NCBI RefSeq assembly: GCF_000337195.1
Contig: NZ_AOID01000011.1
Span: 1 to 38,027, forward strand
From: Natrinema versiforme JCM 10478
GTDB lineage: Archaea; Halobacteriota; Halobacteria; Halobacteriales; Natrialbaceae
DNA length: 38,027 nt
Direction of reading: 5' to 3'
Below, piece after piece: positions 1 through 38,027 of this stretch. Under the pieces are notes generated by a model. That model was not told where the DNA came from and searched no databases. It was given only the letters and a program-made list of their open reading frames with translations. The position numbers were made by a program, and so were the translations under genes. Positions within the stretch are counted from its first letter, which is position 1; every line of letters begins with the position of its first letter.

Positions 1-202
1 CGAGCACCGTCGGCGGCGAGGACGGCGCGATCACGATCGGCTCGAGCGACGTACCCCGAAGCCACGCGAGGACGTGACCGAACGCGTAGGCGAAGCCGAA
101 AAACCCCACCGCGGAGACGACGAGCCACTGCAGGGCGACCGATCGCGTGAGTCGAAACGTCGCGATCGATCGACGGGTCGGGACGTGATCCGAACGGCTC
201 AC
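1..202 (-). CDS. Membrane protein, N-terminal fragment (runs off left edge)
   Basis: Reading the minus strand from a GTG at 202 gives an open frame to the window edge. It starts VSRSDHVPTRRS and is followed by a basic stretch and one clear hydrophobic segment at about residues 27-47 (LQWLVVSAVGFFGFAYAFG). This is the pattern of a cytoplasmic N-terminus leading into a first transmembrane helix. A second in-frame GTG at 223 would add seven residues (VARKSRV). Only about 67 residues are visible, so the family cannot be named. The gene lies close to heme-oxidase assembly genes, but nothing in the visible part proves a link. That it is a real membrane protein is fairly secure; its function is unknown. 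Confidence 0.5.
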   Translation of the reverse strand, partial: MSRSDHVPTRRSIATFRLTRSVALQWLVVSAVGFFGFAYAFGHVLAWLRGTSLEPIVIAPSSPPTVL

Positions 203-303
203 GACGCGAGACTTGCGGGCCACCGAAAAATCGGTGTCGATGTTCGGACCGCGACTCGGCCGGAACCGACAGTTTCCCGGTGGTCGATCCACGAGGACCG
301 ACC

Positions 304-585
304 ATGACCGACGATCGGACGGCCGAAGCCGACGGCATCACGGCCACCTACAACGAGACGGAGACGGAGCGCGTCCTCGCGTTCGAGCGGGCGGCGGGCG
401 GCACGGCCGCGATCGCACAGAACCGCGAGGGGTACGCCATGCTGAAAGTGCGGCCGACGGCCGATGGCGACGAACTCGAGCGCTACTACGGGTTCGACAT
501 GGCGCTCGATCACGTCGGGGAACTGCTCGGCGTCTCGCCCCACGACCTCCCGATCCCGGAGGCGGCCGAAGATATGGGCATGTAG
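304..585 (+). CDS. Small conserved-type haloarchaeal protein, unknown function
   Basis: This is a 93-residue soluble acidic protein. I chose the ATG at 304 (MTDDRTAEADG) over the GTG at 280 because the extra N-terminal residues look like untranslated sequence. The centre alternates strands and helices (ITATYNETETERVLAFERA, then TAAIAQNREGYAMLKV). The C-terminus is a tidy LPIPEAAEDMGM helix, as in small haloarchaeal domains of unknown function; I recall a similar family numbered around DUF7111 but cannot confirm it. There is no Cys, metal motif, signal peptide or membrane helix. It diverges from the left-edge membrane protein and converges on the zinc-finger membrane protein one base downstream of its stop. 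Confidence 0.75.
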   Translation: MTDDRTAEADGITATYNETETERVLAFERAAGGTAAIAQNREGYAMLKVRPTADGDELERYYGFDMALDHVGELLGVSPHDLPIPEAAEDMGM

Positions 586-586
586 C

Positions 587-940
587 TCAGACGACGAACG
601 CCGCGAGGATCAACAGCCCGAAATAAAGCAGAACGAGCACGCCGAGGGCGTATAGCTGAAAGCGCCGCAGTGCCGTGTCTTCCTCGCGAACCGCCCGCTC
701 GACGGTTGCGCACTCGCGATCGGAGAGCCGACCGGGGTGCTCGAGGCCGCGGTGGAGCCGCTCGTATCGCGTTCGTCGGAACGGCCGGTCGCAGTACGGA
801 CAGCGCGCGGGCGGCTCGCCGCTGTGATCATTGTCCTCGAATTCACCGTCGGACGCAGTCGCTACGGCGGGGGCATCGACAGCGGGTGCGCGACCACGCG
901 ATTCGCTGGACACGGAACTGGCTACGAGAACCTGCCCCAT
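587..940 (-). CDS. Small C2H2 zinc-finger protein with C-terminal membrane helix
   Basis: The protein has 117 residues from the ATG at 940 (MGQVLVASSV). Longer in-frame starts would run into the divergent heme synthase gene. Residues 47-68 form a finger of the C-x2-C-x12-H-x4-H type (CPYC, then RLHRGLEHP; Cys47, Cys50, His63, His68). A charged helix follows (SDRECATVERAVREED), and the C-terminus is one hydrophobic helix (LYALGVLVLLYFGLLILAAF). It is therefore probably a tail-anchored membrane protein with a cytosolic zinc finger. I associate this architecture with a haloarchaeal DUF (DUF7410-like) found near oxidase genes, which is recall rather than proof. It is transcribed divergently from ctaB across a 125-base gap, which would fit co-regulation. 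Function unknown. Confidence 0.75.
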   Translation of the reverse strand: MGQVLVASSVSSESRGRAPAVDAPAVATASDGEFEDNDHSGEPPARCPYCDRPFRRTRYERLHRGLEHPGRLSDRECATVERAVREEDTALRRFQLYALGVLVLLYFGLLILAAFVV

Positions 941-1065
941 CGTTCTTCGGTCGCCTCTCGAGGACTGCGTCGTCGGCCGACAGACGCCCGGAAACTCGCC
1001 CCTGCTGATGGGAAAAAGCGGGAGCCCTAAATACGCGGAGTCGAAGGGTGTAGACGAGAATAGCC

Positions 1066-2496
1066 GTGGCAACAGAGTCGTTTCCCCGCCCGATCGGCAC
1101 GCGACGCCGCTTCTCCGCACTGCTCGCAGCGACCGCGCTCGGCGTCTACCTGCTCCTGATCGTCGGCGCGACGACGTCGCTGACGAACGCGGCCGCGTCG
1201 TGTTCAACGTGGCCGACCTGTCACGCGCCCGTCGACCCCTTGAGTCAGACCGAACTCGCGATCGCGTGGGCCCACCGACTCACGGCGGTCGTCGTCGGAC
1301 TGCTCGTCGCCGCGACCGCCGTCGCTGCGGTCCGTGGCGACACCTCGAGTCGTATCCGGACGACGCTCGTCGTCGCCGCCGCGCTCTACGTCGTCCAGAT
1401 CGGCGTCGGTGCCGTCACCGCCACGACCGGCCCCGCGGCGATTCTGCCCGGGCTCCACCTCGGACTCGGCCTCGTGATCTTCTCGGGGATCGTCCTCGCG
1501 CTTGCATGGGACCTCGAACTCGCGACCGGCAGCGAGGACGAGGACGGCATCGACTCGCCCGAACCGCTCGCGGACCTCGAGGAATCGGTGCCGACCGCCT
1601 CGGAACGCACGCTCCCATCGAGTCGCCTCGCTCGCGCTCGGCTCACCGCCTTCGCGTACTTCCAGATGATGAAACCGCGGCTGATGTGGCTGCTCTGTCT
1701 CGTCGCCGCCGCGGGGATGGCGCTGGCCGCCGGCCCCGGCCTCGAGATACCCACGATCATCGCGACGCTCGGCGGCGGCGTCCTCGCCATCGGTGCCTCG
1801 GGGACCTTCAACCACGTCCTCGAGCGTGATGTCGACCAGAAGATGTCGCGCACGGCCGACCGGCCGCTGGCGGTCGATCTGATCCCGGTTCGCAACGCCT
1901 TGTTGTTCGGTGCCGGGCTGACCGTCGCGTCGCTGGCCGCGTTCCTGACGATCAACCGGCTGGCCGCGGCCCTCGGGCTGGCCGCGATCATCTTCTACAG
2001 CGTGGTCTACACGCTCCTCCTCAAACCGAACACGGTCCAGAATACGGTCATCGGCGGCGCTGCGGGCGCGCTGCCCGCGCTCATCGGCTGGGCCGCCGTC
2101 ACGAACGAGATCGGCTGGCCCGGCCTCGCGCTCGCGGGCGTCATCTTCCTCTGGACGCCGGCGCACTTCTACAACCTCGCGCTGGCCTACAAGGACGACT
2201 ACGCCCGCGGCGGCTTCCCCATGATGCCAGTCGTCCGCGGCGAGACGGAGACGCGAAAGCAGATCATCTACTACATCGCCGCGACGCTCGTGAGTTCGAT
2301 CGCGCTGGCGTGGCTCACCGATCTCGGCGTACTGTACGCCGCAACGGTCGTCGTCTTCGGCGGGCTCTTCCTCTGGGCCGCCGTCCGACTCCACTTCGAG
2401 CAGACCGAGACCGCCGCGTTCCGTGCGTTCCACGCCTCGAACGCGTTCCTCGGGGCCGTGCTGGTCGCGATCCTCGTGGACGCGCTGGCGTTTTGA
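1066..2496 (+). CDS. ctaB: Fused heme A synthase-like (CtaA) / heme O synthase (CtaB)
   Basis: This is a 476-residue polytopic membrane protein starting at GTG 1066, with a TATA-like CTAAATAC about 35 bases upstream. Residues 1-155 resemble a half-size CtaA/COX15: the extracellular Cys pair CSTWPTC (Cys46, Cys52) matches the redox pair of bacterial CtaA, and His70 (WAHRL) and His131 (LHLGLG) are candidate heme ligands. Residues from about 197 are a UbiA-type prenyltransferase, with MMKPRLMWLL, then the Asp-rich NHVLERDVDQKM and SRTADRPL, and a second Asp motif at YKDDYARGG. CtaB adds a farnesyl group to heme B to give heme O, and CtaA oxidises heme O to heme A for cytochrome oxidase. The fusion suggests both steps on one polypeptide. 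The CtaB assignment is firm; activity of the CtaA half is inferred. Confidence 0.93.
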   Translation: MATESFPRPIGTRRRFSALLAATALGVYLLLIVGATTSLTNAAASCSTWPTCHAPVDPLSQTELAIAWAHRLTAVVVGLLVAATAVAAVRGDTSSRIRTTLVVAAALYVVQIGVGAVTATTGPAAILPGLHLGLGLVIFSGIVLALAWDLELATGSEDEDGIDSPEPLADLEESVPTASERTLPSSRLARARLTAFAYFQMMKPRLMWLLCLVAAAGMALAAGPGLEIPTIIATLGGGVLAIGASGTFNHVLERDVDQKMSRTADRPLAVDLIPVRNALLFGAGLTVASLAAFLTINRLAAALGLAAIIFYSVVYTLLLKPNTVQNTVIGGAAGALPALIGWAAVTNEIGWPGLALAGVIFLWTPAHFYNLALAYKDDYARGGFPMMPVVRGETETRKQIIYYIAATLVSSIALAWLTDLGVLYAATVVVFGGLFLWAAVRLHFEQTETAAFRAFHASNAFLGAVLVAILVDALAF

Positions 2497-2904
2497 GCCG
2501 GCGTGTGATTCTCAGGGTACGGGCACGCGACCCCTTTTCAGACGACGATCGGTGAGTCTCGCTCTCGGTAACGCTCTTCGCATCTGTTGACCATCGAGTA
2601 CACCCGACCGCACGCCGCGCGATCGGGGAAAATAGTTGTCACTTAATCCCCCTCGAGTCCGTACAGTCGATCCGGAGTACCCGTTACTGCTGATCGGACG
2701 GCATCTCGAGACGATGGCCGAACCACGAACTGGTGGGCCGCGGAGAAATGAGCGCTATCGATCAGCCAGTTCCGACCTCGAGCGTGGCGTCCCGCGGCCG
2801 AGCACACGACGGCTTCGAGAGCCGATATCGAGAAGAACAGGAATTCCGCAGCCGATCTTCGGTGTGGCTCGAGACCCTCTCACCGACCGAGCCACACCGC
2901 GCTC
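2497..2904. other. Gene-poor 408-base intergenic region
   Basis: I find no convincing gene between the heme synthase stop and the convergent anion transporter. Short open frames on the plus strand (one starts near 2748) are Arg/Ser-rich with no domain features. The last 45 bases hold the inverted repeat listed separately. An AT-rich stretch near 2630-2645 (GAAAATAGTTGTCACTTAAT) could be a promoter for an unrecognised RNA, but nothing downstream supports this. Confidence 0.5.
2860..2899 (-). terminator. Perfect 12-bp inverted repeat at the 3' end of the anion transporter
   Basis: CGGTGTGGCTCG at 2860-2871 is the exact reverse complement of CGAGCCACACCG at 2888-2899, with a 16-base loop. It begins 6 bases past the minus-strand transporter stop at 2905. 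A strong hairpin just after a stop codon suggests a transcript end or RNA-stabilising stem. There is no T-run after it, so classic intrinsic termination is not shown. Confidence 0.5.
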
Positions 2905-4527
2905 TCACCAGAGCAGGTGCGGCCAGACGAACGTGAACAGCACCCAGATGAGCCCGGTTAGGACGACGGTCATAATTGCGTTCAGCACGAGCCCTGCCCG
3001 GAGCATGTGGCGTTGCTCGACGTAGCCGCTACCGAAGACGATGGCGTTGGGCGGCGTCGCGACCGGGAGCGCGAAGGCGAAGCTCGCGGCGATCGCGCCG
3101 GCGACCGAGAGAAAGAGCGCGGTCGAGAAGTCGGTCAGCCCGAGCGTCGCCGAGAAGACGCTCCCGAGGCTGATCAGGATGGGGACGATGATGCTGGTCG
3201 TCGCGGAGTTCGACGTCATCTCGGTCAGGAAGATGACCAGCAACACGACCGCGCCGATGACGAGGACGATGGGTGCGCCGACGAGTCCGCTGAACACCGT
3301 GTTCGCGATCCACTCCGTCGCGCCCGTGTCAGCGAGCGCGTTCGCAAGCGAGATGCCGCCGCCGAACAGCAACAGCGTCCCCCAGTCGATGTCGACCAGT
3401 TCCTCCCACTCCATCGTGTCGGCCAGCACCAGCGCCGGCACCGCGGCGACGCCGACCATCACGTAATAGAGCAGTCCCTGATGGCCCTCGACGCCGAAAA
3501 CCGTCATCCCCTCGCCGCCGAAGAGAGTCGTCATCCAGGCGCTCGAGAGGTACGGCTCGAAGAACTCGCCGAGCCCACCAAGCATCCAGAGACCAGCCGT
3601 GGCGGCGAAGATGATGGCCACGCGCTTACCGCGGGGATCAAGGTCGCCCTCCGCCGCGAGTTGCTCTCGAGCGCTGGCTCGAGCGGCTCCGACGTCGGGA
3701 ACCTCCGGCGGATACAGCACGTAGGTGAGGATGAACCAGACGAGCGGAAGCGTCACGACGACGACCGGGAAGCCGACGAGGAACCAGTCGGTGAACCCGA
3801 TCTCGTAGTCCAGAATGGCGTTGAGCTGGCCCACGAGGATGGCGTTGGGCGGCGTGCCGATGATCGTCCCGACGCCGCCGACGCTGGCGGCGTAGGCGGT
3901 TCCGAGGAGCATCGAGATCTGGAGGTTCGTGAACGCGGCCGTCGATTCGGCGACCCCGCCGTCGGCGGCCGGTTCTTCGGAGACGTCAGCGCTTTGAGCC
4001 TCGGCCGCCGACGACGCGAGGTCGTCGCGGTCGAGGACCTGCGTGAGGACCCCGACCGCGATGGGGGTCATCATCGCGGCCGTTGCGGTGTTCGAGACCC
4101 ACATCGACAACACGGCGGTCACGACCATGATCGCGAAGATCAACCGTCGCGGCGAACTGCCCATCTTGGCGATGGAGTACAGCGCGATCCGCCGGTCGAT
4201 ATCGTACTTCTGAATCGCGTTCGCGAGCATGAACCCGGCCAGAAACAGGAAGATGATGTGGTCCGCGAACCCGACGAGTGCGGTGTCCATCGAGTCGTAG
4301 ACGCCGGTTCCGGTCAGCAATACGGGGATCGTCAGTGCGGTGACCGCGAGCGGCAGCGCACCGGTCACCCAGAGGAAGCCGGCGAAGAACATCGTCGCGA
4401 TGGCGTACTGGCCCGTCACCGAGAGTCCGGCCGGGGACGGGGCAGCTGCGATGGCAACCATCCCGATCCCCGCAAGGAGAAATTGTACTAATCGCTTGTT
4501 TAACCCACCCAATAGACCGTGTATCAT
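2905..4527 (-). CDS. SLC13/DASS family sodium:dicarboxylate or sulfate symporter
   Basis: The protein has 540 residues with 11 or more hydrophobic segments. The DASS substrate/sodium signature SNT occurs at 145-147 (MWVSNTATAAMMTP), followed by a TPPNAIL element. The inverted second repeat carries TSNSATTSIIVPI and TPPNAIVFGSG. This duplicated Ser-Asn-Thr/Pro-Pro-Asn-Ala layout is typical of the family, which couples sodium to uptake of di/tricarboxylates or inorganic anions. The substrate cannot be read from the sequence. An acidic cytosolic loop (about 170-205, rich in Ala, Ser, Asp and Glu) is a haloarchaeal insertion. The ATG at 4527 follows a TATA-like AT-rich block on the minus strand. 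The gene stands alone. Confidence 0.93.
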   Translation of the reverse strand: MIHGLLGGLNKRLVQFLLAGIGMVAIAAAPSPAGLSVTGQYAIATMFFAGFLWVTGALPLAVTALTIPVLLTGTGVYDSMDTALVGFADHIIFLFLAGFMLANAIQKYDIDRRIALYSIAKMGSSPRRLIFAIMVVTAVLSMWVSNTATAAMMTPIAVGVLTQVLDRDDLASSAAEAQSADVSEEPAADGGVAESTAAFTNLQISMLLGTAYAASVGGVGTIIGTPPNAILVGQLNAILDYEIGFTDWFLVGFPVVVVTLPLVWFILTYVLYPPEVPDVGAARASAREQLAAEGDLDPRGKRVAIIFAATAGLWMLGGLGEFFEPYLSSAWMTTLFGGEGMTVFGVEGHQGLLYYVMVGVAAVPALVLADTMEWEELVDIDWGTLLLFGGGISLANALADTGATEWIANTVFSGLVGAPIVLVIGAVVLLVIFLTEMTSNSATTSIIVPILISLGSVFSATLGLTDFSTALFLSVAGAIAASFAFALPVATPPNAIVFGSGYVEQRHMLRAGLVLNAIMTVVLTGLIWVLFTFVWPHLLW

Positions 4528-4562
4528 TGATACAGGCGTTGATAATCATTATTGTTATTAAG
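4528..4562 (-). promoter_or_regulatory. AT-rich promoter of the anion transporter
   Basis: Immediately upstream of the transporter start, the minus strand reads through CTTAATAACAATAATG, far richer in A+T than its surroundings. A TATA-like element here is 20-35 bases from the ATG, which fits a leaderless or short-leader haloarchaeal transcript. No inverted repeat or operator is evident within it. Confidence 0.4.
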
Positions 4563-4676
4563 CCTTTTCATCCGCGAGAGTGGGCGGTACGCTCACCCGC
4601 TTCGAGCGGCGTCTGCTACCCCTCTCGTGGACGACGGGGAATCCCAGCGAGCGCAGCGACGTTCCCCTTGCTCCGA

Positions 4677-4922
4677 TTAGAAGTGATCGACGATAGCCCA
4701 CAGCTGGTCGTCGGTGAGTTCTGCACAGTAGAGTTCCAAGAGCGTCTCCCGCCGCGTTCGAGAGAGGGATCGACTGCCGCTCTCGAGCATCGAGATGTGG
4801 GCCTGCATGAGTTCGTCGACTTCCCGTTCGACCGCGCGTTGGTCGTATCCGGCGGCGACCCGGAGAAGCCGCCACGCACGCGGCGAAATGCCGTCGAGAT
4901 CGGGAACGTCGGACGCGACCAT
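4677..4922 (-). CDS. Small helix-turn-helix DNA-binding protein (Xre-like)
   Basis: This 81-residue protein starts at the ATG at 4922. The centre matches an Xre/Cro-type HTH: WRLLRVAAGYDQRAVEREVD (helices 1-2), then MQAHISMLESGSRSLSRTRR (recognition helix with the usual S/E-x-G turn), then a short C-terminal helix ETLLELYCAELTDDQLW. The domain fills the protein, with no ligand or dimerisation extension. This size and pattern are common among haloarchaeal single-domain regulators or antitoxin-like HTH proteins. No toxin partner is visible: the neighbours are an anion transporter and a peptidase. The target is unknown; it may act on itself or on the transporter promoter 115-155 bases away. Confidence 0.82.
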   Translation of the reverse strand: MVASDVPDLDGISPRAWRLLRVAAGYDQRAVEREVDELMQAHISMLESGSRSLSRTRRETLLELYCAELTDDQLWAIVDHF

Positions 4923-5018
4923 GAGAGTCAGTACGAGTGAAATGAGAGCCGTCGTTGAAATGTGCTTCGTCGGGAGTCGCGATCACGTGCCGCCATTCGC
5001 CCCGAATGAGACCGCGGG

Positions 5019-6086
5019 TCAGAGCGTGTAGTCGTATTCGCCGTCTTCGGTCGCGAGGAAGGTCTCGAGCAGGTCGATCGTCGCCGCGATGTCGTCGACG
5101 TGGGCGGTCTCGGTCACGGTGTGGAGATAGCGGGTCGGGACGGAGATCGCGCCGACGGGTTTCGCGCCCGAGGACTGCTGGAAGCCGGCGGTGTCGGTGC
5201 CGCCGGCGGGCAGGATCTCGAGTTGGTGCTCGATCTCCTCGTCCTCGGCGAGCGACTGGAGCCGGCCGTGGAGCTTCGGGTTGGTGATGACGCTCGAGTC
5301 CTTGAGTTTGATCGCGGTGCCGTCGCCGAGTTCGGTGACGTGCGAGCCGGCGTCGAAGCCGGGGATGTCGTTGGCGACGGTGACGTCCAGCGCGATCGCG
5401 AGGTCGGGGTCGATATCGACGCCGAGGGCACGAGCGCCGCGGAGGCCGACCTCCTCCTGGGCGGTCGCACAGAAGTGAACCGTCACCTCGGGATCGGTCA
5501 GCCGGCGGGCCGCCTCGAGCATGGCGAACAGACAGACCCGGTCGTCTAACGCCTTCCCGGTGATCGTCTCGCCGACGCGCTCGGTGGTCTGGGCCATCGT
5601 GACGAGGTCGCCGGGCGAGACGCGCTCGGTGAGTTCCTCGTAGGGGAGGCCGGGGTCGACGACGACGTCCTCGACCTCGGGGGGCTTCTCCCGCTCGCTC
5701 TCGTCTAACGTGTGGGGCGGCGGCGAGCCGATGACCGCGGGGATGTCCCCGTTTTCGCCGTGGATCGTCACCCGCTGGGCCTTCAACACCCTCGCGTCCC
5801 AGCCGCCGAGCGCGTCGAGTTCGACGAAGCCGTAGCCGTCGTCGTCGCCGCGGACGTGGCGCACCATGAAGCCGATCTCGTCCATGTGTGCCGCGACGGC
5901 CACCGAGTAGTCGCTCTCGCCCTCGAGCGTGCCGACGACGTTGCCCATCGCGTCGGTACGCACGCGGTCGACCGAGTCCTCGAACTCCCGGACGACGAGT
6001 TCGCGAACGCGATCCTCGTAGCCGGGGACGCCACTCGTCTCCGTCAGCTCCGTCAGGAGGGATAGATCGAACGGAACGGTTGTCAT
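5019..6086 (-). CDS. M42 family metallo-aminopeptidase (FrvX/TET-like)
   Basis: The protein has 355 residues, the usual M42 length. The dinuclear-metal ligands can all be placed: His67 (AAHMDEIGF), a bridging Asp at 181/182 (KALDDR), catalytic Glu211 with ligand Glu212 (AQEEVGLRGA), Asp234 (ALDVT) and His322 (TRYLHT). The segment at about 75-165 is the dimerisation/PDZ-like insert of this family. Such enzymes are cytosolic, often dodecameric (TET) aminopeptidases that trim peptides released by the proteasome. Substrate preference (Glu/Asp or hydrophobic N-termini) cannot be told. It is divergent from the thiolase gene and probably monocistronic. Confident as a family member. Confidence 0.95.
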   Translation of the reverse strand: MTTVPFDLSLLTELTETSGVPGYEDRVRELVVREFEDSVDRVRTDAMGNVVGTLEGESDYSVAVAAHMDEIGFMVRHVRGDDDGYGFVELDALGGWDARVLKAQRVTIHGENGDIPAVIGSPPPHTLDESEREKPPEVEDVVVDPGLPYEELTERVSPGDLVTMAQTTERVGETITGKALDDRVCLFAMLEAARRLTDPEVTVHFCATAQEEVGLRGARALGVDIDPDLAIALDVTVANDIPGFDAGSHVTELGDGTAIKLKDSSVITNPKLHGRLQSLAEDEEIEHQLEILPAGGTDTAGFQQSSGAKPVGAISVPTRYLHTVTETAHVDDIAATIDLLETFLATEDGEYDYTL

Positions 6087-6247
6087 GATCGTACGTGTGA
6101 CGCCATGTGATATAAGGTCGTGGAAAGGAGCGAGGGCTGACCGGTGGAGTGCAAGCGCCGCTCCGGCCGTCGAACAGTCCGCTTCCGATGAGTGTCCCCG
6201 GTCGTAACCGCGGAGTATTAACGGATCCGTCCACTACCCGTGTGTAT

Positions 6248-7414
6248 ATGAGTGACGTACGTGTTGCGGGCACAGGGCTGACGTCGTTCGGGAACAGTCC
6301 CGAACGGACCGGCCGAGACCTCTTCGCCGAAGCGAGCATCGCTGCCTTCGAGGAAAGCGGCGTTCCTCGAGACGATGTCGAGGCCGTCCTCTACGGTAAC
6401 TTCATGGGCGAACTCTCCGAACATCAGGGCCATCAGGGCCCGCTGATGGCCGAAGCGGCGGGGGTACAAGCTCCCGCGACCCGCTACGAGTCCGCGTGTG
6501 CCTCGAGCGGCGTCGCGGTCCGCGAGGCGGTCACACGGATCCGCAACGGCGAGAACGACGTGTTGCTCGTCGGCGGCGCGGAACGCATGACCAACCTCGG
6601 CACCGCGGGCGCGACCGAGGCGCTCGCGATCGCCGCGGACGACCTCTGGGAGGTGCGGGCCGGGGTGACCTTCCCCGGTGCGTACGCGCTGATGGCACAG
6701 GCCTACTTCGACGAGTTCGGCGGCGAACACGAGGACCTGGCCCACATCGCGGTGAAAAACCACGAGAACGCCCTCACCAATGAGAAGGCCCAGTACCAGA
6801 GCGCGATCGAGGTCGCGGACGTCCTCGAGGCCCCGCCGGTCTCCGAACCGCTCGGCCTCTACGACGCCTGTCCGATCTCCGACGGCGCGTCCGCGCTCGT
6901 CCTGACGAGCGAGTCCTACGCCGAAGAGCACGACCTCGAGGCCCCGGTCGCGATCACGGGCACGGGACAAGGCGGCGACCGAATGGCCCTCCACGACCGC
7001 GAGCACCTCGCCCGCTCGCCCGCGGCCCGCGAGGCCGGCGCGGAGGCCTACGCCGACGCCGGCGTCGACGCCGGCGACGTGGACTTCGCGGAAGTCCACG
7101 ACTGCTTTACGATCGCCGAAGTGCTCGCGCTCGAGGCCTTGGACCTCGAGCCGATCGGCGAGGGAATTTCGGCGGCCCGGAACGGGCGAACGACTGCGGA
7201 CGGCGAGACGCCGATCAATCTCTCGGGCGGGCTGAAGGCCAAGGGCCACCCGGTCGGGGCGACCGGTGCGTCCCAGATCGCCGAGGTCACCGATCTGCTG
7301 GCCGGCGAGCATCCCAACAGCGAGTACGTCGCGGACGCGACGACCGGTGTCGCCCACAACGCGGGTGGCACCGTCGCGAGCGCGACCGTTCACATCCTGG
7401 AGGTGACGAACTGA
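6248..7414 (+). CDS. Thiolase family protein (acetyl-CoA acyltransferase, SCPx-like)
   Basis: The protein has 388 residues from the ATG at 6248 (MSDVRVAGTG). An upstream in-frame start would add about 33 residues with no thiolase character. Catalytic features are Cys84 in ESACASSG (acyl acceptor), HDCFTIAE, and GGLKAKGHPVGATG, which supplies the catalytic His near the C-terminus. It belongs to the archaeal/SCP-x subgroup that condenses or cleaves acyl-CoA. The stop overlaps the start of the DUF35 protein by one base, the standard arrangement for archaeal thiolases. In methanogens thiolase, HMG-CoA synthase and DUF35 form a channelling complex. No HMG-CoA synthase is present here, so this pair could serve either mevalonate entry or fatty/branched-acid degradation. 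Confidence 0.94.
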   Translation: MSDVRVAGTGLTSFGNSPERTGRDLFAEASIAAFEESGVPRDDVEAVLYGNFMGELSEHQGHQGPLMAEAAGVQAPATRYESACASSGVAVREAVTRIRNGENDVLLVGGAERMTNLGTAGATEALAIAADDLWEVRAGVTFPGAYALMAQAYFDEFGGEHEDLAHIAVKNHENALTNEKAQYQSAIEVADVLEAPPVSEPLGLYDACPISDGASALVLTSESYAEEHDLEAPVAITGTGQGGDRMALHDREHLARSPAAREAGAEAYADAGVDAGDVDFAEVHDCFTIAEVLALEALDLEPIGEGISAARNGRTTADGETPINLSGGLKAKGHPVGATGASQIAEVTDLLAGEHPNSEYVADATTGVAHNAGGTVASATVHILEVTN

Positions 7415-7803
7415 TGAGCGACTCCGAGGTTCACGACGCCGGCTTCGACGACTGGCTCGCGGCCGCTGAGGAGGGGACCGCCTATTACCTCGAGTGTGCC
7501 AACGGCCACGGTTCCCTGCCGCCGCGGCGGGTCTGTCCCGACTGCGGGTCGACCGACCTCGCCGAGGTCGACCTGCCCGAGACCGGCGAGATTCAGACGT
7601 TTACCGTCACCCACGTCCCGACGCCGGCATTCGAGGAGGACGCCCCCTACGCGACGGCCGTCGTCGACTTCGGCTCCGTTCGGCTGACCGGACAGGTCGT
7701 CGGGATCGATCCCGACGATGTCGAAACCGGGCTCTCGGTCGAACTCGAGATCACGGTTTCGGAGACGACGGGCGAACGCGTGATCGGACTCCGTCCGGCG
7801 TAG
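7414..7803 (+). CDS. Zn-ribbon/OB-fold acyl-CoA-binding partner protein (DUF35)
   Basis: This is a 129-residue protein whose ATG overlaps the thiolase TGA. The N-terminal helix (FDDWLAAAEEGTAYYLEC) is followed by a rubredoxin-like zinc ribbon (CANGHG, then CPDCGS). A five-stranded OB fold covers residues 58-125, with a typical GEIQTFTVTHVPTPAFEEDAPYA-like entry and VRLTGQVVG. DUF35 proteins bind CoA thioesters and sit between thiolase and its partner enzyme. The overlapping start strongly suggests a translationally coupled stoichiometric complex with the upstream thiolase. The first ribbon knuckle is C-x3-H rather than C-x2-C, so zinc may be weak or absent. Confidence 0.93.
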   Translation: MSDSEVHDAGFDDWLAAAEEGTAYYLECANGHGSLPPRRVCPDCGSTDLAEVDLPETGEIQTFTVTHVPTPAFEEDAPYATAVVDFGSVRLTGQVVGIDPDDVETGLSVELEITVSETTGERVIGLRPA

Positions 7804-7820
7804 CGGTTTTTCGGCTTCGA
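7804..7820 (+). terminator. T-run after the thiolase/DUF35 operon
   Basis: Right after the DUF35 stop the plus strand reads CGGTTTTTCGG, a five-T run in GC-rich sequence. Haloarchaeal transcripts commonly end at short T-runs, and the next gene is convergent. The evidence is weak and positional only. Confidence 0.3.
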
Positions 7821-7889
7821 ACGACGTAATTCGGCGGCGAGTCGGATTTCGAGGCGAAGACAGGTTTTATCGACTGTTCGACTGCTCGA

Positions 7890-8834
7890 CTACTCGTCGC
7901 CGCCGAGATTCGCACGCGGCAGTTCGGCGCTCAGGTACTCGACGAACTTGTCGGGGTGCTCGGCGTGGGGCAACTGCGTCGCGTAGTCGATGACGACCAG
8001 ATCGAGGTCGGCCGCCTCGGCGAGATCTCTGCCTTCTCGGAGCGGGACGAGTTCGGCATCCCGGCCCCAGATCAGCGTCGTGGGCGTCTCGAGGGCCGCC
8101 AGCTCCGTCGCGAGGTCGAAATCGGGGTCGAGCGTACCCGCGGCGAAGGAGGCGGTCGCGTAGCGTGCGCCGGGCTGGTGGGCGCTATTCCACGCGTACC
8201 CGACCTCGTCGGCGTCGATCCGGTCGGAATCGTAGTAGCCGTCTCGGTCGTAGAAGTACCGGATCGAGGGCTTGCTCGCGAGCAGGTTGTACAGCGTCGT
8301 ACCGACGATCGGCGTCCGAATGAGGGTGCGGAGCCACGGCCGCTCGTCGCCGGTTTCGTCGGTCGGACAGATCAACACCAGTCGCTCGAAGTCGGTCTCG
8401 TCGGCAGCGTCGACGGCGAAGGTGCCGGACAGCGACGAGGCGACGACGATCGGCTCGTCGGTCACCTCGGCCGCGAAGTCGCGGACGAACTCGGCGTACA
8501 GCGTCGCGGAGTAGACCAACGGCGGCCGCTCGGACCGGCCGAACCCGGGAAGGTCGACCGCGTACACGTGGTAGTCCTCGGCCAGTTGCTCGACGATCGG
8601 CTCGAACTCGTGGCTGCTCGAGCCCGCGTAGATCCCGTGAAGCAGGAGCATGTCGGGGTCGTTCGGATCGCCCGCGACGGTATAACTCGTCTCGATTCCC
8701 CGCCAGCGATACGTCCGCTCGACGCCGATCAGCGGGTTCTCGAGGTCGCCCGCGCGTCGCTTGAGGAGGCGGTTGCCGAGGACTGCCCCACCGATGGTTC
8801 CGAGAGCTGCACCGAGGACTGTTCGGGCTTTCAT
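7890..8834 (-). CDS. Alpha/beta-fold hydrolase with N-terminal hydrophobic segment
   Basis: The protein has 314 residues. The N-terminus (ARTVLGAALGTIGGAVLGNRLLKRR) is a glycine-zipper-like hydrophobic helix followed by basic residues, suggesting membrane association. The hydrolase core begins at about residue 45: oxyanion HG in LLLHGIYAG, strand/turn VYAVDLPGFGRSERP, a nucleophile elbow VVASSLSGTFA with Ser134 in the position of the usual G-x-S-x-G serine, an acid in WGRDAELVP, and the catalytic His in LPHAEHP. The elbow is A-S-S-L-S-G rather than the canonical form. The substrate is unknown; esterase, lipase or dehalogenase-like are all possible. It is upstream of meaB on the same strand with an 89-base gap, so it is probably separate. 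Confidence 0.9.
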   Translation of the reverse strand: MKARTVLGAALGTIGGAVLGNRLLKRRAGDLENPLIGVERTYRWRGIETSYTVAGDPNDPDMLLLHGIYAGSSSHEFEPIVEQLAEDYHVYAVDLPGFGRSERPPLVYSATLYAEFVRDFAAEVTDEPIVVASSLSGTFAVDAADETDFERLVLICPTDETGDERPWLRTLIRTPIVGTTLYNLLASKPSIRYFYDRDGYYDSDRIDADEVGYAWNSAHQPGARYATASFAAGTLDPDFDLATELAALETPTTLIWGRDAELVPLREGRDLAEAADLDLVVIDYATQLPHAEHPDKFVEYLSAELPRANLGGDE

Positions 8835-8923
8835 ACCGGGTCGTTGGAGGGCAACGGCCTTAGACTTCAGGTCTCGGTTCAGAACCTGCTGCGGCGGTAT
8901 GGGTTTCTCAGATGGCGCGGTCG

Positions 8924-10027
8924 CTACTCCCGGCTCGAGCCGTCCTCGTCCGGCTCGGTCTCGAGGTTCTCGACGCAGGCCTCGACGGGCGCGAGCACGT
9001 CGTTCGCGATCGAATACGGGTCGGTCTCGCCCCGGCGCACCGCGTCGGCGAGGCCGTTGATCCCGCCGCTGGCGTCGAGTTCGTCCTCGAGCAGGGCGTG
9101 GACGTCCTCGCGGAGCAGCGTGCGGATCTCCTCGGCGTAGCGCTGGCGGACCTTCTCGGCCCGAGTGCCGGACTCGACGAGGTACGCGCGGTGGTTCGCG
9201 AGTTCGTCGATGAAGGTCTCGACGCCGGTGCCCTTCGTGGCGACGGTCTCGACGATGGGTGGCGTCCAGTCCTCTGCCTCGTCGCCGTCCGCGTCGGTCT
9301 CGCCGTCCCAGTCGTCGTGGGCGTCGATCACCTCCTGACTGTGGTGGCCACCGCCACCGGCGGCCCCGCTCTCGTCGCCGAGCTGGACCATGTCGCGGAG
9401 TTCCTGCACCGTGCGGTCCGCCCCGTCGCGGTCGGCCTTGTTCACGACGAACACGTCCGCGATCTCGAGGATGCCGGCTTTCAGCGTCTGGATGTCGTCG
9501 CCCGAACCCGGCGGGACGAGGACGGCGACCGTGTCGGCGGTCCGGACGATGTCGATCTCGTTCTGGCCCGCACCGACGGTCTCGATGATGATCTTGTCCT
9601 TGCCGAAGGCGTCCATCGCCTTGACGGCGTCCGCGGTCGCCGTCGAGAGCCCGCCGAGGGTCCCGCGGGCGCTCATCGAGCGGACGAACACGTCCATATC
9701 GCCCACGGTGGAGGCCATTCGGATGCGATCACCGAGAACGGCCCCGCCGGTGAACGGCGAGGAAGGATCGATCGCGATGACGCCGACCGTCTCGCCCCGG
9801 TCGCGGTAGGTCTCGGCGAGTTTGTCGACCAGCGTCGACTTGCCCGCGCCCGGCGAGCCGGTGATGCCGATCACGTCCGCGTCGCCCGTGTGCGCGTACA
9901 GTTCGGAGACGAGATCCCGATAGCCCGGTGACCGGTTCTCGATCTTCGAGATGGTCCGGGCCAGCGCGCGGTGTTTCCCTGCCAGCAGGTCCTCGAGCAG
10001 CGATTCGTCGTCGGCGTCCATGGTCAT
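8924..10027 (-). CDS. meaB: Methylmalonyl-CoA mutase-associated GTPase MeaB/ArgK
   Basis: The protein is 367 residues long and is a G3E-family P-loop GTPase. Walker A is GSPGAGKST at 57-65, with switch-region [26 protein letters not shown] and the guanine-specificity NKAD. An acidic Gly/His-rich insert (about 225-255, [12 protein letters not shown]) is a haloarchaeal addition. MeaB protects methylmalonyl-CoA mutase from inactivation and gates delivery and exchange of the adenosylcobalamin cofactor. Its start codon overlaps the stop of the B12-binding subunit gene (ATGA), so the two are translationally coupled and expected to act together. The alternative start at Met3 makes little difference. 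Confidence 0.95.
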
Positions 10028-10440
10028 CGCTGGGGCGCGTTCTCGCGGACGAACTCGATGGTCTCCTCGATCGACGTGCCGGGGCCGAAGATGGCGGCGA
10101 CGCCCGCGTCTTTGAGCCCCTCGCGGTCCTCGTCGGGGATGACGCCGCCGGCGAGGACGAGGGTGTCATCTTTCGCCCCGTACTCCTCGAGGCCGTCCAT
10201 GATCTTCGGGACGAGCGTGTCGTGTGCCCCCGAGAGGATGGAAATGCCGAGGACATCGACGTCCTCTTGGACGGCCGCCTGTACGATCTCCTCGGGGGAC
10301 TTGTGAAGTCCGGAATAGATGACTTCGAACCCGGCGTCCCGGAACGCGCGCGCGACGACGTGAGCACCGCGGTCGTGGCCGTCGAGACCGACTTTGGCGA
10401 CGAGACACCGGATCGACTCCGCTTCCTGTTCGCTGCTCAT
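10024..10440 (-). CDS. mcmA2: Methylmalonyl-CoA mutase B12-binding (small) subunit
   Basis: This 138-residue protein starts at the ATG at 10440 ([18 protein letters not shown]). It consists of one cobalamin-binding Rossmann domain: the D-x-H-x-x-G motif with lower axial His in [17 protein letters not shown] (the S-x-L element) and the [10 protein letters not shown] glycine pair. Archaeal methylmalonyl-CoA mutases keep this domain on a separate small subunit, with the catalytic barrel encoded elsewhere, and no large subunit is in this window. It interconverts (R)-methylmalonyl-CoA and succinyl-CoA in propionate/odd-chain metabolism, and in the methylaspartate cycle where haloarchaea have it. 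It is followed by meaB with a 3-base overlap. A TATA-like TTAAAG lies about 30 bases upstream. Confidence 0.94.
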
Positions 10441-10473
10441 ACACACACCTTCCCGAGCCGACTGTTTGACTTT

Positions 10474-10591
10474 AACGGAAGATGGTGGAAGTTGCGAGGT
10501 GAAGACGGGTCGCCGCTCGCGGGTGACCCACCGATCGATCGACACGTGCTCGACGCATATATTGTTCCGTTAGTGTCACGTCTCAACGGAA
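10474..10591. promoter_or_regulatory. Divergent control region with three copies of AACGGAA
   Basis: Between the divergent mcmA2 and HD-domain genes, AACGGAA occurs at 10474-10480, its complement TTCCGTT at 10565-10571, and AACGGAA again at 10585-10591. The last two form a 7-bp inverted repeat with a 13-base spacer, next to an AT-rich CATATATTG at about 10556. The first copy sits against the mcmA2 TATA-like element. This would suit a shared operator. It is inference only, since heptamers can recur by chance. Confidence 0.3.
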
Positions 10592-10661
10592 TCGGCCCGA
10601 ACCAAAGGCTAAAGAACGAAACGACCGAACATTCCGCTAATGACTATCGTTCGTCTACTGC

Positions 10662-10666
10662 GGAGG
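10662..10666 (+). promoter_or_regulatory. Shine-Dalgarno GGAGG fixing the GTG start of the HD protein
   Basis: GGAGG lies eight bases before GTG 10675. Many genes here lack a clear Shine-Dalgarno sequence, so this one is useful: it selects 10675 over the far upstream in-frame starts of the long open frame, which would overlap the mcmA2 gene. Confidence 0.6.
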
Positions 10667-10674
10667 GATCTATC

Positions 10675-11349
10675 GTGGGCGTTGAAATAAAGGAAACGCG
10701 AGTGCCCGACGCCGAGTTCGAGGAGATGAAAGGCTTCGTCTTCGAGTACCTCGCGGCAAGCGTCGAGAAGGAGGAGGAAGGCGGTCGCATGCGCTGGTAC
10801 CCGTGGCACTCCGCCGAATACCGGCACAACCACATCCTCAACGTCGTCGATCTCGCGACCGACATCGCCGAAGAGGAGGGCGCGGACGTCGACGTCACCC
10901 GCGTCGCCGCCCTCTTTCACGACGTCGCCAAACTCGAGACCGATCAGGAACTCCACGCCGAGGCCGGCGCTCGCGTCGCCCGCGAGTACCTCGAGTCCCG
11001 CGCCGAGTACCCCGAATCGTTCATCCAGCAGGTGTGTCGCGCGATCGAACACCACTCCTATCAGGGCGACCTGACCGATCTCGCACTGGAGACCCAGTGT
11101 CTCATCGAAGCCGACCTGCTCGATAAGGTCGGCGCGAACGGCACTGCCCTGATGTTGCTCCGGATGGGCTACGAGGCCCGCACCCATATGGACTGCGACG
11201 AGATGGTCGAGCGCGTCCTCGAGCGCGGCTACGACGCCGCCTCCCGCGTCCAGAGCGACACCGCCGAGGGCATCGCCCACCAGCGCCTGAAACGCGTCAA
11301 GTGGTTCAGCGAGTGGCTCGAGGACGAGATCGCCGCGATGGGTAACTAA
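10675..11349 (+). CDS. HD-domain metal-dependent phosphohydrolase
   Basis: The protein has 224 residues starting at GTG 10675. The HD fold is marked by a His in the EYRHNHILNVV helix (about 51-53), the paired His-Asp at 82-83 (ALFHDVAKLE), His-His in CRAIEHHSYQ (126-127) and a distal Asp in IEADLLDKVG (about 150). Such proteins hydrolyse nucleotides or phosphate esters with divalent metal, and the substrate cannot be assigned. The open frame extends far upstream, but only the portion after the ribosome-binding site has domain character. The C-terminus (KRVKWFSEWLEDEIAAMGN) is a short amphipathic helix. It is monocistronic and divergent from mcmA2/meaB, with no proven link to them. Confidence 0.88.
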   Translation: MGVEIKETRVPDAEFEEMKGFVFEYLAASVEKEEEGGRMRWYPWHSAEYRHNHILNVVDLATDIAEEEGADVDVTRVAALFHDVAKLETDQELHAEAGARVAREYLESRAEYPESFIQQVCRAIEHHSYQGDLTDLALETQCLIEADLLDKVGANGTALMLLRMGYEARTHMDCDEMVERVLERGYDAASRVQSDTAEGIAHQRLKRVKWFSEWLEDEIAAMGN

Positions 11350-11497
11350 ACGGGTCCGGTGCCGGTAGCGGCCTCGCCCGCTCGAGTCCTCACTCTGTGA
11401 TGACCTCGAGACCGCCGTCTCCCGATCGGTCGGCAGGGCCCACGGCCGACCGAATCGGCCGGTGCGTTCATACTGGTCTGCTCTCGAGACGAGTGTA

Positions 11498-12040
11498 ATG
11501 CAATTCCCACGCCGACCGAGCACCGTCTCAGTTCTCGTCCTCTGCTGTCTCGTCTTCCTCGCCACAGTCCCCGCCGCGACGGTCGCCCAGCAGTCTCCGG
11601 CTCCGGTCGGGAACGGTGCCGACTCAAGCGGCCAATCGATTTCGACGTGTTTCACCGGGTCGGGAACCGAGTTGACGATCGGTTCCGAGAACGGCACGCA
11701 CATCTGGGTTCGATTCCACGCGGCGATGCTGACCGACTCCGGCGGCTCGGTCGGTGCCGAACTCGTCGGCTCGACCGGCGGCTCGTCGATCGTCGAGGTC
11801 ATCGCCGGATTCCAGTACGTCGGCGACGGGCTCCGCGACCTGCTCACGAGCCCCGCCGACTCGATCGATCTCGTCAGCGGATTCGACTTCCAGCTCCCGA
11901 TGCTTGAGAACGCAACGACGGGGCTCGGCGCGGAGCCGTCCCAATCCGATGAGGACCAGTCCGACGGCGAGGGGACCGGCACACGTAGCGACGGTGCGGC
12001 GACGGAATCCGACGGCCGCTTCGAGCTGCTCAGGTGCTAA
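11498..12040 (+). CDS. Secreted or surface protein with signal peptide, unknown family
   Basis: This 180-residue protein begins at the ATG at 11498 (MQFPRRPSTVSV). Residues 1-31 form a Sec-type signal: basic start, hydrophobic core VLVLCCLVFLATVPA, and an AxA-Q cleavage site near ATVAQQ. The mature part opens with STCFTGSGTELTIGSENGTHIWVRFHAAM, a beta-rich segment with an N-glycosylation sequon, then a region with hydrophobic stretches (SIVEVIAGFQYVGDGLRDLL). It ends in a very acidic low-complexity tail (SQSDEDQSDGEGTG). I recall similar haloarchaeal proteins under a DUF label but cannot name one reliably. It could be an exported protein of unknown role. Confidence 0.7.
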   Translation: MQFPRRPSTVSVLVLCCLVFLATVPAATVAQQSPAPVGNGADSSGQSISTCFTGSGTELTIGSENGTHIWVRFHAAMLTDSGGSVGAELVGSTGGSSIVEVIAGFQYVGDGLRDLLTSPADSIDLVSGFDFQLPMLENATTGLGAEPSQSDEDQSDGEGTGTRSDGAATESDGRFELLRC

Positions 12041-12111
12041 CCCGCTTGCCTCGAGTCTGAACGCTCGAGCCACGGCTCGAGAAATCGAATAAGACGCGTT
12101 TCGAGCGGCGC

Positions 12112-12792
12112 TCAGAGAAACCGGAGCGTGCCCATCGCCAGAAAGAGCAGTCCGAAGCCAACGAGGACGACGGCGCTCAGCGCGGCGACCGCGGGGGCGA
12201 ACGCGTCGACGCGCTTGCCGGCCGCGGCCAGCGCCGCCGGATAGGCGACGATCCACAGGGCGATCCCACCGAAGAAGCCGATCAGCAGCGCCGGCGACCC
12301 GGTCTGGACGACCAGCGTTCCCGCGAGGGCCTGTCCCACTGCCGGGGCGTGTGCGAGCACGTCGAGGGTCCCCGGCTCGAGGAGGCCAACGCCGACGGTG
12401 AGCCAGAAGCCGATCTGGTAGGGGTTGGTCAGCGAGAGGACGAACGTCTTCCGGAACCCCGTGGCGGCGGCGCGGCCGGCGTCGGTAAACGACGTCGCCG
12501 TTCTGGCCTCGTCGATCGCACCGATCGCGAAGTACAACATGAGACAGCCGCCGGCTAGATAGAGCGCGGGTCTAACCGCCGGAATGCGGTCGATCACGGC
12601 GACGATGCCGGCGAGCGTAAGGACGAAGAAGATCGCGTCGGCGAGCATCGCACCGAGTCCGGCTCGAAAGCCGGCCGGCCAGCCGCGGACGACGCTCTCC
12701 TCGGCGATGATCGCGTTCATCGGCCCCGGCGGTGCCGCGAGCGCGAGCCCGAAGACCACGCCGGCCAGCACTGTCACGACGAGTGAAGCCAC
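12112..12792 (-). CDS. LysE family amino-acid/metabolite exporter
   Basis: The protein has 226 residues from GTG 12792 (VASLVVTVLAGVVFGLALAAPPGP). The open frame continues upstream without a Met near the core, and those residues are not LysE-like. The LysE signature is present: GPMNAIIAEESVVRGWPAGFRAG-type first helix and loop, then GAMLADAIFFVL, and LTNPYQIGFWLTVG (the LxNPK/P-like element). There are six hydrophobic helices, as expected. Family members export lysine, arginine, homoserine or other small molecules; the substrate is unknown. An AT-rich stretch near 12895-12912 (minus-strand TTAATTATACTATA) would be a promoter giving a leader of about 75-80 bases. Confidence 0.88.
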   Translation of the reverse strand: MASLVVTVLAGVVFGLALAAPPGPMNAIIAEESVVRGWPAGFRAGLGAMLADAIFFVLTLAGIVAVIDRIPAVRPALYLAGGCLMLYFAIGAIDEARTATSFTDAGRAAATGFRKTFVLSLTNPYQIGFWLTVGVGLLEPGTLDVLAHAPAVGQALAGTLVVQTGSPALLIGFFGGIALWIVAYPAALAAAGKRVDAFAPAVAALSAVVLVGFGLLFLAMGTLRFL

Positions 12793-13133
12793 GTGTTCTC
12801 GGTTGCAAGTGAGTGTGCTGCCGTGAAAAGAATCGCGAATTCGGCCCGGGAGACCGCGGAGCCGGGCTAACCCGTCCAACGGGACTTCACTCCCATATAG
12901 TATAATTAAGCGTCCGGACCGTGTCTCTCGCAGGAGCGCGATCGCGTCCGTGGTCACCACACCTCCGTGTCGCAGCGTCGAACCCGGCGCGCAAACTGCT
13001 GGTACCGCTGATTCTTTGCCGTGTGGCACTCAATAGCACGCATGAACGAGCCTCGAGCGGCTGTCCTGACGGGTGGCGGTCGCCCGCCCGGTCGCGACTC
13101 GAGCGACCAGTCGCCGGCCGGGACGGGAACGCG
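12793..13133. other. Divergent intergenic region between LysE and the thioredoxin-like lipoprotein
   Basis: The 341-base region holds one striking AT-rich block at about 12894-12914 (ATATAGTATAATTAAG), probably the LysE promoter. An open frame on the plus strand from 12921 joins the thioredoxin-like gene, but its first 71 residues are Arg/Ser-rich with no domain signal. I treat them as untranslated. No RNA gene is seen. Confidence 0.45.
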
Positions 13134-13766
13134 ATGAATCGTCGAACACTGCTCGCGTCGACCGTCGCCATGCCGGCGCTGGTCGGCTGCCTCGACGGCG
13201 GTACCGACGAGGGCGAAACCGAACCCGACGAACCGACTGAGCCGCCGTTCGAGATCGCCACGATCGACGCCTCGGGGAGCGAGGCTGGCACTGTTCGGGT
13301 TCCTCAATCCGGTCGAGTGATGGTGCTCAACTTCACCCGAACCGAGTGCCCGACCAGTCGCGCACAACTCTCGCGGATCGCCGACGTGAAGGTGGCTCTC
13401 GCAGAGGAGGGCTACACCGTCGACGGCGACGACCCCGAGATTCGCTTTTGTTCGATCACGAACGGGACCCGCGGCCCCGATCCGTCCGACGAGGAACTCG
13501 CGGCGTGGTTCGACGAGAACGGCGGCAACTGGCCGATCGGCCGGGATGAGACCGGAGTCTGTAACGAGTACTACGAGATCGATGGGTTCCCGACGATGCT
13601 GACCGTCGACGGAACCGGCGCGGTGCAGTGGCGAGACCGATCCTCGACGAGCGGGGCCATCTTCGGCACTGCCAGAGACGCACTCGAGGGCGGTGAAACG
13701 ACACAGGACGGCGACAACCGAACGGGCGACAATACGAGCGAAACGGTCGCGTCCTGGGAGAGTTAG
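13134..13766 (+). CDS. Thioredoxin-fold (TlpA-like) lipoprotein with C-x-x-S site
   Basis: The protein has 210 residues from the ATG at 13134 (MNRRTLLASTVAMPALVGCLDGG). It has an N-terminal export signal with lipobox LVGC, so Cys19 is likely lipidated, followed by an acidic linker. The thioredoxin fold starts at about residue 40: a strand VMVLNFTRTECPTSRAQL, with the active site C72-P-T-S75 in place of CxxC, then IRFCSITNGT, ENGGNWPIGRD and the cis-Pro strand DGFPTMLTVDG. It is paralogous to the protein at 14643 (shared SEAGT-x-x-VP and GNW elements). Redox chaperone, cytochrome/copper maturation or peroxidase-type roles are all possible. With only one active-site Cys, a full dithiol-disulfide cycle is not expected. 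Confidence 0.87.
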   Translation: MNRRTLLASTVAMPALVGCLDGGTDEGETEPDEPTEPPFEIATIDASGSEAGTVRVPQSGRVMVLNFTRTECPTSRAQLSRIADVKVALAEEGYTVDGDDPEIRFCSITNGTRGPDPSDEELAAWFDENGGNWPIGRDETGVCNEYYEIDGFPTMLTVDGTGAVQWRDRSSTSGAIFGTARDALEGGETTQDGDNRTGDNTSETVASWES

Positions 13767-13804
13767 CTCGCCGTCTGATTGCGAATCGACGGCCAGACCC
13801 ACTC

Positions 13805-14470
13805 CTATCCGTCATCGTCCGTCGAGAGCACCGGATACGACTGCGTCCCGCCGCTCGAGCGCCGCGCGACGAGCGTCGCGACTGCGACAGTGCTATCGTT
13901 GCCGTCCGCACTCTCGTCCTCGTCTGCATCGTCGCCAGTCCCGTCGCCGACCGGTCGCCGCCGCTCCTCGTAGGCGAGGATCATCAGGTCCAGACAAGCC
14001 CGGAGTAGGTCGTTCGACCGGTATCGGTAGCGATCGGTCGAGGGGCCGGCGACCGGGTCGCTCGAGCGGAGGTGGTGTTCGTAGATCAGTACCCCGCCGG
14101 GAGCGAGCGCGTCTTTGAGCGCCGGCAGGTGCTCGAGGGCGGCGAAGAAGCTCACGACGATCACGTCGTAGCGCTCGCGGCCGGGATCGAAGTCGGCCAG
14201 ATCGGCGCGGATCCAGTTCGCGTCGACTCCCCGTTCGGCGGCGCGGTCGCGAGCGCGCTCGAGTGCGGCGTCGGAGACATCCACCGCGTCCACGTCGTAG
14301 CCACGTTCGGCGAGAAAGAGCGCGTTCCGCCCGGCCCCGGTCGCGACGTCGAGTGCGCGTCCGTCCGGAAGCGTCGATATGCGTCGCTCGAGGGCGGGAA
14401 CGGGAGCGTCGTTGGGGTCGTAGTCGGCCTGTTCGTACCGGTCGTTCCATCGCTCGCGGTCGTCGCTCAC
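13805..14470 (-). CDS. Class I SAM-dependent methyltransferase (TehB/UbiE-like)
   Basis: This is a 221-residue soluble protein. The SAM-binding motif I is ALDVATGAGRNALFLA (residues 40-55), followed by acidic motif II VDAVDVSDAALERAR, then ANWIRADLADFD, and the YDVIVVSFFAALEHLPAL post-motif. The lid region begins after GGVLIYEHHLRSS. The N-terminus WNDRYEQADYDPNDAPVP is the usual start of the TehB-like/thiopurine methyltransferase-like subgroup. The C-terminal 40 residues form an acidic insert plus a short strand (VAVATLVARR). The substrate is unknown. It lies on the opposite strand between two thioredoxin-fold paralogues and probably has no functional tie to them. Confidence 0.9.
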   Translation of the reverse strand: MSDDRERWNDRYEQADYDPNDAPVPALERRISTLPDGRALDVATGAGRNALFLAERGYDVDAVDVSDAALERARDRAAERGVDANWIRADLADFDPGRERYDVIVVSFFAALEHLPALKDALAPGGVLIYEHHLRSSDPVAGPSTDRYRYRSNDLLRACLDLMILAYEERRRPVGDGTGDDADEDESADGNDSTVAVATLVARRSSGGTQSYPVLSTDDDG

Positions 14471-14642
14471 GGGGTTATCGTCGGCCGGGCGACGCTTAAC
14501 TGTCGGGCACCGAACAGGGCTGTTCGACTGTGTCCGCCCTCAGACGGTCGGTTCGACGGACGAACCAGTGAAGCCTTTGGCGTCGCGTCCCATACGGATC
14601 ACACGACATGCCGTCTACTTGCCCGATGGCTGTGACACGACC

Positions 14643-15266
14643 GTGAGACGGCGCGAGCTGATCGCCGGGGTCGGTAGCGTCGGCGTCCTCGCCGGGGCAA
14701 CCGGGATCGTCCTTGGCGGCGTCCCCTCCTTCGGGACCGACCGCGCCGCATCCGAGGCGGGCGGAGAGACGGACGGCCGGATCGAAGTGGAGACCATCAA
14801 CGCTCGAGGGAGCGAGGCCGGGACGATGACCGTTCCCAACGACGACGTTACGGTCGCCATGTTCCTCGTCACCGGCTGTGGCAAGTGTCAGGCGCACCTG
14901 CCCAGACTCGCCGACGCGCGGTCTCGCCTCGTCGAAGACTACGGAGACGACCTCACTTTCCTGTCAGTCACCTACCAGTCGTTCGATAGCATGCCCGCGG
15001 ACGAACTCCGCGACTGGTGGCGCGCCCACAGCGGTAACTGGACCGTCGGCTACGACTCGAACGCGACGCTCGCGGCGAATTACGGAATTGTCGGCTACCC
15101 CGTCACCGCCGTCGTCGACGACCAGGGCGAGAAACGATGGGAAACGCTCGGGGTAACACCCGCTGAAGATATCGTCGCGGCCGTCGAATCCGTGCTCGAG
15201 TCGAGCGACAGAGAGACGGCGTCGGCCGCCGAAAACGAGACCAGCGAGGCGTCGGCGGGCGACTGA
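14643..15266 (+). CDS. Thioredoxin-fold (TlpA-like) membrane-anchored protein, CGKC
   Basis: The protein has 207 residues from GTG 14643 (VRRRELIAGVGSVGVLAGATGIVLGG). I preferred this start to the ATG at 14568 because Arg-Arg-Arg followed by a hydrophobic core makes a normal export/anchor signal. No lipobox Cys is present, so it is probably an uncleaved anchor or Tat-like signal. The thioredoxin domain shows VAMFLVTGCGKCQAHLPRL with a full C79-x-x-C82 pair, LTFLSVTYQSFDS, SGNWTVGYD and the cis-Pro strand GYPVTAVVDD. It likely reduces or oxidises extracytoplasmic disulfides. The acidic Glu/Ser/Ala tail is low complexity. It is paralogous to the lipoprotein at 13134. Confidence 0.87.
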   Translation: MRRRELIAGVGSVGVLAGATGIVLGGVPSFGTDRAASEAGGETDGRIEVETINARGSEAGTMTVPNDDVTVAMFLVTGCGKCQAHLPRLADARSRLVEDYGDDLTFLSVTYQSFDSMPADELRDWWRAHSGNWTVGYDSNATLAANYGIVGYPVTAVVDDQGEKRWETLGVTPAEDIVAAVESVLESSDRETASAAENETSEASAGD

Positions 15267-15308
15267 CCGACTGCGCGGCCCTGTTCGGCTCGAGAGCAGA
15301 CAACCGAA

Positions 15309-18300
15309 CTACGACGAGCCGTTGCCGAACCGGGTGAACAGCCCCGAAATCGACTCCTTCCACGACGACTGTGCGTCCCCGATCGCGGTGATGCCGTCCG
15401 GGCCGACGAGACAGAGCCGTTCGCTCGCGACGGCGATCGCCGTTACCGCCGGTACGCCGTCTACCGCGAGCTCCCACTGCGGGGAGCCGTTGCCGGTACC
15501 CAGCGCGGTGACGTGGCCGTCGCCGGTACCCAGACAGACGGTGTCGTCGATGACGACCGGATCGGTCGTCGCCTCGCCGGCGTCGACCCGCCAGCGTTCC
15601 GCGCCCGTCCCCGCGTCGACCGCGTACACGCTTCCGTCGGTGCTGGCGGCGTAGACAGTCCCGTCCGCGATCGCCGGTGATGCGGCAAACCGGCCGCCGG
15701 TGTCGAATCGGAACGACCGCGAGCCGTCGGCGGTCGACAGCGCACGGAGCGTGCCTCCGCAGCCGACGTAGACGCTCCCGTTCGCGACCGCGGGTGGCGT
15801 ACGAACCGTCCCGTCGAGTTCGAGGGGTGTCTCCCAGCGGCGGCTCCCGTCGGCCGCGATCGCGACGACGCGTTCCGAACAGGCGGCGTAGGCGACACCG
15901 TCGGCGACGGCGACGCCGACGAGCGAGTCGGCGAGCGGGGCCGTCCAGCGCGGGTGGCCGGTGTCGGCGTCGATCGCGTGGAGGGTGTCGCTGCCGACGT
16001 AGACCGTCCCGTCGGCGACGACCGGCGACGTACGGACCGTGGCATCCATCCGATACCGCCACCGCCGCTCGCCCGTCTCGATGTCGAGCGCGTAGACCGC
16101 GGCGTCGCCGCCGACGTAGACGGTGTCACCGACCACGGCGGGCGTCGTCCCGATCGGTGCGTCGGTCTCGAACCGCCAGCGTTCGTCTCCGTCCTCGAGC
16201 GCCAGTGCGGTGACGGAGCCGTCGTCGCTCGTTGCGAAGACGGTGTCGCCGACCAGCGCCGGCGGGGCGTCGACGGTGCCGACGGTCTCGACGCGCCACT
16301 GTTTGGTCGGCTGCCCGCCGAGCGCGTCGCCGCGGCCGACCGAGCCGGCCCCCGCCGCCCCCGCGCGGGCCATCGGCCAGTCGAACTCGTCGCTCCCGTC
16401 GTCGTCCTCGAGACGGTCCATCGCGGTCGTCGCCGCGCTCGAGACCGCCGGGACCGGGTCGTCGACCAGCGCCCGAATCGCGGAGGGGGAGTCGCCGGCC
16501 TCGAGCGCGGTCAGTGCCCGGATCGCGCGGGCTCGAACGCGGCCATCCGGATCGGCGAGGAGCGGACGGAGTTCGGCCGCGACGCAATCCGCCTCGGCCT
16601 CGAGTTCGTCGGTGGACTCGGCGACGTCGGCCAGCGTGCCGGCAGCGGCGGCCCGAACGTCGGCGTCCGGATCCGACAGCGCCGCAGACAGCTCGTCGGT
16701 CGCCGCCTCGAGCCCCTGCGGATCGTCCGCGGCCATCGTCGCCAGCGTCCGTCCGGCGGTGGCTCGGACGATCGGGCTCTCGACGGCGAGCCCGGCCGCG
16801 ACCTTTGAGACGCCGGTCGGCCGCAGGCTGTCCGACTCGTCGGCGAGCACCCCGAGCGCGAGCACGGAGAGCCCGGCCGCCCACGGGTCGTCCTCGAGCC
16901 GGTTGCCCAGCCCGGAGAGCTGGTTGTTGATCCCGTCGGTGTGACTCGGCGTCTCGCCGCCGCCGACGAGCGAGGCGGCGTCGAGCAGCCGGTCGTCGAC
17001 GCTGTCGAGATTGTCCCCCAGCGCAGAGCCGTCGTCCCGGCCCGCGAGCGCGAGCGTCCCGAGCGCCAGCGCGGCGTAGCCGCGGACCGCCTCGCTCTCG
17101 TCGTCGAGCACGGCGACCAGCCGGTCCCGACTCGCCGCGGCGTCGTCCGGGGACGCGGCCGCCAGTCGGGCGATTTCGCCCGCGATCGACGCCCGGCCGG
17201 TCTCGGCCGACTCGAGGTCGTCGAGTAACAGCGCCGTGACCGGTCTGCGGTCGGTTTCCGCGACGACCGCAGCCAGGACGCGGCCGAGCGCCCGCCGCCG
17301 GTCGCCCGTCGCCGCCCGAAACCGCTCGACCAGCGGGGTCGCCGCTTCCGCGATCGGGTCCGTATTCGCCCGCGCGATGTCGGCGAGCGCCGTCGCCGCC
17401 GCGGTCGCGCGCTCGTCGTCAGCTGCGATGATCTCGGTAAGGGCCTCGACTGCCGTCGGCTCGGTCTCGCCGGGCGCTTCGAGAAGCGACTCGAGCGTCT
17501 CGAGTGCAGCCGTGTGCACCCTCGTCGTCGGCTCGACGAGCAGGTCGCAGACGGCCTCGACGGCGGCCTCCGTTTCGGCTCCCGTCTCGAGATCGAGTGC
17601 GGCAAGCGCCTCGCAGGCGGCGATACGGACCGCCTCCTCGTCGGCGTCGGTCTCCGCGACGGCGAGCGCGACCGGCGGCCGGCAGTCGCTGCGCGAGACG
17701 GGCGCGACCGCGGCGAGGGTCTCTCGGACCGTGGCGCGGACGCTACGGTCCGGATCGTCGACTGCGCCGAAGAGCCCGACCAGCGCCGGCCGGACCTCGT
17801 CCGGGTCGGTTCCGGCGAGCCGGGAGAGCGCGAGCGCGGCGTTGTTCCGAACGCTCGCGTCGTCGTCCGCGAGCCGGTCGCCGAGGGGTGAAACGGCCTC
17901 GCGGGCTTCTCGGGGCCGTTCGGCGGCGATCGGGACGAGGTCTCTGGCGGCCGACCGCCGGACTGCCGCGTCATCGTGCTCGAGCCGCCGGCACAGCGAT
18001 CGGACCGCCGGATGCGCGTCGGCGACCCGCGATTCGGCGATTTCGGCCAGCCGGCGAGCGGCGTGGCCGCGAACCCACTCGTCGCCGTCCTCGAGTCGGT
18101 CGACCAGCGCCGAGACGGCGTCCTCGTCGTCGGCGTCCGCGAGCGCGAGTTCGCCCAGCGCGTCGGCTGCGCGGCGGCGGACCGGTTCGTGCGGATCGTC
18201 GAGCCGATCGGCGAGCCGGGAGACGACTGGTCGGATAGCGTCAGGTCGAACTGCTGCGACCGCCGCGATAGCGCGGGCGGCTTCGAACCGCACGTCGTCG

Positions 18301-19322
18301 TCCTCATCCGCGAGCACGCCGGCGAGTTCGTCGACGACGGGAGCGACTGCCTCGGGCGTCGCGTCCCCGACGGCGGCGATCGCCGCGACGCCGTGGCTCC
18401 GGACAGCGGGCTCGTCGCCGTCGAGTCGCCCCGCGAGCGGTTCGACGGCCGGTGCGACCGCGTCGGGCCGCTCCGCCGCCAGCGTCGCCAGCGCGGCGGC
18501 CGCGTCGATCCGAACCGACTCGAGGTCGTCCGCGAGCCGATCGACCAGCGGGTTGACGGCTGGTTCGACTGCGTTGGGAGCGCTCCCGGTAACGGCTCGG
18601 AGCGCGCTGACCGTCTCCCGCCGGACGGCGGCCTCGCCGTCGAGGCTGGCGGCCAGCGAGTCGACGACCTCGCTGACGGGTTCCGGCCGCTCCGCCGCGA
18701 CGGCCGCGAGCGCTGCCGCGGCGTCGGCGCGGACGGCGTCGCGGTCGTCGGTTAGTCCCGTCCCGAGGGGGTCGACTCCCGTCGTCACGTCCGAGGGCCG
18801 CTCGGCCGCGATCGAGCGGATCGCTCGAGCGGCGTGTTCCCTGATAGCGGGCTCGTCCTCGAGCCGGTCGACGAGTCGATCGATCGCGTCGATGACGGCA
18901 TCGGGATCCTGCGCCGCGACGACTGCGAGGATCGCCGTCGCGTTCTCCCGGACCGTCGCGGTCTCGTCGTCGGTCGCGGCCGCGACCGCGTCGGCGATCG
19001 ACACGACCCGCTCGGGGTCGGCGTCGGCGATCGCCGCGAGCGCGTCCGTCGTCCGCACTCGAACCCGCTCTTGCTCGTCCGTGACGTAGGCCGCGAGTTC
19101 CGCCGCGGAGTCGGCGACGGCGGTCGCCGAGTCGACGGCGATCGACGCGAGCGCGTCGGCCGCGTCCCCTCGCACCGCGGTCGATCCCTCGAGCCGGTCG
19201 GTCAGCGCCGGGACGGCGTCCCGCGTCTCCCTGGGATAGGCGGCCGCGACGGCCGACAGCGCCGCCGCCGCGTGCGATCTGATCGCCGGATCGTCCTCGA
19301 GGCAGTCGGTGAGCGACGCCAC
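15309..19322 (-). CDS. Giant HEAT-repeat / PQQ-like beta-propeller protein
   Basis: The intact frame encodes 1337 residues from the first in-frame start (GTG 19322). Residues 1 to about 960 form roughly 25 HEAT/PBS-lyase-like repeats of about 40 residues, each with a DD-x-x-VR-x-x-AA-x-AL core (for example DEDDDVRFEAARAIAAV). A linker WPMARAGAAGAG resembles the WPMFRGD entry of PQQ propellers, after which about seven blades run to the C-terminus (GDTVYVGG, WRFETD, ADGTVYVGS, YAVDAGTGAERW). There is no signal peptide or membrane helix, so it is likely a cytosolic scaffold. The gene is probably longer: the first repeat is encoded out of frame just upstream (see the 19344-19438 entry), giving about 1376 residues if one base is restored. 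Partner and function are unknown. Confidence 0.9.
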   Translation of the reverse strand: MASLTDCLEDDPAIRSHAAAALSAVAAAYPRETRDAVPALTDRLEGSTAVRGDAADALASIAVDSATAVADSAAELAAYVTDEQERVRVRTTDALAAIADADPERVVSIADAVAAATDDETATVRENATAILAVVAAQDPDAVIDAIDRLVDRLEDEPAIREHAARAIRSIAAERPSDVTTGVDPLGTGLTDDRDAVRADAAAALAAVAAERPEPVSEVVDSLAASLDGEAAVRRETVSALRAVTGSAPNAVEPAVNPLVDRLADDLESVRIDAAAALATLAAERPDAVAPAVEPLAGRLDGDEPAVRSHGVAAIAAVGDATPEAVAPVVDELAGVLADEDDDVRFEAARAIAAVAAVRPDAIRPVVSRLADRLDDPHEPVRRRAADALGELALADADDEDAVSALVDRLEDGDEWVRGHAARRLAEIAESRVADAHPAVRSLCRRLEHDDAAVRRSAARDLVPIAAERPREAREAVSPLGDRLADDDASVRNNAALALSRLAGTDPDEVRPALVGLFGAVDDPDRSVRATVRETLAAVAPVSRSDCRPPVALAVAETDADEEAVRIAACEALAALDLETGAETEAAVEAVCDLLVEPTTRVHTAALETLESLLEAPGETEPTAVEALTEIIAADDERATAAATALADIARANTDPIAEAATPLVERFRAATGDRRRALGRVLAAVVAETDRRPVTALLLDDLESAETGRASIAGEIARLAAASPDDAAASRDRLVAVLDDESEAVRGYAALALGTLALAGRDDGSALGDNLDSVDDRLLDAASLVGGGETPSHTDGINNQLSGLGNRLEDDPWAAGLSVLALGVLADESDSLRPTGVSKVAAGLAVESPIVRATAGRTLATMAADDPQGLEAATDELSAALSDPDADVRAAAAGTLADVAESTDELEAEADCVAAELRPLLADPDGRVRARAIRALTALEAGDSPSAIRALVDDPVPAVSSAATTAMDRLEDDDGSDEFDWPMARAGAAGAGSVGRGDALGGQPTKQWRVETVGTVDAPPALVGDTVFATSDDGSVTALALEDGDERWRFETDAPIGTTPAVVGDTVYVGGDAAVYALDIETGERRWRYRMDATVRTSPVVADGTVYVGSDTLHAIDADTGHPRWTAPLADSLVGVAVADGVAYAACSERVVAIAADGSRRWETPLELDGTVRTPPAVANGSVYVGCGGTLRALSTADGSRSFRFDTGGRFAASPAIADGTVYAASTDGSVYAVDAGTGAERWRVDAGEATTDPVVIDDTVCLGTGDGHVTALGTGNGSPQWELAVDGVPAVTAIAVASERLCLVGPDGITAIGDAQSSWKESISGLFTRFGNGSS

Positions 19323-19343
19323 CGCGGACCGAACGTTCGCCGG

Positions 19344-19438
19344 TCGGCCCGACCCTCGTTGGCCAGCGTCTTGGCCGCGTACTCCCTGACTTCGGGATCG
19401 TCGGCCGTGAGGAACTCCTCTAATTGATCGATACCCAC
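19344..19438 (-). pseudogene. Out-of-frame 5' segment of the HEAT-repeat gene (single-base frameshift)
   Basis: From GTG 19438 the minus strand encodes VGIDQLEEFLTADDPEVREY and then AAKTLANEGRAD, a perfect first HEAT repeat. It then goes out of frame with the main gene. Adding one C to the GACCGGCG at about 19342-19345 gives ...RAD-P-ANVRSAV..., which joins seamlessly to VASLTDCLEDDP. The break is therefore a one-base loss in a short C-run: a sequencing error, a real mutation or, less likely, recoding. The main frame has no ATG or GTG between its upstream stop and 19322. Confidence 0.72.
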
Positions 19439-19503
19439 GGTGACTTCGACTCCGTCCCCTCTCCGTCGCCCGCTCTGTTCGCTATATTATTTGGTTCTGA
19501 CAT
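19420..19503 (-). other. Short ORF overlapping the start of the HEAT-repeat gene
   Basis: An ATG at 19503 begins a 27-codon frame (MSEPNNIANRAGDGEGTESK and so on) that passes through GTG 19438 in another phase and stops at 19420. It follows an AT-rich promoter-like stretch. It could be an upstream overlapping ORF, or the true N-terminus if further bases are missing. The evidence is thin. Confidence 0.25.
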
Positions 19504-19650
19504 AGTGGTCCCTGTCTCACGGCGTGCGTGATTTCGGTACACGCAATCGCGTTGATAGTTGAACATATAGACGCACCCAGTTAATTCTACCTCCGGCAAA
19601 ACGAGATTCAACGTCGCGATCCGCGTGAACCGACGGAGCCGACCGCCGAT

Positions 19651-22131
19651 CTACGCCTTCGCCTGCCAGCTTCGGAGTCGATCGGCGCTGACGCCCTCAA
19701 CGTCGTCCGCGACCGCGTCGGGATCGGCGTCGGTCAGGTCCTCGAGGTCCTCGATCCCCGCGTCGGCGAGCTTCTCGACGGTCTTCGCGCCAACGCCGTC
19801 GATCGCCTCGAGGTCCGAGCCCGAGTCGCTCTCGCGGGCCTGGAACTCCTGATAGTTACAGATCGGACAGCCCAGTTCCCACGGTTCGTCGCCGCTGTGG
19901 ACGACGAGTTCGGGTAGCTCGTGCTCCTCGCAGTGTTCGTCGGTAACTTCGATGTCACCCCGGCGGGGCAGCGGCAGCGAGTACTCGCAGTCGGGGTAGC
20001 GCGTACAGCCGACGAGCCGCGAGCCGCTCTCGAGGGTTTTGACGGCGAGTTCGCCGCCGTGTTCCGAACCGCAGTCGGGACAGTCGCCCAGCACCGGCCC
20101 CTCGCCGGCGTCTTCGGCCTTACAGAGCGGGCAGCCGTGGACGAAGGTCTGGCGGCCCGCGAGCATCTTGACCTCGTTTAAGCCGTGTTTCTCGCACTCG
20201 TCCTCGAGGATGAGCGGTTTGCCGGTCGAGGGCAGCGGGAGCGTGTTCTCGCAGTCGGGATAGCCGTCACAGCCGATGAAATAGGAGCCGTGGCGGCTCC
20301 GGCGGACCAGCAGGTCCTCGCCGCACTCGGGACACGGGCCGAGCCGCTTGTCGTCTTTGAGCGACTTGCGGAGGTGGTCGCCGATCTCGTCTCTGGATTC
20401 GGCGAGGTTCTCGAAGATTTCCTCGAGCATCTCGCGGGACTCGTCAGTCACGTCGTCCAGGGTGGCCTCGCCGTTCGCGATGGCGTCCATGTCGGCCTCG
20501 AGCTGGGCCGTCATCTCTTCGCTGACGATCCGGTCGGCATAGTTCTCGGCCGCGTCCACGACGGCCATCGCGAGCTTCGTCGGCCGCGGCGGATCGCTCT
20601 CGATGTAGCCCCGATCGTAGAGCTTCTCGAGGGTGTTGTGCCGGGTGGACTTCGTGCCGATCCCCATCTCCTCCATGGTCTCGATGAGCCGCGACTGGCC
20701 GTATCGACGCGGCGGCTGGGTCTGTTTGTCCTCGAGTTCGACGCCGGAGAGCCCAAGTTCCTCGCCCTCGTCGACGTCGGGGACGAAGTTCTCCGTCGTG
20801 GAGAAGTAGGGATAGACGTCGTGGTAGCCGGGTTCGACCAGCCGCTTGCCGTTCGATTTGAGCCGGTGATCCTCGACTTCCGCGACGACCTTGAGGTGTT
20901 CCCACTCCGCGGCGTCGGCGACCGTCGCGTAGAAGCGACGCACGACGAGTTCGAAGACCTCCCACTCGTCGTCGCTCACGTCGCCGCGGGTCGGAATCTC
21001 GCCCGTGGGATGAATGGGCGGGTGGTCGGTCGTCTCCTCGTCGCCCTCGGTGGGGACGATGTCATCGGCCTCGAGCAGCGACTCGGCGCTCTCGCCGAGC
21101 GAGGGATGGCCGACGAACTCGTCCAAGAGGTCCTCGGGGTCGAGATCGTCGGGGTAGACGGTGTTGTCGGTCCGCGGGTAGGTGATGTAGCCGGCGGTGT
21201 AGAGGTCCTCGGCGATCGACATCGCCCGCTTGGCCGAGTAGCCGATGGCCCCCGCCGCGCGGATGAACTGGGTGGTGTTGAACGGCTCCGGTGGCGTGTC
21301 GGTACGGGTCCGCCGGTTGACATCGACGACGGTTGCCGCGTCGCGGTCGGCGAGGGTCTCGTAAACCTCGTCTGCCGTGGCCTCCTCCCAGATGCGTTCG
21401 GCCTCGTTGTCGTCCTCGTCGCGGTAGAAGTACTGCGTGCCGAAGGACATCTCGTCCTTTTCGAGGTCCGCGAAGAGTTCCCAGTAGTCCTCGGGATCGA
21501 AGGCCTGAATCTCGCGCTCGCGGTCGACGATCAGCTTCAGCGTCGGCGACTGGACCCGGCCGACGGAGATGAAGTCGTTGCCCAGTTGGCCCGCGGAGAG
21601 GGAGAGATAGCGGGTGAGCGCGGCCCCCCAGACGAGGTCGATGATCTGTCGGGCCTCCCCGGCCGCCGCGAGATCGAAGTCGAGTTCGTCGGGCTCGTCG
21701 AACGCGCTCTGGACCTCGTTTTCCGTGATCGAGGAGAACCGCACCCGGCGAATCGGCACGTCCTCGTCGACGTTCCGGACGATGTCGTAGGCCTCCTTGC
21801 CGATCAGTTCGCCCTCGCGGTCGTAGTCAGTCGCGATCGTCACACGGTTGGCACGACGGGACAGCAATCGCAGCGTCGCGACGATGTTCTCTTTCGTCGC
21901 CGTCTTCTCGACGCTCGCGTCGATCAGTTCGACCGGCTCGACGTCCCGCCAGTCGGAGTACTCCGAGGGGAAGTCGACGCCGACGACGTGGCCCGACAGC
22001 CCCACGCAGCGCTTGCCGCCCCACTCGTAGACGTTGACGCCGTTCTCGCGACTCGAGTCGTAGGTCCCGCCGCTCAGAATGTCGGCGATCCGCCGGGCGG
22101 CGTTGTCCTTCTCCGTGATGATCAGCTCCAC
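19651..22131 (-). CDS. topA: DNA topoisomerase I (type IA)
   Basis: The protein has 826 residues. The N-terminal Toprim domain carries Glu7 (IITEKDN) and TDYDREGE at 101-108. The cleavage domain has the active-site Tyr318 in AGYITYPRTD, and helix motifs GRVQSPTLKLIVDRE and MGIGTKSTRHNTLEKLYDRGY are typical of archaeal/bacterial topoisomerase I. From about residue 620 there are four C4-type zinc ribbons (CPECG..CDGYPDC; CEKH..CPLC; CPDCG..CTRYPDC; CEEH..CPIC). The C-terminus is a helix-hairpin-helix domain (AIDGVGAKTVEKLADAGIED). It relaxes negative supercoils. The added HhH is a haloarchaeal trait that probably aids DNA grip in salt. It is upstream of the HEAT gene on the same strand with a 212-base gap. 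Confidence 0.97.
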   Translation of the reverse strand: MELIITEKDNAARRIADILSGGTYDSSRENGVNVYEWGGKRCVGLSGHVVGVDFPSEYSDWRDVEPVELIDASVEKTATKENIVATLRLLSRRANRVTIATDYDREGELIGKEAYDIVRNVDEDVPIRRVRFSSITENEVQSAFDEPDELDFDLAAAGEARQIIDLVWGAALTRYLSLSAGQLGNDFISVGRVQSPTLKLIVDREREIQAFDPEDYWELFADLEKDEMSFGTQYFYRDEDDNEAERIWEEATADEVYETLADRDAATVVDVNRRTRTDTPPEPFNTTQFIRAAGAIGYSAKRAMSIAEDLYTAGYITYPRTDNTVYPDDLDPEDLLDEFVGHPSLGESAESLLEADDIVPTEGDEETTDHPPIHPTGEIPTRGDVSDDEWEVFELVVRRFYATVADAAEWEHLKVVAEVEDHRLKSNGKRLVEPGYHDVYPYFSTTENFVPDVDEGEELGLSGVELEDKQTQPPRRYGQSRLIETMEEMGIGTKSTRHNTLEKLYDRGYIESDPPRPTKLAMAVVDAAENYADRIVSEEMTAQLEADMDAIANGEATLDDVTDESREMLEEIFENLAESRDEIGDHLRKSLKDDKRLGPCPECGEDLLVRRSRHGSYFIGCDGYPDCENTLPLPSTGKPLILEDECEKHGLNEVKMLAGRQTFVHGCPLCKAEDAGEGPVLGDCPDCGSEHGGELAVKTLESGSRLVGCTRYPDCEYSLPLPRRGDIEVTDEHCEEHELPELVVHSGDEPWELGCPICNYQEFQARESDSGSDLEAIDGVGAKTVEKLADAGIEDLEDLTDADPDAVADDVEGVSADRLRSWQAKA

Positions 22132-22501
22132 CGGGGATCACCTCGCGATCCTCGAGCGGGTCGCCGTCCCCGCGGGCGAGTGTCGGTCATTGTGGCTCGG
22201 TACGAGTGAGCATCTGATAACGTTTTCGCCGAAACCGGCCGACAGCGCGGGTGTGCGTGCGGTCGCGTTACGTGCGTGCCGCGTCGCGTGCGCGTGGACC
22301 GTGTACGACCGCTGGCTGATCGCTGCCCGGTCACGACTCGGCTGCTCGCACTGGCCGCGAGCCGATAGCTGCTGGCGAACAACCACGACGACTGCAGGTC
22401 TCGCGACGACGCTCCTGTCTCGAGAGCCGCTCACGGCGGGTGTCGACGGGCGATCGCAGCGACGACAGACTTAATACTACTCGGTAGTATCACTAGGTTG
22501 T
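22132..22501. promoter_or_regulatory. Divergent topA/thi4 intergenic region
   Basis: The 370-base region between the divergent topA and thi4 genes has no supportable CDS. Its thi4-proximal end holds the promoter and palindrome listed separately. Mid-region sequence (22250-22440) is Cys/Arg-codon rich in all frames and looks non-coding. No TPP riboswitch-like conserved core (CUGAGA / ACCUGA-type elements) is apparent in front of thi4. Confidence 0.45.
22470..22490 (+). promoter_or_regulatory. thi4 promoter with perfect 17-bp palindrome (candidate ThiR operator)
   Basis: ATACTAC-TCG-GTAGTAT at 22474-22490 is a perfect 7+7 inverted repeat. It overlaps the TATA-like CTTAATACT (22470-22478), about 28 bases before the thi4 ATG at 22502, so thi4 is probably leaderless. 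A repressor bound here would cover both TATA and start site. HTH-ThiN regulators (ThiR) are known to control archaeal thiamine genes, and one is encoded at 25448-26347. The binding link is inference. Confidence 0.6.
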
Positions 22502-23431
22502 ATGAGCCAATTCGAGCAGTTCAGTCAGGTGGGCGAAGCCGATGTCACCCGCGCGATCGGACAGGAGTGGACCGAGGAGTTCATGGACTTCTCGGACTCG
22601 GACGTCATCATCGTCGGCGGCGGCCCCTCGGGGCTCACGGCGGCGAAGGAACTCGCAGAGCGCGGTGTCAAGGTGATGGTCGTCGAGAAGAACAACTACC
22701 TCGGCGGGGGCTTCTGGCTCGGCGGATTCCTGATGAACAAGGTCACGGTCCGGGACCCGGCCCAGAAAGTCCTCGACGAACTCGAGGTCGACTACAAGCA
22801 GTCCCAGGACAGCGAGGGGCTCTACGTCGCGAACGGTCCTGAAGCCTGTTCCGGGCTGATCAAGGCCGCCTGCGACGCGGGGGCAAAGATGCAGAACATG
22901 ACCGAGTTCACCGACATCGTCATTCGCGAGGACCACCGCGTCGGCGGCATCGTCATGAACTGGACGCCGGTCCACGCGCTGCCCCGCGAGATCACCTGCG
23001 TCGATCCGATCGCGGTCGAGGCCGATCTGGTCATCGACGCGACCGGCCACGACGCGATGGCGGTCAAGAAACTCGACGAGCGCGGCGTCCTCGACGCGCC
23101 CGGTATCGCCGATGCCGAGGAAAACGCGACCGGCATGGACAGCACCGGCGACGACACCTACGGCGCGCCCGGCCACGACTCGCCCGGCCACGACTCGATG
23201 TGGGTTGGCGAGAGCGAGGACGCCGTCGTCGAGCACACCGGCCTCGTCCACGACGGCCTCATCGCGACCGGGATGGCGACCGCGACGACCTACGGCCTCC
23301 CGCGGATGGGGCCGACCTTCGGAGCCATGCTCGTCTCGGGCAAACGCGCCGCACAGGTCGCACTCGACGAACTCGAGGTCGACGCCGACCCCGTCGAACT
23401 GACCTCGCGTGCGGCCCCGGCCGACGACTGA
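22502..23431 (+). CDS. thi4: Thiamine thiazole synthase THI4, active-site Cys present
   Basis: The protein has 309 residues. The FAD/NAD-binding GxGxxG-type loop is [19 protein letters not shown] (35-53), then [15 protein letters not shown]; the C-terminal [20 protein letters not shown] closes the dinucleotide site. THI4 makes the ADP-thiazole of thiamine from NAD, glycine and sulfur. Cys166 (REITCVDP) aligns with the sulfur-donor Cys of yeast THI4 and Cys165 reported as essential in Haloferax volcanii. It is therefore the suicide type rather than the Cys-less sulfide-dependent methanogen type. A Ser/His/Asp-rich loop ([14 protein letters not shown]) lies before [11 protein letters not shown]. 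It leads an operon with the zinc protein 16 bases downstream. Confidence 0.96.
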
Positions 23432-23447
23432 CCGCGGACCCCGCTGT

Positions 23448-24212
23448 ATGGTCGATCGACTCATCTGCTACCGCGCGCCGTCGACGGTCGCCTCGGTCAA
23501 GGAGATCGCCGACTGGCTGCGAGCGCGGATCGACGCCGACGTGACCGTCCGGGACCGCTTCCTCGATGTCCACCGCACGGACGACCTCGCCGAGCGGTTC
23601 GCCGAGGCGCGGGTCCCCTCGTCGTCCGACCGCGAGACGGGCAACACGATGCTCGGGACGATCCGCTACGAGGAACGCGCCCTCGAGAACCCCGAGCGCG
23701 AGGGCGGCGTGCTCTACGACGGCACGGCGGTCCAGCGCGCGCTCAACGACGCGCTTCCGGCCGATCAACGGGGCCTCGAGACGCTGCATGTCCCCGTTCT
23801 CGATCGGGCGATCGGAACGTGGGGCGACCACGACGGCCGTTGGCACAAGCGCGTGAACGTCCTCGGACAGCCGGCGCTCGTCTCGGTTCCCGGCCTCTAC
23901 GAGGCACCCGCAAAGCCCGAGGCCTATTACGAGGAGAAACAGCGCCACGCCCTCTTGTCGGGGGAGACGCCGCCGCGGGAAGTCCTCGAGAACCAGGTCG
24001 AGGGCGAGTTCCTGATCGAGGACGATCCGCGAACCACCGACGCGCTGAAGGGGTACGTCCTGCAGGGCTATCACTTCCTCGAGACGGGCGAGGCGTTCTG
24101 CGATCGGGAGGGCTGCCGGCTATACAACGCGCACTACCACGAGGAGCTGATCGACGCCCAACTCCGAGAACCCGCCTTCTGCAGCGACCACGCGCGGCGC
24201 TACGCACCCTGA
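23448..24212 (+). CDS. Putative archaemetzincin-like zinc protein (DUF6775-type family)
   Basis: This 254-residue soluble protein starts at the ATG at 23448. I recognise the family as an archaeal putative metallopeptidase (DUF6775-type): LVSVPGLYEAPAKPEAYYEEKQ, then DDPRTTDALKGYVLQGYHFL, then the C-terminal cluster AFCDREGCRLYNAHYHEEL followed by AFCSDH. The cluster gives C-x4-C-x21-C-x2-H, reminiscent of the structural zinc site of archaemetzincins. The catalytic HExxH of true archaemetzincins is not visible, so protease activity is unproven. It follows thi4 by 16 bases on the same strand, so co-transcription is likely and a role in thiamine metabolism is plausible. The family call is from memory. 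Confidence 0.82.
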   Translation: MVDRLICYRAPSTVASVKEIADWLRARIDADVTVRDRFLDVHRTDDLAERFAEARVPSSSDRETGNTMLGTIRYEERALENPEREGGVLYDGTAVQRALNDALPADQRGLETLHVPVLDRAIGTWGDHDGRWHKRVNVLGQPALVSVPGLYEAPAKPEAYYEEKQRHALLSGETPPREVLENQVEGEFLIEDDPRTTDALKGYVLQGYHFLETGEAFCDREGCRLYNAHYHEELIDAQLREPAFCSDHARRYAP

Positions 24213-24261
24213 TCATGCGACCGGTGCGTATTTTTGTCCCGATCGCCTCCGACAACCTACA

Positions 24262-24672
24262 ATGAGTGCTGAGTTTACCGTCGACGTTTCCGTCCGCTAT
24301 CGCGATCTCGATCCGCTGAACCACGTCAACCACGCCGTCTACGCGAGCTACCTCGAGGTCGCCCGAACCGCGTATCTCGAGGAGGTCGTCGACGTAGCTG
24401 CCGAGGACATCTCTTTCGTCCTCGCAAACCTCGAAATCTCCTACGAGCGGCCGATCACGATGGGCGACGACCCCACGGTCGCGGTCTCCGTCTCGCGGCT
24501 CGGGGACTCGAGTTGTACCATGGCATACGAGATCCGCGTCGACGGCGACATCGCGGCGACCGCCGAGACGACGATGGTCCACATCGATCCCGAGACGAGG
24601 CGACCGAGTTCGATCCCGGACCCGATGGCCCAGCGCATCCGGAACCGCGAGGAACTCGAGGCGGCGGCCTGA
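24262..24672 (+). CDS. Acyl-CoA thioesterase, hotdog fold (4HBT family)
   Basis: This is a 136-residue single-hotdog protein. The 4-hydroxybenzoyl-CoA thioesterase signature reads VRYRDLDPLNHVNHAVYASYLEVAR (11-35), with Asp15/Asp17 near the catalytic position and the His-Val-Asn-His turn. The remaining strands include ISYERPITMGDDPTVAVSV and CTMAYEIRVDG. It hydrolyses acyl-CoA thioesters, probably as a tetramer; chain length is unknown. It starts 49 bases after the zinc protein on the same strand, with a T-run between (TATTTTTG at about 24231), so it may have its own promoter. No link to thiamine is evident. Confidence 0.93.
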   Translation: MSAEFTVDVSVRYRDLDPLNHVNHAVYASYLEVARTAYLEEVVDVAAEDISFVLANLEISYERPITMGDDPTVAVSVSRLGDSSCTMAYEIRVDGDIAATAETTMVHIDPETRRPSSIPDPMAQRIRNREELEAAA

Positions 24673-24699
24673 TCGCCCGGCAGTTGACAGTCGGTCGCC

Positions 24700-25422
24700 T
24701 CACTCGAGTCGCCCGGCAGTGAGCCGAACGACGCCGAAGACGTGCGTTTCGTCCGCGATGGCGACCGATCGCTCACGGAGCTGGGCGTGTGCGGTATCGA
24801 TCTTTTCGTCGAGTTGGAGGTGCGGATCGTTCTCGTATCGGAGCCGCGTCGTCGGCGGCGTCGAGAGGACGACGATCGCCCGGAAGACGGCGTTGACCGG
24901 CGGCGCGTACCACTCCCGGCTCCGGGCTGCGTTGGCGAGGACGACGGTACCGTCGGGGCCGACGAGATCGCACCAGTCGTCGACCGCGCCGGCCGGGTCC
25001 GCGAGCATGCCGACGACGAACGTCCCGAGGACGGCGTCGATCGCGTCACCCTCCACAACCCCCTGTAGCGTCCCGCTCTCGCTGCCCTCGCCGCCCCCGC
25101 CGCTCCCGACCGGCGGCTGCGTCGCGTCCCCCTGCAGAACGTGGACGTTGTCGTACGCCGCGGTGGCCTCGCGGGCCCGCTCGAGGACGGGCCGCGTGAA
25201 ATCGATCCCGATGACGGTCCCCGCGGGGCCGACCCGCTCGCGGAGGAACGGCAGGTTCGCGCCGGTGCCACAGCCCATCTCGACGACGGTGTCGCCGGGC
25301 TCGAGGCGGCAGGCGGCGGCTGCGCGTTGTCGAAGTCCGGCGATTCCCGGCGTTCGGCGCGCGATGAGGTCGTAGAGACGCGCCCAGCGACCGTAGAACT
25401 CCTGTGCTGATTCGGTCGTCAT
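24700..25422 (-). CDS. Class I SAM-dependent methyltransferase (UbiE-like)
   Basis: The protein has 240 residues. The N-terminus AQEFYGRWARLYDLIARR is the lead helix of UbiE/COQ5-like methyltransferases. Motif I is VVEMGCGTGANLPFLRE (46-62), motif II acidic VIGIDFTRPVLERARE, then VHVLQGDATQPP. A Gly/Glu-rich low-complexity insert follows (GSGGGGEGSESG), then AIDAVLGTFVVGMLADP and GTVVLANAAR. The target could be a quinone, phospholipid or small molecule. It is tail-to-tail with the thioesterase and 25 bases downstream of the ThiN regulator, same strand, so it is possibly co-transcribed with that gene. Confidence 0.92.
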   Translation of the reverse strand: MTTESAQEFYGRWARLYDLIARRTPGIAGLRQRAAAACRLEPGDTVVEMGCGTGANLPFLRERVGPAGTVIGIDFTRPVLERAREATAAYDNVHVLQGDATQPPVGSGGGGEGSESGTLQGVVEGDAIDAVLGTFVVGMLADPAGAVDDWCDLVGPDGTVVLANAARSREWYAPPVNAVFRAIVVLSTPPTTRLRYENDPHLQLDEKIDTAHAQLRERSVAIADETHVFGVVRLTAGRLE

Positions 25423-25447
25423 GAAGAGCAGTTCGGGGTCCGGGCGG

Positions 25448-26347
25448 TCAGATGAGCGAGCGGATCGTCTCCGCGATCGACTCCGCGTCGGTGTCGAGGA
25501 CGTAGATCAGCGGCTCGATTCCCATGCCGCCGGTCTGGTAGAGCACCGTCGCTTCGGGCTCGTCCTCGATCGCCGCGCCGACGCTCGAGGCGACGTCGCC
25601 GGACTCGTCGAACTCGGCGGCGACGTGGCCCTGCTCGGTCAGTTCGTCGATCAGTTCGGAGTCGTACGTGATGTTGATCGCCGCCGAGACGTCCGCGCCG
25701 TGGCGGCGCGCGGCCAGCAGCACCCGTGCGACGTGTTCGGAGACGCCGAACTCGGGGTCCGCGGGGACCGTCGCCTGCCCTTTCACGTCGAAGATCCGGC
25801 CGGGGACGCCCGCGACATCGTCGACGGTCTCTGCGTCCGGCGTACAGGCCACCAGATTCGAGCCGACTGCGGGAATCAGACCTGTGAATCCGCTCGCGGT
25901 CTCAAGCATGCCCAGTCCGCGCCGGAGCGAGGAGAGCACGCGCTCGCTGGTCCGGAGGTCGCTCTCGGGGTCGTGCACCCGGAAACTCGAGCCGTGATCG
26001 GCGAGTTCCGGCACGGCCTCCTCGTGGAGTTGGGCAAGCAGGTCCCCGCCGGACTCGAGTTCGCGGATCAGGACCTCGATCTCGATCAGCGCCTGGACGG
26101 GCGAAATGTCGCCGGTCGCCAGCCCGCTTCCGAGTTCGTCGACGAGGTCACGAATCCGGTCGTCCTCGGCGATGCGATCGTTGACGGTCACGTCGCCGTG
26201 GGCGTACTTCGAAACGGCGCTCTGGCTGATCCCGAGCACGTCGGCGACCTCGCTCTGCGTGAGCCCCCGGTCCCGCAGATCGCCGGCGAGCAGCGACCGG
26301 ATGGTCGGGAGGAACTCGTCCACGACGATTTCTTCGGCGAATTGCAT
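25448..26347 (-). CDS. thiR: HTH-ThiN transcriptional regulator of thiamine genes (ThiR type)
   Basis: The protein has 299 residues. Residues 25-52 are an Xre-like HTH (DRGLTQSEVADVLGISQSAV, then SKYAHG). A helical linker leads to a ThiN domain from about 130 to 299: LIPAVGSNLVAC, VPGRIFDVKG, FGVSEHVARVLLAARRHG, AAINITYD and YQTGGMGIEPLIYVL. ThiN is the thiamine-phosphate synthase fold. Fused to HTH it acts as the archaeal regulator ThiR, sensing a thiamine phosphate. Arg184 and His205 keep the 21-residue spacing of the Arg/His pair described as catalytic in ThiDN enzymes (from memory). So ligand binding, and perhaps residual activity, is likely. The palindrome before thi4 is its obvious candidate target. 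Confidence 0.9.
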   Translation of the reverse strand: MQFAEEIVVDEFLPTIRSLLAGDLRDRGLTQSEVADVLGISQSAVSKYAHGDVTVNDRIAEDDRIRDLVDELGSGLATGDISPVQALIEIEVLIRELESGGDLLAQLHEEAVPELADHGSSFRVHDPESDLRTSERVLSSLRRGLGMLETASGFTGLIPAVGSNLVACTPDAETVDDVAGVPGRIFDVKGQATVPADPEFGVSEHVARVLLAARRHGADVSAAINITYDSELIDELTEQGHVAAEFDESGDVASSVGAAIEDEPEATVLYQTGGMGIEPLIYVLDTDAESIAETIRSLI

Positions 26348-26451
26348 TCGTTGCCGGAGGCTACGGGCGGCCGACGGGATAACTTATCGGTCCGATCGGC
26401 GGGGCCGACTCGAGCGCGGGGCCGACGCGGATCGAACCGGACGCGTTCGGC

Positions 26452-27057
26452 TTAGAAGACGACCGGCGCGACGAGCGACGCGAACTCGTAGGTGAAGACG
26501 TGGTTGAGCAGGGCGTACGTGACGACCCCGAGGAAGAGGCTCAGGATCCACGCGCCGGCGGCGATTCGGCCGACGCGGGCGTGTGGCGTCTGCCGGAGTT
26601 CGGCGGGCGTGTGGCTCAGGCCGAGGACCAGCGCGTAGAGGACGACCGGAACCGAGACGATCGAGAGGATGATGTGGATCGCCAGCATCACGAGGTAGGC
26701 GTAGTAGACCCCCTGGGGCCCGACGAACTCCTTCGTCCCGCCGCCGCCGACCTTGAGCAGGTAGACGACCAGAAAGCCGAGGATCAACACGAACCCGCTG
26801 ATCATCGCGAGCCGGTGTTTCTCGACCTCGCCGGCGCGGATCCAGTACCAGCCGAGTGTCAACACCACCGTTGCGGTCGTGTTGATGACCGCGATCACGT
26901 GCGACAGCAGATCGACCTGTGCGTTCGTCAGGTCGGGATAGATCGGGATATCGAGGAGGAAGGTCCCGATGACCAGCGCGTACCCGATGATCGTCAGGAG
27001 AATCGTTACGCCCATCGGCCGCTCGCGGAGCCGCCGTCTCGCGTCAGCGGTTGCCAT
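26452..27057 (-). CDS. DUF420 family membrane protein (CtaM/YozB-like)
   Basis: This 201-residue protein starts at the ATG at 27057 (MATADARRRLRERP). The longer open frame extends into the J-domain gene and is not real there. It has five or six hydrophobic helices, with conserved His/Lys elements in LLSHVIAVINTTATVVLTLGWY, GEVEKHRLAMISGF and YLVMLAIHIILSIVSVP. It ends LNHVFTYEFASL. DUF420 proteins include S. aureus CtaM, needed for heme-copper oxidase maturation. A role with the CtaA-CtaB fusion is plausible though the two genes are 24 kb apart. It lies 80 bases downstream of the J-domain gene on the same strand. Confidence 0.9.
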   Translation of the reverse strand: MATADARRRLRERPMGVTILLTIIGYALVIGTFLLDIPIYPDLTNAQVDLLSHVIAVINTTATVVLTLGWYWIRAGEVEKHRLAMISGFVLILGFLVVYLLKVGGGGTKEFVGPQGVYYAYLVMLAIHIILSIVSVPVVLYALVLGLSHTPAELRQTPHARVGRIAAGAWILSLFLGVVTYALLNHVFTYEFASLVAPVVF

Positions 27058-27137
27058 TAGCGGTCCTTCGGAGCACCGCCGTATCACGCTTGCTGTTCCG
27101 GTATCGACCGCGGGGACGCCGTCGCCGGCCTCGTGGC

Positions 27138-27899
27138 TCAGTCCCGTTCGAAGGGAAGCCGATTGAGCCGCTCGCGAACGAGGGGTTTCAGCTCGAAGAG
27201 GTAGCGCTCGGTGTCGGCAATGTCGTCGCCCTCCTCGTCGGGAACGTGTTGGGCGTACATGACCTGCTCGACGGCCACGTCGTCGGGCATCTCCTGTGCG
27301 ATGACGACCGCGTCCAGCGCTCGCCCCGGCTCGAGGGTGATATCGGTTCCGACCCACCGCTCCGGCAGGTCGGTGGCGTGGGGGGCGACGATGCTCGAGC
27401 CCTCGTAGAGGAAGCCGTCGTCCCCGATGAAGCTCGTGTTCGTCTTCCCCCGCCACGGGAGCGACTGGGAACTCGTGTTGTGGACGCGGAAGAACGCGAC
27501 CGTCCGCGTCGTCGCCGCCGTGACGGGACCGTCGACCAGCGACGCGAGGTCGACGTCGTGGACCAGGCCTGCGAGCGCGAGCGTGAGGTACTCGCTGCTG
27601 ACGGTCAGTTCGTGGGTCCGGTCGCGGTCGCGTCCCTCGCGCCCGTCCGGGTCGTAAGTCGGTTGCTGTCGGGGTTGGGAGCCGTCGCCGCCCCGCGTAA
27701 TGGCACCGCCGTCCGTTTCGCGTTCGTTGGGTACCCGCTCGCCGAGGATCGCCTCGTAGGCGTCCTTGATCTGCAGAAATTGCTCTCGAGAGCCGCCCTG
27801 ATCCGGATGATGGGTCTTCAGAAGCGTCCGGTAGGCTCGCCGAACCGCCCGCTCGTCGGCGTCCGGCGATAGCCCCAGGACGTCGTAGTGGCGCTCCAC
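27138..27899 (-). CDS. J-domain (DnaJ-like) protein with beta-rich C-terminal domain
   Basis: The protein has 253 residues from GTG 27899 (VERHYDVLGLSPDADERAVRRAYR). An in-frame ATG at 27965 would add 22 residues with no J-domain character. The J domain covers 1-60 with the essential HPD at 31-33 (KTHHPDQGG), so it should stimulate an Hsp70 (DnaK). A charged linker (about 65-95) leads to a region of predicted strands (HELTVSSEYLTLALAG, TVAFFRVHNTSSQSLPW, TDITLEPGRALDAVVIAQ). This region lacks DnaJ's Gly/Phe and zinc-finger parts, so it is a specialised co-chaperone rather than DnaJ itself. Its client is unknown. Confidence 0.88.
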   Translation of the reverse strand: MERHYDVLGLSPDADERAVRRAYRTLLKTHHPDQGGSREQFLQIKDAYEAILGERVPNERETDGGAITRGGDGSQPRQQPTYDPDGREGRDRDRTHELTVSSEYLTLALAGLVHDVDLASLVDGPVTAATTRTVAFFRVHNTSSQSLPWRGKTNTSFIGDDGFLYEGSSIVAPHATDLPERWVGTDITLEPGRALDAVVIAQEMPDDVAVEQVMYAQHVPDEEGDDIADTERYLFELKPLVRERLNRLPFERD

Positions 27900-28018
27900 G
27901 ATGAACCCATTCGTTCCTTGGCCGAAAAGAGTCTTTCTCCCTGCATCGCTCGCGGTCGTCGTCACTCACTCGAGTTCAGTAGGAGTACCGTCACTCGGTC
28001 ACTCCGCAGAGAACGGGC

Positions 28019-28312
28019 TCACTCGGTCGGTTCGGTCGGGTCCTCGAGCAGGACGCGTCCGTCGTGAGAGACGGTCACGTCGTAGCCACAGAACCGAAAG
28101 GAGACGTTTCCGCGGGACCTCCGCATGCCGTTCGGTCGATCCGCGAAGAGCGCGTCGAGTGCCGTCGGATCGACGACCGCGTGGAGCGGTTCGTACGTCG
28201 GCGGCGAGACATCCGTCGGCGACACGTCTTCCGCCTCGGCGACCGCTTCGATAACCGCTTGGCTCGGTGCCCGCCGAGACGATGCGCCGACGCTACCGCC
28301 ACCCTCACCCAT
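28019..28312 (-). CDS. HalOD1 output-domain protein
   Basis: The protein is 97 residues long. After a Gly/Ser-rich start, residues 17-90 match the haloarchaeal HalOD1 domain: SQAVIEAVAEAEDVSPTDV, then YEPLHAVVDPTALDALFADR and the strand pair GNVSFRFCGYDVTVSHDG. HalOD1 occurs as an output domain of haloarchaeal response regulators or, as here, alone. Its biochemical action is not established. A GGAGAG ribosome-binding site lies just before the ATG at 28312, and an AT-rich TTTTATTC about 30 bases upstream would be the promoter. It is monocistronic. Confidence 0.88.
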   Translation of the reverse strand: MGEGGGSVGASSRRAPSQAVIEAVAEAEDVSPTDVSPPTYEPLHAVVDPTALDALFADRPNGMRRSRGNVSFRFCGYDVTVSHDGRVLLEDPTEPTE

Positions 28313-28566
28313 CGTCTCTCTCCTTCTGAACCCCGTTGAATAAAACTGTCCTTCCCGACCTCACGGTCCGATCGCGACACACCGGGTGACTGAACGGGGG
28401 ACGTGAACGTGGGACGCCAATGAACCGACGCGGATAGCGAGGGTCAATTCCGACACCGGAACGGGAGTTATCGGCGGGATACAGCGAGTAGTGACGGACA
28501 ACAGTGACCGCACGCACTCGAGAACGGGGACGACGGATCCCGATCATCCGAACACCGACTCAGTCG

Positions 28567-31326
28567 TTAGCTGATGTGGATCGCGGGTTTGCCGGGCCGG
28601 GCCTTGGCCGCCTGCTCGTCGTCGGCCGACGCCCGGCTGACAGTGACCCCCGCACCGAACTCGTCGGTGACGAGCCACGACGCGCGCTCGAGGATCGCCC
28701 GCTCGCGGTCGGCCGCGAGCAACTGATCGCGTTCCGTTCCGCCGTCGCGCTCGAGGAGGTCCGCGACGAATGCCCCGACCCGCTCGCGGTCGACCGCCCC
28801 CTCGAGGGAGTCGTCCGCGAGGACCTGCTCGACGACCGAATCGACGTCGCTGACCGTGCCATCGCCGGTCGCTGCAGTCTGACTGAGCAACTCCGCGGTC
28901 CGGTACTTCCAATCGGGGGCGACGACCAGTTCGATCCGCTCGGCTTCGTCGATCGCGGCGACGTCGACGATGTCCCGGACGTCCTCGAGCGTGCGGTCGA
29001 CGAGCCGGCGCTCGAGTTGGACCGCCGAGACCTCACGTTCGGGCTCGGGCCAGTCGGCTTCGACGGCGAGGCCCTCGCCGCGGAGCTTGTTCCAGAGTTC
29101 CTCGCCGAGGTGCGGTGCCATCGGGGCGATCAGCGCGGCCAGCGTCAACAGCCCACGCCGGTAGACGTCGCCGTGTGGGCCGTCGTACTCGCGGTAGCGC
29201 CGGAGCAGGCGCGCGAGTTCCTGAATTTCGGTGGCGGCTCGGTGGAACCGGAACCGCTCGTACTCCTCGGTGACCGCGGCGATCGTCCGGTCGATCTCCC
29301 GAGCGACGTAGTCGTCGTGATCGCGGCGCTCGACGCGGGCGTCGCCCTCCTCGACGAAGTCGGTCGCCATCCGGTAGAGGGTCTGCTGGAGGTCGTAGGC
29401 CCCGCGGACGTTGTTGGCGGTCCACTCGAAGTCCTGTTCGGGGTGGGCCGCCGAGAGCACGAACAGCCGAGTCGTCTCCGCGCCGTACTCCTCGGGTGCG
29501 ACGACGTTGCCCTTCGAACTGGACATCTTCTCGCCGTCGTAGAGCACCGTCCCCTGGCTCAGCAGTTCCCGGATCGGCTCCCGCCGCTCGAGCAGGCCGA
29601 GGTCGGCAAGCGCCTTCGTGAAAAAGCGGGTGTAGAGCAGGTGCAGGATGGCATGTTCGTCGCCGCCGACGTAGACGTCGATCGGGAGCCAGTCGTCCGC
29701 GAGGTCGGTGTCGAAGGGGGCGTCGGCCAGATCGGGCGAGAGGAAGCGCAGGTAGTACCACGAGGAGTCGACGAAGGTGTCCATCGTGTCCGTCTCGCGG
29801 CGGGCGGGGCCGCCACAGTCGGGACAGGTCGTCTCGTTCCACTCCTCGGCGGCGTCGAGCGGATTGCCCGTAGTCCGGACGAACTCCGGGAGTTCGACGG
29901 GCAGCTCCTCGTCGGGCACGGGGACGCGGCCGCAGTCGTCGCAGTGGACCATCGGGATCGGCGTCCCCCAGTAGCGCTGCCGGGAGATGAGCCAGTCCCG
30001 GAGCCGGTAAGTCACGTCGTCTTCGAGCGCGTCGTGGTCCGCGACGATCCGGTCGCCGGCCGCCTCGCTCGCGAGGCCGTCGTACTCGCCGCTTCCCTCG
30101 AGGACGCCGTCGCCGGTGTAGGCCTCGGTTTCGACATCCTGTTCGTCCGATCCCTCAGGGTCGATCACGCGCTCGATCGGCAGGTCGTGTTCGCGCGCGA
30201 AGGAGTGACCCCGCTCGTTGTGCCCGGGAACGCCCATCACGGCCCCGGTGCCGACATCCTCGAGGACGTAGCCGGCGACGTAGACGGGGAGTTCCGCGCC
30301 GGTCAGCGGGTGGATCGCGGTCGCGTCGGTTTCGACGCCGGAGAAGCCGACCGACTCGGGGTCTCGCTCGCGGACGGTGTCGACGTAGTCGGCGACATCG
30401 TCGTCCGACTCGGCGAGCGCGCGGGCGAGGTCGTGACCGGGGGAGACCGCGAGGTAGGTCGCGCCGTAGACCGTCTCCGGCCGGGTGGTGAACACGTCGA
30501 CGGTTTCGGGTCCGTCGCCGTCTCCGATATCACCGCGGTCGCCGCTGTAGGCTTCCATTTCGAACGTGATCCGGGCCCCTTCCTGCCGGCCGATCCAGTT
30601 GCGCTGGATCTCCCGGACGCCGTCGGGCCACCCCTCGAGGTCGTCCAGTCCGTCGTGGAGTTCCTCGGCGTAGTCGGTGATCGTGAAGAACCACTGGTCG
30701 AGCTCGCGCCGCCCGACGGGGGTGTCACACCGCCAGCAAACGCGGGTCCCATCGCTGCTCGCGGCTTCGCCGCTCCCCTGATCCGAGGGCTCACTGTGTT
30801 CGTCCTCGCGCTCGACGACCTGCGCGTCGGCGAGCACCGTCTCGCAGTCCGGACACCAGTTGACCGCCGCCGCCTCGTACTCGACGAGGCCGGCCTCGTA
30901 GAGCCGCTTGAACAGCCACTGGTTCCACCGGTAGTAGTCGGGTTCACTGGTGGTAATCTCTCGAGACCAGTCGTACCCGAAGCCCATGGTCTCGAGTTCC
31001 TCGCGCATGCGCCGGATACAGGCCTGGGTCCACGATTCCGGGTCTGTCTTGCGCTCGAAGGCCGCGTTTTCGGCCGGTAACCCGAACGCGTCCCACCCCA
31101 TCGGGTGGAGGACGTCGTCGCCCTGCATGCGACGATAGCGCGAGTAGGCGTCGGTGATCGCGTAGTTGCGGACGTGCCCCATGTGGAGCGTGCCCGACGT
31201 GTAGGGAAACATGCCGAGGACGTAGGTCGGATCGGCGGCGTCGGCATCGAGCGCGTAGACGTCGTCGCGCTCCCAGACGTACTGCCAAAACTCCTGTACC
31301 TGCGCGTGATCGTAATGACTCGTCAT
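28567..31326 (-). CDS. leuS: Leucyl-tRNA synthetase, bacterial type
   Basis: The protein has 919 residues. Class I motifs are HMGH at 48-51 in MFPYTSGTLHMGHVRNYAI and KMSSS at 601-605 (EKMSSSKGNVV). DVLHPMGWDAFGLPAENAA, a zinc-type CPDCETVLADAQV, and a CP1 editing domain with TTRPETVYGATYLAV (the conserved Thr-Arg-rich discriminator) identify LeuRS. Wording around HMGH and the order of motifs follow the bacterial rather than the archaeal-eukaryotic type, as known for haloarchaea. Asp/Glu-rich insertions (EREDEHSEPSDQ; DPEGSDEQDVETE) are salt adaptations. It charges tRNA-Leu with leucine and edits mischarged tRNA. It is divergent from the acidic membrane protein. Confidence 0.97.
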   Translation of the reverse strand: MTSHYDHAQVQEFWQYVWERDDVYALDADAADPTYVLGMFPYTSGTLHMGHVRNYAITDAYSRYRRMQGDDVLHPMGWDAFGLPAENAAFERKTDPESWTQACIRRMREELETMGFGYDWSREITTSEPDYYRWNQWLFKRLYEAGLVEYEAAAVNWCPDCETVLADAQVVEREDEHSEPSDQGSGEAASSDGTRVCWRCDTPVGRRELDQWFFTITDYAEELHDGLDDLEGWPDGVREIQRNWIGRQEGARITFEMEAYSGDRGDIGDGDGPETVDVFTTRPETVYGATYLAVSPGHDLARALAESDDDVADYVDTVRERDPESVGFSGVETDATAIHPLTGAELPVYVAGYVLEDVGTGAVMGVPGHNERGHSFAREHDLPIERVIDPEGSDEQDVETEAYTGDGVLEGSGEYDGLASEAAGDRIVADHDALEDDVTYRLRDWLISRQRYWGTPIPMVHCDDCGRVPVPDEELPVELPEFVRTTGNPLDAAEEWNETTCPDCGGPARRETDTMDTFVDSSWYYLRFLSPDLADAPFDTDLADDWLPIDVYVGGDEHAILHLLYTRFFTKALADLGLLERREPIRELLSQGTVLYDGEKMSSSKGNVVAPEEYGAETTRLFVLSAAHPEQDFEWTANNVRGAYDLQQTLYRMATDFVEEGDARVERRDHDDYVAREIDRTIAAVTEEYERFRFHRAATEIQELARLLRRYREYDGPHGDVYRRGLLTLAALIAPMAPHLGEELWNKLRGEGLAVEADWPEPEREVSAVQLERRLVDRTLEDVRDIVDVAAIDEAERIELVVAPDWKYRTAELLSQTAATGDGTVSDVDSVVEQVLADDSLEGAVDRERVGAFVADLLERDGGTERDQLLAADRERAILERASWLVTDEFGAGVTVSRASADDEQAAKARPGKPAIHIS

Positions 31327-31533
31327 TGTCGGCGAGGTCCGTTGTCACCCACTCGGTGGGCCGGCTATATCATTGTTCGGCCACGCGCGGCGGATTTCCC
31401 CCGTCGCGACCGCAGTTTTCCTCGAGCCCAGGTTCTTGAGTCGGTGACACCTGACCCCCGATCGGCGAACCGGCGGTCGGACTGTGGGCTGAGATTAACA
31501 AAGCAGGATGGCCGCCTACGAACGATCCGTCGA

Positions 31534-32205
31534 ATGTCCCGCTTTCGCGATGACCTCCCATCGGCGGTCACGCTACTCGTCACGATCGCGGCCGTCTTGC
31601 TCGCGTTCGGGCTGCTCGCATCGGTCTTCGGCCCGGACCTGACGGCCGGCGAAACGAACCCGACTGACACTGCACTCGAGAGCAACGACGCGCTGACGAA
31701 CGAATCGAACGCAACAACCGACGCGAACGCGACGGCCAACGCGACCGAGAGCGTCACCGAGACCGATATCGAACGAAGCGACTCGGCCGACGACGCGCCG
31801 TCGCAGCCGGAGTCCGCGGCCGAGGACGATCCGCCCGCCGACTCGGCGGACGACGACGCCACAACTGCGGACGCTGCGGCTGAATCCGCAGTCGAGGACT
31901 CGGTCACCGAATCGGACCCGCCGGCCGCCGACGAGGCGGCCGAAGCGGATGAGGATGAGGAAGAAGCGGCGGACGAGACGGCCGAAGCAGATGAGGAAGA
32001 GGAAGAAGTGGCGGACGAGACAGACGATTCCAGCGACCTCAGCGCCCTCGAGTGGGCGCTTGAGCAAGCCGGACTGGCCGACGACGAAGACGACTCGGCC
32101 GACGACGAGCGCGGTCCGCCGGACGACGCCGGCCCACCGGATGATGCTGGACCATCGGACGACGAACGCGGACCGCCCGACGACGCCGGTCCGTTCGACG
32201 AGTGA
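31534..32205 (+). CDS. Hyperacidic low-complexity membrane-anchored protein
   Basis: This 223-residue protein starts at the ATG at 31534 (MSRFRDDLPSAV). A longer open frame upstream overlaps leuS and is not credible. One hydrophobic segment (VTLLVTIAAVLLAFGLLASVFG) acts as an uncleaved signal/anchor. All the rest is disordered and acidic. A Thr/Asn region carries N-glycosylation sequons (NESNATTDANATANATE). Then come two near-copies of EADE-E-E-E-x-ADETAEADE, and a C-terminal set of PPDDAGP/DDERGPP repeats. No catalytic domain is present. It could be a surface spacer or cell-envelope polymer-like protein. The function is not deducible; composition rather than homology supports the call. Confidence 0.75.
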   Translation: MSRFRDDLPSAVTLLVTIAAVLLAFGLLASVFGPDLTAGETNPTDTALESNDALTNESNATTDANATANATESVTETDIERSDSADDAPSQPESAAEDDPPADSADDDATTADAAAESAVEDSVTESDPPAADEAAEADEDEEEAADETAEADEEEEEVADETDDSSDLSALEWALEQAGLADDEDDSADDERGPPDDAGPPDDAGPSDDERGPPDDAGPFDE

Positions 32206-32276
32206 CCGCCGCTCGCGATTCGACCGCGTTCCGACCCCTCCGGTTGCCGTGACTGTCTTCGAACCCGACTGACGGA

Positions 32277-32292
32277 CACCGCCTTTTTCGGT
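32277..32292 (+). terminator. Short stem with T-run before the SDR gene
   Basis: CACCG-CCTTTTT-CGGTG forms a 5-bp stem with a loop containing five T. It lies 72 bases after the acidic-protein stop, just ahead of a TATA-like GTATACACC for the next gene. It is plausible as a transcript end but too small to be certain. Confidence 0.3.
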
Positions 32293-32310
32293 GCCGTCGT
32301 ATACACCACC

Positions 32311-33294
32311 ATGCCTTCGACCGCACTCGTTACCGGCTGCTCCTCCGGAATCGGCTACGAAACCGCCCGCCAGTTGCTGGCCGACGACTGGCGCGTCTAC
32401 GCGACCGCTCGAGACCGCGACCGGGTCGGCCTCGAGAAATTGGCCGACCGCGGGGCCGATATCGCGGCGCTGGACCTGACCGAACCCGACGATATCGACC
32501 GCGTCGTCGATCGCATCCGCGAGGAGGCCGGCGGCGTCGATTGCCTCGTCAACAACGCCGGCTACGGGCAGTTCGGCCCGGTTGAAGACGTGTCGACGGA
32601 CCTGCTCGAGCGACAGTTCGCCGTCCACTGCTTCGGCCCGCACCGACTGATGCGGGCGGTGTTGCCCGGCATGCGCGAGCGCGGGCGTGGACGGATAGTC
32701 ACTGTCACCAGCGCCGCGGACCGCCTCGCGCTTGCCGGGATCGGCGGGTATACCGCATCGAAGTGGGCGATCGCGAGCCTCAGCGACGCGCTCCGACAGG
32801 AACTGGTCGGCTCCGGCGTCGAGGTCGTCGTCGTGCAACCCGGAATCGTTCGAACGCCGTTCTACGACCGCGCCGTCGCGGCGGTCGACGACGCGGCCGC
32901 GAGCGCACAGTCCCCGTCTCGAGCCCTCGGCGGCGGTTCGGACACCGACGCGGCGGGTGCCTCGGCGGCGCGTTCGACCGTCGTCAGGCCGTCGGACTAC
33001 ACCGACCTCTACCGCGTTCTCCGACGACTCCGTGCCGTCGACGGCGGCGGCCCGCTGATCAACGACCCCGACCGAGTCGCCGCGACGATCCGCGAGGCCG
33101 CGACCGCCCGGAATCCCGACACGCACTACCGCGTCGGCCCGGTGCCGCTGCTGGGCTCGCTGTACGGGACGCTCGTCCCCGCCGCGGTCCGGGACCGACT
33201 CACGCGGCTCGGGATTCGACTGGCCGCGACTGAACCCGTCCTCGAGTTCCTCGAGCGCCGGACGCCTGAGCCGGGGGCCGAGCCGTATCCGTGA
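32311..33294 (+). CDS. Short-chain dehydrogenase/reductase (SDR), classical type
   Basis: The protein has 327 residues. The cofactor loop TGCSSGIG (8-15), NNAG at 81-84, and the catalytic Ser134, Tyr147 and Lys151 (TSAADRLALAGIGGYTASK) define a classical SDR. TARDRDR after the second strand (Arg at the end of beta-2) favours NADP. It continues with VVQPGIVRTPFYD. A Ser/Ala-rich insert at about 185-230 and a C-terminal 100-residue extension make it longer than the 250-residue norm, as in SDRs that reduce bulky or membrane-bound substrates. The substrate is unknown. It has its own promoter; both neighbours look unrelated. Confidence 0.92.
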   Translation: MPSTALVTGCSSGIGYETARQLLADDWRVYATARDRDRVGLEKLADRGADIAALDLTEPDDIDRVVDRIREEAGGVDCLVNNAGYGQFGPVEDVSTDLLERQFAVHCFGPHRLMRAVLPGMRERGRGRIVTVTSAADRLALAGIGGYTASKWAIASLSDALRQELVGSGVEVVVVQPGIVRTPFYDRAVAAVDDAAASAQSPSRALGGGSDTDAAGASAARSTVVRPSDYTDLYRVLRRLRAVDGGGPLINDPDRVAATIREAATARNPDTHYRVGPVPLLGSLYGTLVPAAVRDRLTRLGIRLAATEPVLEFLERRTPEPGAEPYP

Positions 33295-33305
33295 ACTCAG
33301 CGATT

Positions 33306-33323
33306 GTATCAAATTCCTGATAC
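33306..33323 (+). terminator. Inverted repeat 12 bases after the SDR gene
   Basis: GTATCA-AATTCC-TGATAC is a perfect 6-bp inverted repeat immediately downstream of the SDR stop at 33294. It may mark the transcript end. No T-run follows. Confidence 0.3.
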
Positions 33324-33487
33324 CAGGGCCGTTTGCTGCACACTTCGCTCCGCCTATCTCGGCGGCGGACCGGGGAACCTCGAGTCACGTCTCAGACCGG
33401 CGTTCGATCGTCATCGCGGACGATTGCAGCAGCTACAACGGTTTTACGTCCGTATAGTAAACCGCCGAACAGCGAAAGGATGGCGTA

Positions 33488-33670
33488 ATGAAATCACTCG
33501 TCCCCGCACGTGATGGCTGGAACGGCAAGCAGCACACCTCGAGCCAAGTCGACCCGACGGCGTCCGAAATCGACCTGCTCGTTTGCCGTCCGGGAGACGC
33601 CGCCCGGCGCGTACTCGATGGCGACGTCTGCCAGTCCGACGCGCTCGAGGCGGTAGTCCGGAGTGATTGA
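33488..33670 (+). CDS. Possible small protein, unrecognised
   Basis: This 60-residue frame begins at the ATG at 33488 (MKSLVPARDGWNGKQHTSS). In favour: a GAAAGGA ribosome-binding-like site ends 7 bases before the ATG, a TATA-like TATAGTAAA sits about 37 bases upstream, and the composition (EIDLLVCRPGDAARRVLDGD) looks protein-like rather than Arg-rich shadow. Against: it is short, has two Cys without a metal motif, and I know no family. Its opposite-strand frame is also open but has no start signals. It is possibly a real haloarchaeal micro-protein or a remnant. Confidence 0.42.
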   Translation: MKSLVPARDGWNGKQHTSSQVDPTASEIDLLVCRPGDAARRVLDGDVCQSDALEAVVRSD

Positions 33671-33926
33671 CCACCGTGTTCGGTCACCCAATCCGGTACA
33701 GTCGGTTCTCGGTCCGATCGTCGCGATGAGATTCTCTCCACGCTTCAGGAGCGAACTCGAGAGTTCGGACTACCGCCGCGCAACCGAGACGAAACCCACT
33801 GCTAGTTGGTGGGTCGACGAAGGTCGGAGATATCCGCGAGAACGGCACACGAGTCAGAATCCAGCAAGCGTGGTCTCGAGGCGTGTCGAGTCACCCGAAT
33901 GGGTGCGCCTCGCGACCGGTCGGGAG

Positions 33927-34433
33927 TTACAGGTCCCGTTCCATCTCGTGTTCGCCGCGTTTGTGCGCCGTCGTTTCGAATCCGGCCGATCGGTAGAGGT
34001 TCATCGCGATCCGATTGGTTCGAGCGACGGTCAGCCAGACGTGCTCCAGCCCGTGTTCCTGTCCGTGACCGAGCAAGCATCGAATGAGTTCCGTCCCGAT
34101 ACCCGCCAACTGATAGTCCGGGCGGACGAAAATCGCCAACTCTGCAGTGTCGTCGTAGGGAATCAACACCGCGTGTCCGACCACGTCACCTTGATGCCGG
34201 ACGACGACGTTCAGTCCGTCCTCGAGGAGGCCCTCGAGCCACTCGCGTTGCCGGGACTCCCCGCGCGGTGGCAGTCCCTGGGACCGCGATTCGTCGTCGA
34301 AGTGGGCGTACATCTCCACGAGCGGCTCGGAATCGCCCGCGTACGCACTGACCGTCACCGTTCGCCCCTCGCGATCGGTGACCGTCGACGGCGGCCGCTG
34401 CAATCGTGACTGCCGGTCGGACGAGAGCGCCAT
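33927..34433 (-). CDS. GNAT family N-acetyltransferase
   Basis: The protein has 168 residues from the ATG at 34433. The acetyl-CoA binding motif A is AELAIFVRPDYQLAGIGTELIRCLL (Q-x-x-G-x-G/A type), preceded by motif D strand VVVRHQGDVVGHAVLIPY and followed by motif B HVWLTVARTNRIAMNLYRSAGFET. It transfers acetyl from CoA to an amine of an unknown substrate such as a protein N-terminus, polyamine or antibiotic. The N-terminal 25 residues are less conserved in character, and a later start is possible. It lies on the same strand as the tRNA but more than 240 bases away, so it is probably independent. Confidence 0.88.
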   Translation of the reverse strand: MALSSDRQSRLQRPPSTVTDREGRTVTVSAYAGDSEPLVEMYAHFDDESRSQGLPPRGESRQREWLEGLLEDGLNVVVRHQGDVVGHAVLIPYDDTAELAIFVRPDYQLAGIGTELIRCLLGHGQEHGLEHVWLTVARTNRIAMNLYRSAGFETTAHKRGEHEMERDL

Positions 34434-34679
34434 ACGACTGCTTGCTCGAGCGCGCTCCTAAGACTGCCCCGCATTCCCGGCGACTGGGAGCCGTGGTCGA
34501 TACTGGCGATGGGACCGAGTCTCGAGGCTGTAGGGTCGCGACGTTTCGTCCGATCCGCGGATGAGAACTCGGTACGGGAGTTCTGGACGGTTTCGCCTTA
34601 CGGGTTGTCGACGTCACCCGTGCTCTGTTCTCGCCGTAGCGGCAAAATCCAGGCCACAGAGGTGCGCTACCGTAAAAAT

Positions 34680-34781
34680 AGTCCCGGGCGGATTCGAACC
34701 GCCGTCATGGGCTCACTTCCGTGACGGCATGAACCGGACACGTCCAAAGGCCCATATGATTGGCCACTACACCACGGGACT
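34680..34781 (-). tRNA. tRNA-Gln (anticodon TTG) with intron
   Basis: The minus strand folds as a cloverleaf: acceptor AGTCCCG pairs with CGGGACT, D-arm around GTGTAGTGGCCAATCAT, anticodon stem TGGGC/GCCCA, and T-arm GGCGG-TTCGAAT-CCGCC. The anticodon loop CTTTGGA (TTG at 34745-34747) is interrupted by a 30-base intron at 34714-34743, after position 37, the canonical archaeal bulge-helix-bulge site. The mature length is about 72 bases and CCA is not encoded. H. volcanii also has an intron of about this size in tRNA-Gln(UUG), so this matches the known haloarchaeal pattern. It would be spliced by the tRNA endonuclease EndA. Confidence 0.92.
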
Positions 34782-34811
34782 TCTCACTTCGCTCGAAGCC
34801 ACATGCCGGTT

Positions 34812-34830
34812 GCAGTTCCAGCGGAACTGC
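34812..34830 (-). terminator. 8-bp inverted repeat between HNH gene and tRNA
   Basis: GCAGTTCC-AGC-GGAACTGC is a perfect 8-bp stem with a 3-base loop, 52 bases downstream of the minus-strand HNH-protein stop and 30 bases upstream of tRNA-Gln. It could end the HNH transcript or sit in the tRNA promoter. No T-run is adjacent. Confidence 0.4.
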
Positions 34831-34882
34831 TCACCATCACGGGACTTCGTGCTTCGAGATAGCGGACGGCGGCACAATAGTG

Positions 34883-35677
34883 TTACTTTTCGTCTCGAGG
34901 AGAAACGGCTATCTGTCCGTCCTCGGCGCGTCGATGACAGGGCCGACAGAGCGTAACGACGTTTGCCATCGTATGGGCCGCCTCGGGGTCGTCGAACGAC
35001 CGAACGGGACGGACGTGATGTACGTCCGGATTCCGACCGAGAGTTGCTTTCTCCGCCCCGCAGTGTTGACACTCGTACTCGTCTCGCTCGAGGGCTTGCC
35101 GCCGAATCCGCCACCACGTGCGGCCGTAGTCGATCGGGCCGCCGTCCCACTGGTGGTGGGCCGGCCCGACGACGTGCTCTGACAGCCAGTCGCCGTAGCA
35201 GTCGAGCGTACAGAAGAACCCCCGTTCCTGTTCGTCGAGTCTCGCCGGGCGCACCTCGAGATCGGCACCGCAGGCTTCGCAGCCGACGACGACCCGTTCT
35301 CCTTTCGTTGACGGATTATCGGGTAGCAATCCCTGCGCATCGTCGATGCAGTCCGAACAGTAAACGCCCTGTTTGTCCGACGGATAGTATTCGAACCGAG
35401 CGCCACAGCACGTACACGATGCAGTCTCCTTCCCGCCCTTCCAGTTCCCGTTGTGTGTCCCGCCGTTTGGGTTGCACTCGTCGCAGAACTCGAGGCGGGC
35501 CTTCGGGTCGTAGAACTCGGTGCCACACCCGCTGCAGGTGCGGTTCGGCAGCGGATCACCGTGGACTTTGGTATGGTGTTGTCGCATGCCCTGCTCCGTC
35601 GAGAGCGATTTGCCACACGTCGGGCAGTCCATGCGGTGACTGGTCTCGTTATCGGGTATAAACTCGAGGCCGCTCAC
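34883..35677 (-). CDS. Multi-zinc-finger HNH endonuclease
   Basis: The protein has 264 residues. The N-terminus is a C2H2 finger (Cys18, Cys21, His34/35, His39), followed by several treble-clef/ribbon pairs (TCSGCG..FCDEC; CTCCG..YCSDC; GCEACG..FCTLDC). A basic WWRIRRQALERDEYECQHCG leads into the HNH nuclease: Cys203/Cys206, HHVRPV (His220/221), Asn239 and CRPCH (Cys244, Cys247, His248). The core is intact, so DNA nicking or cleavage is likely. Such HNH proteins occur as stand-alone homing-type or restriction-linked nucleases and as cellular enzymes. No methyltransferase, intron or phage gene is adjacent here, but a tRNA gene is 100 bases away. The role is unknown. Confidence 0.9.
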   Translation of the reverse strand: MSGLEFIPDNETSHRMDCPTCGKSLSTEQGMRQHHTKVHGDPLPNRTCSGCGTEFYDPKARLEFCDECNPNGGTHNGNWKGGKETASCTCCGARFEYYPSDKQGVYCSDCIDDAQGLLPDNPSTKGERVVVGCEACGADLEVRPARLDEQERGFFCTLDCYGDWLSEHVVGPAHHQWDGGPIDYGRTWWRIRRQALERDEYECQHCGAEKATLGRNPDVHHVRPVRSFDDPEAAHTMANVVTLCRPCHRRAEDGQIAVSPRDEK

Positions 35678-35757
35678 AAGGGCGACGAGATGCTGCGCTC
35701 AGTACCGGAAAGAAGACGAACGAGACCGCTTGCGGGAGACTCCCTGCGAGAAACCGA

Positions 35758-36903
35758 CTACAGGTAGCCTTCTTCGGCCAGCCGTTCGATCCCTTCCTCG
35801 AGTCGTTCCTCACTCGCCGCATACGAGATGCGGGCGTAGCCGGGCGTGCCGAACGCGCTGCCGGGGACGGTCGCGACGTGGGCGTCCTCGATCGCGCCCT
35901 CACACCACGCCTGATCGTCGTCATCAACGGGGAGCATCATATAGAACGCGCCCTCGGGGACGGCGACGTCGACGCCGTGGTCGGCGAGCAGGTCGACGAC
36001 CAGATCGCGGCGCTCTTCGAAGGCGTCGACCATTTCGGTGACGGCGGTTTCGGTCTCGAGGGCCTCGAGGCCGGCGTGCTGGACGAAGTTGACGGCCGAG
36101 GAGACGGAGTGGCTGTGAAGCTTGCCGGCCTGATCGATCAGGTCCTCAGGGCCGGCGAAGTAACCCAGCCGCCAGCCGGTCATCGAGTAGGCCTTCGAGA
36201 ACCCGTTGACGGTGACGGTGCGGTCGGCCATCCCCTCGAGCGTGCCGAGGCTCGTGGGCTCGACGCCGTAGGTAATTTCCTTGTAGATCTCGTCGGAGAT
36301 GACGGTGATGTCGTGTTCGACGGCCAGATCGCGGACGCCCTCGAGCGCGTCGTCGGAGTAGACCGCGCCGGTGGGGTTCGACGGCGAGTTGACGATCAGT
36401 AGTTCGGTCTCGTCCGACACCGCGTCGGCGAGGTCGTCGAGGGCGGGCTCGAGCTGGAAGTCGGTCTCGGAGAGGTCGACGCGGGTCAGGTCGCCGCCGG
36501 CCATCTTGACCATCGCCTCGTAGGAGACCCACGCGGGGTCGAGGAGGGCGACCTCGTCGCCGTCCTCGACGAGCGCCTGGACGATCTCGTACAGCGCCTG
36601 CTTCGCGCCGGGCGTGACGATGATCTCGTCCGTGCTGTGATCGAGGCCGTCGTCGGCGAGTTTATCGGCGATGGCCTCGCGGAGTTCGAGGATGCCCGCG
36701 GAGGTGGTGTAGCCGGTGTGGCCGGCGTCCATCGCGTCCTGGCCCGCCTCGACGATGTTCTCGGGCGTGGGGAAGTCGGGTTCGCCGACGCTCAGGTCGA
36801 CGACGTCTGCGCCCTCGGCCTCGAGTTCGGTGGCGAGCGCGGAAATGGCGAGCGTTGCGGACGGTTCGACTCGGCTGACGCGGTCGGTGAATTCCATCGT
36901 CAT
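35758..36903 (-). CDS. Class I/II PLP-dependent aminotransferase (aspartate aminotransferase-like)
   Basis: The protein has 381 residues from the ATG at 36903 (MTMEFTDRVSRV); starts further upstream would run into ribH. It is a fold-type I PLP enzyme: Asn176 in SPSNPTGAVYS, Asp204 and Tyr207 in SDEIYKEI, Schiff-base Lys237 in NGFSKAYSMTG, and Arg245 in GWRLGY. GYTTSAGILELREAIA is the usual substrate loop of the AspC/archaeal aspartate aminotransferase subgroup. It interconverts amino acids and 2-oxo acids; aspartate/2-oxoglutarate is the default guess, though aromatic or alanine specificity is possible. It is 13 bases downstream of ribH and likely co-transcribed, without an obvious shared pathway. 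Confidence 0.93.
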   Translation of the reverse strand: MTMEFTDRVSRVEPSATLAISALATELEAEGADVVDLSVGEPDFPTPENIVEAGQDAMDAGHTGYTTSAGILELREAIADKLADDGLDHSTDEIIVTPGAKQALYEIVQALVEDGDEVALLDPAWVSYEAMVKMAGGDLTRVDLSETDFQLEPALDDLADAVSDETELLIVNSPSNPTGAVYSDDALEGVRDLAVEHDITVISDEIYKEITYGVEPTSLGTLEGMADRTVTVNGFSKAYSMTGWRLGYFAGPEDLIDQAGKLHSHSVSSAVNFVQHAGLEALETETAVTEMVDAFEERRDLVVDLLADHGVDVAVPEGAFYMMLPVDDDDQAWCEGAIEDAHVATVPGSAFGTPGYARISYAASEERLEEGIERLAEEGYL

Positions 36904-36916
36904 TGTGGATCTGGAT

Positions 36917-37348
36917 CTAGTCGGAATCGGCAGCGAGACTGGGGTCGGGTAGTTCGTCGACGAGATCGAGCGCACCGTCGACGGCCTTCGCCGCGTTTTC
37001 GACGCGCTCGCGCGCTTCGGCGGCCGACATGCCGGGGCCGGTGACGCCGAGTGTCACGGGCGTGTCGCGCTCGAGACTCACGTCGGAGAGCCGCTGGGCG
37101 GTGGCGTCGGTGATCACCTGATCGTGGTCCGTGTCACCGGTGATGACGGTTCCGATGACGGCCACGGCGTCGACATCGTCACAGCGTGCGAGCCGGTCCG
37201 CCGCCAGCGGCGCGTCGTACGCCCCCGGAACGCGGACCGTCTCGGACACCGCCGCGCCCGCGGCGGTGGCCGCCTCGAGCGCTTCCTGCTCCATCTGCTC
37301 GGTGATCGGACGGTTGAATTCCGCGACCACCAGTCCGAGCGTGGTCAT
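36917..37348 (-). CDS. ribH: 6,7-dimethyl-8-ribityllumazine synthase
   Basis: The protein has 143 residues from the ATG at 37348 (MTTLGLVVAEFNRPIT). It shows the RibH pattern: FNRPIT (aromatic ring of the pyrimidine site), VRVPGAYDAPLAADRL, and GTVITGDTDHDQVITDA with the catalytic His75. It condenses 5-amino-6-ribitylaminouracil with 3,4-dihydroxy-2-butanone 4-phosphate, the penultimate step to riboflavin, as a capsid-like or pentameric assembly. The C-terminus (AAKAVDGALDLVDELPD) is typical of archaeal lumazine synthases. It heads a two-gene unit with the aminotransferase. Confidence 0.95.
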   Translation of the reverse strand: MTTLGLVVAEFNRPITEQMEQEALEAATAAGAAVSETVRVPGAYDAPLAADRLARCDDVDAVAVIGTVITGDTDHDQVITDATAQRLSDVSLERDTPVTLGVTGPGMSAAEARERVENAAKAVDGALDLVDELPDPSLAADSD

Positions 37349-37474
37349 ACGCGAGCGGTAGGGAGGACAGGTAAAAGAGGTACCGTTCTCCGGTGGCCAC
37401 ACGCCGAGCCGCTGTCGGCGGATCGGCCGAGCGCCCTCTCGAGTGCGGTCCGACTCGCTGGCCGAGTAGCGCGC

Positions 37475-38027
37475 TCACTCCCCGGTTTCGCTGCGAACCG
37501 TGACGGTGCCGTTGGTCGTTTCGGCCCGGATGCGTCGGGAGCCGTCGCCGAGGGTGACCTCGATCGAGTCCTCGCTCGTGGCGTCCGCGTCACCGAACCC
37601 CTTGAGGGACACCTCACCGTTCGTCGTCGAGAGCGTGAGTTCGGCGTCGAGCGTCGGCGGTGCGCGGACGGTCACCGTGCCGTTCGTGCTCTCGGCGGTC
37701 AGATCGCCGCCGGCGGCAGCCGTGATATCGATACTGCCGTTGGTCGTCTCCGCGCGCACGTCACCGCTCGCTCCGGCGACGGAGACTGCGCCGTTGGTAC
37801 TCTCGGCGACCACGTCCCCGTCAACGCCTCGCGCGTCGATCTCGCCGTTCGCCGTGTCGGCTTCCAACGGGCCGGTCGCGTCGTGGACATCGATATCGCC
37901 GTTTTCCGTCGCCACATGGTCCACCCGAATGTCTCCGGGAACCGTGGCCTCGAGGTCCAGTTTCGGATCGGGACCGAACAGGAACGACACGTCTTCCTGA
38001 TCGGTCTCGACCTCGAGGTGGTCGTCG
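37475..38027 (-). CDS. DUF4097-type beta-strand repeat protein (5' end cut by window edge)
   Basis: The frame is open to the right edge (upstream residues DDHLEVETDQED join VSFLFGPD), so the true start lies outside; the GTG at 37990 is internal. The visible 183 residues are almost entirely short beta-strand repeats of about 17-18 residues, each with an Asn-Gly turn: TENGDIDV, TANGEIDA, STNGAVSV, TTNGSIDI, STNGTVTV, TTNGEVSL, TTNGTVTV. This is the right-handed beta-helix pattern of DUF4097/DUF4098-like proteins, sometimes called putative adhesins. The location is unknown because the N-terminus is missing. It is upstream of ribH on the same strand, with a 126-base gap. Confidence 0.85.
   Translation of the reverse strand, partial: DDHLEVETDQEDVSFLFGPDPKLDLEATVPGDIRVDHVATENGDIDVHDATGPLEADTANGEIDARGVDGDVVAESTNGAVSVAGASGDVRAETTNGSIDITAAAGGDLTAESTNGTVTVRAPPTLDAELTLSTTNGEVSLKGFGDADATSEDSIEVTLGDGSRRIRAETTNGTVTVRSETGE

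Follow-up and report, generated by a model that had tools for sequence, protein, structure and literature searches.

A putative thiamine operator made of two overlapping palindromes at the thi4 promoter of Natrinema versiforme and other haloarchaea

The window, i.e. the whole stretch of 38,027 nucleotides of Natrinema versiforme JCM 10478 DNA analysed here, carries on its forward strand the gene for the thiazole synthase Thi4 (22502..23431; PF01946, 2.5e-62), which contains an active-site cysteine (TCVDP), a residue essential in Thi4 of Haloferax volcanii (PMC4215014). The region upstream of thi4 contains a palindrome, ATACTAC-TCG-GTAGTAT, and an earlier sequence-only reading had proposed that it overlaps a TATA-like box and serves as the operator of a compact thiamine circuit controlled by a ThiR-type repressor. 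The question raised by this locus is whether the site is an operator, how far it extends and which protein would read it. The palindrome was confirmed, with no mismatch, at 22474-22490, the wider interval originally given (22470-22501) being a frame around it. It begins 28 bp 5' of the ATG and does overlap a TATA-like sequence, cTTAATA (22470..22476, forward strand), which lies about 28 bp from the ATG and is identified by its sequence and by a T-rich stretch conserved at positions -31 to -28 in the orthologous promoters.

Palindromy alone was dismissed as a sign of significance, since perfect 7-3-7 palindromes total 13 in the window. Similarly, a search of the parental genome for the 17-mer palindrome, allowing 3 mismatches, was uninformative, with 36 matches against 29 for the reversed control. 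The significance of the site therefore comes from its position and conservation.

Conservation was evaluated on the promoters of the 80 nearest haloarchaeal Thi4 loci, aligned together with that of the window. In all 81 a composite sequence of 30 bp starts at exactly -28, with a consensus of approximately ATAYYAC-NNN-GTRRTAYYAC-NNN-GTRRTAT. In the window it corresponds to ATACTAC TCG GTAGTATCAC TAG GTTGTAT (22474..22503, forward strand) and is composed of four half-sites, arranged as two overlapping 7-3-7 palindromes with 13 bp between their centres, neither of which is assigned to a strand. Box 1 (22474..22490) is the palindrome described above and overlaps the TATA region; box 2 (GTATCAC-TAG-GTTGTAT, 22487..22503), which had been missed by the sequence-only reading, spans the presumed transcription start and the start codon, of which it contains the AT. 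When 7-3-7 pairing was averaged over the 81 promoters, the highest peak was found at -15 (5.36 of 7 pairs) and the second at -28 (3.05), the median of all positions being 1.73. Box 2, with consensus ATACCAC-CTA-GTTGTAT, is the better conserved of the two palindromes and averages 5.3 pairs among 74 distinct thi4 sites, against 3.1 for box 1. In this genome the situation is reversed, box 1 being perfect and box 2 pairing in 4 of 7 positions; a perfect box 1 is found here only, in 1 of the 74 sites. In the orthologues, the left arm of box 1 (ACYAC, from -26 to -22) is conserved, at over 90% in several positions, whereas the right arm is weak in most thi4 promoters, and box 1 may consequently represent a half-site and not a complete second site. 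The proposal of a 17-bp operator must thus be abandoned, the operator being 30 bp long and the perfect palindrome its less conserved half: in the orthologous promoters the exact palindrome is absent, and what recurs is the composite.

The relatives compared are not independent, and their kinship was reduced by counting distinct sites, by leave-genus-out training and by order-level sampling. A matrix trained on thi4 promoters from other genera assigned a score of 31.5 to the window site, while no unrelated place elsewhere in the window exceeded 4.6 and the maximum over 60 simulated windows was 8.0. The fixed offset and the spacing of about 28 bp between cTTAATA and the ATG are consistent with a leaderless thi4 transcript, and a leaderless mRNA has no room for a riboswitch. 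As in the sequence-only reading, no TPP riboswitch was detected ahead of thi4, Rfam giving no match at gathering score within 19000-29000, and riboswitch control of thi4 was dismissed on this basis; this negative result likewise fits a leaderless transcript.

The composite is shared by the thiC promoters, where it starts at -30 relative to the start codon of 27 of the 30 loci and at -28 or -29 in the other three, one of which (L108) is doubtful. The composite is counted at -28 to -30 in 29/30. The thiC TATA box (TTTATAA) falls within its left arm. A matrix built on thi4 sites only, from which the start-codon columns had been removed, gave the thiC box the top rank in 29 of the 30 loci, two of these boxes being read on the opposite strand. 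A sequence-only model built from both thi4 and thiC sites (R1) was used to scan genomes: thi4 and thiC are the leading places in the parental genome and supply nearly all of the strongest matches in 29 genomes of the genus. These matches are partly circular, because R1 was trained on the same sites; the test with the thi4-only matrix and the matches at DUF6775, tenA, thiE and thiDN genes are free of this circularity. For an order-level scan of 97 genomes, 40 stronger matches outside the genus were hand-picked from the list and the corresponding genes were identified by translated comparison and Pfam. All 40 selected matches lie upstream of thiamine-related genes: thi4 (22, one of which, L254, has an offset of 13), thiC (11), the tenA family (4), thiE, thiDN and a thiamine-binding protein gene (one each). 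The expectation that the site would recur at thi4, thiC and other thiamine promoters was therefore borne out by the composite.

Some operator-like sites were found at other genes. The third-best match of the parental genome (L171:2541; G000:C2:9541-9570) is located about 54 bp 5' of a gene for an NRAMP-family metal transporter, and such a gene is accompanied by an operator-like site in two more genomes of the genus (L176, L177); a connection with the metal requirement of Thi4 is possible. In two genomes of the genus (L173:1810 and L174:1944) an operator-like site lies 5' of a gene for a TPP-dependent E1 alpha dehydrogenase. A strong composite operator, scoring 28 bits by the local matrix, was also observed at L172:1643 (G011:C7), with no clear gene recognised alongside.

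In the window, thi4 is followed by a second cistron on the same strand (23448..24212), encoding a protein of the DUF6775/DUF7001 family (PF20565, 1e-101). DUF6775 loci were divided into those split from thi4, i.e. separated from it by more than 100 bp or differing in orientation, and those adjacent, up to 72 bp behind it. The split genes carry a composite operator of their own, at -28, -30 or -31, in 37/41 loci, as compared to 0/22 for the adjacent genes and 2/53 for control thiR upstream regions; no DUF6775 site had been used for matrix training. The DUF6775 gene thus appears to belong to the thi4 operator regulon, and the circuit controlled by the operator would extend beyond thi4 to thiC and DUF6775 and, in some lineages, to thiE, thiDN and tenA. 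Of the compact circuit originally proposed, the operator and the nearby ThiR-type gene are retained, within a system which is larger.

The ThiR-type gene is located on the reverse strand at 25448..26347, and its end lies 2.0 kb past the thi4 stop; its product does combine an N-terminal HTH (HTH_3, 1.4e-6) with a C-terminal ThiN domain (2.4e-49; residues 141-296), and lacks a ThiD domain. The ThiN domain matches those of MJ0236 (2php) and of another archaeal protein (2pb9). Regulators are reportedly told from enzymes by the loss of a methionine in a helix of the catalytic ThiDN, and the alignment to the ThiDN of the same genome shows that its STMGWG segment is missing from the window ThiR; by this rule, its ThiN domain is predicted to be non-catalytic. 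Of the 15 named genomes that were searched, 14 gave an orthologue with 56-88% identity, the one without being a MAG, and this type is commonly encoded near thi4. An upstream scan revealed no operator 5' of thiR, either in the window or in 51/53 orthologues, and autoregulation was dismissed on these grounds. A second HTH-ThiN paralogue, which shares about 39% identity with the window ThiR, is encoded elsewhere in the genome (L184:2444-3550, on contig C51), next to a mevalonate-kinase-like gene; its type was found in about 9 of the 15 named genomes, with no match in the other 6.

A thiamine operator of the ThiR type, as first suggested, seems to be the best explanation for a composite present at 81/81 thi4 and 29/30 thiC promoters, and we put at about 0.9 the probability that the thi4 site is a thiamine-responsive operator of this kind. 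Other readings of the conserved block were weighed against it. Box 2 could be the sole ThiR site, with box 1 no more than the TATA box and perfectly palindromic in this genome by accident, as the low mean pairing of box 1, its single perfect instance and its overlap with the TATA region would suggest. However, -28 remains the second most palindromic position of the promoters, a TATA box has no need of the conserved ACYAC, and thiC and DUF6775 promoters show the identical two-box arrangement in the same 13-bp register, all of which makes this reading unlikely. That the block is a signal for the leaderless start or for translation, and no repressor site, might be supposed from the thi4 start codon falling inside box 2, but is extremely improbable: the block usually ends just 5' of the ATG in thiC and DUF6775 promoters (offsets -28 to -31), it is still detected by matrices devoid of the start codon, it is lacking from the control thiR promoters, and, being palindromic in structure, it is confined to the genes of thiamine metabolism.

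As to the protein which reads the operator, the C51 paralogue, having both HTH and ThiN domains, might do so, either alone or together with the window ThiR, and in Halosimplex thi4 has as its divergent neighbour a gene for a protein of this type (63-66% identity). Against this stand the common location of the window type close to thi4 and the 6 of 15 genomes without a match of the paralogue type, e.g. those of Natronorubrum bangense and Halorussus aquaticus, which retain both a window-type ThiR and the conserved thi4 operator. Since the operator persists where the paralogue was not found, the window-type ThiR is the better fit as reader of the site, and a role of the paralogue is distinctly unlikely.

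Starting from recognition of the composite by the window-type ThiR, the arrangement of the site suggests a mechanism. When thiamine phosphates are plentiful, ThiR would occupy the 30-bp composite, the two overlapping palindromes being most likely bound by two dimers or one tetramer. As the TATA region falls under box 1, and the presumed transcription start and the start codon of a leaderless mRNA under box 2, the bound protein would exclude TBP/TFB and RNA polymerase, so that the pre-initiation complex could not form, and both thi4 and the trailing DUF6775 gene would be shut off. Binding, stoichiometry, ligand, repression and the leaderless start are all predictions from sequence.

Regulation of this ThiR type is already known. 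In Haloferax volcanii, a HTH-ThiN repressor encoded near thi4 reportedly represses leaderless thi4 and thiC through an operator, without a riboswitch; this system resembles that of the window in the position of the HTH-ThiN gene and in having no riboswitch, and differs in that PF20565 was not found in that genome. Archaeal ThiR regulons, Halobacteria included, are reported to feature, 5' of thiamine genes, palindromic motifs whose consensus differs between lineages, a description which the present operator resembles. The TPP riboswitches of bacteria and Thermoplasmatales concern the same genes and the same class of effector as the window system, but act at the RNA level.

The conservation pattern of the operator yielded, as a new by-product, a link between DUF6775 and Thi4. 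In a sample of the phylum, the family was found in 33/296 genomes. In all 7 of the non-haloarchaeal genomes containing it, the gene is located directly 3' of the Thi4 gene, from a 14-bp overlap to a 21-bp gap, and its Thi4 partner is of the Cys type (TCVDP or ACVDP); in comparison, 15 of 16 alignable Thi4s from genomes without DUF6775 are of the His type and one of the Cys type (Fisher p = 3e-5, with no correction for relatedness). No DUF6775 gene was found behind the Cys-type Thi4 of genome G231, where the ORF that follows shows no sequence relationship to it. Cys-type Thi4 does not strictly require the partner, as PF20565 was not found in the Haloferax volcanii control genome, although Thi4 is of the Cys type there (PMC4215014). 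In addition, the genomes listed for f5 and f12, two haloarchaeal families within the order, gave no match. DUF6775 copies with in-frame stops were observed in two family members (G033:C1:1103983-1104717 and G301:C1:923626-924156), so that in some Natrialbaceae-like genomes the gene appears to be degenerating.

The predicted fold of the DUF6775 protein (pLDDT 79.8, pTM 0.80) is shared with the archaemetzincin AmzA (2x7m, 3zvs, 3lmc; Foldseek probability 1.00). The HEXXH zinc-protease motif, unlike in M54 archaemetzincins, is absent from all of 70 DUF6775 sequences, which are therefore not M54-type peptidases by motif, and the hypothesis of a protease acting on spent Thi4 is weakened; a CX4C...CX2H motif is kept in 69 of the 70. 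A literature search returned no paper naming DUF6775 or DUF7001, and none containing both archaemetzincin and thiamin. To our knowledge, no helper or recycling factor has been described for the suicide form of Thi4. THI4 is metal-dependent, and genes for non-Cys THI4 abut those of TRASH-family metal-binding proteins (PMC8454699), which, like DUF6775, are small, contain cysteines and are encoded beside Thi4. The two differ in that their folds are unrelated and in that DUF6775 partners the Cys-type enzyme, while TRASH proteins are found beside archaeal non-Cys THI4. From the metal dependence and the TRASH neighbours, the foremost conjectures are that DUF6775 handles metal or else deals with the spent Cys enzyme. 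We favour, with modest confidence, a ThiR-controlled accessory dedicated to the Cys-type, single-turnover Thi4, which would either load its metal or recognise, dispose of or restore the enzyme.

For haloarchaea, these results provide an exact, class-wide description of the putative thiamine operator, as two overlapping palindromes held in fixed register over the TATA region and the start. The two-box layout predicts how ThiR would dock and which bases should be mutated. Used as a detector, the operator assigns the uncharacterised DUF6775 family to thiazole synthesis and ties it, as a probable partner, to the suicide enzyme Thi4.
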